A stretch of 57,486 nt of DNA from Flavobacteriales bacterium (GTDB lineage: Bacteria > Bacteroidota > Bacteroidia > Flavobacteriales_G > Salibacteraceae), in the NCBI GenBank assembly GCA_013204105.1, contig JABMOM010000007.1, positions 1-57,486 on the forward strand, read 5' to 3'. The translations under genes were made by a program, and so were the position numbers. This document shows positions 1 to 57,486 of this stretch, piece by piece. The notes beneath the pieces were generated by a model. It saw only the letters and a list, made by a program, of their open reading frames with translations. It was not told the origin of the DNA and did not search any database. Positions within the stretch are counted from its first letter, which is position 1. The number at the start of each line of letters is the position of its first letter.

Positions 1-121
1 AAATCTTTGATTTTAGAACTTCGAGAGTCCACGACCTCTTAAGAATCGAAGATTCTAACGAAGTCGGGATTAGAGCGCCATCGACGTTCTTTTGACCTTC
101 ATCCTTGCGATGAAAATATAT

Positions 122-196
122 GGTGGTTGTAGCTCAGTTGGTTAGAGCGCCTGATTGTGGTTCAGGAGGTCGTGGGTTCGAGACCCATCTTCCACC
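122..196 (+). tRNA. tRNA-His (anticodon GTG)
   Basis: Cloverleaf with D-stem GCTC/GAGC, anticodon stem CCTGA/TCAGG with loop TTGTGGT (anticodon GTG at 157-159) and T-arm GTGGG-TTCGAGA-CCCAT. The extra 5' G (122) faces discriminator C (196), the hallmark of tRNA-His. CCA is not encoded. The acceptor stem GTGGTTG/CTTCCAC leaves two adjacent T-T oppositions (127/191 and 128/190), which is odd for a housekeeping tRNA. It is followed at once by a strong terminator. Confidence 0.95.
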
Positions 197-208
197 CACC
201 GTACAGTA

Positions 209-240
209 AAGCCTGCTCTTCGGAGTAGGCTTTTTTATTT
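209..240 (+). terminator. Rho-independent terminator of tRNA-His
   Basis: A 10-bp stem, AAGCCTGCTC/GAGTAGGCTT (one G-U pair), is closed by a TTCG tetraloop and runs into a T-rich tail. Confidence 0.9.
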
Positions 241-250
241 CCCTCTAGAT

Positions 251-279
251 TTTGATTTCGACCGAGAAGAATAATTTCG
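251..279 (+). promoter_or_regulatory. Putative promoter for the small lipoprotein-terC pair
   Basis: TTTG (251-254) and TAATTTCG (272-279) resemble the Bacteroidota -33/-7 pattern TTTG...TAnnTTTG. The spacing is 17 nt, slightly short, and the -7 has C for T. It lies 34 nt upstream of the first gene. Confidence 0.4.
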
Positions 280-313
280 TGACCTTCGAGTTCTCAAAAG
301 AAACAGATTCCGC

Positions 314-523
314 ATGAAGTTCCTCACCCGTAGCTTACTCATTCTTTCTGTCAGTGTTACAATGAGCAGTTGCCTGGATTGCGCAGACTGTACAGAGTGT
401 TTTGACCCAGCCAATGATCAAGAACTTTGCTTTCGGGATAATCGGGACTACTATCGTGATCGTCGTGAATGGCGTGATGATGTCAATGCGTACGAGGCTG
501 CGTATGAATGCAAGTGCCGCTAG
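314..523 (+). CDS. Small cysteine-rich lipoprotein, unknown function
   Basis: A 69-residue product with a signal peptide (residues 1-19) ending in a lipobox-like MSSC, so C20 is the probable lipidated cysteine. The mature part is short, rich in Cys (CADCTEC and a terminal CKC) and then strongly charged (DNRDYYRDRREWRDD). I do not recognise a named family. The CxxC-type spacing could bind metal or form disulfides in the periplasm. The stop codon lies 2 nt before the terC start, so the two genes are probably co-transcribed. The predicted lipoprotein nature is a moderate inference, because position -3 is Met rather than Leu. Confidence 0.65.
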   Translation: MKFLTRSLLILSVSVTMSSCLDCADCTECFDPANDQELCFRDNRDYYRDRREWRDDVNAYEAAYECKCR

Positions 524-525
524 CG

Positions 526-1248
526 ATGGAAGTGTTTCTCCAGCCTGAAGCATGGATCGCACTGCTCACCCTGACCTTGCTGGAGATTGTATTGGGGATT
601 GATAACATCATCTTCATATCCATCATTTCCAATAAACTTCCTGAAGCTCAGCAGCCAAAGGCAAGAATGATCGGCCTCAGTTTGGCCCTTATCGTTCGGG
701 TGTTTATGTTGATGGGGATCTCTTGGCTGATCGGCCTTACAGACCCTTTGTTCTCCCTTTTCGGAATGGACTTCAGTGGGCGCAATTTGATATTATTGGG
801 GGGTGGTCTGTTTCTCTTAGCGAAAAGCACGACGGAGATTCACGCAAAAATGAATCAAATGGAACACGAAGAAACCTCTTCAAAGGCCAAGAATGCTTTC
901 GCGAGTATCATCTTTCAAATCGTTTTGCTCGATATCGTTTTCTCTTTTGACAGCATTCTTACAGCGGTTGGAATGTCGAATGATCTGCCCGTGATGATCG
1001 TTGCGGTGGTGATTGCAATGATCATCATGATGATCTTCGCAGGCCGCATCAGCGTTTTCATCAACGGTCAGCCTACGCTTCAAATTCTCGCCCTTTCTTT
1101 TCTCATTTTAATCGGATTCATGTTGATTGTAGAGGGCCTTCCCTTGCAAGAAATCCATGTTCCGAAGGGTTACATCTACTTCGCAGTATTCTTCTCCCTT
1201 GCGGTGGAAGCGCTGAATATGCGGATGCGGCGGAAGAAGAAAGGGTGA
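526..1248 (+). CDS. TerC family integral membrane protein
   Basis: A 240-residue polytopic membrane protein of the TerC family (tellurium-resistance TerC/Alx/YoaE type). These proteins are linked to metal-ion handling, in several bacteria Mn2+ efflux or metallation of exported proteins. The family hallmark, acidic residues inside membrane helices, is visible in EIVLGIDNIIF (E20, D26) and DIVFSFDSI (D136, D142). About seven hydrophobic segments are present, and the C-terminus is basic (RMRRKKKG), as expected for a cytoplasmic end. I chose ATG 526 because MEVFLQPEAW matches the usual TerC start; ATG 508 lies inside the upstream gene. The exact substrate cannot be read from sequence. Confidence 0.9.
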   Translation: MEVFLQPEAWIALLTLTLLEIVLGIDNIIFISIISNKLPEAQQPKARMIGLSLALIVRVFMLMGISWLIGLTDPLFSLFGMDFSGRNLILLGGGLFLLAKSTTEIHAKMNQMEHEETSSKAKNAFASIIFQIVLLDIVFSFDSILTAVGMSNDLPVMIVAVVIAMIIMMIFAGRISVFINGQPTLQILALSFLILIGFMLIVEGLPLQEIHVPKGYIYFAVFFSLAVEALNMRMRRKKKG

Positions 1249-1298
1249 TAATTGCAGGGATTTTTGCAATTTAGTCAGCCGAACTAAACCCATCCTGA

Positions 1299-2954
1299 GT
1301 GCCTACCCATATTGACCTTGAATTTTCTGATCAGTCTTTTGAGGACTGTGACAGCAGTGTGATCATCTCCATCACTGATTTGCACGGACGACATCAAGAG
1401 CGCGTTCGTCTTGGAGTGGTGCTTGCTGAAACACTTTATGAACGCATTGATAAGGGAGAAGGCGTTAATCTGGATATGCGATACGTGAAAGATTTTTCAC
1501 TGAAAAAGTATCGACAATCCAGGAAAGTGGGGGAAGATCAGGAAGTAGAGCTACAAGACTTTTCTGCTAGTTGGGCCTACTTTGATGGTATCGAACCGAC
1601 GGACTTGAGCCATGTGCGATTTACGGGGTCAGCCACTTCTTTTACGCATTGTTTGTTTGGCGATTGTCCGCTTTCTTTTTTCAATTCGAAGTTCCACGCC
1701 GACATTACAGACTTTTCACTCAGTCACTTCGGGGCAGGAGTGGCCAATTTTCAGTATGCAGAATTCAAGTCTAAATCGATCAATTTCGACCACGCCATTT
1801 TTGAATCGGGAGACGTTCACTTCGTCAATTGCGAATTTGGAGATTGCAAGGTGAGTTTCCGTGAAGTGAATTTCGGTGAAGGAAAGGTTGATTTCCATTA
1901 CACACGATTTGGGGAAGGTCCAATCACCTTTGATAAGTGCATTTTTGGGGGTGGAGAGGTTTCCTTCAAGCGCGTAGACTTCGGCGATGGAAAAGTGGAC
2001 TTCAAGCGCAGTCATTTTGGCGATGGAGAGATTGATTTCTCCGAAGCCGACTTCCGGGAGGGTAAAGTAATCTTCAGGTCAGCGATTTTCGGAGATGGCA
2101 ACATCAATTTCCAAGAATGCATCTCCCAGTCGGAATTCATTTTCGACAATGCAGAATTCGGTACGGGTAGTCTTTCGTTTTTCAGGTCTCAAGCAACTCG
2201 GCTTTCCTTCAGGCTTTGCCATTTTAACAACTACGTTGACCTGCGCGTAAAAGAGGTCAAGCAAATCGACCTTTCGCATACCATAGTGCGCGACATCATC
2301 GACTTGATGCCAACAGATAGTGCTCCTGTTCATATGGAGCAAATGCTGTTCAACGGCATGCGTAACCTTGGCCACCTCTACATTGACTGGGAACGAAATG
2401 ATGTGCTCAACTTGATCAATTCGCAAGTCGAGACTTCTAATCGTGAGAAATCACAGCAACTCCTCATCTTGAAGGAGACATACAATTCTACGGGTCGCTA
2501 TTCGGATGAAGACCGGGCATACGTTTCGTACAAGCGATTTGAACTAAAGGCAGACTTGGAATACTCGCTCAAGCATCGTCCAGGAAGTGCTATTTGGGCC
2601 TACCCAACGGCCTTTTTCAAGTGGTTGCTATTCGATAAGATCGGATTGTATGCAACCGAGCCCTTGCGCGTGCTTTTTTCGGTATCAGTGATCTACACGT
2701 TGTTCAGCCTGCTCTACCTGGTATTGCCGTTTGTAGCCGATACGTATATCGACACGGGAGGTGGAAGCGAATTAGCCGACTTGAATCCGGTCGCCAAAGC
2801 CTTCTATTACAGCGCCATCACCTTTCTCACCATTGGCTATGGTGAATTCTACCCCATTGGTGTCATGCGCTTCTTCGCGAGCGTTGAAGGCTACGTCGGG
2901 GTATTTTTGATGGGCTACTTCTCAGTCGCCTTTGTGCGCAAGGTGTTGAGGTGA
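1299..2954 (+). CDS. Beta-solenoid repeat protein fused to a two-TM potassium-channel pore
   Basis: A 551-residue product starting at GTG. Residues 1-105 form a non-repetitive N-terminal domain. Residues 108-298 hold about sixteen near-perfect 12-residue repeats of pattern F-G-x-G-x-[VI]-x-F-x-x-x-x, for example FGDGKVDFKRSH followed by FGDGEIDFSEAD. A helical linker follows. The C-terminal ~95 residues contain a hydrophobic helix (around 463-485), a pore helix, the K+ selectivity filter TIGYG (511-515) and a last membrane helix: an Ion_trans_2 type pore. It is probably an inner-membrane K+-selective channel with a cytoplasmic solenoid sensor. The repeats recall pentapeptide-repeat proteins, but the period is 12, not 5 or 20. 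Gating signal and assembly are unknown. Confidence 0.85.
   Translation: MPTHIDLEFSDQSFEDCDSSVIISITDLHGRHQERVRLGVVLAETLYERIDKGEGVNLDMRYVKDFSLKKYRQSRKVGEDQEVELQDFSASWAYFDGIEPTDLSHVRFTGSATSFTHCLFGDCPLSFFNSKFHADITDFSLSHFGAGVANFQYAEFKSKSINFDHAIFESGDVHFVNCEFGDCKVSFREVNFGEGKVDFHYTRFGEGPITFDKCIFGGGEVSFKRVDFGDGKVDFKRSHFGDGEIDFSEADFREGKVIFRSAIFGDGNINFQECISQSEFIFDNAEFGTGSLSFFRSQATRLSFRLCHFNNYVDLRVKEVKQIDLSHTIVRDIIDLMPTDSAPVHMEQMLFNGMRNLGHLYIDWERNDVLNLINSQVETSNREKSQQLLILKETYNSTGRYSDEDRAYVSYKRFELKADLEYSLKHRPGSAIWAYPTAFFKWLLFDKIGLYATEPLRVLFSVSVIYTLFSLLYLVLPFVADTYIDTGGGSELADLNPVAKAFYYSAITFLTIGYGEFYPIGVMRFFASVEGYVGVFLMGYFSVAFVRKVLR
1620..2192 (+). repeat. 36-bp coding repeats (12-residue units)
   Basis: Fourteen consecutive 12-codon units begin at residue 108 of the channel gene. 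A degenerate 11-codon unit and one final 12-codon unit follow. DNA identity between units is moderate (recurring words such as ttcggngatgga), so the array is old or kept at protein level rather than freshly duplicated. Confidence 0.85.
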
Positions 2955-2961
2955 TCCGAGG

Positions 2962-4152
2962 TTAAGCCCTGCGACGCTGCTCGTTCAGGAAGTTTCTTAG
3001 ATCCTCTGCTTCTCGCTGGTCACCGCCCTTGAAGGCGTCGTTGCCTTGAACGGTATTCAGGTATTCGTCTGCCTTGTCAAAGTCTTCGAGAATGATGTGG
3101 ATCAAGGCTAGGTTGATGTAGATACCGGCGCCGACCTTGTTATTGACCCGTGCCTTTTTATCTACTAAGTCAAGCGCTCCGAGCTCCTCATTCCACGTGG
3201 CGATGGCCTCTGTTAGTTTGCCTTTGGCATTGTCTTCATTGATGGATAGCTCTTGCAGCCCTTGCTGAGCTTGAAGGGATGCCTTGTCCAAAGCAGAATA
3301 ATCAAGTTTCTTTCCTTTCGCCGTGTAAATTGGGTCGATCCGCTCGTTCCATCCGTAACCCAGTTCGCTGTTCAGTTGATTTGAAATGTCTGCCATTATC
3401 AGGTTTCTCGCCGTCATTTTTTGAGCGTCCAACCAGCTGCTATACCCACCCGTGTTCATGAATTGGTCGTAAGACGGGCGGTCCATTTTCTGGGTAGAAT
3501 AGGTCAGTACATTGTCGGCCAGTTGCGATGAAATCTGCATGACCTGCTGTCCATTCTGATCGGTAACCCGTACATCCATTGGAATTTTAATCGTCGCTGT
3601 TTTGTACCATTTTTCATTCGAAGCAGCCTCTTTCTCAATGACGATGTAATTGGGCATGGTGATGGCTATTGTATATCCTCCGCTGTTGACCTTGTTAAAT
3701 CCTTGAAGATCGATTCCGCTCATCAACTCCCCATCTGAAGGAATGTCATTTCTAATCTGAGGTTCTGGGATATATCTGCGCTCAACGTAGCGCTTTTCCG
3801 GTTTGCCATCATCATCGAGCAAAATGCCCGAAAGAATTTTCGCACCGGCACCTTGATCGTTATAGGCTTCAAGCGCTGCGGCGTATTCTTCGTCGGCCGC
3901 CTTCCTGTCGACTTCATATTCTTCATCAGCCTTCTTGTTGGCCTCATCAAAGGCAGCCATTTCGGCAAAGTAGGATTCTGCAAAAGGAATGTTCACCGAC
4001 ACGCTGTAGCTCCTATTTGCTTCAGGAGTTTTGGTGAGGGGTTTTCGAAAATAACTGTAGTTGGTTTTGTCGCTGGAAGCGCGTTGACCAAACGTCGGAA
4101 GGTTGATTGCGAAGAGCAGTAAGATGCTGATGAGGAAGGAGAATCGTAACAT
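2962..4152 (-). CDS. Secreted protein of unknown function with a C-terminal TPR-like hairpin
   Basis: A 396-residue protein with a clear signal peptide, MLRFSFLISILLLFAINLPT, ending near FGQ; the start at 4152 was chosen for this reason over the longer open frame to 4209. The mature protein has a short charged helical stretch rich in E, A, D and K (NKKADEEYEVDRKAADEEY) and a middle region with beta character. Its C-terminal ~60 residues (YINLALIHIILEDFDKADEYL) look like one or two TPR helices. I do not recognise a family. Likely periplasmic or outer-membrane associated. It is convergent with the channel gene (stops 7 nt apart). Confidence 0.75.
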   Translation of the reverse strand: MLRFSFLISILLLFAINLPTFGQRASSDKTNYSYFRKPLTKTPEANRSYSVSVNIPFAESYFAEMAAFDEANKKADEEYEVDRKAADEEYAAALEAYNDQGAGAKILSGILLDDDGKPEKRYVERRYIPEPQIRNDIPSDGELMSGIDLQGFNKVNSGGYTIAITMPNYIVIEKEAASNEKWYKTATIKIPMDVRVTDQNGQQVMQISSQLADNVLTYSTQKMDRPSYDQFMNTGGYSSWLDAQKMTARNLIMADISNQLNSELGYGWNERIDPIYTAKGKKLDYSALDKASLQAQQGLQELSINEDNAKGKLTEAIATWNEELGALDLVDKKARVNNKVGAGIYINLALIHIILEDFDKADEYLNTVQGNDAFKGGDQREAEDLRNFLNEQRRRA

Positions 4153-4342
4153 GGTGGGTAGGTTGATTTGGTGTTGATGGTTGGCTTGAAATTTCTCTGC
4201 GCCAAGCAATATTATTCAAAGAGCGTTACAATGACAAAGCTTTATCTCATCGCACGCATCGGCACGGGCTTAAATGCCTCCTGAGTTTTGAAGCTTCAAC
4301 TTTCGGATTCGGCATCTCGTTGGATTGCACGCAGGCCTTCTT

Positions 4343-4378
4343 TTTGACATCTTGAAAAGGGTAAAGCTTTTACCTTTG
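4343..4378 (+). promoter_or_regulatory. Putative promoter of the thrS-infC-rpmI-rplT operon
   Basis: TACCTTTG at 4371-4378 is an exact match to the Bacteroidota -7 box TAnnTTTG, 34 nt before the thrS start. A TTTG at 4343-4346 is a possible -33 box, but the 24-nt spacing is longer than the usual ~19-21. Confidence 0.55.
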
Positions 4379-4412
4379 CCGCCCTTTAGGAAGAATTAAA
4401 CAGTCCAAAGAA

Positions 4413-6353
4413 ATGAGCAATATCAACATCACATTGCCCGATGGTTCGGTGAAGGAATACCCAAAGGGTAGCACTGCACTCGACATCGCGCGATCGATCA
4501 GCGAAGGCTTGGCACGCAATGTTTTGTCAGCCAAGGTCAACGGTAAAGTGTGGGATGCCACGCGCACCATCGAGGACGACGCTACCTTGACATTGCTCAC
4601 GTGGAATGATGAAGAGGGTAAGTCTACCATGTGGCACAGCTCAGCTCACTTGATGGCGGAGGCGCTTGAATCTTTCTATCCAGGTATCAAGTTGGCCATT
4701 GGTCCACCCATTGAAAATGGGTTCTATTACGACATCGACTTCATGGAGCATTCCTTTTCTGAAGAGGACTTGCCCAAGGTGGAGAAGAAGATGCTGGAAT
4801 TGGCAAGGGAGAAGAACGAATTCATCCGCAAAGAAGTTTCAAAAGCAGACGCGCTGTCGTTCTACAAAGAGCGCAACGACCCGTACAAGTTGGAGATGAT
4901 CAACGACCTCGAAGATGGGGAGATCACGTTTTATACCCAAGGTGGGTTCACCGACCTATGTCGTGGGCCACACATCCCAACTACGGGATACATCAAGGCC
5001 GTGAAATTGCTTTCTGTAGCGGGTGCTTACTGGCGTGGCGATGAGAAGAATCCAATGCTCACACGGATCTACGGCGTCACCTTCCCAAAGCAAAAGGAGC
5101 TAGAAGAGTACCTCGAAATGCTCGAGGAGGCGAAAAAGCGTGACCACCGAAAGTTGGGGAAGGAGCTCGAGCTTTTCACCTTTGATGATGACGTCGGGCC
5201 AGGTCTTCCATTATGGTTGCCAAAAGGCGCCTTCTTGATCGAACAATTGGAGGAATTAGCGAAGAAAACGGAGCGAAAGGCAGGATACCAGCGGGTGAAA
5301 TCACCGCACATTGCCAAAGAGCAACTCTACTTGACCAGCGGTCACTTGCCGTATTACAAGGAGAGCATGTTCCCACCTATGGAATTGGATGGGGGGACGT
5401 ACTACTTGAAGGCGATGAACTGCCCGCATCACCACAAGATCTTTGACGCATTGCCCAAGAGCTATAAAGATCTTCCGTATCGGCTTGCTGAATATGGTAC
5501 TTGCTATCGCTATGAGAAATCGGGCGAGCTGTTTGGCTTGATGCGCGTGCGAAGTCTGCAGATGAACGACGCCCACATCTATTGCACCAAAGCGCAATTT
5601 GAGGATGAGTTCAAGGCGGTGAACGACATGTACTTGAAGTACTTCAGGATCTTCGGTATAGACAAATACGTGATGCGCTTTTCTACGCACGATCCAGCGC
5701 GATTGGGCAAGAAGTACGTTGACCGACCTGAGTTGTGGAAAGAGACTGAAGACATGGTGCGCAGGGTGTTGATCGATTCAGGCATTCCGTACAAGGAAGT
5801 AGCGGATGAAGCGGCGTTTTACGGTCCCAAGATCGATGTGCAGGTTTACAGTGCCATTGGTAAGGAGTTTACGCTGGCCACCAATCAGGTAGATTTCGCC
5901 CAACCGTTGAGCTTCAATCTTACGTTCACCAATGCCAGCAACGAACAAGAGCATCCAATTGTCATTCACCGCGCCCCGCTTGGGACGCATGAGCGATTCA
6001 TCGGATTCTTGATTGAGCATTACGCAGGCAAGTTTCCACTTTGGTTGACGCCTGAGCAAGTGCGCATTTTACCGATCAGTGAAAAATTCAATGAGGGATG
6101 CAAAAACATTTTACAATCCCTTGAAAATTACGATATTCGCGCCTCCATTGACGACCGTGGTGAGAAAGTAGGTAAGAAAATCCGTGATGCGGAGCTCGCC
6201 AAGGTTCCCATCATGTTGATCATCGGAGAGAAAGAATTGGAAGAGGGAAAGGTTTCCGTAAGGAAGCAAGGTGAAGGAGATCAAGGAACGATGGACGTTA
6301 CAGAGTTCGCTAAGTTCATTGAGAACGAAGTGAAACAACAGTTGGAAGTTTAA
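4413..6353 (+). CDS. thrS: Threonyl-tRNA synthetase
   Basis: A 646-residue class II aminoacyl-tRNA synthetase that charges tRNA-Thr in the cytoplasm. The domain order is canonical: TGS domain (1-62), editing domain with H75xxxH79 (WHSSAHL) and CRGPH, then the catalytic core. The core has C337 in AMNCPHH (zinc ligand), motif 2 CYRYEKSGELFGLMRVR, the NDAHIYC histidine and IHRAPLGTHERF. The C-terminal anticodon-binding domain begins near LTPEQVRILPIS. Length is normal for the family. It is followed by infC with only 15 nt between the thrS stop and the proposed infC start, so the two belong to one translation operon with rpmI and rplT. Confidence 0.97.
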   Translation: MSNINITLPDGSVKEYPKGSTALDIARSISEGLARNVLSAKVNGKVWDATRTIEDDATLTLLTWNDEEGKSTMWHSSAHLMAEALESFYPGIKLAIGPPIENGFYYDIDFMEHSFSEEDLPKVEKKMLELAREKNEFIRKEVSKADALSFYKERNDPYKLEMINDLEDGEITFYTQGGFTDLCRGPHIPTTGYIKAVKLLSVAGAYWRGDEKNPMLTRIYGVTFPKQKELEEYLEMLEEAKKRDHRKLGKELELFTFDDDVGPGLPLWLPKGAFLIEQLEELAKKTERKAGYQRVKSPHIAKEQLYLTSGHLPYYKESMFPPMELDGGTYYLKAMNCPHHHKIFDALPKSYKDLPYRLAEYGTCYRYEKSGELFGLMRVRSLQMNDAHIYCTKAQFEDEFKAVNDMYLKYFRIFGIDKYVMRFSTHDPARLGKKYVDRPELWKETEDMVRRVLIDSGIPYKEVADEAAFYGPKIDVQVYSAIGKEFTLATNQVDFAQPLSFNLTFTNASNEQEHPIVIHRAPLGTHERFIGFLIEHYAGKFPLWLTPEQVRILPISEKFNEGCKNILQSLENYDIRASIDDRGEKVGKKIRDAELAKVPIMLIIGEKELEEGKVSVRKQGEGDQGTMDVTEFAKFIENEVKQQLEV

Positions 6354-6368
6354 TTAATAAGAGTAGAT

Positions 6369-6911
6369 ATTAGAAAACCTTATAGAAGACCGCAGAGAAG
6401 GGAGCCTGAGCACCAGATCAATGAGAACATCAGGGCCCCGAAAGTCAGAGTAGTTGGAGACGGTGGCGAGCCACAGGTGCTTTCTGCTAGTGAAGCATTG
6501 GAGGAAGCCAGAAATCAAGGTCTTGACCTTGTCATGATTTCGGAGAAGGCGGATCCGCCGGTGGTGAAGATTTTGGATTACAAGAAATTCTTGTATGACC
6601 AGAAGAAGAAGGCCAAGGAGATCAAGAACAAGGCCCAAAAGGTTGTCGTAAAGGAGATCAGATTTGGACCCAATACGGATGAGCATGATTACGAGTTCAA
6701 GAAGAAGCATGCCATCAAGTTCTTGGAAGAAGGGTCAAAGATCAAGGCGTTTGTGTTCTTTAAAGGAAGATCGATACTCTTCAAGGATAAAGGAGAGATT
6801 CTCTTGCTCAAGCTCGCTACGGAAGTGGAAGAGCTCGGGATTGTAGAGCAGATGCCAAAATTGGAGGGTAAGCGTATGATTATGATGCTGGCTCCGAAGA
6901 AGAAGAAATAA
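6369..6911 (+). CDS. infC: Translation initiation factor IF-3, non-AUG start
   Basis: A 180-residue IF-3, which binds the 30S subunit, keeps subunits apart and checks the start codon. The reading frame with the typical basic N-terminus (RKPYRRPQRREPEHQINENI) and core (APKVRVVGDGGEPQVLSASEAL) begins upstream of any ATG, GTG or TTG. The first plausible in-frame initiation codon is ATT at 6369; an ATA lies at 6357. AUU is the classical infC start in enterobacteria, where IF-3 represses its own translation through it. The frame stays open back to the thrS stop, so a longer start cannot be excluded. The first conventional start (GTG 6477) would remove about 36 conserved residues. The C-terminal domain ends EGKRMIMMLAPKKKK. 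Confidence 0.93.
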   Translation: MRKPYRRPQRREPEHQINENIRAPKVRVVGDGGEPQVLSASEALEEARNQGLDLVMISEKADPPVVKILDYKKFLYDQKKKAKEIKNKAQKVVVKEIRFGPNTDEHDYEFKKKHAIKFLEEGSKIKAFVFFKGRSILFKDKGEILLLKLATEVEELGIVEQMPKLEGKRMIMMLAPKKKK

Positions 6912-6942
6912 GATTCATCAATTGTTCAATAAATAGGAAGCG

Positions 6943-7140
6943 ATGCCTAAAATGAAGACCAACTCCAGTGCTAAGAAGCGATTTCGCTTTACAGGTTCTG
7001 GAAAGATCAAGCGTAAGCACGCGTTCAAGAGTCACATCCTGACGAAAAAGTCGAAAGACAGAAAGCGTAGGTTGACGAAAACAACGCTCGTGCATCCCGC
7101 AGACCGTGAGAATATTTTGAAACTCATGGCAATGAAGTAA
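6943..7140 (+). CDS. rpmI: 50S ribosomal protein bL35
   Basis: A 65-residue, very basic protein with the typical bL35 start [20 protein letters not shown] and the [20 protein letters not shown] core. It is part of the large ribosomal subunit. Length is normal. It lies 31 nt after infC and 99 nt before rplT, the conserved IF-3/L35/L20 order. Confidence 0.97.
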
Positions 7141-7145
7141 TGGTT

Positions 7146-7165
7146 TGTTCATCGCAAGATGAACA
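7146..7165 (+). promoter_or_regulatory. GNRA hairpin between rpmI and rplT
   Basis: A perfect 8-bp stem, TGTTCATC/GATGAACA, is capped by a GCAA tetraloop and starts 6 nt after the rpmI stop. No T-run follows, so it is not a normal terminator. It may be an mRNA stability or processing element, or part of an L20 autoregulatory site (inference). Confidence 0.45.
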
Positions 7166-7239
7166 TTGTGTTTAACCCGGTTGTGAGTCTTAAGTCCCAA
7201 AAACAATAAGGGCGCTTCCAACTAAAAACAAAAGAAGAA

Positions 7240-7584
7240 ATGCCAAGATCAGTAAACAGTGTAGCGTCGAGAGCAAGACGCAAGAAAATCATGAAGCAGG
7301 CCAAAGGATACTTTGGTCGCCGTAAGAATGTTTGGACCGTAGCGAAGAATGCTGTAGAGAAAGGAATGCAGTATGCTTACGTAGGTCGCAAGCACAAGAA
7401 AAGAAACTTCCGTAGCCTTTGGATCCAACGTATCAATGCAGGTGCTCGTGAGCACGGCATGTCCTACAGTGAGTTCATGGGTAAACTCAGTAAAAGTGGA
7501 ATCGAGCTCAACCGTAAGGTGCTCGCAGACCTCGCTATGAACCACCCAGAGGCGTTCAAAGCAGTAATTGGGAAAGTGAAGTAA
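7240..7584 (+). CDS. rplT: 50S ribosomal protein bL20
   Basis: A 114-residue basic protein with the canonical bL20 sequence: [32 protein letters not shown] and the C-terminal globular part [20 protein letters not shown]. It is needed early in 50S assembly and in many bacteria represses its own operon by binding mRNA. It is the last gene of the operon; a strong terminator follows 26 nt after the stop. Confidence 0.97.
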
Positions 7585-7610
7585 TACACCAAGAACATTG
7601 ATGATGAAAG

Positions 7611-7636
7611 AAAGGGGGCTTATGGCCCCCTTTTTT
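7611..7636 (+). terminator. Terminator of the thrS-rplT operon
   Basis: AAAGGGGGC (7611-7619) pairs with GCCCCCTTT (7625-7633), loop TTATG, followed by a T-run. Confidence 0.92.
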
Positions 7637-7638
7637 GT

Positions 7639-7646
7639 TAATTTCG
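7639..7646 (+). promoter_or_regulatory. Putative -7 box of the OmpL47-repeat gene
   Basis: TAATTTCG, one mismatch from TAnnTTTG, lies 24 nt before the start at 7671 and immediately after the rplT terminator. No convincing -33 box is visible. Confidence 0.35.
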
Positions 7647-7670
7647 TTAGCTAAACTACAAGAACCTGTG

Positions 7671-9422
7671 ATGAAGAAAGCATTACTGTTAGGCGGATTG
7701 AGCTTGTTTATGGTGGCCAATGCCTTTGCGCAAAGTGAACCCAGCAAGCCAACTTACGAGAAGCAGGTGTATACCAATGGAGATGGCGACATCTTCGTTC
7801 AGAAAGAATTACCCCTCTACTTGAAGTTCTCTACCACTCCTACAGGGCAGAATTATGACCTGAAGGCTACGAAGCCCCAATACGGTGAGCCGATGTACTT
7901 GGATACCGAAGGACCCAACTTTGTACGAAGTAAGTGGGCGGTTGATCCAGCAACGGGAAGAACGGCACAACCGCAACAGGAAGTGCTCTATGAAGTCAAC
8001 GCAGACGGACTAGCGCCGAGCACGAGCCTTCAATTCAAGACGGCTCCGCGCTATAGCAGTGGAGGAACGACCTTCTTTGGAAAGGACCTATCCTTTGCGC
8101 TTACATCGCGCGATGGAGTTTCAGGTGTGAAGTCTACTCAATATGCACTTGGAGGAGGATACAACGATTACAGTGCCGATGTAAACGCATCGAAAGAAGG
8201 ACCGCAAACATTGTATTACTACGCGGTGGATTTTGTGGGGAATGCGGAGAAAACCAAGTCTTCTGCATTTACGGTTGACCTCACCGCTCCAAAGACCAAT
8301 TATGAAGTCGTTGGGGTGAACAAGAGCGGAACAATCTTAGCTCCCTCGGCCAATGTGAAGTTGACCAGTTCTGATAACCTTTCAGGTGTGCGCACCGTTT
8401 ACTACACCTTCGACGGTAGCAATGCACGCGTTTATGGAGGGCCCGTTAATGTTGGCGGATTAAGTGACGGAGAGCACACCATCAAGTACTACGCAGTAGA
8501 CAATGTCAAGAACATGGAGGGCGGAGAAGGTGGAGCAAGTGCTTCTACGTTTAAGTTCTATATGGACAAGATCGCTCCGGTTCCAACGCACCTAGTCAAG
8601 GGTGATCAACACAAAGGCAACTACTTGTACATCTCATCGCGTACGACCATCTCTTTGGCTGCTACGGACAACAAGGCAGGTGTAAAGAACATCTACTACC
8701 GCATCGATGGTGGGGAGCGCAATACCTTCTCAGCTGATTTTAAAATGCCAGCTGTACGAGGAACGCACAATGTGAAGTACGACGCGAATGACCTGGTTGA
8801 GAACCTCAGCGGAAACCACTACATCAATGTCTTCATGGACGTGGATGCACCGGAGACAGGCATCATTTACGCCAACCCACAGTTCATGGACCGAGACACC
8901 TTGTTCATCACGAGCAAAAGCAATATCTCCCTTCGCATGCGCGATGACGCCTCTGGCGTGCAGAAGACCGAATACCAGACAGACGGAGGAGGATTCAAAA
9001 CGTATGCTGCCTTTACCCTTCCATCTGAAGGTTACCACACGATCAATTTCCGCTCAACCGACAACGTCAATAACAAGGAGGGCGACAAGAATTCAAGCTG
9101 CTACATTGACAATACCGCTCCTGAGATCTTTGTAAAGTTCTCCATCGAGCAGATCGGGTCTAAGAATGGCAAGCCTCTGTATCCAAACTATACGAGGATG
9201 TATGTTTCAGCTACAGACAAGAAAGTCGGAACAGAATCCATCACTTATGGAATGGACGGAGGAGCGCAACAGCTCTATTCATCGCCACAGACGCTTGACG
9301 CATCAGAGGTGAGTCGATTCCGAAAGAATAAGAAGTACGAAGTAAAAGTCATCGCCAAGGATAAACTCGGAAATACCAGCGAGAAGGTGGTTGAGTTTTA
9401 CGTGGGCAAGGACGCTGAATAA
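7671..9422 (+). CDS. Secreted protein of tandem OmpL47-type/Ig-like beta domains
   Basis: A 583-residue exported protein. Residues 1-21 (MKKALLLGGLSLFMVANAFA) are a signal peptide, which decides the start at 7671. The rest is four to five copies of an ~100-residue beta unit with the recurring pattern SGV-x-x-x-x-Y-x-x-[DG]GG...Y...G.H-x-[IV]-x-[YF]-x-[AS]-x-D-x-[VL]-x-N. Examples are GEHTIKYYAVDNVKN, GTHNVKYDANDLVEN and GYHTINFRSTDNVNN. This matches the OmpL47-type domain found in surface proteins. No T9SS sorting domain is visible at the C-terminus. It probably acts in the periplasm or at the cell surface, but its ligand is unknown. It is convergent with the TPR lipoprotein gene and shares its terminator region. 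Confidence 0.8.
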   Translation: MKKALLLGGLSLFMVANAFAQSEPSKPTYEKQVYTNGDGDIFVQKELPLYLKFSTTPTGQNYDLKATKPQYGEPMYLDTEGPNFVRSKWAVDPATGRTAQPQQEVLYEVNADGLAPSTSLQFKTAPRYSSGGTTFFGKDLSFALTSRDGVSGVKSTQYALGGGYNDYSADVNASKEGPQTLYYYAVDFVGNAEKTKSSAFTVDLTAPKTNYEVVGVNKSGTILAPSANVKLTSSDNLSGVRTVYYTFDGSNARVYGGPVNVGGLSDGEHTIKYYAVDNVKNMEGGEGGASASTFKFYMDKIAPVPTHLVKGDQHKGNYLYISSRTTISLAATDNKAGVKNIYYRIDGGERNTFSADFKMPAVRGTHNVKYDANDLVENLSGNHYINVFMDVDAPETGIIYANPQFMDRDTLFITSKSNISLRMRDDASGVQKTEYQTDGGGFKTYAAFTLPSEGYHTINFRSTDNVNNKEGDKNSSCYIDNTAPEIFVKFSIEQIGSKNGKPLYPNYTRMYVSATDKKVGTESITYGMDGGAQQLYSSPQTLDASEVSRFRKNKKYEVKVIAKDKLGNTSEKVVEFYVGKDAE

Positions 9423-9449
9423 GAAATCAACCGATCACTACTATGAAGG

Positions 9450-9479
9450 AACCCGCTCAGCAATGGCCGGGTTTTTTTT
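9450..9479 (+). terminator. Terminator of the OmpL47-repeat gene
   Basis: AACCCG (9450-9455) pairs with CGGGTT (9468-9473), loop of 12 nt, then eight T. It overlaps the last codon of the convergent gene by 2 nt. Confidence 0.75.
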
Positions 9480-10497
9480 ATTCTTCCTCTCCCAACACTC
9501 TGCCTAATCCTCGTGCAGCGAGGTCGTATTGGGGGTTGAACTTCAAGGCCATGCGGTAATCCGCTTCTGCTTCCAGCAGCGCTCCAGACTCTTCATAGGC
9601 AAGTCCACGGTTGTAATAAGCGGCTACGTAGCCTTCAGGTCCAACGTCGATGGCCTGCGTGAAGTTATAGGCAGCACTGTCGTATTGCTCTAATTGCACC
9701 AAATGGATGTAGCCTTTGTTGTACCAAGCGTCGAAGTACTCGCTCGTGATGCCAATGATCTGGTCATAGGTGCGGATGGCGTCTCTTGACCTTCCGATGG
9801 TTTGAAGAAATAATCCCTTTGCGTAGAGCGCTTCGACGGATCCGGGGCGCACCTTCAAGGCATTGTTGTAGTAGTCCTCTGCCAGCTCAATACCTGCGGT
9901 TGAGTATAGGAGGCCCAATTGAAGGTAGGAGTCATAGTCATCGGCGTCTTGTTCGATGGCCGTTTGAAAGCTCGATACCGCGTTGACCGTATCGCCGACA
10001 TATTTGTAATTGAAGCCTTTCAAGCGGTAGGCTGTTGCGTTGTACACATCCAGCTTGAGGGCCTCATTGAGGTACTTGAAAGAAGCATCTGCATCTCTTA
10101 CGATCATGTAAAGCTCACCCAAGCGGAGCAGCACCTGAATGTCGTCGGGGGCTATCTCATACGCCTTTAGCAGGGCGTCTCTTGAATCACGACTCTCCTT
10201 TGCAATCAGCTTTAAATCAGCCAGAAGCATGTAATAATCTGTGTTCGAGCTGTCCAATTTCAATGCCCTACCAACGTCATTCATGCTGGTTACGAGATCG
10301 CGCTGATCGTAGTGCATCTTCGCGCGCTGAAAGTAGAGGTCGGGGTCATTCGGTGTCTCCTTGATCAAAGCATTGATGCTGTCGAAAGGGGAGGCGGTAT
10401 CTTGGGTTGTCTTGCTGTCGAGTTTAGCAGTATTGTTCTCTTGGCAGGCAGTGGCTAGGATGAGGAGCGAAAGGATCGCAAAGACGGTTCTTTTCAT
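9478..10497 (-). CDS. Tetratricopeptide-repeat lipoprotein
   Basis: A 339-residue protein beginning MKRTVFAILSLLILATAC, a signal peptide ending in a lipobox-like ATAC with C18 as the likely lipidated residue. The remainder is a run of about eight TPR helix-turn-helix units, for example DAWYNKGYIHLVQLEQYDSA and VAAYYNRGLAYEESGALLEA. TPR proteins are protein-interaction scaffolds; here it is presumably anchored in the membrane and facing the periplasm. The start at 10497 (not 10530) fits both the signal peptide and a TAAGTTTG promoter box that ends only 5 nt upstream. The partner protein is unknown. Confidence 0.85.
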   Translation of the reverse strand: MKRTVFAILSLLILATACQENNTAKLDSKTTQDTASPFDSINALIKETPNDPDLYFQRAKMHYDQRDLVTSMNDVGRALKLDSSNTDYYMLLADLKLIAKESRDSRDALLKAYEIAPDDIQVLLRLGELYMIVRDADASFKYLNEALKLDVYNATAYRLKGFNYKYVGDTVNAVSSFQTAIEQDADDYDSYLQLGLLYSTAGIELAEDYYNNALKVRPGSVEALYAKGLFLQTIGRSRDAIRTYDQIIGITSEYFDAWYNKGYIHLVQLEQYDSAAYNFTQAIDVGPEGYVAAYYNRGLAYEESGALLEAEADYRMALKFNPQYDLAARGLGRVLGEEE

Positions 10498-10502
10498 GGC
10501 GC

Positions 10503-10510
10503 CAAACTTA
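10503..10510 (-). promoter_or_regulatory. -7 box of the TPR lipoprotein gene, nearly at the ATG
   Basis: On the minus strand TAAGTTTG matches TAnnTTTG exactly and is followed after 5 nt by the ATG. Transcription from it would start at or about the start codon, suggesting a leaderless mRNA. Confidence 0.5.
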
Positions 10511-10515
10511 AAAGG

Positions 10516-10544
10516 AAAAGGCCGAACCATGGGCTCGACCTTTT
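10516..10544 (-). terminator. Terminator of recA
   Basis: A 10-bp stem, AAAAGGCCGA/TCGACCTTTT on the plus strand (one G-U pair in RNA), 9-nt loop. It lies 23 nt beyond the recA stop. On the minus strand the stem ends in TTTT. Confidence 0.7.
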
Positions 10545-10567
10545 CAAGTTTTAGGAAACGGTTGACT

Positions 10568-11605
10568 TTATTCAGCCGGAGCCTCTTCGGCTGCCTTCAC
10601 CTTAGGGATTGGCTTGAAAGAGTTGAAGACTTTCTCTTCGATTTCCAATGCCAACTCGGGATTGTCTTCTAACAATTGCTTCACCGCATCTCGACCTTGG
10701 CCCAGTTTGGTGTCGCCATACGAGAACCAAGAGCCGCTTTTCTTGACGATGTTCTGAATTACGCCGAGGTCGATCAACTCTCCGGACTTGGAAATGCCCG
10801 TACCGAACATGATGTCGAATTCAGCCTTCTTAAAGGGAGGAGCCACTTTGTTCTTGACCACCTTTACCCTGACATTATTGCCAACAGCGTCGTCTCCAAC
10901 TTTGATTTGACCCGCTCTACGAATGTCTAATCGAACGGATGCGTAAAACTTAAGTGCGTTTCCACCGGTAGTGGTTTCTGGGTTTCCGAACATCACGCCG
11001 ATCTTCTCACGCAATTGGTTGATGAAGATGCAAGTAGCGTGTGTCTTGCTGATGGATCCCGTTAGTTTTCGAAGGGCTTGAGACATCAATCGGGCCTGTA
11101 ACCCCATGCGGCTGTCTCCCATTTCGCCTTCAATCTCCGCCTTTGGAGTCAAGGCAGCTACGGAGTCAATCACAACGAGGTCAACCGCGCCGGATCGAAT
11201 TAAATTATCTGCAATCTCCAGTGCTTGTTCTCCGTTGTCGGGTTGAGAGATCAAGAGGTTTTCGGTGTCAACACCAAGATTCTCGGCATAGAAACGATCG
11301 AAAGCGTGCTCTGCATCAATGAATGCAGCGATGCCTCCTAGTTTTTGCACTTCCGCTATGGCGTGAATGGCGAGGGTCGTCTTTCCCGAGGACTCCGGTC
11401 CGTAGATCTCTACAACACGTCCGCGTGGATACCCGCCTACTCCTAATGCTAGGTCTAGGGACAATGAACCCGTTGGAATCACATCTATCGGCTCTATGGC
11501 GCTATCCCCCATCTTCATTACCGATCCCTTTCCATACGTCTTTTCGAGGCGATCCAGGGTTAGCTGTAATGCCTTCAATTTATCTTTTGATACTTCTGCT
11601 GCCAT
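10568..11605 (-). CDS. recA: Recombinase RecA
   Basis: A 345-residue RecA, the ATP-dependent strand-exchange protein and SOS co-protease. Walker [10 protein letters not shown] (near 69-77), Walker [11 protein letters not shown], the L1 region [22 protein letters not shown] split by only short insertions, the L2 region [20 protein letters not shown] and a normal acidic C-terminal tail (KAAEEAPAE) are all present. Length is typical. It stands alone between bcp and the TPR lipoprotein gene, on the same strand as both. I saw no obvious LexA box upstream by eye. Confidence 0.98.
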
Positions 11606-11638
11606 AGTCTATTGTGTTTGTCTTTCTTCTTAATGTGC

Positions 11639-12106
11639 TTAATTCATGTTGAGCGCTTCGAGGATCTCTTCTGCGTGCGCCTTCGTCTTCACTTTGTCAA
11701 ATCGCTTGATCACACTGCCATCTTCACCGATCACATAGGTTACCCGGTGAATGCCATCGTATACCTTTCCCATGAACTTCTTTTCGCCCCATACTCCGAA
11801 GGCATTGATGACCGACTTATCGGTATCTGCGATCAGCGGGAAGGGAAGGTCGTACTTATCGACGAACTTTTGGTGCTTGGCTTCGGTGTCTGCGCTTACG
11901 CCTACGACTTGGATGCCTTTGTCAAGCAAGGTTTTATAATTGTCTCGTAGATTGCACGCTTCTGCAGTACAACCTGGGGTATCGTCTTTCGGGTAGAAAT
12001 AGAGAACTAACTTCTTTCCTTTGAATTGATCGAGTGAAACAGGGTTTCCGTGTTGATCTTTTCCAGCGAAGTTTGGTGCTTTTTCTCCTTCGTTAATTTT
12101 GTTCAT
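11639..12106 (-). CDS. bcp: Thioredoxin-dependent peroxiredoxin (BCP/PrxQ type)
   Basis: A 155-residue peroxiredoxin of the BCP/PrxQ class that reduces hydroperoxides with thioredoxin as donor. The active site KDDTPGCTAEACNLRD contains the peroxidatic cysteine (TPGCT) and, five residues on, the resolving cysteine typical of two-cysteine PrxQ enzymes. The start at 12106 (MNKINEGEKAPNF) matches the family; the open frame continues upstream to 12217 but adds an unlikely extension. An imperfect -7-like TTAATTTG lies 4 nt before the ATG on the minus strand. It is divergent from acyP. Confidence 0.95.
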   Translation of the reverse strand: MNKINEGEKAPNFAGKDQHGNPVSLDQFKGKKLVLYFYPKDDTPGCTAEACNLRDNYKTLLDKGIQVVGVSADTEAKHQKFVDKYDLPFPLIADTDKSVINAFGVWGEKKFMGKVYDGIHRVTYVIGEDGSVIKRFDKVKTKAHAEEILEALNMN

Positions 12107-12216
12107 GTCGCAAATTAATGGGTTCGCATGTAAAAACAAATCTTGCGGTGTTTGTTTAATGTTGAGGCAAAGAAAAGCATGGTAGAACGTAACGTATTTA
12201 CGTTGATCACAACACA

Positions 12217-12486
12217 ATGAAAAAACATTTTAATATCCGCGTATTTGGCTTGGTTCAGGGCGTTTGGTTTAGAAAAAACACCAAAGATCAGGCGATTGAT
12301 TTTGGTTTGACTGGATTTGTGCGAAACGAAAAGGATGGGAGCGTTTACATAGAAGTGGAGGGCAATCCTTCAGAACTGTTGTCCTTTGTGGAGTGGTGTA
12401 AGGTGGGGCCGACGCGTGCGGCTGTCGAAAAAGTCATCGTGGAGGAGCGCGAAGCCATAGGAATGCAGGCATTTCATATTCAATGA
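12217..12486 (+). CDS. acyP: Acylphosphatase
   Basis: An 89-residue enzyme that hydrolyses acyl phosphates such as 1,3-bisphosphoglycerate and carbamoyl phosphate. The family signature VFGLVQGVWFRKNTKDQA holds the phosphate-binding loop GLVQGVWFR with its catalytic Arg, and GFVRNEKDGSVYIEVEG holds the catalytic Asn. Length is normal. It ends 7 nt before nth, so the two are probably co-transcribed; no functional link is known. Confidence 0.95.
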   Translation: MKKHFNIRVFGLVQGVWFRKNTKDQAIDFGLTGFVRNEKDGSVYIEVEGNPSELLSFVEWCKVGPTRAAVEKVIVEEREAIGMQAFHIQ

Positions 12487-12493
12487 GGAGAAC

Positions 12494-13135
12494 ATGACCA
12501 GAAAAGAGAAGGCAGAATACGTGGTGAAGAAATTGGAGGAACTGTATCCTAGCGTTCCTATACCCTTGGATCATTGGGATCCTTATACGCTGACGATTGC
12601 TGTGCTACTGAGTGCGCAAAGCACGGACAAGGGGGTGAATCAGATCACGCCACTGCTCTTTCAGCGTGCTGATAATCCATACGACATGGTCAAATTATCC
12701 ATCGAGGAAATCCGGGAGATCATCAAACCCTGTGGATTGTCGCCAGCCAAATCGAAGGCCATTTGGAACTTGTCAAGAATACTCATCGAGGAGTACGATG
12801 GAAAGGTTCCGGAGAGTTTCGAAGGCCTTGAGTCTTTGCCAGGCGTAGGGCACAAGACGGCTTCGGTCGTTATGAGTCAGGCGTTTGGGGTGGCAGCATT
12901 CCCGGTGGATACGCATATTCATCGACTCATGTACCGCTGGGGGCTCAGCAATGGAAAGAACGTTGAGCAGACGGAGCGGGATGCCAAGAAGTTGTTTCCA
13001 AAGGAGCTGTGGAATAAACTCCACCTTCAGATCATATTCTACGGGAGAGAGTACAGTCCGGCCAGGGGTTTTAGGATACAAAAATCCCCGATCGACGCGT
13101 CGATCGGGGTTAAGTCAAGGCTTCCTAAAACCTAA
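12494..13135 (+). CDS. nth: Endonuclease III-like DNA glycosylase lacking the iron-sulfur cysteines
   Basis: A 213-residue HhH-GPD DNA glycosylase/AP lyase that removes oxidised pyrimidines. The helix-hairpin-helix LPGVGHKTASVV carries the catalytic Lys, and FPVDTHIHR carries the catalytic Asp. Where E. coli-type enzymes have the C-x6-C-x2-C-x5-C cluster loop, this protein reads YGREYSPARGFRIQKSPID and has no cysteine, so it should lack the [4Fe-4S] cluster. Cluster-free homologues are known for the superfamily, so loss of activity should not be assumed. The last ~20 codons overlap a nested inverted repeat that looks like the terminator of the opposite-strand genes. Confidence 0.92.
   Translation: MTRKEKAEYVVKKLEELYPSVPIPLDHWDPYTLTIAVLLSAQSTDKGVNQITPLLFQRADNPYDMVKLSIEEIREIIKPCGLSPAKSKAIWNLSRILIEEYDGKVPESFEGLESLPGVGHKTASVVMSQAFGVAAFPVDTHIHRLMYRWGLSNGKNVEQTERDAKKLFPKELWNKLHLQIIFYGREYSPARGFRIQKSPIDASIGVKSRLPKT
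13067..13132 (-). terminator. Nested inverted repeat: leftward terminator overlapping the nth 3' end
   Basis: The core is a perfect 24-bp palindrome at 13086-13109 (half-site CCCCGATCGACG). An outer 10-bp pair, GGTTTTAGGA (13067-13076) and TCCTAAAACC (13123-13132), flanks it. On the minus strand the palindrome is followed by ATTTTTG, so it most likely terminates the leftward sigma-factor/small-protein transcript, although it lies inside nth codons. Confidence 0.65.
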
Positions 13136-13138
13136 ATA

Positions 13139-13333
13139 TCAGTTGAGGTTCTGCTCGTACTGACCCAAGGTTGATGAGGGTCTTACGCTGAGTTGTTTTG
13201 AAAATCCGAGGATCTTCTGAAGGGTGAGTTCAGAAGGGCCTTCTTGCTGGGCTTTCAGTCCAATGGACTCAAGCTCCGAGGCCTCCTCTCTTACAAAATC
13301 GCTGAGTGTTTCTAAAGAGTAATCGTTTCGCAT
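13139..13333 (-). CDS. Small acidic protein downstream of the sigma factor, unknown function
   Basis: A 64-residue protein, MRNDYSLETLSDFVREEASE..., predicted mainly helical and without membrane segments. It ends in a Ser/Gln/Asn-rich tail (SVRPSSTLGQYEQNLN). It lies 71 nt downstream of the ECF sigma factor on the same strand, and a leftward terminator follows it. This suggests co-transcription and possibly a small regulator of, or co-regulated partner to, the sigma factor. That role is inference only. It is coding rather than chance because it fills the gap neatly and has a plausible ATG and terminator. Confidence 0.6.
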   Translation of the reverse strand: MRNDYSLETLSDFVREEASELESIGLKAQQEGPSELTLQKILGFSKQLSVRPSSTLGQYEQNLN

Positions 13334-13404
13334 ACAAGACGTTGTTTAGGTGAATCATGCAACAAAAACGGCATGTTCAATCCTTTATTGTACGCATACG
13401 ATTT

Positions 13405-13989
13405 TTAGTTCGTCAAGACCACGTTGTGCTCTTCAATCAGCTTACGGAGATTGATCAACGCATAGCGCATTCTGCCCAAGGCTGTATTGATGCTCACGTT
13501 GGTGTCTTCTGCAATTTCCTTGAAGCTCATACCACTGTATAGGCGCATGCGCAATACGTCCTTCTGTTCGTCTGGAAGAAAGTCGATGAGCTTTTTCACG
13601 TCTGAGTGGATCTGATCTTCGATCAATTGCTGGTCGATGTTTTTTCCATCATCCCGAATGATGTTGAAGATGTCGAAATCGTCGCCGCCGTCTACCGTAG
13701 GGTAGCGCTTGTTTTTTCGGAAGGTGTCAATGACTAGGTTGTGTGAGATGCGCAGGATCCAAGGAAGGAACTTGCCTTCTTCGTTGTAGTTGCCTCGCTT
13801 CATGGTGAGCACCGCCTTTACGAACACGTCCTGAAAGATGTCTTCAGCGAGTTGGCCGTCTTTGACCATCATTCGAATGTAACCGTAAATCCGATCGCGG
13901 TGTCTGCGTAACAGCGTTTCAAAAGCGGCTTCGTCGCCCGCTAAGTATTTACCGACCAAGACGGTATCGTCTTCATTTTTATACATCAT
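13405..13989 (-). CDS. ECF-type RNA polymerase sigma-70 factor
   Basis: A 194-residue group 4 (ECF) sigma factor that directs RNA polymerase to alternative promoters. Region 2 reads FETLLRRHRDRIYGYIRMMVKDGQLAEDIFQDVFVKAV with the -10-recognition helix. Region 4 reads FLPDEQKDVLRMRLYSGMSFKEIAEDTNVSINTALGRMRYALINLRK with a helix-turn-helix. Between them is an acidic linker (VDGGDDFDIFNIIRDDGKN). No transmembrane anti-sigma gene is adjacent, so it may be controlled by expression level. This type is common and often essential-like in Bacteroidota, but its regulon cannot be inferred here. Confidence 0.93.
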   Translation of the reverse strand: MMYKNEDDTVLVGKYLAGDEAAFETLLRRHRDRIYGYIRMMVKDGQLAEDIFQDVFVKAVLTMKRGNYNEEGKFLPWILRISHNLVIDTFRKNKRYPTVDGGDDFDIFNIIRDDGKNIDQQLIEDQIHSDVKKLIDFLPDEQKDVLRMRLYSGMSFKEIAEDTNVSINTALGRMRYALINLRKLIEEHNVVLTN

Positions 13990-14160
13990 AATATCAACCT
14001 TTTAAGAGTTACGCGGAGAAATGTGTCAAGGTAGATATGATGCTATAGGCGATAAATTATTTTCTGGTTTAGTACAAGACGTGTGCCAATAACGAATGGT
14101 TAGTTGGCTTATTGTAAACGCCGATTCTTTTTCCTACAACGAATGTACAAAGGAGGGTTT

Positions 14161-14168
14161 TACCTTTG
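14161..14168 (+). promoter_or_regulatory. -7 box of the uvrA promoter
   Basis: TACCTTTG, an exact TAnnTTTG match identical to the one before thrS, lies 42 nt upstream of the chosen uvrA ATG. No clear TTTG -33 box is present. Confidence 0.5.
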
Positions 14169-14195
14169 CGGGCCGTTTTCTAAAAATACGTGAAA

Positions 14196-14201
14196 AGGAG
14201 G
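14196..14201 (+). promoter_or_regulatory. Shine-Dalgarno site of uvrA (AGGAGG)
   Basis: A perfect AGGAGG, rare in Bacteroidota, ends 9 nt before ATG 14211. That spacing is right for 14211 and too short for ATG 14202, so it decides the start. Confidence 0.6.
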
Positions 14202-14210
14202 ATGAAGGTT

Positions 14211-17018
14211 ATGCAGCAAGTAGATCAATTGGACGCTCGGGAATACATCGTAATCAAAGGCGCCAAGATGCACAACCTGCGTAATGTGGACGTCGCGATC
14301 AAGCGCAACAGTTTCACCGTCATCACTGGTCTTTCTGGGTCCGGTAAATCATCACTCGCCTTTGATACGCTTTATGCAGAGGGACAGCGACGCTACATTG
14401 AAAGCCTTTCTGCTTATGCCCGACAGTTTCTTGGGAAGATCGAAAAGCCGAAGGTGGATTACATCCGCGGCATCTCTCCTGCGGTGGCGATTGAGCAAAA
14501 GGTAAACACACGGAATCCGCGTTCGACGGTTGGCACTACCACTGAGATTTACGACTATATAAAGTTGTTGTATGCCCGCATCGGTAGGACCTATTCTCCG
14601 GTGAGCGGAAAAGAAGTACGCAAGCACAGCGTACAAGATGTGATCAACAACATCATGGGACGCAAAGAAGGTGAACGCATTCTACTGACCGTTGCGATTA
14701 ATTTCAAGGACAAGAAGGAATTAGAGCAACGACTCCAGCTATTGGAACAGAACGGTTTTACCCGAGTCTTGGTCGGTGATAACGTCGAGCGTCTGGGTAA
14801 ACAGACCATCGATCCAAAGGAGGCTTATCATTTGGTCATCGACCGGATTGTCGTGGCCACAGAGGATGAAGGCTTCCGCAACCGCTTGGCAGATTCGGTG
14901 GAGCTCGCTTTCTATGAAGGACATGGCAACGTGGCCCTCCGCGCCTTCGACGAGCCGAGCTCCTTCGTTGGATTTTCTAACCTGTTTGAGATGGACGGCA
15001 TGCTCTTCGAAGAGCCAGACGTCCACTTCCTCAGTTTCAACAACCCACGCGGCGCTTGTAAGCGCTGTGAAGGCTTTGGAAGCATCATTGGTATAGATCC
15101 AGACTTAGTTATCCCAGACCGATCCTTGAGCGTATATCAGGATGGCATCGTGTGCTGGAAAGGGGAGAAGATGAGCGCGTGGAAGGAGAAGTTTATCCAA
15201 CATGCGGGGTCGATTGATTTTCCCATCCACCGTTCGATCGAAGAGTTGACCCCGAAAGAGGAAAAACTCCTTTGGACAGGCAATAAGCACTTCAAGGGAT
15301 TGCATGCATTTTTCGAATACTTGGAGGAGAAATCCTACAAGATCCAATACCGTGTGATGCTGTCTCGCTACAGAGGCAAGACGCTCTGTCCGGAATGTGA
15401 GGGTACGCGACTGCGCAAGGATGCGAACTACGTGAAGATTGCGGATCATTCGATCTCGGAATTGCTGCTGATGCCGATCGATGTATTGAGGGATCATTTT
15501 AGCGGACTCAAGCTGAATGAGTACGAGTCGAAGGTGGCGAAGCGACTGCTGATCGAGATTACCAATCGCTTGAACTACCTGTGTGATGTGGGGTTGTCCT
15601 ACCTCAATTTGAACCGTCTTTCGAACACCCTTTCTGGAGGTGAATCACAGCGTATTCAACTGGCGACCTCTTTAGGCAGTTCGCTCGTTGGGTCGATGTA
15701 CATTTTGGACGAACCGAGCATTGGGTTGCACCCCCGTGATACAGAGCGATTGATTGGAGTGCTAAAAAATTTACAGGCCGTTGGCAACACGCTTATTGTG
15801 GTGGAGCACGACGAAGACATCATGCGGGCTTCGGATGAGTTGATCGACCTTGGGCCAGAGGCTGGAGTTAATGGAGGACACCTTGTCTTCCAAGGCGACA
15901 TGGATGCGCTGGCGAAAGAAACGGAGTGCATTACGGCGCGTTACCTCAATGGCTTGGACTTCATTCCCGTGCCTGAAACACGCAGGCCTTGGAAGTATTA
16001 CGTTGAAGTGATAGGCGCGAAGGAGAACAACTTGAAAAATGTGACGGTGAAGGTGCCATTGGGTGTGTTGACCGTGGTGACGGGAGTCAGTGGTTCGGGC
16101 AAGTCTTCGCTGATCAAAAAGGTGTTGCACCCTGCCTTGTCAAAACGCATCGGTGGGCACACATCCGAACAGTCTGGAGCTTTTCAGGCCTTGGAGGGAC
16201 ACATCAATCGCGTCGATGCGGTAGAATTTGTGGACCAAAATCCAATCGGCCGATCATCACGCAGTAACCCGGTTACGTTCATCAAGGCTTTTGATGATAT
16301 CCGAACGCTGTTTGCAAATCAACCGCTGGCCAAAATGCGTGGATTCAAGCCGGCGCATTTCTCCTTCAACGTAGATGGCGGTCGCTGTGAGATGTGCCAA
16401 GGGGAGGGGCAGACCACGGTGGAGATGCAGTTCATGCCGGATATCCACCTTACGTGCGAATCCTGTGAAGGGAAGCGATTCAAAGAAGAAGTGCTGGAAG
16501 TGAAGTACCACGAACAGAGCATCAACGACATTTTGGAACTTTCCGTGGATGAGGCCATCGCTTTTTTCGAGATGCACGCGCGTACTAGCCCGGAAAAGAA
16601 GGTGATCCATAAGCTGATGCCGTTGCAAGAAGTAGGACTTGGTTACGTAACCCTGGGTCAGAGTTCCAGCACGCTCTCGGGCGGAGAAGCGCAGCGGATT
16701 AAACTGGCCTCCTTCATCGGTAAGGGACAGTCTGCAGACAGCGGGGGAACCTTCTTCTTATTCGATGAACCGACTACCGGATTGCACGTGCACGACATCC
16801 GAAAATTGGTGGCTAGTTTCAACAAAATGTTGGAGCTGGGGCATACCATCTTGGTGATTGAGCACAACCTCGAAGTGATCAAACAAGCCGACTGGCTGAT
16901 CGATTTGGGACCAGAGGGTGGCGATCGAGGAGGGCAAGTGGTCTTTGAAGGCACACCTGAACAGATGGCAGCAAGTACAGCAGGGTATACGGGTAAGTAC
17001 TTGAAAGGAAAGCTTTAA
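14211..17018 (+). CDS. uvrA: Excinuclease ABC subunit UvrA
   Basis: A 935-residue DNA-damage sensor of nucleotide excision repair; UvrA dimers load UvrB on lesions. Two ABC ATPase modules are present: Walker A GLSGSGKSSLAFDT and GVSGSGKSSLIKK; signatures NTLSGGESQRIQLA and STLSGGEAQRIKLA; Walker B YILDEPSIGLH and FLFDEPTTGLH. Zinc-binding pairs CKRCEGFG, CPECEGTR and CEMCQGEG...CESCEGKR are intact. Length is typical. An alternative GTG (14190) or ATG (14202) would add 3-7 residues. A Flavo-1-like RNA follows the stop. Confidence 0.97.
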   Translation: MQQVDQLDAREYIVIKGAKMHNLRNVDVAIKRNSFTVITGLSGSGKSSLAFDTLYAEGQRRYIESLSAYARQFLGKIEKPKVDYIRGISPAVAIEQKVNTRNPRSTVGTTTEIYDYIKLLYARIGRTYSPVSGKEVRKHSVQDVINNIMGRKEGERILLTVAINFKDKKELEQRLQLLEQNGFTRVLVGDNVERLGKQTIDPKEAYHLVIDRIVVATEDEGFRNRLADSVELAFYEGHGNVALRAFDEPSSFVGFSNLFEMDGMLFEEPDVHFLSFNNPRGACKRCEGFGSIIGIDPDLVIPDRSLSVYQDGIVCWKGEKMSAWKEKFIQHAGSIDFPIHRSIEELTPKEEKLLWTGNKHFKGLHAFFEYLEEKSYKIQYRVMLSRYRGKTLCPECEGTRLRKDANYVKIADHSISELLLMPIDVLRDHFSGLKLNEYESKVAKRLLIEITNRLNYLCDVGLSYLNLNRLSNTLSGGESQRIQLATSLGSSLVGSMYILDEPSIGLHPRDTERLIGVLKNLQAVGNTLIVVEHDEDIMRASDELIDLGPEAGVNGGHLVFQGDMDALAKETECITARYLNGLDFIPVPETRRPWKYYVEVIGAKENNLKNVTVKVPLGVLTVVTGVSGSGKSSLIKKVLHPALSKRIGGHTSEQSGAFQALEGHINRVDAVEFVDQNPIGRSSRSNPVTFIKAFDDIRTLFANQPLAKMRGFKPAHFSFNVDGGRCEMCQGEGQTTVEMQFMPDIHLTCESCEGKRFKEEVLEVKYHEQSINDILELSVDEAIAFFEMHARTSPEKKVIHKLMPLQEVGLGYVTLGQSSSTLSGGEAQRIKLASFIGKGQSADSGGTFFLFDEPTTGLHVHDIRKLVASFNKMLELGHTILVIEHNLEVIKQADWLIDLGPEGGDRGGQVVFEGTPEQMAASTAGYTGKYLKGKL

Positions 17019-17060
17019 ACCGTCCTCTTTATTACAGTAAGCTTATTGGTTTATTTCAAA

Positions 17061-17156
17061 CGCGTCTTCGCGTGAGGGATAGGAATGGCAGCCCCCAGGC
17101 CGGAGGCTTGGGGCTATAATAGATAGCCCGACCGCAGCGAAGCGGAGGGCACGCCC
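17061..17156 (+). ncRNA. Flavo-1-like structured RNA in the uvrA 3' region
   Basis: The sequence has the recurring Bacteroidota intergenic signature GCGTGAGGGATAG...GATAGCCCGACC...GGGCACGCC. GCGTG (17070-17074) pairs with CACGC (17150-17154). An internal hairpin AGCCCCCAGGCC-gga-GGCTTGGGGCT and a second GACCGCAGCGAAGCGGA-like hairpin fill the middle. A competing small hairpin CGCG-TCTT-CGCG (17061-17072) overlaps the 5' side of the closing stem. I assign it to the Flavo-1 motif from memory of its conserved blocks. Its function is unknown. It lies between convergent uvrA and the ABC exporter gene and reads in the uvrA direction. Confidence 0.65.
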
Positions 17157-17195
17157 TGTAAAATGACTCCCAGGAATTTAGGGTATAGCGCTTTT

Positions 17196-18956
17196 CTATA
17201 CGAATTGCAGATCGTACAGCTTCCTGTAGTGGCCGTCCTTTTGCAGCAGTTCTTGGTGGCTTCCTTGCTCGATGATCTCGCCCTTTTCCATGACCATGAT
17301 GACATCCGCGTGCTGCACAGTGGCCAATCGGTGTGCGATGATGATGGAAGTACGGCCTTTGGTAATCTGCTCGATGGCTTCCTGGATCATGCTTTCCGTT
17401 TCGGTGTCTACGGAGGATGTAGCCTCATCCAATACTAGGATCGCTGGATTGTAGATGTAGGCCCGAATGAATGCCAACAGCTGTCGTTGCCCTACCGAGA
17501 GCATGCCTCCGCGTTCCTTCACGTTGAAGTCATAGCCGCCGGGAAGTTTCTCGATGAAGCGATGAGCGCCGACCTTCTTGGCGGCCTCTTCCACTACTTC
17601 TAAGCTGATCTTCGGGTTGTTGAGTGTGATGTTATTGTATATGGTATCGGAGAAGAGAAAAACGTCCTGCAGTACCACCCCAACTTGGCGACTCAAATAG
17701 GCGGGGTCGAAATCGCGCAGTTCAATACCGTCGATGCGGATATCGCCTCGGTCGTATTCGTAGGATCGGCTCAGGGTATTGATGATACTCGTCTTCCCAG
17801 CTCCGGTTGCGCCAACCAAGGCTACGTTTTGTCCTTTTTGCACGGTGAAGCTCACGTCTTTTAAGACCCAGTCCTCATCGTTGTAGGCAAACCAGACGTG
17901 CTCGTAGGAGATGTGTCCTTCCAGCTCCGGCCGTAGGTTTTTGCCCGTGCCTTCTATGCTTGCGTTGGTGTCTAAGACCTTGAAAACGCGTTCGCTGGCC
18001 ACCATTCCCATTTGCAGGGTGTTGAAGCGGTCGGCCAATTGACGGATGGGGCGGAAGAGCATGTAGATGTACAGGAGGAAGGCGACCAATTGTCCGTACT
18101 CGAAGGTGCCGGTGATCATTTCTTTTGCTCCCCACCAAATGAGCAAGGCGATGGACAGTGCGGAAAGGATTTCTACCACAGGAAAGAAGATCGCATTGGC
18201 AAAGACCGTGCGCAGGTGGGCGTCTCGGTGGCGGGCATTGATCTCCTTGAACTTCTTCATCTCCTGCTTCTCACGGTTGAAGATCTGCACGATGAACATG
18301 CCGGTGATGTGTTCTTGCACGAAGGCATTGAGTTTTGCTACTTCGTTTCGAACGTCTTGAAATGCGAGTTTGATGTAGTTCTTAAAAATGTTGGTGGCCC
18401 AGAGCAAGAGCGGAATTGGGATCAATACGATGAGGGTGAGTTTCCAGTTCAGCACGAGCATGAACGCAATCACTACGGTCAGTTTGATGATCTCTCCCAG
18501 GATCGTCAGGACGCCTTCAGAGAAGATGTCGGAGATGGTCTCTATGTCAGAAACCGCACGCGTAACCAAGGTTCCAATTGGCGTCTGATCAAAATACTTT
18601 AGTCGGAAATGGGAGATCTTATTGTAGACATCGATGCGTAAGTCTCGGATCACGGATTGGCCGAGCCAATTGGCCAAGTAGGTCTGCGCAAATTGCACCA
18701 AGGCTTCCAGGACGAGCATTCCGATGATCACCAGCGTCATGAGCTCCAGCAAATCTGGATTCGGGATGATGATGGATTGGTCGAGTGCGTATTGGATCAA
18801 CCACGGGCGCAGAGGACTGATGGCGGCAGAGAGTAATACCAGGAATCCAGTAAACACGAAAAGGGTCTTGTACGGGTTGACGTATTTCATCACCCGCATG
18901 AAAAGACCCATGTCGAATGCTTTACCGCTTACCGAACTATCTTTCTTGTCGCTCAT
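17196..18956 (-). CDS. ABC exporter, fused permease and ATPase (MsbA/MDR type)
   Basis: A 586-residue half-transporter. The N-terminal ~320 residues form a six-helix type IV exporter membrane domain. The C-terminal nucleotide-binding domain has Walker A GATGAGKTS, Q-loop VVLQDVFLFS, signature MLSVGQRQLLAF, Walker B AILVLDEATSSVD and the switch His IIAHRLATV. The signature reads LSVGQ rather than LSGGQ, a variant seen in some exporters. It should act as a homodimer in the inner membrane, exporting lipids or hydrophobic compounds; the substrate cannot be read. The start overlaps the truA stop by 4 nt (ATGA), so both are one operon with translational coupling. Confidence 0.93.
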   Translation of the reverse strand: MSDKKDSSVSGKAFDMGLFMRVMKYVNPYKTLFVFTGFLVLLSAAISPLRPWLIQYALDQSIIIPNPDLLELMTLVIIGMLVLEALVQFAQTYLANWLGQSVIRDLRIDVYNKISHFRLKYFDQTPIGTLVTRAVSDIETISDIFSEGVLTILGEIIKLTVVIAFMLVLNWKLTLIVLIPIPLLLWATNIFKNYIKLAFQDVRNEVAKLNAFVQEHITGMFIVQIFNREKQEMKKFKEINARHRDAHLRTVFANAIFFPVVEILSALSIALLIWWGAKEMITGTFEYGQLVAFLLYIYMLFRPIRQLADRFNTLQMGMVASERVFKVLDTNASIEGTGKNLRPELEGHISYEHVWFAYNDEDWVLKDVSFTVQKGQNVALVGATGAGKTSIINTLSRSYEYDRGDIRIDGIELRDFDPAYLSRQVGVVLQDVFLFSDTIYNNITLNNPKISLEVVEEAAKKVGAHRFIEKLPGGYDFNVKERGGMLSVGQRQLLAFIRAYIYNPAILVLDEATSSVDTETESMIQEAIEQITKGRTSIIIAHRLATVQHADVIMVMEKGEIIEQGSHQELLQKDGHYRKLYDLQFV

Positions 18957-19705
18957 GAAATGATGCCTTCTGGGTAGGTGATGTGGGTCAAATAAAGTCC
19001 ATGGGCGGGGACGGACAATCCGGCTTCACTTCGGTCTTTGGATGCGATGATTTTGTGCAAGGCGTCGGTATCGATGGTTCCTCTTCCCAAGTCGACTAAG
19101 GTGCCAACAATGGCGCGAACCATGTTGCGAAGGAAGCGATTTGCGGTGACCTCGAACTTCAGGTCGGTTCCGTCCTGCGTCCATTGAGCGAATGTCAGAT
19201 CGCACAGGTTTGTTTCGGTCTGGGTATTTGCTTTCGAAAAGCAGGAAAAATCTTGGTATTGGGTTAAGATGTCGGCCCCTTCATTCATGCGTTCTAGGTT
19301 CAGCGCTTCGCGCAATTCCCACTTACGAAGGACAGCGAAAGGGTCTTTTTGTTGCGTGATGAGGTAGGCATACGATCGACTGGTGGCGGTAAAGCGGGTG
19401 TGGGCATCAGTTGCCACAGGAAAAATGCGTCTGAGCGCGATGGATTCGGGCAGGAGTCGGTTGCATCGATAGCAGAGATCTTCGAGGGGGGGAGCTTCCA
19501 TTTCAAGGTCGAAATGCGCGAAGAATTGGGTTGCATGCACACCAGTATCCGTGCGCCCACAACCAACCGTGTATATTTCTGTTCTTAGAATGGTAGAAAG
19601 CGCCGAATTCAGGGTTTCCTGAATAGTTTTGGCGTTCGGTTGGATTTGCCAGCCGTGAAAATCGCTTCCGTCGTAGGATAGCTCTATGAAGTAGCGGTTG
19701 GCCAT
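18953..19705 (-). CDS. truA: tRNA pseudouridine(38-40) synthase TruA
   Basis: A 250-residue enzyme that converts uridines 38-40 in the anticodon stem of tRNAs to pseudouridine. The catalytic Asp lies in the conserved GCGRTDTGVHA. Other family blocks are YFIELSYDGSDFHGWQ at the N-terminus, RNMVRAIVGTLVDLGRG and the C-terminal SVPAHGLYLTHITYP. The start at 19705 matches the family; the longer open frame to 19822 gives a non-conserved extension and overlaps the menA start. A TACATTTG box 7 nt upstream suggests a near-leaderless mRNA. Confidence 0.96.
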   Translation of the reverse strand: MANRYFIELSYDGSDFHGWQIQPNAKTIQETLNSALSTILRTEIYTVGCGRTDTGVHATQFFAHFDLEMEAPPLEDLCYRCNRLLPESIALRRIFPVATDAHTRFTATSRSYAYLITQQKDPFAVLRKWELREALNLERMNEGADILTQYQDFSCFSKANTQTETNLCDLTFAQWTQDGTDLKFEVTANRFLRNMVRAIVGTLVDLGRGTIDTDALHKIIASKDRSEAGLSVPAHGLYLTHITYPEGIIS

Positions 19706-19712
19706 AAGCGGA

Positions 19713-19720
19713 CAAATGTA
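19713..19720 (-). promoter_or_regulatory. -7 box of the truA-ABC operon
   Basis: Minus-strand TACATTTG matches TAnnTTTG exactly and ends 7 nt before the truA ATG, predicting transcription start within about 2 nt of the start codon. Confidence 0.5.
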
Positions 19721-19728
19721 GCCAGAAG

Positions 19729-20652
19729 ATGGATGTAGAGACACAGAATGATAACAGTCCAAATGTGAAGGCTTGGCTCGGGGCGATGCGACTCCGCACC
19801 TTGCCCTTGGCGTTGGCATCAACCCTGACCGGCGGATTCCTCGCGATGGAAGAGGTGTCGCTCAATGGATCGGTGCTGTTTATGACGGCACTCACCACCA
19901 CTTTTTTGCAGGTAAACAGCAACTTGGCCAACGACTACGGAGATTTCAGTCACGGTACCGACAATGAAGAGCGCGTTGGACCTGAGCGCGCCATGCAGTC
20001 TGGGGCGATTACGGAGCCGGAGATGCGCCGCGCGATTTGGATCGCCTCCATACTCTCATTCTTATCGGGAATTACGCTGCTCTACCTAGCGCCGCTTTCA
20101 TGGATGATCCGCGGGGTGCTCTTGGTGTTTGGGGTCGCCGCGATCTTTGCGTCGATCAAATACACGGCGGGACGTAATCCGTATGGTTATAGGGGGCTTG
20201 GCGATGTTTCGGTCATGGCCTTTTTTGGCATTTTGGGGGTGGTGGGTGCCTACCTCTGTCAGACGGGTGAAGTTGGAATTGACATTGTTTTGCCTGCGCT
20301 CACCATCGGTGCCTTCAGCACGGGCGTGTTGAACATCAACAACACACGTGACATCGAAAGCGACCGCAATGCGGGTAAAATCACGCTTGTTGTGAAGATG
20401 GGACCCGAACGCGCTCGCTTGTACCATGTGGGACTTATCCTTTTGGGGTGTTCATCTTTTGTAGCGTATGCATGGATGCACTTTGCTTGGGGGTGGGCTT
20501 GGCTTTTTTTAGCGGCATTTCCGCTCTTTGCGCTCAATGCATACAGGGTGTTTACAACGAGGGAAGCGGAACAATTGGATCCTATGCTGAAGCAGCTTGC
20601 CTTATCGACTTTCTTATTTTCCTTGTTGATCGGAATAGGGCAGGTCTTGTAG
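19729..20652 (+). CDS. menA: 1,4-dihydroxy-2-naphthoate polyprenyltransferase MenA
   Basis: A 307-residue UbiA-superfamily membrane enzyme that attaches the polyprenyl tail to 1,4-dihydroxy-2-naphthoate in menaquinone synthesis. The two Asp-rich prenyl-diphosphate/Mg2+ sites are visible: NDYGDFSHGTD and NNTRDIESDRNAGK. About eight to nine transmembrane helices follow the usual spacing. The second motif and KYTAGRNPYGYRGLGD are typical of MenA rather than UbiA. Menaquinone is the expected quinone of Bacteroidota. No other men genes are adjacent. Confidence 0.95.
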   Translation: MDVETQNDNSPNVKAWLGAMRLRTLPLALASTLTGGFLAMEEVSLNGSVLFMTALTTTFLQVNSNLANDYGDFSHGTDNEERVGPERAMQSGAITEPEMRRAIWIASILSFLSGITLLYLAPLSWMIRGVLLVFGVAAIFASIKYTAGRNPYGYRGLGDVSVMAFFGILGVVGAYLCQTGEVGIDIVLPALTIGAFSTGVLNINNTRDIESDRNAGKITLVVKMGPERARLYHVGLILLGCSSFVAYAWMHFAWGWAWLFLAAFPLFALNAYRVFTTREAEQLDPMLKQLALSTFLFSLLIGIGQVL

Positions 20653-20722
20653 CTATTGACCAAATGCTCATTCTGATGCGGATGACGCCTAACATGAAAT
20701 TTCAAGCGCTAGTTTTGCACCC

Positions 20723-21448
20723 ATGAAGTCTACTTTATACATGGTGTCGGTGTGTGTTTTGCTGTCCGCGTTTGGCGGTTGCAAAGGGAAGGAAGAACCG
20801 TTTGAATACCCGGATGGTGAGATTACTGAGCCAACCACGGTCACGCAAATGATACGTGTGATTGCTGAAGATGAAAATTGGAAGGTTGAAAACGTCGCCG
20901 ATGGATGCGATGCGACTTTCCCACCCAAGACCTTTGCCATCACAGAGCTGAGCTACACGAGAGGCTTTGCTACCCTTTACCTGGTGCCAGACTCTACGGC
21001 TTGCAGTCCATATGTTTCTGCCTATTCCGCGTTTGCACCGGATGAGGTCCCTACGGACTATTGGGACAATTGGAAGTTTGAACTCACCTTTTCAGAGCTG
21101 CAGTTAAACGAAGCCTCTGAATTGCGCTTGAAATTGGCGTACAGAGAAGTAGAAATGGACCTTGACCTCGCGCCGTTTATGCGTGAGACGATCGCTCAGG
21201 ACACGAACGCGATCGACATCAGCGGGTTGTTTTCCTTCGACATTCAGCAGGGGTTTACCAACTTCCTATTAAACGGCATTCAATGGGAGCCTGATTTCTC
21301 AGCGGGTTCGGGCAATAGTTTTAGCCAGGAATCGGATGGGGTGGATCCTCATTTCGAACTATCCATGGTTTCAGAAGGAACGGAAGCTCGATCGCTTATC
21401 GTGTTCACTTATATGCGTGTCACGAGTTACGGGGTTCCTGAACCATAG
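20723..21448 (+). CDS. Lipoprotein of unknown function
   Basis: A 241-residue protein starting MKSTLYMVSVCVLLSAFGGC with a lipobox FGGC, so C20 should be lipidated. The mature part is acidic, low in basic residues and predicted mostly beta. It contains three further cysteines or fewer (for example DGCDATF and STACSPY) that could form a disulfide in the periplasm. I do not recognise a family. It lies between menA and rarA on the same strand, but the 70-nt gap to menA and the promoter box before rarA argue for separate units. Confidence 0.75.
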   Translation: MKSTLYMVSVCVLLSAFGGCKGKEEPFEYPDGEITEPTTVTQMIRVIAEDENWKVENVADGCDATFPPKTFAITELSYTRGFATLYLVPDSTACSPYVSAYSAFAPDEVPTDYWDNWKFELTFSELQLNEASELRLKLAYREVEMDLDLAPFMRETIAQDTNAIDISGLFSFDIQQGFTNFLLNGIQWEPDFSAGSGNSFSQESDGVDPHFELSMVSEGTEARSLIVFTYMRVTSYGVPEP

Positions 21449-21470
21449 CCTTTTCCTTTCGCGCAATGGG

Positions 21471-21478
21471 TATGTTTG
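21471..21478 (+). promoter_or_regulatory. -7 box of rarA
   Basis: TATGTTTG matches TAnnTTTG and ends 9 nt before ATG 21488, giving a leader of only a few nucleotides. It also argues against the in-frame TTG at 21476 as the start. Confidence 0.5.
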
Positions 21479-21487
21479 TGCAGCTTT

Positions 21488-22771
21488 ATGAGCGAATTGA
21501 ATGACACCCCTTTAGCAGAACGTCTGCGACCCAAAACCTTGGACCAATACATCGGTCAGGAGGCCATCGTTGGTCCTGACGGTCCCATTCGTTTGTCGAT
21601 CAAGGCAGGGAGCTTACCATCGATCATTTTTTGGGGACCTCCGGGCGTGGGTAAAACTACGTTGGCGCAAATCCTCGCGGATGAGCTGGACCGACCCATG
21701 TTTTCTCTCAGTGCCATCAGCAGCGGCGTGAAAGATGTGCGTGCCGTGATTGAACAAGCATCTAGGAAAGACCTGCTGAGCACCAAGAAGCCGATCCTTT
21801 TCATTGGCGAGATCCATCGTTTCAGCAAGAGTCAACAAGACAGTCTTTTGGGTGCGGTGGAGAAGGGGGTAGTAACCTTGATTGGAGCTACCACCGAGAA
21901 CCCATCCTTCGAGGTCATCCCTGCCCTCTTGTCGCGCTGCCAGGTCTATGTACTAGAGGGTTTTGGGGTGGATGAATTGGAGCGCATTCTTCAGCGCGCT
22001 TTGGAGCAAGACGAATGGCTCAAGGAACAAAACCTGAAGATCGAAGAGAAGAAGGCCTTGTTTCAGCTGAGCGGGGGTGATGGAAGGAAGTTGCTCAATA
22101 CCTTGGAGCTCGTTGCACAGTCGGCCATTGTAGATCAAAAGCCCATCACGGACGATTTTGTCAAGCGCGTGGTAAAGCAAAAGATGGCGCGCTACGATAA
22201 GACCGGCGAGCAGCATTACGACATCATATCTGCGTTCATCAAGAGTATTCGAGGAAGCGACCCCAATGCCTCGGTGTATTGGCTGGCGCGCATGATCGAA
22301 GGGGGAGAAGACCCGATGTTCATCGCGAGGCGGCTGCTGATTTTGGCGAGCGAAGACATCGGGCTTGCGAATCCAACAGCCTTGGTCATGGCCAACAATT
22401 GCTACCAAGCAGTGCACTCCATTGGCTATCCTGAATGTCGCCTGGTCTTGTCGCAAACCACCGTGTATTTAGCAACCTCGCCAAAGAGCAATTCCACCTA
22501 CAAGGCGATCAATGAGGCCCAAGCCAAGGTAAGGGAGACGGGAGATCTCTCCGTTCCACTCCCGATTCGAAATGCCCCAACCAAGTTGATGAAAGAGCTT
22601 GGCTATGGGGAAGACTACAAGTACGCCCACAGCTACGGCGGCAATTTCGTCGATCACGAATTCCTCCCAGACGAGATCAAAGGGGCGAAGTTCTACGAGC
22701 CAGCAGACAACGCCAGAGAGAAGGGGGTGAGGGAGTTTTTGAAGGCGAGGTGGAAGAAGTATTTTTATTAG
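21488..22771 (+). CDS. rarA: Replication-associated recombination protein RarA (MgsA), altered Walker B
   Basis: A 427-residue AAA+ ATPase related to clamp loaders and RuvB that acts at stalled replication forks. Walker [13 protein letters not shown], sensor 1 [12 protein letters not shown], the arginine-finger region LLSRCQVY and the C-terminal tetramerisation region ([33 protein letters not shown]) are all conserved. The Walker B segment reads [10 protein letters not shown]; the usual Asp of ILFIDEIHRF is Gly (codon GGC, 21806-21808, one base from GAC). The catalytic Glu remains. This could lower Mg2+/ATP handling, or be a sequencing error or strain mutation. Confidence 0.95.
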
Positions 22772-22990
22772 GTGCTAGGGGCTGGTCAATTAGCTCATTA
22801 GCTCATTAGCTCATTGAAGTCGCAGTTGAAGTTGCAGTTGCAGTTGCAGTTGAGGTTGAAAATTGGCTGCTTGCAGTGAAAAACCCGAACTAATCTTTGC
22901 TCTTCCATCTTTCTGCACTGCAAAAGGTTCCCCTTACTCCCAACTGCGCACTGCCTACTGCCTACTCCCCCCAACTCCCCGCTCACAAGC
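22772..22990. repeat. Composite phrase-repeat block downstream of rarA
   Basis: No gene here. The block starts right at the rarA stop codon. It contains GGGGCTGG, then three tandem octamers ATTAGCTC (22789-22812). Six hexamers of GCAGTT type follow (22822-22857: GCAGTT, GAAGTT, three GCAGTT, GAGGTT). Later come two 7-mers ACTGCCT (22950-22963) with flanking CTCCC words. The same words in the same order occur inverted at 52.72-52.83 kb, so this is one member of a dispersed repeat family, not random low complexity. Confidence 0.75.
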
Positions 22991-23024
22991 CCCCAATCCC
23001 GTTCATCGAATTTTTGCCATAATG

Positions 23025-23043
23025 TGATATTAAATTGATATCA
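23025..23043. promoter_or_regulatory. Candidate operator before the SPFH operon
   Basis: An inverted repeat TGATAT-7 nt-ATATCA ends 5 nt before ATG 23049. A weak -7-like TATCATTG overlaps it (23039-23046). Because the operon encodes a ribbon-helix-helix protein, this is a plausible autoregulatory operator (inference). If the -7 box is real, the true start could be ATG 23070. Confidence 0.35.
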
Positions 23044-23048
23044 TTGTA

Positions 23049-23927
23049 ATGTCAATTAAAACGAATAAAATGAAACAAGAACAAATAGTGAAGATGAGCA
23101 ATGGATACGCGATGTTAGTCGTGTCGTTCATCTTCTTGGCATCTGTCATCGTGAGTATTGTGGTGCATTTATTTCCACTAGCTCTAGGGTTTGCGCTTCT
23201 CTTTTTCCTGACCATTCCCGGTTACTTTTTCATCAATCCGAATGGGTCGATGGTGCTTACCCTGTTTGGTGCATATAAAGGAACCGTGAAGCAGAATGGG
23301 TTTTTCTGGGCGAACCCCTTTTATACGAAAAAGCGGATATCGCTTCGAGCGCGCAACTTCGATAGTGAGCGGGTGAAGGTCAACGACAAGTTGGGCAATC
23401 CGATCATGATCTCCGTGATCTTGGTTTGGAAGGTGGAAAACACCTTCAAGGCTGCCTTTGAGGTAGACAATTTTGAAAACTTCGTGCGCGTACAAACCGA
23501 TGCCGCCGTACGCAAGATGTCGGGACTCTACCCATACGATGATTGGGAGGACAGCGACGAGTACAAGATCACCCTGCGCTCGGGGATGACAGAGGTGAAC
23601 GAAGCCTTAGAAGGAGAGTTGAGCGAGCGCCTAGAGATGGCGGGAATCAATGTCATGGAAGCCCGTATAGGTTACCTCGCTTACGCTGAAGAGATCGCTA
23701 GTGCCATGCTGAAGCGTCAGCAGGCCACTGCGATTATCGCAGCACGTGAAAAGATTGTAGAAGGTGCTGTCGGCATGGTTGAAAATGCTTTGAAGCAGTT
23801 GGCCGACAAAGACATCGTCACCTTTGACAACGATAAGAAGGCCACCATGGTAAGCAACTTGATGGTGGTGCTTTGCTCCGATAAGGAAGTCACCCCGATT
23901 GTCAATACCGGATCACTCTATCAATAA
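23049..23927 (+). CDS. SPFH/band-7 domain membrane protein
   Basis: A 292-residue protein with two N-terminal hydrophobic helices (about residues 21-62), then an SPFH/band-7 domain (about 65-240: GYFFINPNGSMVLTLFGAYKGTVKQNGFFWANPFY and the typical ISLRARNFDSERVKVNDKLGNPIMISVILVWKV). A helical C-terminus rich in Ala, Glu and Lys (KRQQATAIIAAREKIVEGAVGMVENAL) follows. SPFH proteins form ring- or cage-like membrane oligomers that organise microdomains or proteases. It leads a three-gene operon: a 50-residue DUF4177-like protein 6 nt downstream and a ribbon-helix-helix protein 4 nt after that. ATG 23070 is an alternative start. Confidence 0.88.
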   Translation: MSIKTNKMKQEQIVKMSNGYAMLVVSFIFLASVIVSIVVHLFPLALGFALLFFLTIPGYFFINPNGSMVLTLFGAYKGTVKQNGFFWANPFYTKKRISLRARNFDSERVKVNDKLGNPIMISVILVWKVENTFKAAFEVDNFENFVRVQTDAAVRKMSGLYPYDDWEDSDEYKITLRSGMTEVNEALEGELSERLEMAGINVMEARIGYLAYAEEIASAMLKRQQATAIIAAREKIVEGAVGMVENALKQLADKDIVTFDNDKKATMVSNLMVVLCSDKEVTPIVNTGSLYQ

Positions 23928-23933
23928 GCAAGC

Positions 23934-24086
23934 ATGGACCGTTACAAGATTATAAAGAAAGGCTTGTTTCAAAGCCTCGACAATTTCCAAGAGCACGTGA
24001 ATGGAATGGCCGCAGAAGGATGGCGAGTGGTGAGCTCTTCGGCGGACAATGCTACGTTATACGTAATCCTAGAAAGACAGCGTTGA
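23934..24086 (+). CDS. 50-residue DUF4177-like protein
   Basis: A 50-residue frame, MDRYKIIKKGLFQSLDNFQE..., with the DUF4177 outline: an N-terminal beta strand with YK, a helix, then AAEGWRVVSSSADNATLYVILER, where the GW and closing R are typical. It is cytoplasmic by appearance (no signal peptide). It starts 6 nt after the SPFH gene and ends 4 nt before the ribbon-helix-helix gene, so the three are translated from one mRNA. The function of the family is unknown. Confidence 0.75.
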   Translation: MDRYKIIKKGLFQSLDNFQEHVNGMAAEGWRVVSSSADNATLYVILERQR

Positions 24087-24090
24087 TCCT

Positions 24091-24243
24091 ATGGCCAAGA
24101 AAGCATTTGCTTTACGCGTAGACGAAGAGATGATGAAAGCCATCGAGCGATGGGCAAGCGATGAATTTCGGTCTGTCAATGGGCAGATTGAATGGATGCT
24201 CGATCAGCAGCTCAAGGCGGCGAAGCGACGCCCTAAGAAGTAA
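24091..24243 (+). CDS. Arc-like ribbon-helix-helix DNA-binding protein
   Basis: A 50-residue basic protein, MAKKAFALRVDEEMMKAIER WASDEFRSVNGQIEWML (spaced for reading), of the Arc/MetJ ribbon-helix-helix type. A beta strand FALRV would insert in the DNA major groove as a dimer; helix A (EEMMKAIERWASDEF) and helix B (VNGQIEWMLDQQL) follow, and the C-terminus is basic (KAAKRRPKK). It is the last gene of the SPFH operon. A likely role is autorepression through the inverted repeat before the operon (inference). A bidirectional terminator follows. Confidence 0.85.
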   Translation: MAKKAFALRVDEEMMKAIERWASDEFRSVNGQIEWMLDQQLKAAKRRPKK

Positions 24244-24257
24244 ATAGTAGGCAATAA

Positions 24258-24285
24258 AAAAGGCGACCCAAAGAGGTCGCCTTTT
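24258..24285. terminator. Bidirectional terminator between the SPFH operon and rpmH
   Basis: AAAAGGCGACC (24258-24268) pairs with GGTCGCCTTTT (24275-24285), loop CAAAGA. A- and T-runs on the two sides let it work for both convergent units. Confidence 0.92.
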
Positions 24286-24307
24286 ATCGTTGAAGTTCTA
24301 TTGTCGT

Positions 24308-24466
24308 TTATTTCTTGAACGGCATTTCGTCAGAAACGGTCAGGCGCTTACGTCCTTTAGCGCGACGACGAGCCAATACCTTACGGCCATTCTTTGAGCT
24401 CATACGCTCACGGAATCCGTGCTTATTCTTTCTTTTCTTGAGGGAAGGTTGAAATGTCCGTTTCAT
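24308..24466 (-). CDS. rpmH: 50S ribosomal protein bL34
   Basis: A 52-residue highly basic protein, [20 protein letters not shown]..., followed by [27 protein letters not shown], the invariant bL34 pattern. It is part of the large ribosomal subunit. Length is at the usual upper end because of a short C-terminal tail (MPFKK). Here it is not next to dnaA or rnpA, the classical neighbours. Confidence 0.97.
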
Positions 24467-24523
24467 GATTTCGCTTATAAAAGGGGCGCAAAGGTAACGT
24501 TCTCCATTTAATGTTCAAGTAAA

Positions 24524-27500
24524 TTATCGCATTTCTTTTACGATCGGAACTGCTATTCGGTCATCCCCTGATTCGATGAGGATGGAGTACACGCCAGCAG
24601 GCAATTGCTGGACATCAATTTCCATTGGATTATCTGTGCTCAGCTGGGTGTTTTCGACCGCGAATACAGTTTTGCCGAGCATGTCGATAACAGATATTCG
24701 TTGTACTTCCAAAGCGCTCAGTGAACCCGTAAGTTGTACAAAGATGCTGTGGTATGCTGGAGATGGATAGATCTTGACGTCCATGGCTCCGATTTCCCGA
24801 ACGCCACTTCCGACGATCACCAATGAGTCGGACCAATCGCTCCAACATCCATCCTGATAGATGCGCAAGGTGTAGGTTGCGTCGTCTGGATTGAGGTAGT
24901 ACTGCGTAGTGACCGATGATACGGTATCGTTGCGCTTCCATTGATAGATGGTTCCCACTACTGAACTCTCTAGGCTATCCACCAGCTGTAAAATGCTTGG
25001 GGTAGGAGGCGTTGGAATCACATCCATGACGATGGCATTCGAAACGTTCGTACAGCCATTCGTGTCGACAATGGACACAAAGATGCTGTCTCCATTGGAG
25101 AGCATTGAAGTTGTCCAGGTGCTCGATGCGCCGGACTGGATAGAAGTATCGTTCACTTGAAAGTCATGGGTTGCTATGCCCGCGCCCGTATTGGTAAAGG
25201 AAACCGTATCTCCTTCACAGATCTCAAACCCGTCGCTAGAGGCTAGGGTGGAGGTAGGTGAAGGAGATACATTCAAATAGATGGTCGTGTCGTCTATACA
25301 CCCATCTTGGTCGGTCACATTCACTGAAACGTAGTCTCCGGGTTCCACGCCTTCGATGTCAACCGTACTGCTTGAACCTACTTGATAGAGGGCGCCGTTG
25401 AGGTAGAAGTTGTAGCTAGCCATGCCCAAGTTAGCCGATATGATGGCCGTGTCTCCTTCACAATAGGCGTCGTTGAGGCTGTTGGAAGTAAGGAGAGCTT
25501 CGGGAAGGTCTACCGTAAAATTGTTAACGACCAAGGTGGAGTCGCTTCCATTGGCATTTTCCACATAAAGGTAGACGTCGTAAGTTCCTCCCTCATCAAA
25601 GGTCAGGAAGGCCGGGTTTGAATGTACGTCGCTGCCATTGACAAATACTGCTCCTGAGGATGGGTACACATTCCAACGCAATGAATCAACCCCATAAGCG
25701 CTGGTGCTGGTGAGCGTGAGCGTTCCAGGATCGCATTGGCCTGCGCCGTTTAATTCGTAATCTCCAAATGCCAAAGGCGCAATGTTCCCCGGATCGTACA
25801 GGTCGCTTTCCCAGAGTCCTCGTCCGTAGGTCCCAGCGCGTAATCTGCGTGCTTGCCAATCGCCTGGTACGTGGTAGATTTCCAATTCAGTGATCTCTGC
25901 GGTTGTTGGAAGACCATCGTAGAAAGGAACCCAGTTGCTCAGGTTATTGTCTTTGTAATAAACCCCAGCGTCCGTTCCAACATAGATTCCGCCATCTGTA
26001 TAAGGATCTGCTACTAGGCAATTTTTGCTGATGCCCGGAAGGTTTCCATTGATACTGGTCCAAGAAGCACCGGCGTTGTTAGACATGTAAACGACGTTGT
26101 CTCGGATCAAGTAAATTTTGTTGTTGCTTTCAGGAGAGGTTTCGATGTCTGCGATGTACCACCCCGTTGGTAGCGAGCCAGAAAGATCCGACCACGAAGG
26201 GGAGGATCCCAGTGCATTATCGGATCGAAAAAGTTTGTTGTCGCTCCGCACCGCGTAGAGTCGGTTGCCGTTGACCTTGCTCTGTCTCAGCTGACGCATG
26301 TTGGACGAATTCGACCCTGCAAGGCTGCTGCTTATGGCCGTGAAACTCGGCGAGCCAGCATATGCATTCGTTGTTCTCCAAACGTTCTTGTAACCGAAGA
26401 ACATGGTTTGAGGGTTGCTATTGCTCTGTATGTACGGAGCGACCCAAGCGCCGGATTCGGTGATTCCGTTTACATTTTGCGCAGCAAAACTACCGAAGCT
26501 GTAGCCCCCGTTATTGGATCGGGCGACGTTGCCGTAATACACAGAAGCATAAACATAGCTGTCGTTCGCGTAGTCGATGATGCACTCCATGCCGTCACCA
26601 CCGCGCTCAGTTCTGAATTGGTTTGCATCCCAAATGGCCGTGCCATTGTCTTGGTAGCCGTTGATGACGAAAGCTGCCGTGTTTTGGCTTACGCCGATTT
26701 TGTAAATCTGAGATATACCCAGGCTGTCTGAAATTTCAGAAAAGGTGTTTCCTTCATTAGAGGTGAAGTAGATTCCGCCATCGTTGCAATCGTAGAGGTT
26801 GTTGTTCACCGGAGAGAATTGCAGCCAGTGATGATCCGCGTGTACCGAAGCAGCGGTAGAACTACCAACCCAATGCGCAACGCAATCCCAACTCACGCCG
26901 GCATTGGTCGACTTGAATACATTAACGCCGCCTGTATAGACCACATCCTCATCTGTCGGGTCTACTGCAATGGCTAGATCGTACCATCCTTGTCCACCCC
27001 CACCGGTAGAAGGCGGGGATTCATTCCAAGTGAGGATGTTTGGTGTTGTAGATTGGGTGCCAAAGGAGGAACCGCTGTTGTTAGAACGGTACAACCCGCC
27101 GTAAGCTGAACTGATAGAACACAGCACATATACTACGCTTGGACTTGCGGCAGAAACGCCGATTGAAAAGCGCTGGCCATTGGTGGGTAAGCCTGTAGTG
27201 ATTTCCGTCCAATTGTCACCGCCATCGGTGCTTTTCCAAAATCCGGCGCCACTTGTAGTTTCGGTTGCGTAGACGGTATTCGGATCGCCCGGCTTGAATT
27301 GCATGTCTTTGAAGTTATAAGAGCTGGTCTCCAACGTCCAAGTGCTGCCGCTATTTTGAGTGCGGTAGATACCCCCTGAAGTAGCTGCAAGGATGTAATC
27401 TGAATTGGTAGGATGCATGAGCATCTGACCTACGGTCTTGTATCCCATGCCAGAATTATACTGTGCAAAGGATTGACCGCCGTTGGTCGATTTGTAGACG

Positions 27501-28123
27501 CCTAGTCCAGGAGCATCGCCGGCATCGCGGTCTCCCGTGCCGATGTAGATGATGTTCGTGTTGGACGAATCGATCAATATGGAAGAAACCCCAAGGGTCG
27601 GAAGTCCGTCGGTCGAAGTAGTCCAGGAAGATCCCCCATTGGTCGTTTTCCAGAAACCTCCGGATGGCGAACCCACGAACATGGTATTGGCGTCCGTAGG
27701 ATGGAATTCGACGCAATTTAGTCGTCCGTTGCCGTTTGGTTGCCCCGTTCCATTGACCGGCTTAAATCGCGGACCGATTTCTTCCCAGTCACCCGATTCG
27801 CTTTCGATGCCATTCATCTGCTGGTTATAGGCACTTTCCCAGTTTTCAAAAGCCGTGAGTGTCGCTTCAGGAGCTGGAAAACTTCCGTCTTCGTTGATGC
27901 GCGAAGACCAAAAATGCTCCCATCGTTTGAAGACCTTATACCCATCTCCTTTTTGACGTTCTCTGTCGCCCCAATACATTTCAAAAGCCTTTTGCGCTTC
28001 GAAGAAATTGGCATTGGGATCTTGCATCATGTCGACCCAAATTGCAGTGTTTGCCGTGTCGACGTTTTGAGCTGTTAATGACAGCGAAAGGCCTAAAAAG
28101 ACCGAGAGTAGAAATCGATTCAT
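24524..28123 (-). CDS. Giant secreted BNR/sortilin-like propeller protein with T9SS type A sorting domain
   Basis: A 1199-residue cell-surface or secreted protein. The signal peptide MNRFLLSVFLGLSLSLTAQ fixes the start at 28123. Roughly residues 130-770 hold repeated Asp-box/BNR motifs (FWKTTNGGSSW, YKSTNGGQSF, YRTQNSGSTW, YMSNNAGASW), which build one or two beta-propellers as in sortilin-type and exo-sialidase-like proteins. Three Ig/PKD-like beta domains follow (around 800-1100). The last ~90 residues (VKIYPSPAYHSIFVQL...GVYSILIESGDDRIAVPIVK) are a T9SS type A sorting domain, so the protein is carried across the outer membrane by type IX secretion. No catalytic residues for a hydrolase are evident. 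A TAACTTCG box lies 5 nt before the ATG. Confidence 0.9.
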   Translation of the reverse strand: MNRFLLSVFLGLSLSLTAQNVDTANTAIWVDMMQDPNANFFEAQKAFEMYWGDRERQKGDGYKVFKRWEHFWSSRINEDGSFPAPEATLTAFENWESAYNQQMNGIESESGDWEEIGPRFKPVNGTGQPNGNGRLNCVEFHPTDANTMFVGSPSGGFWKTTNGGSSWTTSTDGLPTLGVSSILIDSSNTNIIYIGTGDRDAGDAPGLGVYKSTNGGQSFAQYNSGMGYKTVGQMLMHPTNSDYILAATSGGIYRTQNSGSTWTLETSSYNFKDMQFKPGDPNTVYATETTSGAGFWKSTDGGDNWTEITTGLPTNGQRFSIGVSAASPSVVYVLCSISSAYGGLYRSNNSGSSFGTQSTTPNILTWNESPPSTGGGGQGWYDLAIAVDPTDEDVVYTGGVNVFKSTNAGVSWDCVAHWVGSSTAASVHADHHWLQFSPVNNNLYDCNDGGIYFTSNEGNTFSEISDSLGISQIYKIGVSQNTAAFVINGYQDNGTAIWDANQFRTERGGDGMECIIDYANDSYVYASVYYGNVARSNNGGYSFGSFAAQNVNGITESGAWVAPYIQSNSNPQTMFFGYKNVWRTTNAYAGSPSFTAISSSLAGSNSSNMRQLRQSKVNGNRLYAVRSDNKLFRSDNALGSSPSWSDLSGSLPTGWYIADIETSPESNNKIYLIRDNVVYMSNNAGASWTSINGNLPGISKNCLVADPYTDGGIYVGTDAGVYYKDNNLSNWVPFYDGLPTTAEITELEIYHVPGDWQARRLRAGTYGRGLWESDLYDPGNIAPLAFGDYELNGAGQCDPGTLTLTSTSAYGVDSLRWNVYPSSGAVFVNGSDVHSNPAFLTFDEGGTYDVYLYVENANGSDSTLVVNNFTVDLPEALLTSNSLNDAYCEGDTAIISANLGMASYNFYLNGALYQVGSSSTVDIEGVEPGDYVSVNVTDQDGCIDDTTIYLNVSPSPTSTLASSDGFEICEGDTVSFTNTGAGIATHDFQVNDTSIQSGASSTWTTSMLSNGDSIFVSIVDTNGCTNVSNAIVMDVIPTPPTPSILQLVDSLESSVVGTIYQWKRNDTVSSVTTQYYLNPDDATYTLRIYQDGCWSDWSDSLVIVGSGVREIGAMDVKIYPSPAYHSIFVQLTGSLSALEVQRISVIDMLGKTVFAVENTQLSTDNPMEIDVQQLPAGVYSILIESGDDRIAVPIVKEMR

Positions 28124-28128
28124 GTCCG

Positions 28129-28136
28129 CGAAGTTA
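28129..28136 (-). promoter_or_regulatory. -7-like box of the BNR gene, nearly at the ATG
   Basis: Minus-strand TAACTTCG (one mismatch from TAnnTTTG) ends 5 nt before ATG 28123; a leaderless transcript is possible. Confidence 0.35.
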
Positions 28137-28157
28137 AGCTCCGTGGAAATGACCACA

Positions 28158-28183
28158 ATAAAAAAAGGCTCCAAAAGGAGCCT
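28158..28183 (-). terminator. Terminator of the NUMOD4 gene
   Basis: AGGCTCC (28166-28172), loop AAAA, GGAGCCT (28177-28183). Read on the minus strand the stem is followed by a T-run. It lies 27 nt beyond the stop at 28210. Confidence 0.85.
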
Positions 28184-28209
28184 AGATCATTTGAATGTTG
28201 GATGTCAAA

Positions 28210-28806
28210 TCAATCGTCGATGGAGATGTGTCCCCAATTCTCGCCGGATTTGATGCGGTAGAGTTGCATTTCTGAAATACCGAATTGCTTTGCGATGATC
28301 TTGAGCCGCGTCTTGCGTTTGGGGTCGAAAATCTTCTTTTTCAGTCGCTTCACTTGCGTGGCATTCAGCTTGTGGCCTTTATAAGGCTTGTTCTCCTTCC
28401 TTTTTTCTCTCGCCTTCAGCACGTTCGGATTCTTTTGCTGATGAAGCTCCATCTCTCTCTTGGTGGACCATTTCAGGTTGTCGATGTGGTTGTTCAGCTT
28501 ACTGTAATCCGAGTGAATGACGAAGCTTTGGTCCTCAGCTGTTGGAGCGCCAAAGTATTCAGCTACCAACTTGTGGATGAACAACTGCTTATTCTTGATG
28601 GTCGTTCCCTTGTCTGTCTTGTAAAATTGCTTGTATCGAAAAACGGGATAGCCATCTACAAGCGATCCTTTCAACAGTCGCCCTGTCTCCATCGTATCAG
28701 AAAAACTAACGATCCTACCGTAGTTAGAAACGGCGTAAGTGTAGCGTAGTTTGTCGTCACCAAGGTCGATCTCTTTCCACTGCTCGTCCCAATAAGACTT
28801 CACCAT
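28210..28806 (-). CDS. NUMOD4 / HNH-type endonuclease-like protein
   Basis: A 198-residue protein. The N-terminus WKEIDLGDDKLRYTYAVSNYGRIVSF is a NUMOD4 domain, a DNA-binding module of homing endonucleases. The middle has an HNH_3-like region, FIHKLVAEYFGAP...FVIHSDYSKLNNHIDNLKWST, with the H, N and H positions. The C-terminus, LKIIAKQFGISEMQLYRIKSG, is a helix-turn-helix. It does not sit inside an intron or a broken gene, so it is a free-standing HNH protein that may nick DNA or act as a regulator. The start at 28806 (MVKSYWDEQW) is preferred to 28887. It has its own terminator and is divergent from the next ABC gene. Confidence 0.82.
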   Translation of the reverse strand: MVKSYWDEQWKEIDLGDDKLRYTYAVSNYGRIVSFSDTMETGRLLKGSLVDGYPVFRYKQFYKTDKGTTIKNKQLFIHKLVAEYFGAPTAEDQSFVIHSDYSKLNNHIDNLKWSTKREMELHQQKNPNVLKAREKRKENKPYKGHKLNATQVKRLKKKIFDPKRKTRLKIIAKQFGISEMQLYRIKSGENWGHISIDD

Positions 28807-28986
28807 GATGTTTAAACGTATTTGTGATTGTGTTTGTTCTCGCAACGTTAATAAATGAGAGAAGTTTCTGCCCTTGAAAGGGATCAATTTGTTGCAAGTT
28901 CACGGTTTAAGGTTGTGAATGAACATCTGGAAGACGAATGCAGTTAGTGAACGACGCTCGAATTAATTGTAGACTTTTGCCGCCGC

Positions 28987-30783
28987 ATGGAATCAAAAGA
29001 CAAGAAACGCATATCAAAGGAGTCGTTCCGACGGTCTCTCCGCATTTTCCAATACGTCCTTCCTTACCGAGGTAAGTTTCTATTGGGCCTTTTATTTCTG
29101 TTCCTGAGTTCGGTCACTTTCATGACTTTTCCTGGACTTCTGGGCAGACTGATCGGCGGTAATGAGGCTTCAGACAGTCCGATTGATCGCTTCTTTAACG
29201 TGGACAACATTGACCAAGTAGCGCTGTTGCTCTTGGTAGCTTTTCTCTTGCAAGCTGTCTTTTCGTTCATGCGTATCTTCCTCTTTGCGGATGTAACGGA
29301 ACGCGCCATAGCGCAGCTACGGATCGATACCTACGGGCACATGATCAAGTTGCCGATGGCCTTTTTTAACCGCGAGCGAGTGGGCGAACTCAACAGTCGC
29401 ATTTCGAATGACATCAGCATGCTACAGGATACCTTCATGACTACCTTAGCGGAGCTCTTTCGACAGGTCATTGTGATTTTGGGAGGAGTATCCCTGCTTT
29501 TCTTTTACAGTGTAGAACTGACCCTTGTTATGCTCATCTCTGTTCCAGTGATGATGATGGCGGCCTTCTTCTTTGGTAAGTTTATCCGAACCCTATCCAA
29601 GACCACGCAAGCAGAGTTGGCTCGCAGCCAAGTAGTGGTGGAGGAGACCTTGACGGCCATTCAGAGCGTCAAGGCATTTGCCAATGAACTATTAGAAATT
29701 CGACGGTACAATAACGTTGTAGAAGAAGTACGCAAAGTAGCCATGCGCGGAGCGAAGTGGCGCGGTGCGTTTGCTTCGTTCATCATATTCGGTTTGTTTG
29801 GCGCAGTGGTGCTGGTGATCTGGTACGGTGTAAAGCTGCGCAATGAAGGCGTGATTGGATTAGATGAATTGACTTCTTTCATTCTTTATTCCGTTTTTGT
29901 CGGTGGATCCATCGGCGGGGTAGCCGACATCTTTGGTCGCGTGCAAAAGGCCATCGGCGCCACCGAGAGTTTGTTCGACATCATGGAGGAAGATGCCGAG
30001 CAGATCAGCACCGATGCAAATGCTCCATCCATTGATTTGAAAGGATCGATCGACTTTGAGCAGGTTACGTTTTCCTATCCTTCACGGAAGGATAAGGTGG
30101 TGCTTGATAAGCTAGAACTCCATGTTAAAGCGGGTGAGAAGATTGCTTTTGTGGGGCCTAGCGGGGCGGGTAAGACCACCATCGCCGCACTAATACTGCG
30201 CTACTACAAAGCCACATCAGGCACCATCAAATTCGACGGGAAACCGGCGCTCGATTACAACATCTCATCCTTGCGCAACGAAATGGCCTTGGTTCCTCAG
30301 GATGTGATCCTGTTTGGAGGTAGTATCCGAGAGAACATTGAATACGGTCGTCCGGGCGCACCTCTGGAAGAAGTGCGTATTGCCGCAGAGAAGGCGAATG
30401 CCCTCGAATTCATCGAATCGTTTCCGGAAGGCTTTGCTACACTAGTAGGTGAGCGAGGCGTACAACTCAGTGGCGGACAGCGCCAGCGAATTGCCATTGC
30501 GCGGGCGATCTTGAAGGATCCGCGCATCTTGATCTTGGACGAGGCCACCAGCTCATTGGATGCTGAAAGCGAGCGATTGGTGCAAGAGGCCTTAGAGCGA
30601 TTGATGGAAGGGAGGACGAGTTTGGTGATTGCCCACCGATTGAGCACGATCCGAAAGGTAGACAGAATCATGGTGCTCGACCACGGAAGCATCAAGGAGC
30701 AAGGCAGCCACGAGGAGCTCATTGCCTTGAAAAATGGAATCTATCGCAACCTGACGGAACTGCAGTTGCTCGATTTGAATTAG
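28987..30783 (+). CDS. ABC exporter, fused permease and ATPase (MsbA-like)
   Basis: A 598-residue half-transporter with an N-terminal six-helix exporter domain and a C-terminal ATPase: Walker A GPSGAGKTT, Q-loop LVPQDVILFG, signature QLSGGQRQRIAIARA, Walker B ILILDEATSSLD and switch His VIAHRLSTI. All catalytic positions are intact. Likely a homodimeric inner-membrane exporter of lipids or hydrophobic molecules. It is only moderately similar to the exporter at 17-19 kb (which has LSVGQ), so the pair is not a recent duplication. The stop overlaps the stop of the convergent membrane gene by 4 nt. Confidence 0.93.
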   Translation: MESKDKKRISKESFRRSLRIFQYVLPYRGKFLLGLLFLFLSSVTFMTFPGLLGRLIGGNEASDSPIDRFFNVDNIDQVALLLLVAFLLQAVFSFMRIFLFADVTERAIAQLRIDTYGHMIKLPMAFFNRERVGELNSRISNDISMLQDTFMTTLAELFRQVIVILGGVSLLFFYSVELTLVMLISVPVMMMAAFFFGKFIRTLSKTTQAELARSQVVVEETLTAIQSVKAFANELLEIRRYNNVVEEVRKVAMRGAKWRGAFASFIIFGLFGAVVLVIWYGVKLRNEGVIGLDELTSFILYSVFVGGSIGGVADIFGRVQKAIGATESLFDIMEEDAEQISTDANAPSIDLKGSIDFEQVTFSYPSRKDKVVLDKLELHVKAGEKIAFVGPSGAGKTTIAALILRYYKATSGTIKFDGKPALDYNISSLRNEMALVPQDVILFGGSIRENIEYGRPGAPLEEVRIAAEKANALEFIESFPEGFATLVGERGVQLSGGQRQRIAIARAILKDPRILILDEATSSLDAESERLVQEALERLMEGRTSLVIAHRLSTIRKVDRIMVLDHGSIKEQGSHEELIALKNGIYRNLTELQLLDLN

Positions 30784-31217
30784 TGAGAGAGATGGCGTTC
30801 GCGCATGAACATCATCCGGTAGACCCAGCCGCAAATCAATCCACCAAAACCTTGCTCAAAGGCTTGCCAGCCCAGGTCGAAGACAATGAGCTTCGGATCT
30901 ACGACGGCATTGAAACTCAAGCCGAATAGAAAAGCGATGCCGTAAATGAAGATGCCTACGCCAACGCCGATGGCGATTCCATACTTGAAAGAATCCTTGA
31001 TCTTTTTCAGGATATACGTCAGAAAAGTGATGCCGAACGCAATGCCGAAGTAGATGAAGCCGGCGAGGATGAGAAAGATGTCTTTAGGGTAAGAGATTTT
31101 GAGAAAGTCGTTCAGAACCAGTCCGTGCCAGACATAGGAAATGCCGTACATGGCGACGAAACACGCTAGCCATGAGATGAAGAATTTCTTGTCTGGTTTT
31201 GGTAAGATACCGCTCAT
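30780..31217 (-). CDS. Small integral membrane protein, unknown function
   Basis: A 145-residue protein with four hydrophobic helices (near residues 13-30, 45-66, 77-98 and 112-130), MSGILPKPDKKFFISWLACF at the start and a basic/His C-terminus (MMFMRERHLSH). No known catalytic motif is visible. It resembles small Bacteroidota membrane proteins without assigned function. ATG 31217 is chosen because a perfect TACCTTTG box lies 12 nt upstream; the frame extends to 31265. Confidence 0.75.
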   Translation of the reverse strand: MSGILPKPDKKFFISWLACFVAMYGISYVWHGLVLNDFLKISYPKDIFLILAGFIYFGIAFGITFLTYILKKIKDSFKYGIAIGVGVGIFIYGIAFLFGLSFNAVVDPKLIVFDLGWQAFEQGFGGLICGWVYRMMFMRERHLSH

Positions 31218-31229
31218 TTTTTCTGACTG

Positions 31230-31237
31230 CAAAGGTA
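31230..31237 (-). promoter_or_regulatory. -7 box of the small membrane protein gene
   Basis: Minus-strand TACCTTTG, the same word as before thrS, uvrA and ssrA, ends 12 nt before ATG 31217. Confidence 0.5.
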
Positions 31238-31326
31238 TGATGTAAAACACCATACGTAAACGCATCCAGGATGGTTTGCGTCTAGGTATGAGGCACTGGT
31301 ATTTTTAACACCTTTGAGCCACTTTC

Positions 31327-32910
31327 ATGCACCGAGCCATAACAAGAAAAACACTCGTCGTTACTGTATGCATTCTGGGCTTCATCGGATGTGCGAAGCA
31401 ATTTGATATTGCCGCTTGGGAATTGGACGCACTGGCTCCAGTTGTGCATGGCCGGCTGAATCTTGCCGATTTGATCAATGTAGATGAGGTGAGCGCAGCC
31501 GGCGATGGCATTATGCACGTTCATGTGAGCGACACCCTGCTTCGTTTGGGGTTGGACTCATTGATCGGCATTCCCGATACCACCTTGAAAAGTGAGTTCA
31601 GCGTTCCCGTAGGAGGCATTCAATGGCCACCCGGAGTCCCATTCTATCGCGATACGATCCGCACCCGCTTCAACCTCAAGGATGTTGCCTTGACCTACGC
31701 AGAAGTGAAGCGTTCGCTTTTTACTGTAGAGCTTAAGAACAACTTGAAAGAGCCCATCTTGGTTCGGTATAAGATTTTGTCTGCTACGAGCAATGGAGAC
31801 ACCTTCGAGTTGGAAGAGTTGGTTCCGAACAAAGGCACTTTTTCAGGGGAATACAACCTAGACGGTTATGCCCTGAACTTGCGGGGACCCGATGGTACAA
31901 AGGTCAATACGATCTACGCCTATGTGGAAGCCTTGATCGATCCCAGCATTACTACCAACTACACCTTCAGTGCGGGGGAGTCTTTTAAGATCGAGAACAC
32001 CTTCGAGGAAATCATTCCTTCCTATGCCAAAGGATTCTTCGGTCAGCAAGCCACGTCATACGAAGATTCTACTTCCATTGAGCTCTTTCAATCGGTGGCG
32101 TTCAAGTCCGCGGACATCGTAGATTTTGACGTGACCTTTACCATCGACAATGGCATTGGCGCGGACCTGAATTTGACCATCAGCGAATTGGCCACGTACA
32201 ATACCACATCAGCGCAGTCGCTGGAGCATTCTATCATCAATCAACAGCAGACCTTTGGGAGGGCGATTGACCTCTTCAACCCCCTCGACCCCGTCAAGCA
32301 TGTGCAGAAGAAGATCAGTTTTACGCCTTTAAATTCGAACCTCGATGCATTGGTGGAGATCCGCCCCGATGGGATCAAGTACGGCATCGACCTAGAGGTC
32401 AATCCGCTCGGGGATGTTTCGTTGGGGAATGACTTTGTCTATTTCGAGCACGACATTTCCGCCTTCATGGACTTGGACATTCCGTTGCGACTCGGATTTG
32501 AGGGACTTCAATTGAGCGACACCTTTGACTTAAGCTTGGATTCTGCGGCCCTGGAGGAAGAACGACTTCAGTCTGGAATCTTGCGTGGATACATCACCAA
32601 TGGCTACCCGTTTTCTACGGCCATTCAACTCTTTTTTCTCGATTCGAATGGTGTATTGCTCGATAGTTTATCCGAAACACAACAGCTGGTGATGCCTGCC
32701 GAGACCGATGGTTTTGGGAATGTTTCCTCTTCTACCGAAAGCGTGGTAGCATTCCCATTCACGAACGATGATTTTGAAATGCTCAAAAAGACCACCCAGT
32801 GCATCGTGAAGGTTCGCATGGATACCTATAATTCAGGGGTGGTCAACATTCGGGACGACTATTATATTGATTTCAAATTCGTTGCTGATCTAAGCTTATT
32901 GGCCCAATGA
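31327..32910 (+). CDS. Large lipoprotein, first gene of an envelope operon
   Basis: A 527-residue protein with signal peptide and lipobox (VVTVCILGFIGC, C22). The mature protein is rich in beta-forming sequence, acidic, and contains several LxLxD/DIDF-type strands; no catalytic motif is seen. I do not recognise a named domain. It overlaps the next gene (outer-membrane barrel) by ATGA, and similar lipoprotein-barrel pairs are common in Bacteroidota, so it may be a surface or periplasmic partner of that barrel (inference). Confidence 0.75.
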   Translation: MHRAITRKTLVVTVCILGFIGCAKQFDIAAWELDALAPVVHGRLNLADLINVDEVSAAGDGIMHVHVSDTLLRLGLDSLIGIPDTTLKSEFSVPVGGIQWPPGVPFYRDTIRTRFNLKDVALTYAEVKRSLFTVELKNNLKEPILVRYKILSATSNGDTFELEELVPNKGTFSGEYNLDGYALNLRGPDGTKVNTIYAYVEALIDPSITTNYTFSAGESFKIENTFEEIIPSYAKGFFGQQATSYEDSTSIELFQSVAFKSADIVDFDVTFTIDNGIGADLNLTISELATYNTTSAQSLEHSIINQQQTFGRAIDLFNPLDPVKHVQKKISFTPLNSNLDALVEIRPDGIKYGIDLEVNPLGDVSLGNDFVYFEHDISAFMDLDIPLRLGFEGLQLSDTFDLSLDSAALEEERLQSGILRGYITNGYPFSTAIQLFFLDSNGVLLDSLSETQQLVMPAETDGFGNVSSSTESVVAFPFTNDDFEMLKKTTQCIVKVRMDTYNSGVVNIRDDYYIDFKFVADLSLLAQ

Positions 32911-34148
32911 AACGCTTGGTCATCATAGGGCTGTTGATCTCAGGCGGTGCGCTCCAAGCGCAGCACCTTGACGCTTCGTTCTTGCCAAAAGAGGGCAAAA
33001 TGTCGGTCAGTCTATCGGGTTACGGCGGCTTTGCAAGCGATGGCATCGGAAACGCCTTTGTAGGAGACTTGCTTTTTGACGATGTCTTGGATGCCGATCG
33101 CATCGATGATCAGATAGGGCGATTGGAAGGAAGTACCGTACTCGGGGGGGATTATCGATCTGAGTTGCATGCCAGCCTTTCCTTAAAAGCAAGTCCTTGG
33201 TCCTTGCGCTTGAACTTTGGCGATGTCGGTCATTTGTCAGCGCGTTTCGGAGAAGATCTTTTCGGGCTCGTATTTAAAGGGAATAAATCATTTGCTGGTT
33301 CTACCGCTGAGCTAAGTGAGAGTTCGTTTCAATGGATGCGGTATCAGAAGCTCGGCTTTGGCGCAGCGTGGCACGATGTAGCCACTGCAATTGCCATGGA
33401 CCTATCCTTCATCAATGGCCAGCAGATGGTGAGCGCTGACCTCGATCGAGGGGAGTTGTATACATCCGAGATTGGAGATACCCTTCGAGCAGATGTAAAT
33501 GCGCGGTTAGGGGCCACGGATTCGACCGGAGGGACTTTTGCGGCGCACAATGGCGGAGGATTTGGCGTGGATATGTTCTTTTCAAGACGCTTTGCTGCCT
33601 TTCAATCCGATTGGGAGATCCAAGTCCAGGTGCGCGACTTGGGCTGGGTGCAGTGGCATCCAGGCGGCGAAGTATGGAACATCGATACGATCATTGAATT
33701 CACAGGAATCGAAGTGAATGACCTTTCCCAGTTTGGGAAGAACAACACATATGGAGCGGACCTCAGCGATAGCGTCTCTGCCGCAACTTCTGGATGGAAG
33801 GGAAGAGGCACGCAAGAAAGTTACCTACCGGGTTGGGCGCAATTCAGCGTGCGTCAGCGCGTAGATAAGGGCGTTGAGATGGGCATGGGTGTAGTTTGGC
33901 GCTGGGCCACACAAGCGAAGACCTACGCATGGCTAGAAAGTGCGTATCGATTCAACGAACACTGGGTGGCAGGCGCGGAGCTGGGCTACGGTGGTTTTGG
34001 AAAGGTGCAGGTTGGTTTGGGTGCTGAGTATACAGCCAACGCATTGTCTGCGAGCGTCCGAATCATGAATGCTCAGGCACTGATCATTCCTACTTCCTCT
34101 GGGGGGTTGGGAGCATCGATAGGCGTGCGATATAGATTTGGGAAATGA
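32907..34148 (+). CDS. Outer-membrane beta-barrel protein (DUF5723-like)
   Basis: A 413-residue protein with signal peptide MKRLVIIGLLISGGALQAQ. The remainder alternates amphipathic strands rich in Gly and aromatic residues (MSVSLSGYGGFASD, LGFGAAWHDVATAIAMDLSF, AELGYGGFGKVQVGLGAEY) and ends with the barrel-type C-terminal ASIGVRYRFGK, an aromatic near the end as in outer-membrane proteins. The pattern fits the DUF5723 family. It is translationally coupled to the lipoprotein upstream and the propeller protein downstream. Confidence 0.8.
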   Translation: MKRLVIIGLLISGGALQAQHLDASFLPKEGKMSVSLSGYGGFASDGIGNAFVGDLLFDDVLDADRIDDQIGRLEGSTVLGGDYRSELHASLSLKASPWSLRLNFGDVGHLSARFGEDLFGLVFKGNKSFAGSTAELSESSFQWMRYQKLGFGAAWHDVATAIAMDLSFINGQQMVSADLDRGELYTSEIGDTLRADVNARLGATDSTGGTFAAHNGGGFGVDMFFSRRFAAFQSDWEIQVQVRDLGWVQWHPGGEVWNIDTIIEFTGIEVNDLSQFGKNNTYGADLSDSVSAATSGWKGRGTQESYLPGWAQFSVRQRVDKGVEMGMGVVWRWATQAKTYAWLESAYRFNEHWVAGAELGYGGFGKVQVGLGAEYTANALSASVRIMNAQALIIPTSSGGLGASIGVRYRFGK

Positions 34149-35587
34149 TGAGGACTTGCTTGATCTTAATGTTCTTAATGTGCTCGGCCGTGATAAGCTT
34201 AGGTCAAGACACGACGCATTATGTCCGAATTGGAAACCTTTCTAAAGAAGCAGCGGTTGGAATGGTGCCTGAAGGCGACTCCACATTTATAATCCTACTC
34301 AATAGTGGATCAGAAGATGAATCTCTAAGTTCTAATTTTCACCTACTTAGGATTTCGGAAGGAGGAAACGTATTAGAGGCTCATTCATATGGCACAAACG
34401 CGGTTGATCGTGCCATTGATTTCTTTGTAACGCAAGAAACCATTATCGTTTGTGGCTTAACAAATGGCCATAATAATGCCTTATATGAGGCATTCATTTA
34501 CTTCATCGACCGTAATGATCACTCAATTTCTAAGGAATATTACTTCAACATTGATGAGCAATGGACGATGGCTTCAGCTTTGACTGTCGATGGAGATTCG
34601 GTTATAGTCATTATCGAAACCATTGGGGAGGAAAAGGAGGTCGAATTGATTCATTTTGACCTGCAAGGAACTTTTATTTCGAAGTCCTTAAATCCCTTGC
34701 TTCAAGGATTTAAGGCATATGCTATAACCCCTCGAGTGGTAGGTTCAAAAGGGTTTTTAGTAGTGGCCTCTCGAATAGGTGACTCGCTTGATGCGCACGT
34801 TCTTTACTTGGATAAGAATTTTGATGTGGAATGGGACGCATCTTTTTCGTTGTCTGGAGATGAAGAATTTTTTGAAGCGGTTGAGGTCTCTGATTCTTCG
34901 ATTATCGCGGTTGGTTATTCCAACAGTTTTTTTGGAACCGACGAGGACATATTGATCGTTCAATTCGACTCACTGGGAATGCCGCTGGACACTTTACTCC
35001 AAGGGTATGATGTAACCGTAAATAATAAAGACGATAGAGCTACTAGTATTACAACTCGAAACGATAGTTTATTTCTTACAGGATATACATCCACTTACGG
35101 AGAAGGAGGTGTTGAGTGTTTTACTACCGTATTGTCTCCTTCATTAGGCTTGACAAACTTCTCTACCACATTTGGCACCCAAGATAATGAGTGGTCAGAA
35201 AAAATTCAATTGCATAAAAGTGGAGCCGTAGGAATTGGTCAGACACAGCATCAAGCGCAAGGGTCTCAAGATCTCCTTTTTTGGTATCGCGAGCATTTCA
35301 CAAATAACATGGTTGAAACAGTCATTACCTCTGAATACTATTTTCCTGAATCTACCCAAGTGGGCATTGAAGCAGTTAATGCACAAACTGAACTAAGAAA
35401 TTCGGCTGACTTAAGTGAATTGAGTAGGGTTAAGATCTTTGACTTGAATGGAAAAGTCATTTTGGAAGTGGATGGGAGTCAGTGGCTTGAGGAAAGATCG
35501 ACATTGAAGGGTGGAATGTATATGGCGTTAGGATATGATAGAAATGAACGTCCGGTCATGGCGCAAAAAGTGCTTATCGTTCCATGA
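34145..35587 (+). CDS. Secreted propeller-like protein with a T9SS-type C-terminus
   Basis: A 480-residue protein with a signal peptide (MMRTCLILMFLMCSAVISLG). Residues ~25-390 show repeats of about 45-50 residues ending in strand pairs such as TFIILLNSGSED, IIVCGLTNGHNN, SIIAVGYSNSFFGTDEDI and SLFLTGYTSTYGEGG, typical of SBBP/kelch-like beta-propellers. The C-terminus (SRVKIFDLNGKVILEVDGSQ...LKGGMYMALGYDRNERPVMAQKVLIV) matches a T9SS type A sorting domain in outline. Base composition is clearly AT-richer than the preceding gene (one 60-nt line has 20 G+C here against 32 shortly before). Recent acquisition is possible. Confidence 0.75.
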   Translation: MMRTCLILMFLMCSAVISLGQDTTHYVRIGNLSKEAAVGMVPEGDSTFIILLNSGSEDESLSSNFHLLRISEGGNVLEAHSYGTNAVDRAIDFFVTQETIIVCGLTNGHNNALYEAFIYFIDRNDHSISKEYYFNIDEQWTMASALTVDGDSVIVIIETIGEEKEVELIHFDLQGTFISKSLNPLLQGFKAYAITPRVVGSKGFLVVASRIGDSLDAHVLYLDKNFDVEWDASFSLSGDEEFFEAVEVSDSSIIAVGYSNSFFGTDEDILIVQFDSLGMPLDTLLQGYDVTVNNKDDRATSITTRNDSLFLTGYTSTYGEGGVECFTTVLSPSLGLTNFSTTFGTQDNEWSEKIQLHKSGAVGIGQTQHQAQGSQDLLFWYREHFTNNMVETVITSEYYFPESTQVGIEAVNAQTELRNSADLSELSRVKIFDLNGKVILEVDGSQWLEERSTLKGGMYMALGYDRNERPVMAQKVLIVP

Positions 35588-37167
35588 CACGAATTGATTA
35601 TTACTGGGTTGGGTTTTCAGCGTTAGTCGTCGCGATCATTGCCTTTCAAATCCCCTATTTGAACCTGGGGCATTTTTGGGACGAAGCTTGGGTCTATGCG
35701 CCTGCCATTCGCGACATGTCATTTTATGGTCCTTCCATTCTTCCTGATGCAATTGACTTAAGCTTGGGTAGGGGACATCCGCTATTGTTTCAAGCATTAG
35801 GAGGTGTTTGGGCACAGGTGTTCGGTATCTCAAACGTGAGCCTGCACAGCTATGCACTGTTCATTAGCCTTAGCTTATTGATCGTAGTGTTCGTGGGAGT
35901 TAGAAGACAGTTTGGTCCTGGTGCAGCATTACTTGCAAGCTTCTTGATCGGATCCCAAGCTATGTTCCTGGCTCAGTCAGCCATGCTCTATCCTGAGATG
36001 TTCATGGGGCTTGGTTTGATCATCGCCGTGCTGGGATACATAGATGAGCGAAAATGGCAGTATTTGATTGGAATGATACTGGCGATCTACGCTAAGGAGT
36101 CAGCACTTGTATTTCTTTTCGCATTTACCCTCTGGGATGTTTTGCGTTTGATTTTAATAAAGGATCGAAAATGGAGGGATTTGTGGGTGAATGGAATTCT
36201 TGTCCTCGTGTTTTTGTCTCATCCAACGCTTACTTACCTATATCACGGCTGGTTTTTCAATCCTGAACATACAGGTTATATACTCGATGATCCTCTAGAG
36301 TTTAAGTTTAAGCTTAGGATGGTTTTTAGAACGTATTTTGAGGATACTGGTAGGTTGTACCTATTTTATCCTGCACTTGCGGCAACCGCATTTTTTATAG
36401 GACTTAAGAAGAAATACTGGAATGTCCTCTTACTCTTTATAGGCTTTGCGGCTTATAAAATTCTTGAATGGAAGTGGGTCGTCAAAGAACCATACACATT
36501 CTTTACACTCATGTTGGTTTTCGCGATGTTACCATATGTCTTTTGGTACATTCTTAAAAAGAAAGCTTCGAGCCGATACCTTTCAAAGAATCAGAATCTT
36601 TTTGGTCTTGGCTACTTGATCATTCTTGGATTCATCCTCTTCTCGGCCTTGAATTTCTTTACTCCTAGGTATCTATTGGCAACGGTAATTCTGGGACTTT
36701 TCCTCGTTTCTATTGCCGTTTGGAATGTGTTCAAAGTAGATGTCAAGCTAAAACTTGTAATCAGTGTCGCGCTCGTAGTGTGGACCGTTTATTCGACAGC
36801 AACAATTCGTACCGTAAGTGAGGTTAATGTAGGATTGTATGACGACTTGCGGATACAGCAATCAATGGTTGATTGGTTAATAGAAAATGAGGCAAGGGAG
36901 ACAACTTTCTGTGCAAGTTTTGTAACGACTTGGTATTTAAGTAATTATAGAAGTGGATACATTCCCAAAGGCTCAGAATTCCTTCAAGGGCATGGAGTAA
37001 ATTGCAGCGATTCATGTGATTCAGAACTGTTGATTCTAACAAATACTGGAATCGAATGTCACACTCAATTTTTTGACTCACTGCTTCAATCGTCCTTGTA
37101 CGAGACGGTGTTTGATTCTTCCATGAGACAATCAAGAGCCGTTGTTTTCAAACGTATGAATAACTAA
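35584..37167 (+). CDS. GT-C fold membrane glycosyltransferase-like protein
   Basis: A 527-residue protein with about eleven transmembrane helices and an early acidic pair in a lumenal loop, LGHFWDEAWVYAPAIRDM (around residues 28-45). This is the DE motif of GT-C transferases such as ArnT/PMT (GT39-like), which move sugars from polyprenyl phosphate to acceptors in the periplasm. The C-terminus (~100 residues) is soluble and has several cysteines (HGVNCSDSCDSELL). It is coupled to the previous gene by ATGA. Low GC content is shared with it. Acceptor is unknown; modification of the co-encoded surface protein is a testable idea. Confidence 0.75.
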   Translation: MTRIDYYWVGFSALVVAIIAFQIPYLNLGHFWDEAWVYAPAIRDMSFYGPSILPDAIDLSLGRGHPLLFQALGGVWAQVFGISNVSLHSYALFISLSLLIVVFVGVRRQFGPGAALLASFLIGSQAMFLAQSAMLYPEMFMGLGLIIAVLGYIDERKWQYLIGMILAIYAKESALVFLFAFTLWDVLRLILIKDRKWRDLWVNGILVLVFLSHPTLTYLYHGWFFNPEHTGYILDDPLEFKFKLRMVFRTYFEDTGRLYLFYPALAATAFFIGLKKKYWNVLLLFIGFAAYKILEWKWVVKEPYTFFTLMLVFAMLPYVFWYILKKKASSRYLSKNQNLFGLGYLIILGFILFSALNFFTPRYLLATVILGLFLVSIAVWNVFKVDVKLKLVISVALVVWTVYSTATIRTVSEVNVGLYDDLRIQQSMVDWLIENEARETTFCASFVTTWYLSNYRSGYIPKGSEFLQGHGVNCSDSCDSELLILTNTGIECHTQFFDSLLQSSLYETVFDSSMRQSRAVVFKRMNN

Positions 37168-37238
37168 CTAGGTCAGTTGGGAAATAAATGCTTGCCCGGT
37201 CACATGAGATTCAGGTAAGAAGCCATGACCTGATAGAA

Positions 37239-38093
37239 TTATTTTTTAGGCGATTCGGCCTTAACAGACGGCACAGTCTTAACGGACGACGGTTCGTTCG
37301 CCTTTTGCTTCTTTGATAAAGAAGTACTTGCAGCTTTCGAGGCCTTTTTAGGCAGAGCACTTTTCACAGCGGTTGCTGTGGATTTTCCAGATGTCTTTTT
37401 TATTAAAGTGCTTTTTGGCGCAGCCACCTTCTTAACAGGCGCCGCCTTCTTCACAACACTTGGAGCTTTTTTAGCTACGGCCTTCTTTACTGGAGCTGCC
37501 TTCTTCACTGTCGCTGCCTTTTTCACAGCTGCCTTAGGGCGTTTTGGTGCTGCCTTTTTACGCTGCGTGGGCTTGGGCTTTACATTGCTCGCCTTCTTAG
37601 CATAGGCTGGGTCAATCGCGCCATCCGAGCCAAACCAGGTTTTAAGGGCCAAGTATTTGATGCGAGAACCTTTCGAGAAGGTGTCGATTTTTTTCTCCTG
37701 GGTACGAAGGCGGAAGGTCACGTTGATGATCGATTGACGGATCTTATTCTCATTCTCAGCGGGCACGTTCGCAAACCTCATGGCTTCTGCAATGAGTTCG
37801 TCATAGGTGAGTGGCTTGTCCAACTCCTTGAGCTTCTTCATGACGAAGTTTCCCCAAATGGACTTGGGTCCACGTTTTGCCCCACGTTTTTTGACGGTAG
37901 TCTTTTTTGCTGCTTTCGTTGCGGTAGTTGCAGATACGGTAGGTGTATTTCCAACATTAATAGCGACGTTGATTTTAGATCCTCCGATCTTAGCAAGGAC
38001 ACTTTCGATGTGCCTCAGGCGCTCTAAAGTGCTTGAGAGTTCGTGTTCGTAAAATGTGCGCATGTCCTTGATATCGCTGCTTGAAAACTCCAT
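37239..38093 (-). CDS. Histone-H1-like Lys/Ala-rich protein with an N-terminal coiled coil and a folded core
   Basis: A 284-residue basic protein. Residues 1-40 (MRTFYEHELSSTLERLRHIE) are a probable coiled coil. Residues ~72-155 form a winged-helix-like domain (IWGNFVMKKLKELDKPLTYDELIAEAMRF...SIINVTFRLRTQEKKIDTFS), similar in outline to HARE-HTH/HB1-type domains. Residues ~160-284 are a disordered tail of KKA/PVKK repeats as in bacterial H1-like proteins. It probably binds DNA nonspecifically and shapes the nucleoid. Single-gene unit, convergent with the glycosyltransferase operon. Tail length could vary between strains through repeat slippage. Confidence 0.85.
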   Translation of the reverse strand: MEFSSSDIKDMRTFYEHELSSTLERLRHIESVLAKIGGSKINVAINVGNTPTVSATTATKAAKKTTVKKRGAKRGPKSIWGNFVMKKLKELDKPLTYDELIAEAMRFANVPAENENKIRQSIINVTFRLRTQEKKIDTFSKGSRIKYLALKTWFGSDGAIDPAYAKKASNVKPKPTQRKKAAPKRPKAAVKKAATVKKAAPVKKAVAKKAPSVVKKAAPVKKVAAPKSTLIKKTSGKSTATAVKSALPKKASKAASTSLSKKQKANEPSSVKTVPSVKAESPKK

Positions 38094-38160
38094 GTTCTTA
38101 GGTTAGTTTATTTGTGTGAGAAAGTAAATGTAACTTTTTCCTTATTCTAAAAAGAAAAAA

Positions 38161-40110
38161 TCAATCAACGACCATGAATTCGGTACGGCGGTTGAGTGCA
38201 CGACCTTCGGGAGTGGTGTTGTCTGCAATGGGGTGAGTTTGCCCGTGGCCTTTGTATTGCATGCGATCTTCATCGATGCCTGCGCCGTATAGGTACGTAT
38301 ATACGGCCTTCGCTCGATTTTCAGAAAGGAGCTGATTGGTGCCCGGACTTCCCTGATTGTCAGTATGGCCTGAGATCTCGATCCTCAACTCCGGATTGTC
38401 TTCCATGAGTTGGGTGAGTTTCGCCAATTCGGTTTTTGATTCCGGCTTGAGCACAAACTTGTCGGTATCGAAGAATACATTCTTGAGTACCACACTTCTT
38501 CCCGAAGCGATGGGTTGCAGGTCGATGGTCTTTTTATAGGTAGTGAGCTCTTCCTCCAGGTTAAGAGTGAAATTTTCAGAATGATAGAGGTAGCCTCCTT
38601 TTTCCGCCATGAGCGCATAGTTCTCGCCGGAAGGAAGCACGACCAAGAAGGCTCCTGTCTCTTGATCACTGGTAGCGGAGGCTACGGTGTCTCCTGTACT
38701 TAGGTTGATGAGTTTGAAGGACGCTTCCAGCGGGCGTTTGTCATCGGCATCTCTTATGATGCCCTTCAGGTAGGTCACGGGTTGTGGACGGAGATGTTTG
38801 GGTAATTCAAAGGAATATAAATCGAGTTTACCATAGCCGCCTTCTCGGTTGCTGGCGATGATGGCGTACTTGCCATTGGCGCTCACGAAGAAGCTGTTTT
38901 CATGTCCGCTCGTGTTGATGGGATAACCCAAATTGACCGGATCACCCCAACTTCCGTCGTCTTGTTTGCGGCTCATGAAGATGTCCATCATCCCAAGTCC
39001 AATGTGACCGCGGGAAGAGAAATACAAGGTCTTTCCATCCGGGTGGAGAAAGACAGATTCTTCGTCTTCGGGAGAATTGATATTGTCAGGGAGCGGTTGC
39101 GCCTTTGACCATTTCCCGTTGATGATCTCAGAATAAAAAACATCGTCTAATCGGTCGTGCTCGTGGTTGTAGCGACCGCGTACAAAAAAGAGGGTCTTCC
39201 CATCCGCAGCGAAGCAAGGCTGACTTTCCCAGTTGCGGCTGTTGATGGTTTGCCCCATGTTGATCGGCTTCGACCAAGTTTTGCCGTTTCGGACCGATAC
39301 GAAGAGGTCGCAGCTTCCAAAACCTTGCTTGTCTGGTCCGTATTGTCCGTAGAGATCACAGATGGTGAAAATGATGTACTTGCCATCAGGGGAGATCGTT
39401 GGTGCCCCTTCTCGCCAGGGTGAATTGATGGGTGGGCCAGGGTTGTAGGCCTTTCCCCAAGTCCCATCGTCCAGCTTTTCGGTGAAGAAAAAGTCTTCGT
39501 CCAGTCCATCAGGCGAGTAAGGATTGTTGGGTGCTGCAATTTCACGTGTGAAGATGAGCAATTGTTCGTCGGCGGTCATGGCAGGAAAGTACTCGTCATC
39601 CGCAGAGTTGACTTTCTCGCCGAGGTTTTGGGGGTCAAAAGGTACCGGGTGTTCCATCGCCCAAACGGCAAATTCGCAGCTCGCCGCGCCTCGTTTTGCG
39701 ACCAACCAGTTGTTGGATCCCTCCGGCGCGATGCTCAAGTATTGCTCGTAGTATTTTAGGGCTTGGGCGAAGTCTTCTTCCTGCTGTTCGATCAAAGCGA
39801 GGGTGATGATCAAACTGGAAGCATAGGTGGGATCCTGACGCACCATCTTTTCCAACCAATGTTTGGTGTCTGCTACTCGCCCCTGCTGCATGTACATGTT
39901 GCTCAACTCGTACATCGCATCCAGGTACAAGGTGTCGCGTTCGATGGCTAGGAGGAAGGTGGATTCGGCCACTTCAACCCTGCCAAAGCGTTTGTGCTGC
40001 CTTCCTTCTTCGTAGAGTTTGCTGGCTTTTTTATCAGTGGAGCCGCCGCGTTGCGCGAACGTGAGCGTAGAAGCGACCACCAAAAGGAGTAGAAGAAGAG
40101 CCTTTCTCAT
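38161..40110 (-). CDS. PorE-like T9SS/gliding protein: TPR, WD40-like propeller, CRD and OmpA domain
   Basis: A 649-residue exported protein. The signal peptide MRKALLLLLLVVASTLTFAQ fixes the start at 40110. Domain order: TPR repeats (~25-150), a PD40/WD40-like beta-propeller (~160-420, DEYFPAMTADEQLLIFTR, EGAPTISPDGKYIIFT, SVFLHPDGKTLYFSSRG), a carboxypeptidase-regulatory-like domain (~430-510, YLKGIIRDADDKRPLEASFK) and an OmpA C-terminal peptidoglycan-binding domain (~525-649, ISGHTDNQGSPGTNQLLSENRA and RRTEF). This four-part architecture is that of PorE, which anchors the type IX secretion system to peptidoglycan. PorE of Porphyromonas is a lipoprotein; I see no lipobox here, so it could be a paralogue. 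The start overlaps the queE stop by 4 nt. Confidence 0.85.
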   Translation of the reverse strand: MRKALLLLLLVVASTLTFAQRGGSTDKKASKLYEEGRQHKRFGRVEVAESTFLLAIERDTLYLDAMYELSNMYMQQGRVADTKHWLEKMVRQDPTYASSLIITLALIEQQEEDFAQALKYYEQYLSIAPEGSNNWLVAKRGAASCEFAVWAMEHPVPFDPQNLGEKVNSADDEYFPAMTADEQLLIFTREIAAPNNPYSPDGLDEDFFFTEKLDDGTWGKAYNPGPPINSPWREGAPTISPDGKYIIFTICDLYGQYGPDKQGFGSCDLFVSVRNGKTWSKPINMGQTINSRNWESQPCFAADGKTLFFVRGRYNHEHDRLDDVFYSEIINGKWSKAQPLPDNINSPEDEESVFLHPDGKTLYFSSRGHIGLGMMDIFMSRKQDDGSWGDPVNLGYPINTSGHENSFFVSANGKYAIIASNREGGYGKLDLYSFELPKHLRPQPVTYLKGIIRDADDKRPLEASFKLINLSTGDTVASATSDQETGAFLVVLPSGENYALMAEKGGYLYHSENFTLNLEEELTTYKKTIDLQPIASGRSVVLKNVFFDTDKFVLKPESKTELAKLTQLMEDNPELRIEISGHTDNQGSPGTNQLLSENRAKAVYTYLYGAGIDEDRMQYKGHGQTHPIADNTTPEGRALNRRTEFMVVD

Positions 40111-40730
40111 GGAATGTTCAAATACTTGTGCGTTTGCAATGACATGCGCCACTGCGGGTGTTGTTTGATGTAAGCTACGATCAATGGCATCATCCGTTCG
40201 CGCTTACTCCACTCGGGTTGTAAATAGAGTTTACAGCTCGGATCCACTTTCGCGGCATGTACCTCGGCAAACTCAAAATCACTCGGGTGACTGACCACTA
40301 CTTTCAATTCGTGTGCCTTTTTATAAACACCCTCGGTGGGTGCCTTGAATTTTTTCGGAGAAAAGGTAATCCAATCCCACGTTCCGGTGAGCGGATAGAC
40401 GCCTGAGGTCTCAATGTGGGTGCGCTTGCCGAGTGATCGAAGGCCGGCGGTCAACGGTTCAAGGTCATACATGGTGGGTTCGCCTCCGGTGACCACAACG
40501 ATGTCCATGTCGTGCTGTTGCGCTTCTTCTTGGAGTTCATTGACATTCATAGGAACGTGACCGTCTCCAGGCCAGCTTTCCTTTACATCACACCAATGAC
40601 AGCCCACATCACAACCTCCCGTTCGAATGAAATAGGCGGGTTTTCCGGCGTGGAAGCCTTCTCCTTGCAGCGTTGCAAAGTGCTCCATAATCGGGAGAGT
40701 GTAGACTGCGCTTGACGTAATCGTGTTCAT
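40107..40730 (-). CDS. queE: 7-carboxy-7-deazaguanine synthase QueE
   Basis: A 207-residue radical-SAM enzyme that turns 6-carboxy-tetrahydropterin into 7-carboxy-7-deazaguanine, the precursor of preQ0 and queuosine. The cluster motif is FIRTGGCDVGCHWCDVKESW, i.e. Cx3CxxC here. The GGEPTMYDLEPL and IETSGVYPL blocks bind SAM. Length is normal for the short Bacteroidota type. ATG 40730 is preferred because MNTITSSAVYTLP leads into the core and a TACTTTTG box ends 7 nt upstream. It is coupled to the PorE-like gene by ATGA overlap. No functional tie is known. Confidence 0.93.
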   Translation of the reverse strand: MNTITSSAVYTLPIMEHFATLQGEGFHAGKPAYFIRTGGCDVGCHWCDVKESWPGDGHVPMNVNELQEEAQQHDMDIVVVTGGEPTMYDLEPLTAGLRSLGKRTHIETSGVYPLTGTWDWITFSPKKFKAPTEGVYKKAHELKVVVSHPSDFEFAEVHAAKVDPSCKLYLQPEWSKRERMMPLIVAYIKQHPQWRMSLQTHKYLNIP

Positions 40731-40737
40731 CGGCTTG

Positions 40738-40745
40738 CAAAAGTA
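40738..40745 (-). promoter_or_regulatory. -7 box of the queE operon, nearly at the ATG
   Basis: Minus-strand TACTTTTG matches TAnnTTTG and ends 7 nt before ATG 40730, predicting almost no 5' leader. Confidence 0.5.
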
Positions 40746-40764
40746 CGTCACATAACCTGCAATG

Positions 40765-40796
40765 TTTGGGCAGGAGCCTTCACACCTTTAAATTTG
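40765..40796 (+). promoter_or_regulatory. Full Bacteroidota promoter of the DUF4301 gene
   Basis: TTTG (40765-40768), 20-nt spacer, TAAATTTG (40789-40796): the best complete -33/-7 match in the window. The -7 box ends 6 nt before ATG 40803, so either the mRNA is leaderless from 40803 or translation starts at ATG 40818. Confidence 0.7.
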
Positions 40797-40802
40797 TAGG
40801 AC

Positions 40803-42266
40803 ATGGCGAAAACAGCAATGTCAACTAGTAATCCAACTTTGAGTCAAACAACGGTACATTCTTTCGAAACACAGATCCGAAAGTTCGAGGTGGGCACCAA
40901 GTATGTGCGTCTGCTCCGGCCGGCAACGGTAGGGGGAGGGATCATACGCCTCACACCCAAGGAGCGAGCTGCAGCGGTAAAGCGCTATGATGAAGCGAGG
41001 GGTTTCGTGCCGATGAAGTTCGTGCCGGCCTCTGGCGCGGCTACCCGTATGTTCAAGGGAGTGCTCAAATGGATTGATAATCCCAAAACGCATCAGAAAG
41101 AAATTGATGTGTTTTTTGACCGCGCCGAAGAATTTATCTTTTTTGAGCAATGGCTTGAGGTTGCCAATAACGCTGATGTCGAGACCTATCAGGCGGGATT
41201 ATCTTCCAAGGTAAAATGGTTGCAATTATTGGTTTCAGAAGAGGGATTGGCTTACGCGAGCAAACCCAAGGGACTCTTGCCGTTTCACGCCTACCCGGAG
41301 GTGGCAACGCCGATTACAGAACATCTCAAGGAAGCCATGGAATATGCGATGTCCGATAACAAGGCCAGGCTTCATTTTACCGTGTCTCCAGAACACAGGG
41401 CATCGTTTGAAAAGGAGGTGGCAAACCTTCTTACGCAATCGCCTTTCAATGAAATAGAGTGGGAAATCGGGTTTTCACATCAGGACCCGGAGACGGATAC
41501 CGTAGCGGTGGATGAAAAGAACGCCTTGGTTGAAATCAAAGGAGAGGTGATAAAACGCCCGGGTGGACACGGAGCTTTGATCCACAACCTCAATGGTTTA
41601 GACGCCGATCTGATTTTTATCAAAAACATCGACAACGTCGCCCATGGCCGTATGTTAAAGGAGACTAGTGAACACAAGAAGGCAATTGCGGGAATTCTTT
41701 TAGAACTTCGGACCGACTTGCAACATCTGGATGGCGAGCTGGCAAAGGGTTTGATTGATGAAGTGCACATCAGAGAATTGAGGGATAAATGGAAGATCCG
41801 GATTCCGAAAGATTTTCAAAAATTAAAAGCTTATTTGAAGCGCCCAATCCGCGTCTGTGGAATGGTGAAAAATCAAGGAGAGCCGGGGGGTGGACCGTTT
41901 TACACGACGGATCGTTTTACAGGTGAAAGTTTGCAAGTTGTCGAACAGGCCCAAATCGATAATAAGGACAGCAGACAACGGCACATTTTGTCTAATTCCA
42001 CGCATTTCAATCCGGTTGATTTGGTGTGTTACGTCAAGGATTTAAAAGGTAATTCCATTGATTTGACCCAGTACGTTGATGACGACCTTTATTTTATTGC
42101 CAATAAAAGCCACCAAGGGCGAGACATCAAGGCCTTAGAGTGGCCTGGCCTTTGGAACGGCGGAATGGCTCACTGGGTAACGATTTTCGTTGAAGTCCCC
42201 ATCGAAACCTTCAACCCTGTGAAAGAGGTGGGTGATCTGCTTCGGCCTGCTCATCTTGCCGGCTAA
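40803..42266 (+). CDS. DUF4301 family protein
   Basis: A 487-residue cytoplasmic protein of the Bacteroidota family DUF4301. The N-terminal part has the conserved RGFVPMKFVPASGAATRMFK, a glycine-rich loop resembling sugar-nucleotidyltransferase loops. Later conserved blocks are PKGLLPFHAYP, LHFTVSPEHRASFE, RPGGHGALIHNLNGLDADLIFIKNIDNV and the C-terminal VCYVKDLKGNSIDLTQY. The order (SGxxTRM, then KPKxxLPFH, then GGHGxLI) resembles a UTP-glucose-1-phosphate-type transferase fold, but the reaction is not established. Single-gene unit with a perfect promoter. ATG 40818 is an alternative start given the promoter position. Confidence 0.88.
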   Translation: MAKTAMSTSNPTLSQTTVHSFETQIRKFEVGTKYVRLLRPATVGGGIIRLTPKERAAAVKRYDEARGFVPMKFVPASGAATRMFKGVLKWIDNPKTHQKEIDVFFDRAEEFIFFEQWLEVANNADVETYQAGLSSKVKWLQLLVSEEGLAYASKPKGLLPFHAYPEVATPITEHLKEAMEYAMSDNKARLHFTVSPEHRASFEKEVANLLTQSPFNEIEWEIGFSHQDPETDTVAVDEKNALVEIKGEVIKRPGGHGALIHNLNGLDADLIFIKNIDNVAHGRMLKETSEHKKAIAGILLELRTDLQHLDGELAKGLIDEVHIRELRDKWKIRIPKDFQKLKAYLKRPIRVCGMVKNQGEPGGGPFYTTDRFTGESLQVVEQAQIDNKDSRQRHILSNSTHFNPVDLVCYVKDLKGNSIDLTQYVDDDLYFIANKSHQGRDIKALEWPGLWNGGMAHWVTIFVEVPIETFNPVKEVGDLLRPAHLAG

Positions 42267-42392
42267 ATTTCCCGTTCACTATTGGCAACCAATTTCCTTT
42301 CTGACCGTCCACTACGTGGAGAAGGACATTATGTATTATTTTTACGTGCATTTTGCCTCCAAAAGACTGAACCTAAGAATTCGAAAGTTGTG

Positions 42393-42785
42393 ATGAAAAT
42401 GAAACAATCGTTGAAGTCGTTGATTGACGCTAAGGCCTTTGTGGTTTGCGTGATGCTCTTGACAGCACTGAACGTTCAAGCCCAGGAAGGGAAATATGAT
42501 TTTCCGACGGATCGGGCTGAGCTTCCGTACAATGTGTTGGAAATGGTCGATCTGATTCAAACGGCGTATGAAGCCCCCGTTGAGTCCAATGCCTATGTGC
42601 AGATGGTTGCAACTGCTGAAAGTTTTCCGGCGCTTGAATTGGGACAAACCTTGTCAAAAGGCCAGGTGAAGAAAGTTACCAAATGGGTAGAGTCCAATCC
42701 AGTGGTGATCGAGCGATTGTTGATCGCAAGGAAGAAGAATCACGACTTGTATTTTAATCCCGAAACCAAGGGATCGTCCAAATAG
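42393..42785 (+). CDS. Small secreted protein upstream of the T9SS type B pair
   Basis: A 130-residue protein with signal peptide (MKMKQSLKSLIDAKAFVVCV...LNVQAQ) that decides the start. The mature ~100 residues are helical, with the block QVKKVTKWVESNPVVIERLL near the end and a Lys/Ser tail. No family recognised. It is 6 nt before the first giant PKD protein. A second small secreted protein (49393-49725) ends the cluster and has a comparable block (VETWYWWASHHPVQVGEYIE), suggesting distant paralogy. Confidence 0.75.
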   Translation: MKMKQSLKSLIDAKAFVVCVMLLTALNVQAQEGKYDFPTDRAELPYNVLEMVDLIQTAYEAPVESNAYVQMVATAESFPALELGQTLSKGQVKKVTKWVESNPVVIERLLIARKKNHDLYFNPETKGSSK

Positions 42786-42791
42786 CATCAG

Positions 42792-45700
42792 ATGAACATG
42801 AAAAAATTTTACGATTCAACATTCGGACGAAGCTCGCTGCTTACCTCTCTGACGGTCTTGGCGTTGATGTTTCTGATCCTTGCAGGTGACCTTGCGGCCC
42901 AGGTACAGTTTGGTCCTGGTTCTCAGAGTGCATCTTACACAGACGTTAGGGTGCGAGGATATTATTTCACGGCTCCGACCAATTTCAACCTTTGCCAAGT
43001 CTACGTAGACAATGCCATGAACAGCAATCTATGGCATGTCGAGGTGGTGAAATTCACCAATGGTGCGCCGCCTGCTTGGGCAGGAACAACGAATACATTC
43101 ACCTCCCTATTCTATGCGGATAGTGTTTCAGGTACTACACCTCTCACGTGCAGTATTCCGATTACGAGTGGTGATATCATTGGCATTTATGGTTCCAGAA
43201 GTGGTACAGGGAACAACATGGCCAACAGCTACGATGGAACCCAACCCACGACTAACATTCTAGGAAATACGGTGACCCTGTATCGCAGTGGTATGCAGTT
43301 TCCCCTGAACAACCAGCAGATGCACGACATCTGGTCAGAGGTCAATGCGAATACCGGAAGAATTTTCGGATTTCATTCTTGTTGCCCTACCCCTCCGGCT
43401 CCTCAAGGGCCTATTTCTGGCGATACCTTGCTCTGTCAAGGAGATACCGTAACATTTAGCATTCCTTGGGACAGCCTTGCGGTAACCTATGTATGGACGG
43501 TTCCGGCCGGTGATACCATCGTTTCCGGACAGGGTGACTCGCTGCTTGTGGTTGCCATTGGTGCCAACTCATTGGGAGGACAGATTTGCGTTGCAATGAC
43601 GGATACTTGTATCACAGGGCCCGATACCTGCATTACGTATTCGATCGATCAGCCTCAAACGCCAGGAAACATTTCTGGTGCCGTTCAAGTTTGCGCAAAC
43701 AACAGTGCGTGGTATTCGATTCCTTCGAATCCAAATGTCATCAGTTATACATGGTACCTGCCGGCTGGAGGCACCTTCCTCTCTACCCAAGACAGTAATG
43801 CTGTCGAGGTGTTGTTCGGTGGAAGCTCCGGCAATGTTTGTGTTTCGGTAACGGACAGCTGTGCTACCAGCGATACGATATGCACTTATGTGAACGTAGC
43901 GGCATCGCCTTCTCTTGCTAATGCAGGACCCGATAAAGCGATTTGTACGGGACACTTAGCCCAACTTTCTGCGGTTTCACCGGCGGTTGGAGCGGGTAAT
44001 TGGACGGTAGTAACCTCTCCAGGGCCAGGGATCATATCGGACACTACAGATAATGCGGCTACTTATTGGACAAACACGCCTGGTCAACACGTATTGATGT
44101 GGACTACTTCATCTGCAGGATGCCCAAGCACTTCTGATCAGATGGTAATCAACGTGAATATTACCCCAACAGCAAACTTCTCTACGCAAAATGTTTGCGA
44201 AGGAGCACCGGTCGGATTCCAAGATCAAAGTACAGGCAATGGGGCTACGATTACCTCTTGGCTGTGGGACATGAATGGCAACGGCGTGGATAATCACATT
44301 ACCCAGAACCCAATCCATAACTACACCAACTCTGGCGTGTACAACGTGCGACTGATCGTCAATGCTCAAGGTTGTTCTGACACGCTATACAAGGACGTAT
44401 TTGTGAATCCTCGTCCAGACTTAGATATTACGGTAGAGGATAAGTGCTACGAGAAGGCTGTCGAATTTGACAATAATTCCACCATTTCTATGGGGGCGAT
44501 CGATTCGGTCTTTTGGAACTTTGGCGATGGAACCGGTCTGCAAGCGAGTGGACTTCCCTTCTTGAACAATGAACCGGTTTACTTCTATGGAGCACCGGGG
44601 GTTTATAACGTGTCCTTCATGGCGCAATCGGACAGTGGGTGCACCAGTTCGGATCAATTGACGGTAGAGGTGTTCCACCTTCCCGTAGCCAGTTTCGAGG
44701 CTTTGAACTCATGCCAGTTCCAAACCGCAGAATTCAACGACTTGAGCACCATCGTAGGTGCAGACATCGATCGATGGGCTTGGGACTTTGGCGATGGCAC
44801 GGATTCGGCCTTCACTCAAGATGTTATGCACGACTACCAAATCAATGGCTTTGTGCCGGTCTCACTCCGCATTTGGACAGACGAAGGCTGTTATGACGAC
44901 ACCATCGTTCAAGTGGAAATCTTCCCGACACCAGTGACGGAATTCAATTTCTCGAACCGTGTTTGTTTGGGAGAAGCGCTCGAATTGGAACAGCAGACGA
45001 CCATAGCTTATGGTTCAGTAAATGACTTTACTTGGCTGGTGGCTGATTCATTTGAATACATTGGCCCTACCGCGACCCATTTGTTTGATGAGGTCGGTTG
45101 GTATACCGTATCGTTGACATCTGAGTCCAACGAGGGATGTAAGAGTACCATTGAAAAAGAAGTTCCAGTCTACGAGGTGCCTGAAGCGGATTTCACTTTC
45201 ATCAGCCAGTGTAAGGACATCGAGGTATCCTTCAGGGATAGCTCAAGCTTCAGCGATGGTGCCTTGGCAAAGTTCACTTGGGATTTTGATGATGGTAGTG
45301 ACCTTTCAAACCTTCAGTATCCTAAGCATGCCTTCGATACGCACGGAGTGTACGATGTGCAATTGAAGGTTGAATCCTACAAAGGTTGTGTGGACTCTAT
45401 TGTTTATCCAGTAAACATCTTCGAGCGGGTAACGCCTCGCTTCCGAGTTTCTCCGGATAGTGGATGTTCTCCGCTGTACGTCGAGTTCATCGATAGCACC
45501 CAGTCATTTACGGACGCTGATCTTCGCTATGTGTGGATGTATGACGAGGAAGTGATGCGTGAGGATACGGCTTATTACACCTACGTTAACGTTACGGGTA
45601 AGGCGAAGAGCTACGACGTCACGCTGATGATCTATTCGAATGAAGGCTGCGTTAGTCATTACACATTTGACAGTGCGGTGACCGTATTGCCGCAGCCAGT

Positions 45701-46229
45701 GGCTGATTTCTCGAATGATCCAGACATTGCAAGATTGACCACGGCGGATCCCTTGGTTCAATTCAAGAACCTTTCTCAGCAGGCCAATTGGTACGTGTGG
45801 ACCTTCGGGGACGGCGCAAGATCCAATGAACACAATCCGGCACACGAGTACCGTGAGCAGGGTGAATATGAAATCATGCTTGCTGCGCGAAACGTGTATC
45901 AGTGTACAGATACCCTTCGAAAGATGGCATTCGTGAACCACGCGAACATTCCTTTCATTCCAAGCGCATTCACCCCGAATGGCGATGGACAAAACGAGGT
46001 GTTCTTCGTAGAAGGACTGCAGGACATTTCAAAGTTTGAGATGTACATCTATGATCGATGGGGAAATCAGGTTTATTTCGATGAAGGCTTGGATGCCTCA
46101 TGGGCAGGAAGAAATTCTCAAAATAAACTCGTGCAGCAGGGAACCTATGCCTACAGGATCGTCTATACCTATAACAATGGGGAAGACTTTGAGCTCTTCG
46201 GAAACGTAACGGTAATTGGAATTGAATAA
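42792..46229 (+). CDS. Giant PKD-repeat surface protein, T9SS type B sorting domain
   Basis: A 1145-residue secreted protein. An N-terminal hydrophobic signal (LLTSLTVLALMFLILAGDLAAQ) leads to a domain of ~170 residues (GPGSQSASYTDVRVRGYYF...). Two or three Ig-like domains with cysteines and about seven PKD domains follow, each with the WDFGDG-type core (WNFGDGTGLQ, WAWDFGDGTDSA, FTWDFDDGSDL, WYVWTFGDGARS). The last ~90 residues (IPFIPSAFTPNGDGQNEVFF...YDRWGNQVYFDEG...FGNVTVIGIE) are the gliding-motility-associated T9SS type B domain. It is thus carried by type IX secretion and probably acts as an adhesin or filament. A sister gene follows directly. Confidence 0.92.
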   Translation: MNMKKFYDSTFGRSSLLTSLTVLALMFLILAGDLAAQVQFGPGSQSASYTDVRVRGYYFTAPTNFNLCQVYVDNAMNSNLWHVEVVKFTNGAPPAWAGTTNTFTSLFYADSVSGTTPLTCSIPITSGDIIGIYGSRSGTGNNMANSYDGTQPTTNILGNTVTLYRSGMQFPLNNQQMHDIWSEVNANTGRIFGFHSCCPTPPAPQGPISGDTLLCQGDTVTFSIPWDSLAVTYVWTVPAGDTIVSGQGDSLLVVAIGANSLGGQICVAMTDTCITGPDTCITYSIDQPQTPGNISGAVQVCANNSAWYSIPSNPNVISYTWYLPAGGTFLSTQDSNAVEVLFGGSSGNVCVSVTDSCATSDTICTYVNVAASPSLANAGPDKAICTGHLAQLSAVSPAVGAGNWTVVTSPGPGIISDTTDNAATYWTNTPGQHVLMWTTSSAGCPSTSDQMVINVNITPTANFSTQNVCEGAPVGFQDQSTGNGATITSWLWDMNGNGVDNHITQNPIHNYTNSGVYNVRLIVNAQGCSDTLYKDVFVNPRPDLDITVEDKCYEKAVEFDNNSTISMGAIDSVFWNFGDGTGLQASGLPFLNNEPVYFYGAPGVYNVSFMAQSDSGCTSSDQLTVEVFHLPVASFEALNSCQFQTAEFNDLSTIVGADIDRWAWDFGDGTDSAFTQDVMHDYQINGFVPVSLRIWTDEGCYDDTIVQVEIFPTPVTEFNFSNRVCLGEALELEQQTTIAYGSVNDFTWLVADSFEYIGPTATHLFDEVGWYTVSLTSESNEGCKSTIEKEVPVYEVPEADFTFISQCKDIEVSFRDSSSFSDGALAKFTWDFDDGSDLSNLQYPKHAFDTHGVYDVQLKVESYKGCVDSIVYPVNIFERVTPRFRVSPDSGCSPLYVEFIDSTQSFTDADLRYVWMYDEEVMREDTAYYTYVNVTGKAKSYDVTLMIYSNEGCVSHYTFDSAVTVLPQPVADFSNDPDIARLTTADPLVQFKNLSQQANWYVWTFGDGARSNEHNPAHEYREQGEYEIMLAARNVYQCTDTLRKMAFVNHANIPFIPSAFTPNGDGQNEVFFVEGLQDISKFEMYIYDRWGNQVYFDEGLDASWAGRNSQNKLVQQGTYAYRIVYTYNNGEDFELFGNVTVIGIE

Positions 46230-46230
46230 G

Positions 46231-49200
46231 ATGATGAAGAAATTGTTTCTACATATAACGGTGTTGGTGTTTCTTCTGATCGGGCTTTCGTCCATGGAGG
46301 CTCAAGCACAGTGCGGCCCGTTCAATTCGACGATGACGAACAACAATGCCCAAGACGGCAATATGTTCCACATCATTGCGATCAATCCAATCCGCATCGA
46401 TTCCTTTTGGTGCAACTTTTATTCGGGCACCGTTGAGGAAGTGGAGATCTGGTACCGCGAAGGCGGTTTCGTTGGCTTTCAGAATGCATCTACGGGTTGG
46501 ACCAAGATCGATAGCGTTACAAGCCTTACATCTGCTGGCCCTGGAAGCTACACGCACGTTCCGATTTTTGTGGATATAGACATTCAGCCGGGTTGTACGA
46601 TCTCCTTTTACGTGACGCGCGCCTGGCTGGCGAATTCTGCGCCTTACATGAACTATACGAATGGTCCTTTTGGCTCAACGGCTGGACAGACCTATTCTTC
46701 TAACGCAGACCTCTCGCTTTCCTATGCTTACGGCAAGGATTACCCATTTGGCGCTACCTTCAATCCACGTATTTGGAATGGAAGGGTACTCTATTCGTGC
46801 ATACCTGCTAGCGTTCCAAGTGCGACTTATACGAACATTCCGACGGCATCTTGCTCTGGTGACACCTTGTGTTACTCCTTCATTCCTGGAAGTGGAATGG
46901 CGCCTGGTGCTTGGTCATGGAACGGCGGCCAGTCGGGAACCATCGTATCTGCTAACAACGACAGCTCCGAGGTGTGTATGACCTTTGACGGTACTGTAGT
47001 CTTTGATACGGTTTGCTTGACGCTTGAGGGAGGATGTGAGAACGTGGATACTTGTTTTCCAATCACGATCAATCCACCGATATCGGATGCAGGAAATGAT
47101 ACTTCAATATGTTCTACTACGTATACCCTGGATGGAAACGCCGCGGCCGGATTCTGGTCGGTGATGGGCGGTGCGGGAACATTTGCCGACCCGACGGTCT
47201 ATAATACTACTGTAAGTGGTCTCGCGCCGGGTGTGAACACGATGCGATGGTCGGTCGCAAATGCAGGATGTGACACCATCTTCGATGAGGTCAATGTAAC
47301 GGTCAAGCCGATTCCTGTTGCGCAGTATATAGCATACAACGGCTGCGTGGACGGCCCCATAAACTTTACAGACGATTCCTATGCACTCAATGGGAATATC
47401 ATTTCATGGGATTGGGATGTAGACGGCGATGGCTCGGTAGATTATACCACCAATAGTTTCAATCATTCCTATGCAACGGCAGGCACCTACTTGGTCCGAT
47501 TGATCGTAACCGCGAACGGTGGCTGTCAGGACACCCTGATCAAGCCGATCGTTGCTTCACCGAATCCGCAAGTGAATTTTAGTTACGCGCCGGAATGCGA
47601 AGGCAATGCAATGTCCTTTACAGACCTTACAACAATCTCCTCCGGAAACTTGGATCAATGGCTCTGGCAATGGGGCGATGGAAGTAATCCGAGTGGAGCG
47701 CAGAGTCCAGCCCACGTATATCTCGCAGACGGTTGGTATATCGTCACCTTAACCGTTACCAGCGATTCGGGCTGTTCGATTTCATATACGGATAGTGTGG
47801 AGGTTTTCTCCATACCAGATGTGGATTTCCTTTCACCGGAGGTGTGTAGTAACGATACCGTATTCTACAACGATTCTTCGATCTCTACACAAGGAGTAAT
47901 CAATTATTGGGAGTGGGATTTCGGCGATGGATGGCCGGTAGATTATAATCAGCATACGGCGCATATGTACGCTACACACGGAACCTATAATATTCGATTG
48001 ACCGTAGCCACGGATAAAGGATGTACGAACACTGTAGTGAAGCCTCAGCGTTCATTCCCAGTTCCAGTTCCGGACTTCATTCAAGAGGGGCAATGCGAGC
48101 GTCAGCGCGTGTTGTTCAAGGACGATTCTCAATTAGATCCAATGTTTGGATCCGTGATGACCTCATGGCACTGGGATTTCGGAGACAGTACAGATGCGAG
48201 CAACGAGCAAGTCGGTCACTTCTATCAGGATCCTGGTTACTATACGCTATCCTTAACGCCTTACACCAATTATGGCTGTAACCGAACCGAAGGATTTGAG
48301 ATTTTGATGCGTCCTAAACCGGAAGGAAAGATCTTGATTCTGGACGATAAGGTATGTGCTGGCAATGAGATCCACTACCGAGATGAGACCTACTTTGATT
48401 ATGAATTTGATTCAGTGGGTGTAGTATCGTGGAACTGGGTCTTTGGCGATGGCAATAGCTCTCTAAAGACGGATCCTTCCAACATCTTCTTGAAAGGGGG
48501 TGATTACAACACACTTCTTATAGTAGAGACAGGATACGGCTGCATCGATTCAACCTACAGAACTACCATCGTACATCACAATCCAGTGGCAGATTTCCGC
48601 ATTGATTCTGCAGAGGGATGTTCTCCGCATTGCGTCACATTCATTGATGAGTCTAGGCTTGCCTCAGGTGAAGACCTGTTGTACAAGTGGGAGTTTGGCG
48701 ATGAAGAGTACAATTTTGAAGACGTCAATCCAACCTATTGTTATCGCGTCGAAGATGGCATTGGCAAAGAACTGTTCAGGGTACAGTTGGATGTGACCAG
48801 TCCGTTTGGTTGTGTGGATTCATTCTCACATCCTGAGCGAGTGGTCATTCACGCAAATCCCATCTCTGATTTTGAGTTGAGTGAGACTTCCATCAGTTTG
48901 TTGGAGCCGGTAGTCTTCATCGACAACTATTCGGTTGGCGCTGATTATTGGCTGTGGGATTTTGGCGATTCAACTACCAATTCATTCCCGAATCCGAACA
49001 AGCACGAATACAACGAGCCAGGTCTTTACATCATAGGTCTGACCACAAGAACTGAATACGGCTGCATTGATTACTTGGAAAAGCGTCTCGACGTAGAACG
49101 TCACCAAACCTTGTACATTCCGACGAGTTTCACACCAAATGGTGATGGTAAGAATGACTTCTTCCAGATTTTCGGTGAGGACTTGGAGTACGTCAAGGTG

Positions 49201-49386
49201 TTTGTCTATGACCGTTGGGGTAAGGAGATCTTCCACGGAGAAGGCGAGAACGCCCAGTGGGATGGAAAGATCAACGGTACGAACCTGCCGATCGGATCCT
49301 ACGCATTCCTTGTTGAATACAAGCAAGTGAATCGGATCAAGCAACTGGTGCGCGGTAATGTCATCATATCTAGAAACGATAAGTAA
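46231..49386 (+). CDS. Second giant PKD-repeat surface protein, T9SS type B sorting domain
   Basis: A 1051-residue sister of the previous protein: signal peptide MMKKLFLHITVLVFLLIGLS, a different ~190-residue N-terminal domain (CGPFNSTMTNNNAQDGNMFH...), an Ig-like region, about seven PKD domains (WDWDVDGDG, WLWQWGDGSN, EWDFGDGWPVD, HWDFGDSTDAS, NWVFGDGNSS, YWLWDFGDSTT) and a C-terminal type B sorting domain (LYIPTSFTPNGDGKNDFFQI...YDRWGKEIFHGEG). ATG 46231 is preferred: the frame's earlier TTG start lies inside the upstream gene. Intergenic distance is 1 nt, so translation is coupled. Confidence 0.92.
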   Translation: MMKKLFLHITVLVFLLIGLSSMEAQAQCGPFNSTMTNNNAQDGNMFHIIAINPIRIDSFWCNFYSGTVEEVEIWYREGGFVGFQNASTGWTKIDSVTSLTSAGPGSYTHVPIFVDIDIQPGCTISFYVTRAWLANSAPYMNYTNGPFGSTAGQTYSSNADLSLSYAYGKDYPFGATFNPRIWNGRVLYSCIPASVPSATYTNIPTASCSGDTLCYSFIPGSGMAPGAWSWNGGQSGTIVSANNDSSEVCMTFDGTVVFDTVCLTLEGGCENVDTCFPITINPPISDAGNDTSICSTTYTLDGNAAAGFWSVMGGAGTFADPTVYNTTVSGLAPGVNTMRWSVANAGCDTIFDEVNVTVKPIPVAQYIAYNGCVDGPINFTDDSYALNGNIISWDWDVDGDGSVDYTTNSFNHSYATAGTYLVRLIVTANGGCQDTLIKPIVASPNPQVNFSYAPECEGNAMSFTDLTTISSGNLDQWLWQWGDGSNPSGAQSPAHVYLADGWYIVTLTVTSDSGCSISYTDSVEVFSIPDVDFLSPEVCSNDTVFYNDSSISTQGVINYWEWDFGDGWPVDYNQHTAHMYATHGTYNIRLTVATDKGCTNTVVKPQRSFPVPVPDFIQEGQCERQRVLFKDDSQLDPMFGSVMTSWHWDFGDSTDASNEQVGHFYQDPGYYTLSLTPYTNYGCNRTEGFEILMRPKPEGKILILDDKVCAGNEIHYRDETYFDYEFDSVGVVSWNWVFGDGNSSLKTDPSNIFLKGGDYNTLLIVETGYGCIDSTYRTTIVHHNPVADFRIDSAEGCSPHCVTFIDESRLASGEDLLYKWEFGDEEYNFEDVNPTYCYRVEDGIGKELFRVQLDVTSPFGCVDSFSHPERVVIHANPISDFELSETSISLLEPVVFIDNYSVGADYWLWDFGDSTTNSFPNPNKHEYNEPGLYIIGLTTRTEYGCIDYLEKRLDVERHQTLYIPTSFTPNGDGKNDFFQIFGEDLEYVKVFVYDRWGKEIFHGEGENAQWDGKINGTNLPIGSYAFLVEYKQVNRIKQLVRGNVIISRNDK

Positions 49387-49392
49387 GTAAAG

Positions 49393-49725
49393 ATGAAAGC
49401 TCTCTTCACAAAGTACTCGGTCCTCTTCGTAATGGCTACCCTCTTTTCGCTAGGTGCTGCGGCTCAGCAGTCAACGCCGGCAGATTCTGAATTGGGAAAT
49501 GCCTATGACCTCTATGAAGTGACCCAAGAGTGGAATGCGTGGTTTAAACAACCGACTCCAGCCACTGCTTTCATTGGTGAGTTCATGCAAGAATTTGACG
49601 TCCCCCAAAGTGGTCAGGACGGCCTTAATCGAGTGGAAACTTGGTACTGGTGGGCTTCACATCACCCCGTTCAGGTAGGAGAATACATAGAACGGAGAGA
49701 CAGCCAAACGGAAGTGCCTGAATAG
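49393..49725 (+). CDS. Small secreted protein closing the T9SS type B cluster
   Basis: A 110-residue protein with signal peptide MKALFTKYSVLFVMATLFSL...AAAQ. The mature part is helical and rich in Trp, Gln and Glu, with VETWYWWASHHPVQVGEYIE near the C-terminus. It starts 6 nt after the second giant protein and ends at a possible terminator. Like the small protein at the start of the cluster it has an A-[FY]-[IV] block, an F..P turn and a W...S..P-V motif, so both may be small partners of the giant proteins (inference). Confidence 0.72.
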   Translation: MKALFTKYSVLFVMATLFSLGAAAQQSTPADSELGNAYDLYEVTQEWNAWFKQPTPATAFIGEFMQEFDVPQSGQDGLNRVETWYWWASHHPVQVGEYIERRDSQTEVPE

Positions 49726-49738
49726 GCGAAACACTTCC
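49710..49738. terminator. Possible hairpin terminator at the end of the T9SS type B cluster
   Basis: GGAAGTG (49710-49716) and CACTTCC (49732-49738) form a 7-bp stem; inner CCT/AGG can extend it. There is no good T-run on either strand, so it may be weak or may protect mRNA 3' ends of the convergent genes. Confidence 0.35.
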
Positions 49739-49740
49739 GA

Positions 49741-51438
49741 CTAAAGATTCAAATCCTCTTTGATGCGTTCAATCGTAGCAAGGAGGATTTTTTGTTGTTC
49801 GCCCATGCTGAGCGATACATCCCAATCTTTTCGTACGCTGAAGTAGAACTTGATTTTCGGCTCTGTGCCCGAAGGCCTCGCAGAAATCTTACTTCCCGAT
49901 CGGGTCATGAATTGCAAGACATTGCTGGAAGGAAGATCGATCGGGTGCGTGTGACCTGTGGCTAGGTCCTTGCTCTCTCCTGTGAGGATGTCATCTACCC
50001 TGACTACTTGATCTCCGCCAAGGGATGCAGGTGGTTGAGCGCGGAGCTGCGACATCATCGCTTTGATTTCCTCGCTGCCTTCTTTTCCCTTCTTGGTAAG
50101 GCTAATCAAATCTTCTTGATAGATGCCGTGCTTCTTATAAATGGAGACCAAGGCTTCTTCGGCATTCGATCCATTGGCCAATGTTTCGCCGATCCAGTCG
50201 CAGAAGAGCAGGGCAGAGGTGAGGGCATCCTTGTCGCGCACGAAGTCACCGACCATGTATCCGTAGCTTTCCTCACCACCGCCGATGAAGCGCTTCTGTC
50301 CCTCGTTTTCTCGGATCAAACTGGCGATGTGCTTGAATCCTGTCAGACAGACCTCAGATTCCACACCGTAGCCACGGGCGACGTCGCCAAACAGTTCGCT
50401 GCTCACGATGGTGTAGGCGATGAAGTCGTTGTCGCTTAGGTCTGTATTTCTGAGGAGGTAGTCGGTTAGGAGCACGCCCGTTTGATTTCCGTTGAGCAGC
50501 ACCATTTCACCTTTGGCATTGCGCACGGCCACGCCGATGCGGTCGCTGTCTGGATCCGTCCCAATGACCAGGTCTGCGCCTTCCTTTTCAGCCAGTTTTA
50601 AGGCCATATCTAGCGCTTCACGCTCCTCGGGGTTAGGACTCTTCACCGTGGGGAAATTGCCGTCAGGAAGGGCCTGTTCTTCCACGATGGACACGTGTTC
50701 ATATCCAGCGCGATGGAGCAACTCAGGCAGCAAGGTGATGGCAGTTCCGTGGAGGGAGGTGAAGACCACCTTTAGGGCAGTGTTGGTCGTGGTTGTTTTT
50801 CGTTGTGCTAGTGAAGCAGTTAGAAAAGCCTCATCCATTTCTACTCCGAGGGTTTTGATCAAGGCTTCATTCGGTGTGAAAGGAATGCTTGAAGGATCGT
50901 CTACTTTTTGGACTTCTTCAATGATTCCCTTGTCGTGTGGGGATACAATCTGGGCGCCGTCGTTCCAATAGACCTTATAGCCATTGTATTCAGGCGGGTT
51001 GTGGGATGCTGTGATAACGATACCGCTCTGGCAACCGAGTGCGCGCACGGCGAAAGAAAGCTGCGGTGTAGGCCTCAGGTCTTCGAAGAGGTAGGCTGTA
51101 ATGCCGTTGGCCGACAATATTTCGGCGACCATGCGGGCAAAGGACTTAGAGTTGTTGCGGCAGTCGTGGGCGATGGCCACTTTGAGGGGGGCGTTGGGGA
51201 AAGAAAGTTTCAAGTAGTTGGCAAGTCCCTGCGTGGCAGTGCCGAAGGTGTATTTATTGACGCGGTTTGAGCCGATGCCCATTACACCCCGCATTCCTCC
51301 TGTGCCGAACTCAAGGTCTTTGTAGAAAGCATCCTCAAGCGTTTCTTCGTCGCCATCGATCAAAGCACGGATACCTGATTTGAACGTTTCGTCCAAATCC
51401 AATGCTAGCCACTTGTCTGCTTTTTCCCTCGCTGTCAT
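49741..51438 (-). CDS. Phospho-sugar mutase (phosphoglucomutase/phosphomannomutase family)
   Basis: A 565-residue alpha-D-phosphohexomutase that interconverts hexose-1- and hexose-6-phosphates. The catalytic phosphoserine loop is GIVITASHNPPEYNGYKVYW, the Mg2+ site IGTDPDSDRIGVAV, the sugar-specificity loop GGGEESYGYM and the phosphate-binding C-terminal loop RPSGTEPKIKFYFSV. The long form (~570 residues) is typical of Bacteroidota and Firmicutes PgcA-like enzymes. ATG 51438 is preferred; the frame begins at a TTG (51459) overlapping a TATTTTTG promoter box. It probably feeds nucleotide-sugar or central carbohydrate pathways. Confidence 0.94.
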   Translation of the reverse strand: MTAREKADKWLALDLDETFKSGIRALIDGDEETLEDAFYKDLEFGTGGMRGVMGIGSNRVNKYTFGTATQGLANYLKLSFPNAPLKVAIAHDCRNNSKSFARMVAEILSANGITAYLFEDLRPTPQLSFAVRALGCQSGIVITASHNPPEYNGYKVYWNDGAQIVSPHDKGIIEEVQKVDDPSSIPFTPNEALIKTLGVEMDEAFLTASLAQRKTTTTNTALKVVFTSLHGTAITLLPELLHRAGYEHVSIVEEQALPDGNFPTVKSPNPEEREALDMALKLAEKEGADLVIGTDPDSDRIGVAVRNAKGEMVLLNGNQTGVLLTDYLLRNTDLSDNDFIAYTIVSSELFGDVARGYGVESEVCLTGFKHIASLIRENEGQKRFIGGGEESYGYMVGDFVRDKDALTSALLFCDWIGETLANGSNAEEALVSIYKKHGIYQEDLISLTKKGKEGSEEIKAMMSQLRAQPPASLGGDQVVRVDDILTGESKDLATGHTHPIDLPSSNVLQFMTRSGSKISARPSGTEPKIKFYFSVRKDWDVSLSMGEQQKILLATIERIKEDLNL

Positions 51439-51456
51439 CCTCTTGTCATTTGGCGG

Positions 51457-51464
51457 CAAAAATA
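51457..51464 (-). promoter_or_regulatory. -7 box of the phosphohexomutase gene
   Basis: Minus-strand TATTTTTG, exact TAnnTTTG, 18 nt before ATG 51438. Confidence 0.5.
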
Positions 51465-51560
51465 AGGGCTTCTCCGTTTATGATATCTGGGCAAAGCAGA
51501 TTCCATGCTACAATGAAAAACAAAGCAAGGCCTTCGCTCAAGCAATGGCTGTCGATTGAC

Positions 51561-51568
51561 TAAATTTG
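51561..51568 (+). promoter_or_regulatory. -7 box of the coiled-coil lipoprotein gene
   Basis: TAAATTTG, exact TAnnTTTG, 17 nt before ATG 51586; the two divergent genes each have their own box in this 150-nt region. Confidence 0.5.
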
Positions 51569-51585
51569 TTTGAAACGAAAAGACC

Positions 51586-52443
51586 ATGCGCAGTACCTAC
51601 TTTTTTATCCTACCCATCTTGATCTTCATCGCGGCTTGCGGCAACCCAGAAGCCGAAAAGGCCAAGCAAAAGGCCAAGGAAGATTCCTTACTTCAAGCGC
51701 AGCAAGACTCACTGTTGGACGTATTTCGCGGAGAGTTGGAGACCATTTCATCTATGGTCAACGAAGTCTCCGTTAGAAATGGCGTGCTGAAGTTTGATTC
51801 TTCTGAAGGAGTAGTCCTGAGTAAGGAGGTCATCATGAAGCAGGTACAATCGCTCGATCAATTGCTCGCCAACAACCAGGATCAGCTGAACGACTTGTAC
51901 AAGCGCATGAAACAAAGCAAGGTCAAGAATGACGAGCTGGAAGGCCTGGTTAAGAACATGCAGTCGCGTTTGGCTGAGCGAGAAGAACAAATCGACCAAT
52001 TGATGGCGATGCTGGCTGACAAGGACATCCTGATCGAGAACATCAAGATGGCGGTGGACAGTTTCCGAAGAACCAATATTTCGCTCACCGAAGACCTCAT
52101 CCAGATGGACGAGGAGATGCACTTGGTGCACTATGTAGTGGGGGAGAATAAAGAGTTGAAGGAAAAGGGCATCATCACCAAAGAAGGTGGGATCCTGGGC
52201 ATTGGCGGTACCAAGAAATTGGACGCGTCACAACTCGATACGGCACTTTTCACCGTTGTAGACCAACGTGAATTACAGGAGATTCCAATCTACTCGAAAA
52301 AAGCCAAGGTGATCACCAATCACCCAGAGTCTTCCTACGAATGGGCAATGGATAGCGATGGCCAAGTGGAGAGCCTCAGCATCAAGGATCGCAAGCGCTT
52401 TTGGAGCGTTTCGGATTATTTGGTGATTGAGGTTTCTAATTAG
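51586..52443 (+). CDS. Lipoprotein with a long coiled coil
   Basis: A 285-residue protein with signal and lipobox (ILIFIAACG, C18). Residues ~25-185 are almost entirely heptad-like helix (EAEKAKQKAKEDSLLQAQQD, LDQLLANNQDQLNDLYKRMK, MQSRLAEREEQIDQLMAMLA). A small globular beta domain follows (FTVVDQRELQEIPIYSKKAK, HPESSYEWAMDSDGQVESLS, VSDYLVIEVS). This layout is common in Bacteroidota lipoproteins thought to bridge envelope layers, but no function is assigned. Its TAG stop is the first three bases of an 18-bp inverted-repeat arm. Confidence 0.8.
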   Translation: MRSTYFFILPILIFIAACGNPEAEKAKQKAKEDSLLQAQQDSLLDVFRGELETISSMVNEVSVRNGVLKFDSSEGVVLSKEVIMKQVQSLDQLLANNQDQLNDLYKRMKQSKVKNDELEGLVKNMQSRLAEREEQIDQLMAMLADKDILIENIKMAVDSFRRTNISLTEDLIQMDEEMHLVHYVVGENKELKEKGIITKEGGILGIGGTKKLDASQLDTALFTVVDQRELQEIPIYSKKAKVITNHPESSYEWAMDSDGQVESLSIKDRKRFWSVSDYLVIEVSN

Positions 52444-52830
52444 GGAGTAGTTGATTAGGGAGTAGGGAATAGGGAGTGGTGAAGAGTGAAAAACTAAAAG
52501 TGAAAAGTGAATGGGGAGTGGGGAGTTCCTCCCAGGATGTCAGTTCGAGTGATTACGATGCTGGCTTTCCCTACCGGATGTCAGTTCGAGTGATTTCGCC
52601 GTAGGCGTGATTGTATCGAGAACCCTCCCTCTAAGTCGAGTGTAAGGCTTCTCGATACGATCGCGCAAGTTATGTTTTGGCTAGTTTATTTCGTGTGCGA
52701 TCACTCGAAGTGACAGCTTTTGGGAACCTCAACCTCAACCTCAACTGCAAATTCATTGAGCTAATGCACTAATGAGCTGATTCTCTAATTGACTAATCCT
52801 CTAATCAACTACTCCCTACTCCCCAGCCCC
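52441..52830. repeat. Composite inverted-repeat element (18-bp arms, phrase arrays, inner REP-like hairpin)
   Basis: No gene in this stretch. Perfect 18-bp inverted arms, TAGGGAGTAGTTGATTAG at 52441-52458 and its reverse complement at 52801-52818, enclose the block. On the left are GGGAGTAGGGAATAGGGAGTGG-type words. On the right are three AACCTC hexamers plus AACTGC (52725-52748) and an array of NNNATTAG-type octamers (read on the minus strand, about 52752-52812). A REP-like hairpin sits in the centre. The left arm starts with the stop codon of the lipoprotein gene. Confidence 0.75.
52535..52715. repeat. REP/MITE-like nested hairpin with a duplicated half-site
   Basis: Outer arms TGTCAGTTCGAGTGAT (52579-52594) and ATCACTCGAAGTGACA (52700-52715) differ by one base from perfect complementarity. 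Inner arms ATTGTATCGAGAA (52610-52622) and TTCTCGATACGAT (52649-52661) also have one mismatch. A 20-bp half, GGATGTCAGTTCGAGTGATT, occurs twice in direct orientation (52535-52554 and 52576-52595). TTCGAGTGATTTCGCC...TATCGAGAA is a word set I recognise as recurrent in Flavobacteriia intergenic regions. Confidence 0.75.
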
Positions 52831-52931
52831 CACTAATTCCATCGTCCAAATCAACATTTTTATCGAAAACATCCTTCGAACCAAATCTTTTTGGTCTGTT
52901 ATACGTCTTTTATATCAGACACTTAGCAACC

Positions 52932-53345
52932 ATGGGCATTTTCAGATTTTTCCGTTACAAATACATCCTCAGCAGCCGTCGGCGCAAGTATGCTTCGCTG
53001 GCCGTTTCTATTGCGCTTGCCCACGCATCGTTTGGTTCGGTCAAGTACCGATCATTGGGAAATGGCATGGCCGATATTCAGCTTTCATTGGATCAGGATC
53101 AGCAGTTTCGCTTGCACTTCAACCGACTAGACGAGGCCAAGGAATACGTCATGAAAGGCAAGTGGACGGTATCCGACGATAACTACGTCCTAAAATTCGG
53201 AAGATCCAAGCTGGACGTTCCCACGCTGTTCTCGAGCAACACCGGTTTGAAGAAGGCCAGTTTCATTCAAGATAAACGAACGGTGAAGATTCCTTCCACG
53301 CGGAATGGGGTGGTGATTTGGGGGATCTTCTGTCCGAAGGCCTGA
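52932..53345 (+). CDS. Small protein of unknown function
   Basis: A 137-residue protein with a very basic N-terminus (MGIFRFFRYKYILSSRRRKY) and a short hydrophobic segment (ASLAVSIALAHASFGSV) that may be a membrane anchor or non-classical signal. A beta-rich C-terminal ~85 residues follows (ADIQLSLDQDQQFRLHFNRL, GKWTVSDDNYVLKFGRSKLD), resembling small lipocalin-like META/HslJ-type strands in outline only. No family assigned. It sits between two repeat elements, with the S23 element beginning 14 nt after its stop, and is convergent with the S23 gene. Confidence 0.65.
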   Translation: MGIFRFFRYKYILSSRRRKYASLAVSIALAHASFGSVKYRSLGNGMADIQLSLDQDQQFRLHFNRLDEAKEYVMKGKWTVSDDNYVLKFGRSKLDVPTLFSSNTGLKKASFIQDKRTVKIPSTRNGVVIWGIFCPKA

Positions 53346-53416
53346 CTTTGGCAGGGTATGGTGACTGGTGACTGGTGACTGGAGATTGGTTGGGCTATCA
53401 CTGGCCGTTATTTAGT

Positions 53417-53785
53417 TCACTCACCTCTTTTTGATTTTCTTAGGTAACGGATGTAGCCGTTGAGCATTTTCATGATGAGCGCCTTTTCAGCTATCAACTG
53501 ACTATACTCAGTCTCGTCGATATATCCCTCTTCGAGTGCGACGGTGAGATGGTCGTGGGTTTCATCCAGAGATCCTCGCGATATTCTGCAGAATCTTATA
53601 TTTTCTTGGTAGTGGTACCTACCGTGCCCTTCCGCTATCTGAGCAGTAACCGACCTACTGGATCGGATGATTTGATCGCGCAACCTGAACTTCTCCTCCA
53701 CAGGGAGTCGTTTCGCAATGGCTGAAATCTTTCTCCGGAAAACTGTGGCCCTCTGATAAACTTCCAATTCCTCGAATGTTCCCAT
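53417..53785 (-). CDS. Four-helix-bundle protein (S23/IVP family)
   Basis: A 122-residue helical protein of the family first seen as the product of 23S rRNA intervening sequences and structurally related to the Avd accessory protein of diversity-generating retroelements. The family blocks are visible: FEELEVYQRATVFRRKISAI, FRLRDQIIRSSRSVTAQIAEG, ENIRFCRISRGSLDETHDHL and EYSQLIAEKALIMKMLNGYI. It probably forms a pentameric barrel that binds nucleic acid. It is not within an rRNA gene here, and no reverse transcriptase or template repeat is present. It lies inside a 20-bp inverted repeat. Confidence 0.92.
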   Translation of the reverse strand: MGTFEELEVYQRATVFRRKISAIAKRLPVEEKFRLRDQIIRSSRSVTAQIAEGHGRYHYQENIRFCRISRGSLDETHDHLTVALEEGYIDETEYSQLIAEKALIMKMLNGYIRYLRKSKRGE

Positions 53786-53799
53786 GGCAATCTCTTACT

Positions 53800-53807
53800 C
53801 AAATCTA
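53800..53807 (-). promoter_or_regulatory. -7 box of the S23 gene
   Basis: Minus-strand TAGATTTG, exact TAnnTTTG, 14 nt before the ATG at 53785 and inside the inverted-repeat unit: the cassette carries its own promoter. Confidence 0.5.
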
Positions 53808-53922
53808 GATTGGAAAATGGGTTAATCAGTTGCAGAATAAGTAAGCTGCAAGGCCAGATTTTGAAATATTCTCAGCTAATCCATACTCTCCAAGTCACCA
53901 ATCACCAGTCACCAGTCACCAA

Positions 53923-54324
53923 TCACGACCTACCATCCTTCGAAGAAGCGCCCTCTTCATACTTAATAAACATATTAATCCAAATAGCCCGGCCCAGCCG
54001 AAAGGTCAAGGGCGCGAGGATAACGATGCCTAAAATGATCCCGATCAGGTATTCATGTAATTCCCAGGGACTTCCGAGTACCCACATGACCATGAACATG
54101 GCAATTGCGATGGCTACGGTGAGACCGTAATTGACGTACATGGCACCATAGAAGAAAGAGGGTTCGAGTTGATAGATCTGTCCGCACTCGGTGCAATGGT
54201 GGGGCATGTCAAAGATCTTAGAGATCTTATACGGGTTCCTGTCCTCAAACAATTCGCCTTTGTGGCAGTGGGGGCATTTTTGATGGAGGATGGAATAAAA
54301 CTTGGTTCCTTGGAGCACGGTCAT
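53923..54324 (-). CDS. DUF983 membrane protein with zinc-ribbon cysteines
   Basis: A 133-residue protein of family DUF983. The N-terminus has two CxxC pairs, HQKCPHCHKGELF and HHCTECGQIY, which would form a zinc ribbon on the cytoplasmic side, followed by two transmembrane helices (near 55-80 and 90-110) and a charged tail ending in KYEEGASSKDGRS. ATG 54324 fits the family start (MTVLQGTKFYSILHQ). The stop codon (minus-strand TGA at 53923-53925) lies 1 nt from the S23-element arm, so the last residues may come from repeat sequence. Function of the family is unknown. Confidence 0.88.
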   Translation of the reverse strand: MTVLQGTKFYSILHQKCPHCHKGELFEDRNPYKISKIFDMPHHCTECGQIYQLEPSFFYGAMYVNYGLTVAIAIAMFMVMWVLGSPWELHEYLIGIILGIVILAPLTFRLGRAIWINMFIKYEEGASSKDGRS

Positions 54325-54450
54325 GGGTATTGTGAGTGGCAAAGTTCGGGAAAGAGATGTTGATTTAGGGGATATTGAACACCTAAATCAAGCATTCTTG
54401 TCGATCATAAGATTTGTGAAGCGCAACCAGAGCAACGCGGCTACTATGCG

Positions 54451-54458
54451 TACCTTTG
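54451..54458 (+). promoter_or_regulatory. -7 box of the ssrA promoter
   Basis: TACCTTTG, exact TAnnTTTG, 13 nt before the mature tmRNA 5' end. Confidence 0.55.
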
Positions 54459-54471
54459 CTTTTCGTTCTTT

Positions 54472-54863
54472 GGGGCTGACCGGTATTGACAGCAAGATGA
54501 AGGATACTGTAAGCAAGTCGGGGATTGAATGGCACCTCGTTACTAAGCCGTTCAAATTGTAACTGGCGAAACTACTTACGCTCTTGCAGCCTAATTTTCC
54601 GATAGGAGATTAAGCCTAATCCCGTACTAGGTACGCGGACAAGACGTTTCCGGTACAGGTTGGTCTATCCCCTGTATCAATGGAGGCGTGGTCAATGATA
54701 GTCTAGGAATAGCAGCGCTTCGATGGTGTTCCAAAAATTAAGAAGATAAGCTGAAAGTGGCCTGCCTCTGGGCAGCTTCCAGTCGAAAATCAATCAAAGG
54801 ATAAGCTTGTAGAAGGCACTATGTTTCCTTGTTTGGACGTGGGTTCGACTCCCACCAGCTCCA
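54472..54863 (+). ncRNA. ssrA: Transfer-messenger RNA (tmRNA), tag GETTYALAA
   Basis: The 5' end GGGGCTG pairs with 3' CAGCTCC (54856-54862; one G-U), discriminator A at 54863, and the T-arm GTGGG-TTCGACT-CCCAC precedes it. CCA is not encoded. The tag frame at 54565-54594 (GGC GAA ACT ACT TAC GCT CTT GCA GCC TAA) encodes GETTYALAA, one residue from the GETNYALAA type of Bacteroides. About 392 nt, the normal length. tmRNA rescues stalled ribosomes and tags the product for degradation. Stem-rich sequence after the tag fits the pseudoknot region. Confidence 0.97.
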
Positions 54864-54871
54864 CAATCATA

Positions 54872-54912
54872 AAGTGTAATACACTGTAAATCAAGTGTGT
54901 TACACTTTTTTG
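54872..54912 (+). terminator. Terminator of ssrA
   Basis: AAGTGTAATACACT (54872-54885) pairs with AGTGTGTTACACTT (54894-54907; one G-U), 8-nt loop, followed by TTTTTG. Confidence 0.92.
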
Positions 54913-55283
54913 TTTTCAATCTAGTCAACCATTAGTCAACATCGGGGGTTTTAGCAATTCCGCTGCCTATAAGGTACTAAAGAGTTTTGAAAGCAATGAA
55001 GGGGAATCTAAATCATTCCTCACTCCAGCAATTGACAGCTAATGATTAATAAGAATGAATCATTCTTTAATATCGGGCAGGGGTATAGCACAGTGAAGAG
55101 CGCTGCGCAAAGAGAGCTACTTTTCTCGAACGTTTCGAAGCATTAATCATCGAATGGGGGGCGGTTCTCAGAAACGCTTTTCCTCACATTAGTACGGGTG
55201 GCGGTAAAGGGTTATAATTCGGTCTTAACCTCTGCACGAAGCAAAGGTCGAAAGATTTATAAAAGCAGACCTTTTAATGCAGT
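54913..55283. other. Gene-free stretch downstream of ssrA
   Basis: No convincing gene. It contains TAGTCAACCATTAGTCAAC (a TAGTCAAC direct repeat, 54921-54939) soon after the ssrA terminator. It also holds a 7-bp inverted repeat AAAGGTC/GACCTTT (55243-55249 and 55268-55274) that may help end the leftward gene at 55284. This is where a degraded integrase or an attachment site would be expected, but I see no recognisable remnant. Confidence 0.4.
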
Positions 55284-55922
55284 TTAGGTTTTGTTGGTAG
55301 CAGTTTTTTCTTTTTCACTTTTTGTCAGCACGTATTTTAAACCAATGCCCAGTCCGCAGTTCAGGAAATTCACTTTGAATGTAGGATTTACAAAACCGTC
55401 AAATGCTAATAGCAGCTTGTCGGATAGATTGAATTCATAACCAACAAACAACTGTCCACCAAAGATTATGTCCTCAGATTGGTAAGATTTGTCTGTGCTT
55501 ATAAGTTCTCCGTCATATATGAATCTGCGGGCTAAGTAATAATTAATGTTTGGTCCAGCCCCGATATAAAGTCCTTTGTAATTGAAGGTAAGGGAAATGG
55601 GGACGTTCAGGTAATATTCGATTTCTTGACCAGCCTTTCCACCAAGGTTGCCTAAATCATCTGTATAGTTTGCTTTATTTCTGTATCCCCTGTCAAAAAA
55701 GTACACGCCTGTTTCAAGATAAAACATGTCCTTGATAATTCTTTGTCTCAATTCAAATCCGCCACTTGTGGAGAAGCGTGCATAATCTACGTTCTTACCA
55801 ATGGTGTTGTAAATGGTCGCAACTCCAGGATTCAGTTTAATCCCAATAGTCGTGTTATAGTCCTGTCCAAATAGTAATGTTTGGATGACTATTATCATTA
55901 ATGTTACGGTCGTTTTTTTCAC
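55284..55922 (-). CDS. Outer-membrane beta-barrel protein (PorT/OMP_b-brl type)
   Basis: A 212-residue protein starting at GTG, with signal peptide MKKTTVTLMIIVIQTLLFGQ and an eight-strand-like barrel: YNTTIGIKLNPGVATIY, GGFELRQRIIKDMFYLETGV, YYLNVPISLTFNYKGLYIGA, FGGQLFVGYEFNLSDKLLLA and CGLGIGLKYVLTKSE. This pattern is common in Bacteroidota outer-membrane proteins of the PF13568 type. Function unknown. The start lies 10 nt from an attC-like repeat, so the gene is placed like an integron cassette gene. GC content is lower than in the core genes. Confidence 0.8.
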   Translation of the reverse strand: MKKTTVTLMIIVIQTLLFGQDYNTTIGIKLNPGVATIYNTIGKNVDYARFSTSGGFELRQRIIKDMFYLETGVYFFDRGYRNKANYTDDLGNLGGKAGQEIEYYLNVPISLTFNYKGLYIGAGPNINYYLARRFIYDGELISTDKSYQSEDIIFGGQLFVGYEFNLSDKLLLAFDGFVNPTFKVNFLNCGLGIGLKYVLTKSEKEKTATNKT

Positions 55923-55932
55923 TTTTTAAATT

Positions 55933-56052
55933 GCATACAACGTCCTCGGCTATGGCACGTGGAGGTACGTGCGAAGCGAAGCCGTGATTTAGTTTTCTAA
56001 AGTACAAAATGAGTTAGAACACTGGAATGTGCCATAGTCGTTTGTTATGTGC
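55933..56052 (-). repeat. Integron attC-like imperfect inverted repeat
   Basis: The ~120-bp element has terminal GCATACAAC (55933-55941) opposite GTTATGTGC (56044-56052) and a perfect inner 9-bp pair CTATGGCAC (55950-55958)/GTGCCATAG (56029-56037). Unequal unpaired bases lie between outer and inner stems, as in attC sites. The central ~70 nt are unpaired apart from a GTACGTGCGAAGCGAAGCCGTG-like part (shortened in meaning: a small hairpin). The ends deviate from the GTTRRRY consensus. The rest of 55923-56278 holds no gene, only the terminator at 56215. Confidence 0.5.
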
Positions 56053-56214
56053 CGTGTATTTCTTTTCCGCATGGGTTTAAGGCTGTGCGCTATGTGTTGG
56101 GGCTTCCCGCTGTTGCACATCCCCCTACTTTGCTAGTTAGCACCTGCAAAAACCGCCAAGCGGCAACACTTACCCAGATATACCTTAGTACTAGTTTTTA
56201 TTCTCTTTCCGACT

Positions 56215-56246
56215 AAGCCCGTGGTGCAATGCTGCGGGCTTTTTGT
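56215..56246 (+). terminator. Plus-strand terminator-like hairpin in the low-GC tail
   Basis: AAGCCCG (56215-56221) pairs with CGGGCTT (56235-56241), 13-nt loop, then TTTTG. There is no plus-strand gene upstream, so it may be a relic of a lost gene or belong to an RNA I cannot see. Confidence 0.6.
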
Positions 56247-56278
56247 TATGTCAATGCGCGATAATGTAAATTGACCGT

Positions 56279-56698
56279 TCACTCAAAGTCAGTTTCTCGA
56301 ACGCGCTTCTTATCTCTTCTAATATCGACGGCCTTCCGAATTTCTTCCTTCAACTCCTTCCCATTTTCAATGGCAGGAATCCTATAAATCTTATTTGTTC
56401 GGTCGGATGTTACTAGAATGATATTCGACAGCCCAACGAGCCTTAAGAAAAATGGTTGCTCAATCCGAATATCCTTAACTCTAAAAAGCTCCAATTCATT
56501 TATTGTCTTTGACAAAACACCTTTCTCTTCGATAATTCGCTCATCTGTAACCTGAATGCTCCATGTTCTAATAACGAGGTAGGACCATATGGCAATGAAT
56601 ATTGGTATTACAAGCCAACAAAACAGAACACACATCACATACGTTCCAAAATTGGTCCATTGGGATGGTGTTCCTTTCCAAATTTCATTTTCTTCCAT
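56279..56698 (-). CDS. Bacterial PH domain (bPH2/DUF304) membrane protein
   Basis: A 139-residue protein with the layout of YdbT/YdbS-like bPH2 proteins: a short soluble N-terminus (MEENEIWKGTPSQWTNFGTY), a double-hydrophobic segment (VMCVLFCWLVIPIFIAIWSYLVI), then a PH-like domain (RTWSIQVTDERIIEEKGVLSKTINELELFRVKDIRIEQPFFLRLVG, in parts). The block LSNIILVTSD and a charged C-terminus follow. Function unknown, membrane anchored. It belongs to the low-GC tail downstream of ssrA. No clear operon partner: 79 nt separate it from the next gene. Confidence 0.85.
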   Translation of the reverse strand: MEENEIWKGTPSQWTNFGTYVMCVLFCWLVIPIFIAIWSYLVIRTWSIQVTDERIIEEKGVLSKTINELELFRVKDIRIEQPFFLRLVGLSNIILVTSDRTNKIYRIPAIENGKELKEEIRKAVDIRRDKKRVRETDFE

Positions 56699-56777
56699 GT
56701 AAGTCTACGTTATGTGATGAAGGATAGTGCTATAATATACAGCTTCATGCGGACAAGGCCTATGGCTGCTTTATGCT

Positions 56778-57254
56778 TTACTCCTTGGGAAATATTATTA
56801 GGTCGAGCCAATCGCGATAGCTTTGCAATAGCTTTCGTGTTAAAATGAAATATTTGTCCTCCTCATCCGCTATCCATATCTTTTTGCTTCCCTCTGGAAT
56901 CCAGAGGTCATAATTCTCACGTGTAAGTCTCAGATTTGATTTTTCGGCAAGAGTTTCAAGTATGAGGTCTATGTCCTTCTTAAAGGCATCAAGGGATTCT
57001 TGATTATGAAAGTATATGAAGGCCAAATCTGTAATCTGCTGGTATTTACGATTCTTGTACGTTAAGTACATGTAGTAGCTTCTTTCTCCTGAATCAATAT
57101 TTTCATCCTTAATCACCTTTGACTCAAAATAGCCAGACGTACCGTACTTCAGGAGTGTCGTAGTCTTATTCTGCCCATTGGAAGGCAAGGCGATAAGAAG
57201 CAGCAGAAGAGTGAAAGAGAGTAGGATAACCTTATTAAGGAGGGAACTATGCAT
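56778..57254 (-). CDS. Secreted protein of unknown function
   Basis: A 158-residue protein with signal peptide (LLNKVILLSFTLLLLLIALP ending near SNGQ). The mature part is hydrophilic, with strands YYMYLTYKNRKYQQ and FIYFHNQESL, a helix (DAFKKDIDLILETLAEKSN) and the C-terminal KYFILTRKLLQSYRDWLDLI. No family recognised. Low-GC accessory tail; the window ends 232 nt upstream of its start, and no gene is visible in that remainder. Confidence 0.72.
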   Translation of the reverse strand: MHSSLLNKVILLSFTLLLLLIALPSNGQNKTTTLLKYGTSGYFESKVIKDENIDSGERSYYMYLTYKNRKYQQITDLAFIYFHNQESLDAFKKDIDLILETLAEKSNLRLTRENYDLWIPEGSKKIWIADEEDKYFILTRKLLQSYRDWLDLIIFPKE

Positions 57255-57365
57255 GGCTTTTCATTTTATATGTGAAGCGAAGAAACCTTTTATTATGCCG
57301 TAAAGAGCTGACGGTCATCATGCAAGCGTGTGAGCCATCCTTAATTAAAGAACGGATTGTGCTAG

Positions 57366-57394
57366 AGCCGCTAGTTCTGCGTCGGCTTTTTTTT
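57366..57394 (+). terminator. Plus-strand terminator-like hairpin near the window end
   Basis: AGCCG (57366-57370) and CGGCT (57383-57387) with a 12-nt loop, followed by an uninterrupted T-run. A second inverted repeat TTTACCC/GGGTAAA follows it. No gene is seen upstream on the plus strand. Confidence 0.55.
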
Positions 57395-57486
57395 ACCCAT
57401 CTCGGGTAAAGCTCAAGTGACAACAGTTTTTTCGCGGCAGGTTAGTCACAATTAACCGCTCAATAATTGACCTTGATAAAAAGAGA

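Follow-up and report, generated by a model that had tools for sequence, protein, structure and literature searches.

What is a lone S23 gene, flanked by two exact inverted copies of a short sequence, doing between two protein-coding genes of a Flavobacteriales genome? The question is raised by a locus close to the end of the window, i.e., the whole 57,486-nt stretch of contig JABMOM010000007.1 that was analysed here. A first-pass annotation, made from the letters of the window, had read this locus as an S23 gene packaged with its own promoter between 20-bp inverted arms, and had proposed either a minimal mobile cassette without a transposase or a self-structured unit recognised by the S23 protein itself. 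Taken as a whole, that interpretation was partly supported. Judging from the comparisons described below, the feature probably represents a miniature mobile genetic element, ca. 0.4–0.6 kb long, with inverted heptamer-array ends and S23 as its only gene.

Structure of the cassette

The features of the locus are as follows.

53359–53378, plus strand: right copy of the exact 20-bp inverted repeat, TGGTGACTGGTGACTGGTGA
53902–53921, minus strand: left copy of the exact 20-bp inverted repeat, the reverse complement of TGGTGACTGGTGACTGGTGA
53361–53390, plus strand: heptamer array in inverted copy, forming the right arm downstream of S23
53897–53926, minus strand: left arm, upstream of S23; 4–5 TGAYTGG heptamers, overlapping the stop codon of the DUF983 gene
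53417–53785, minus strand: S23 / 23S rRNA IVP four-helix-bundle gene, 122 aa (PF05635, TIGR02436)
53923–54342, minus strand: DUF983 host gene directly upstream of the cassette (PF06170, 33.4 bits vs. 22.6)
52932–53345, plus strand: 137-aa host gene, convergent and ending at the cassette (ORF list)
53800–53807, minus strand: TAGATTTG, the claimed promoter box, not significant by the TAnnTTTG count in the window

The exact 20-bp inverted repeat around a single S23 gene was confirmed, and it forms the core of a pair of 30-nt arms that lie 506 nt apart and show 93% complementarity. Each arm consists of four regular TGACTGG/TGATTGG-type units (read inward) in phase, and Tandem Repeats Finder assigned 4.6 and 5.1 period-7 copies to the two arms. 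The 14-mer TGGTGACTGGTGAC, with at most one mismatch allowed, had five matches in the 3.1-Mb genome, all within the two window arms, and the same 14-mer read backwards had none in that genome. Elsewhere, this genome contains heptamer arrays that resemble the window arms but differ from them in sequence.

The enclosed ORF belongs to the S23 family, with 111.4 bits to PF05635 (cut-off 33.8) and 106.5 bits to TIGR02436 (cut-off 24); the solved relatives 2gsc and 2rld each contain five chains of that sequence. It is the sole ORF of at least 60 aa contained between the arms, and the locus thus encodes no recombinase of its own, as a transposon or IS would. A 106-aa ORF starts inside the arms and exits across the DUF983 gene, antisense to it. 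The 137-aa convergent gene matched nothing in Pfam or NCBIfam. Phage carriage of S23 was dropped as a candidate, as the window protein had no match at E 1e-5 among 50,697 phage records. The window copy combines an S23 ORF with terminal inverted repeats, as an intervening sequence (IVS) of rRNA does, and lies between two protein genes instead of inside a 23S rRNA gene. It is therefore not an rRNA IVS, yet it is built like one.

Two details of the first-pass annotation needed correction. The host genes on either side had been called convergent; the 137-aa gene is indeed convergent with S23, but the DUF983 gene lies upstream on the S23 strand, so only one neighbour is. The box taken for a promoter, TAGATTTG, is present, but the window contains 21 occurrences of TANNTTTG where 31.5 would be expected, and a box of this type is missing upstream of S23 in the orthologous locus of genome G020 (by eye). 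An own promoter of S23 was rejected on this TAnnTTTG count, which is under expectation.

Inverted heptamer arms across the family

If the arms belong to S23, other S23 genes should carry them, and the first-pass annotation had named their flanks as the place to look. PF05635 gave 83 matches, in 29 of 35 family genomes. The second halves of two broken genes were dropped, as was one of the remaining 81 matches, whose flank was too short; with matches over the cut-off and at least 100 aa long retained, these 81 yielded an analysed set of 70 S23 genes from 28 genomes. The arm test compared the 250 nt upstream of each gene with its downstream flank by aligning the two after reverse-complementing the latter. 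Because the stop codon can be within the arm, the downstream flank was begun 40 nt inside the gene, a shift that was adopted after the Nostoc arms described below had been seen.

With this shift, inverted flanks scoring at least 26 were found at 42 of the 70 family S23 genes compared with 9 of 316 ordinary ORFs (p 1e-28), a result that bears out the proposed check. At a score of at least 34 the figures were 21/70 and 1/316, and without the shift 19/70 and 0/316. When 600-nt flanks were used (score at least 30), true pairs matched in 31 of 80 cases and mis-paired flanks of different loci in 10 of 944. Direct flank matches were scarcer than inverted ones (7/70 at a score of at least 34; controls, 1/316). 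The excess of tandem score was strong at lag 7 only (33% vs. 1.6%), with slight excesses at lags of 6, 8 and 12. The second S23 gene of the window's own genome (contig C44) had an arm score of 21 within 250 nt, i.e., no clear arms, and a score of 46 with 600-nt flanks. At the score of 26, arms were absent from 28 of the 70 family genes; these armless genes, and the unclear arms of the C44 copy, count against the mobile-element reading.

Other phyla, plasmids and an rRNA copy

Named genomes were scanned with six close S23 sequences, and the best 80 of at least 587 relatives were analysed. These 80 loci were mostly from Bacteroidota, with a few each from Clostridia, Geobacter, Vreelandella, Anaerolineae, Ignavibacteriae and others. 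Inverted arms scoring at least 26 were present in 62 of these best 80, a count that stands without a matched control. Among the control ORFs of the named loci, four turned out to be S23 genes themselves (PF05635, 101.8–140.2 bits) and were moved to the S23 set; the named-locus control ORFs, 5 of 68 of which scored at least 34 with those four S23 genes included, were left out of the final comparison. Very long heptamer arrays of ca. 27–30 copies were seen beside the S23 genes of one Vreelandella (L217) and one Geobacter (L230) locus.

All 12 plasmid S23 loci examined (of 27 records; ten cyanobacterial, one from Riemerella and one from Azospirillum) scored 32–64, without a control set of their own. 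At one of them (L274), the direct flank match (125) exceeded the inverted one (62), and this locus was counted against the mobile-element reading. On two cyanobacterial plasmids (L274 and L276), the S23 cassette lies between cas6 and cas4, genes of a type I-D CRISPR system.

One Azospirillum lipoferum 4B locus (L284) has its S23 gene (2001–2354) inside a 23S rRNA gene (LSU match 792–3990), at a site that we take to be helix 45. The cassette spans 1970–2410, and its inverted arms score 47; they look heptameric, with a modest lag-7 score of 10.5 on each side. Around 20 chosen S23 loci, a search for rRNA found none, and three tRNAs were the only RNA genes nearby.

Filled and empty sites

The first-pass annotation had also pointed to empty sites in relatives, and these were found both on Nostoc plasmids and at the window site. 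The Nostoc plasmids pNsp_c and pC052_D share a near-identical backbone and differ in the S23 cassette that they carry: the two cassettes lie in adjacent spacers, and each of these spacers is empty in the other plasmid. Among ten plasmid records with the backbone gene, site A was filled in three (one with an interrupted S23), was a 3-nt spacer in five and held another ORF in two, and site B was filled in one and measured 0–4 nt in nine. At both sites, the stop and start codons of the neighbouring genes are intact. No array of the arriving type is present at the empty sites; therefore, arms and gene arrive together, just as the terminal inverted repeats of a transposon or IS arrive with the insert. 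These comparisons show the inserted unit to be the S23 gene with both of its arms. Putative target-site duplications at three junctions, read by eye, had no common length (ca. 5 nt, 3 nt and 0–1 nt), which counts against the mobile-element reading. Copies of the same subtype at different sites were alike between their outermost heptamers, with 3–5 units in the left arm (by eye).

The same comparisons show derivatives that keep the arms without an intact S23. In pNPM1, the site-A S23 gene is interrupted by a ca. 210-nt insert that lacks S23 and is bounded by the same heptamer arms, and two further loci (L297 and L298) retain the arms and have lost most of S23.

At the window site, ten DUF983 loci were compared by eye. 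The site was filled in the window's own genome (G000) and in G020, with different left-arm heptamers in the two. Ahead of the convergent gene, it was without an insert in G017 (ca. 40 nt) and in G011, G012, G030, G021, G010 and G015 (ca. 0–20 nt), and in G013 another gene adjoins DUF983. The relatives with an empty site are more distant here than are the Nostoc plasmid pairs.

A second family site showed a similar patchwork. It lies between a gene that we take to be hgd and an hppd gene, which matches glyoxalase/dioxygenase models and falls below the cut-off of the HPPD model. In the matches examined (22 of 35), this spacer holds an S23 gene without stops in G018, G021, G013 and G034 and a broken one in G019 and G008. 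It measures 8–11 nt without S23 in G010, G011, G012 and G014, and the other examined loci are also free of S23. In G000 and G020, the spacer is ca. 90 nt long and includes one stretch resembling a single leftover arm (by eye). The proposed mobility rests on such comparisons of filled and empty sites, not on transposition caught directly, and among the readings offered by the first-pass annotation, the minimal mobile cassette without a transposase is favoured by the inverted flanks at other S23 genes together with these empty sites.

Heptamer sequence and its relation to S23

For the analysis of the arms, 154 S23 loci were pooled: the 70 family genes, the 80 named loci (the best 80 of at least 587) and four found in passing. 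Without the 40-nt shift, arms scoring at least 26 were present at 98 of the 154. The heptamer varies from locus to locus, and the two arms of one locus agree at 85% (43 loci); the TGGTGAC-type word suggested earlier as a common arm is accordingly not shared, each locus having its own. In the 5′ arms of the 98 armed loci, G exceeded C in 82 and C exceeded G in 11. Arm mismatches that would still pair in RNA (G–U) numbered 78 compared with 117 that would not (p 0.006; L217 and G026:C51 left out). This is the opposite of what an RNA stem predicts; such a stem was rejected as the selected feature of the arms, and the self-structured RNA variant of the first-pass annotation is not supported for the same reason.

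In a common phase, 150 arrays from 100 loci (L217 left out) gave an average heptamer of H-N-N-T-W-R-G, read inward, with a log-likelihood of 330.8 compared with at most 273.6 when columns were permuted (20 permutations). The copy number per array peaked at four (47/150) and five (36/150). The profile is loose, a point against the mobile-element reading: among all heptamer classes, the window's own word falls at the 33rd percentile. Published heptamers were tried as fits to this profile and did not stand out (10th to 95th percentile).

Heptamer likeness was 0.37 for S23 pairs of the same genome (n = 25) and 0.44 for pairs from different genomes and sites (n = 4397). Same-genome pairs are not closer in their heptamer, and therefore the host does not set it. 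Between different sites, heptamer identity rose from 0.42 to 0.52 at an S23 identity of 50–60% and to 0.56 at 60–80% (6 pairs). The correlation with S23 was reached by 1 of 1000 permutations, by 2 of 1000 when the genomes also had to differ and by 39 of 1000 when the phase was left free. These trends are suggestive, and we regard recognition of the heptamer arms by S23 as likely. The earlier proposal that the arms are S23 binding sites thus gains from the weak tracking of S23 likeness by heptamer likeness, but it is tempered by the phase-free result.

Heptamer arrays without S23

The window also contains a composite repeat of the following kind.

52430–52860, strand unassigned: GGGAGTA and CTAATC heptamer arrays with a TGTCAGTTCGAGTGATT-type core, without S23 (Tandem Repeats Finder; weak inverted mate, 26)

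This region had 52 matches in its own genome, itself included, many of them on contigs C38, C3, C7, C25 and C46, and its part at 52441–52840 is possibly a non-autonomous derivative or a composite repeat. In a sample of 457,486 bases (the window and 20 further stretches), seven period-7 arrays were detected, and an inverted mate scoring at least 26 was found only for the two window arms and for the S23-less array at 52453. In this genome, heptamer arrays lacking S23 are numerous and a few of them form inverted pairs, as seen in stretches picked for matching a repeat, which are a biased sample. The first-pass annotation had stated that arms occurring as often without an S23 gene would speak against its reading, and these arrays, some of them inverted pairs, go part of the way in that direction. 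One further stretch of the genome (L308, 1040–1555) carries an S23-less GGGATTAG/TGATTGG array pair (mate score 33–34) between two convergent ORFs, and a spacer of the window at 22770–22990 contains ATTAGCTC, TTGCAG and ACTGCCT arrays, with no S23 seen.

Genomic context and selection

S23 shared its strand with both neighbours at 47 of the 65 loci from the family and at 70 of the 78 named ones (best-80 set), compared with 140 of 307 ordinary family ORFs. The median pN/pS of S23 in 38 close pairs was 0.19, which shows S23 to be under purifying selection. Seven Flavobacteriaceae loci (L229, L245, L247, L253, L254, L264 and L269) share both the TATTAAG arms and the spacer, between neighbours that are presumably fadJ and fadA; a profile match was confirmed for one thiolase and one 3HCDH/ECH neighbour. 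In G017, of the window's genus, the 3HCDH/ECH–thiolase spacer also holds an S23 gene, with another heptamer. Strong purifying selection and the long stay at one Flavobacterium site would be expected of a useful gene no less than of a selfish one, and such persistence in place points to some S23 copies serving the host.

Possible mechanism and alternative explanations

Under the mobile-element reading, the S23 element would settle in intergenic spacers, chiefly where the surrounding genes all run in one direction and with S23 oriented like them, so that the host transcript could supply S23; one such element also lies in a 23S rRNA gene, like a classical IVS. An S23 oligomer, as in the relatives with five chains, may bind the heptamer arrays, perhaps with one heptamer per subunit, and may hold both element ends together, with cutting and joining performed by a host enzyme. 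The arrays would grow and shrink by slippage, through which the heptamer sequence could change while both arms stay matched. The window element would have entered between the DUF983 gene and the convergent gene, probably in the common ancestor of its own genome and G020. A Y1 transposase was considered as a partner and rejected, PF01797 being matched in 20 of 35 genomes and unmatched in 12 of the 29 that bear S23; its loss after insertion would be compatible with these counts. Neither this family nor the reverse transcriptases considered below are consistently present, which, together with the lack of a recombinase gene in the cassette, weighs against the mobile-element reading.

A domesticated regulatory unit, in which S23 would adjust the host operon by binding to the arms around it and which is gained and lost slowly by the host without transposition, would account for the low median pN/pS, for the spacer and heptamer kept in several Flavobacterium and for the use of the 3HCDH/ECH–thiolase spacer, with another heptamer, in the window's genus. 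We consider it somewhat unlikely in view of the patchy filled and empty sites on near-identical plasmids, the broken S23 copies and the derivatives that keep only their arms. An RNA-level intervening sequence is an unlikely explanation as well. Its arms would pair in the operon mRNA, RNase III would excise the S23 message and the arms would be kept for their stem; the copy in the 23S rRNA gene and the insertion mostly in the sense of the neighbours agree with this, but the deficit of G–U-compatible mismatches reported above runs against it.

That the heptamer arrays are independent simple repeats, which gather in spacers where S23 lies by chance, appears highly improbable. The many S23-less arrays of the own genome would suit such repeats, as would two papers on heptamer repeats (PMC4692102, PMC4679880), whose main texts are without S23; however, the inverted match holds within a locus and seldom between loci, the array comes with the gene at the Nostoc sites, and few ordinary genes have such flanks (9/316). 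We give as little credence to retro-mobility, with a reverse transcriptase as the partner of S23, in the manner of Avd in diversity-generating retroelements. S23 weakly resembles Avd, and a sub-cut-off S23-like gene of G019 adjoins a reverse transcriptase, but this Avd-like gene has no arms (score 18), and a reverse transcriptase (RVT_1, PF00078) was matched in only 4 of 35 family genomes and was absent from 26 of the 29 bearing S23, so that it was also rejected as a partner of the mobile element.

Relation to known systems

The nearest described counterpart of the S23 element is the IVS of Coxiella burnetii. According to the available portion of that paper, tandem heptamers (GACAGAT) of strain-variable copy number lie directly before the S23p ATG, a 28-bp terminal inverted repeat forms a stem, RNase III excises the IVS and S23p is regarded as probably not expressed (PMC4990558). 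The same portion cites older ideas of IVSs as remnants of transposition or mobile elements, within rRNA only (PMC4990558). As far as that text goes, the likeness extends to the S23 ORF, the terminal inverted repeats and the heptamers, and the Azospirillum rRNA copy has heptamer-like arms. Unlike the Coxiella IVS, the elements described here occupy many sites between protein genes in several phyla, each site has a different heptamer and some derivatives consist of arms only; from the wobble counts, an RNA stem is also disfavoured as the feature under selection. Beyond the Coxiella paper, no link of S23 to heptamer repeats or to inserts outside rRNA was found among the literature matches listed.

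The STRR sequences of cyanobacteria are heptamer repeats, and a 2008 study reportedly dealt with very small repeats in Nostoc. Heptamers in the available part of another report are GGGAATC in Xanthomonas and GGGGA(T/C)T in Nostoc; inverted pairs number 70 in Xcc and 75 in Xac, most Xanthomonas arrays have four units, and the authors found no association with mobile elements (PMC4692102). A TAACTGA heptamer repeat is described for Beggiatoaceae in the part available of a further paper (PMC4679880). From what these sources contain, the likeness lies in 7-nt units arrayed between genes, often in inverted pairs in the case of Xanthomonas; when the two main texts were searched for the word S23, it occurred in neither.

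Other comparisons are more distant. The window protein scored 20.9 bits against the Avd model NF033474 (cut-off 80), a sub-cut-off likeness between four-helix-bundle relatives, and its genome has no RVT_1 match; it does not belong to Avd, from which S23 elements also differ in the arms, absent at the one Avd-like case, and in the scarcity of reverse transcriptases noted above. MITEs and REP/RAYT elements are likewise short inverted-repeat units with copies that lack the gene. In contrast to these, the ends of the S23 element are heptamer arrays with their own sequence at each site, and the absence of a Y1 transposase match from 12 of the 29 S23-bearing family genomes is a further difference.

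Significance

A wider reading is possible, and we offer it tentatively. S23 elements might form a distinct class of mobile element across bacterial phyla, in which a ring of five S23 subunits recognises about five heptamers per end (one per subunit), each S23 subtype has its own word and the protein–repeat pair is all that is encoded; rRNA IVSs would then be the rRNA-inserted members of the class, and its S23-less descendants would include many of the long-known heptamer repeats in cyanobacteria, Xanthomonas and Bacteroidota. The link between S23 and heptamers would offer an answer to the role of the widespread S23/IVP gene outside ribosomal RNA and a possible source of many bacterial heptamer repeats. 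It would also describe a very small mobile unit without its own recombinase and with changing ends, and the idea that each S23 protein binds its own word may be tested directly.
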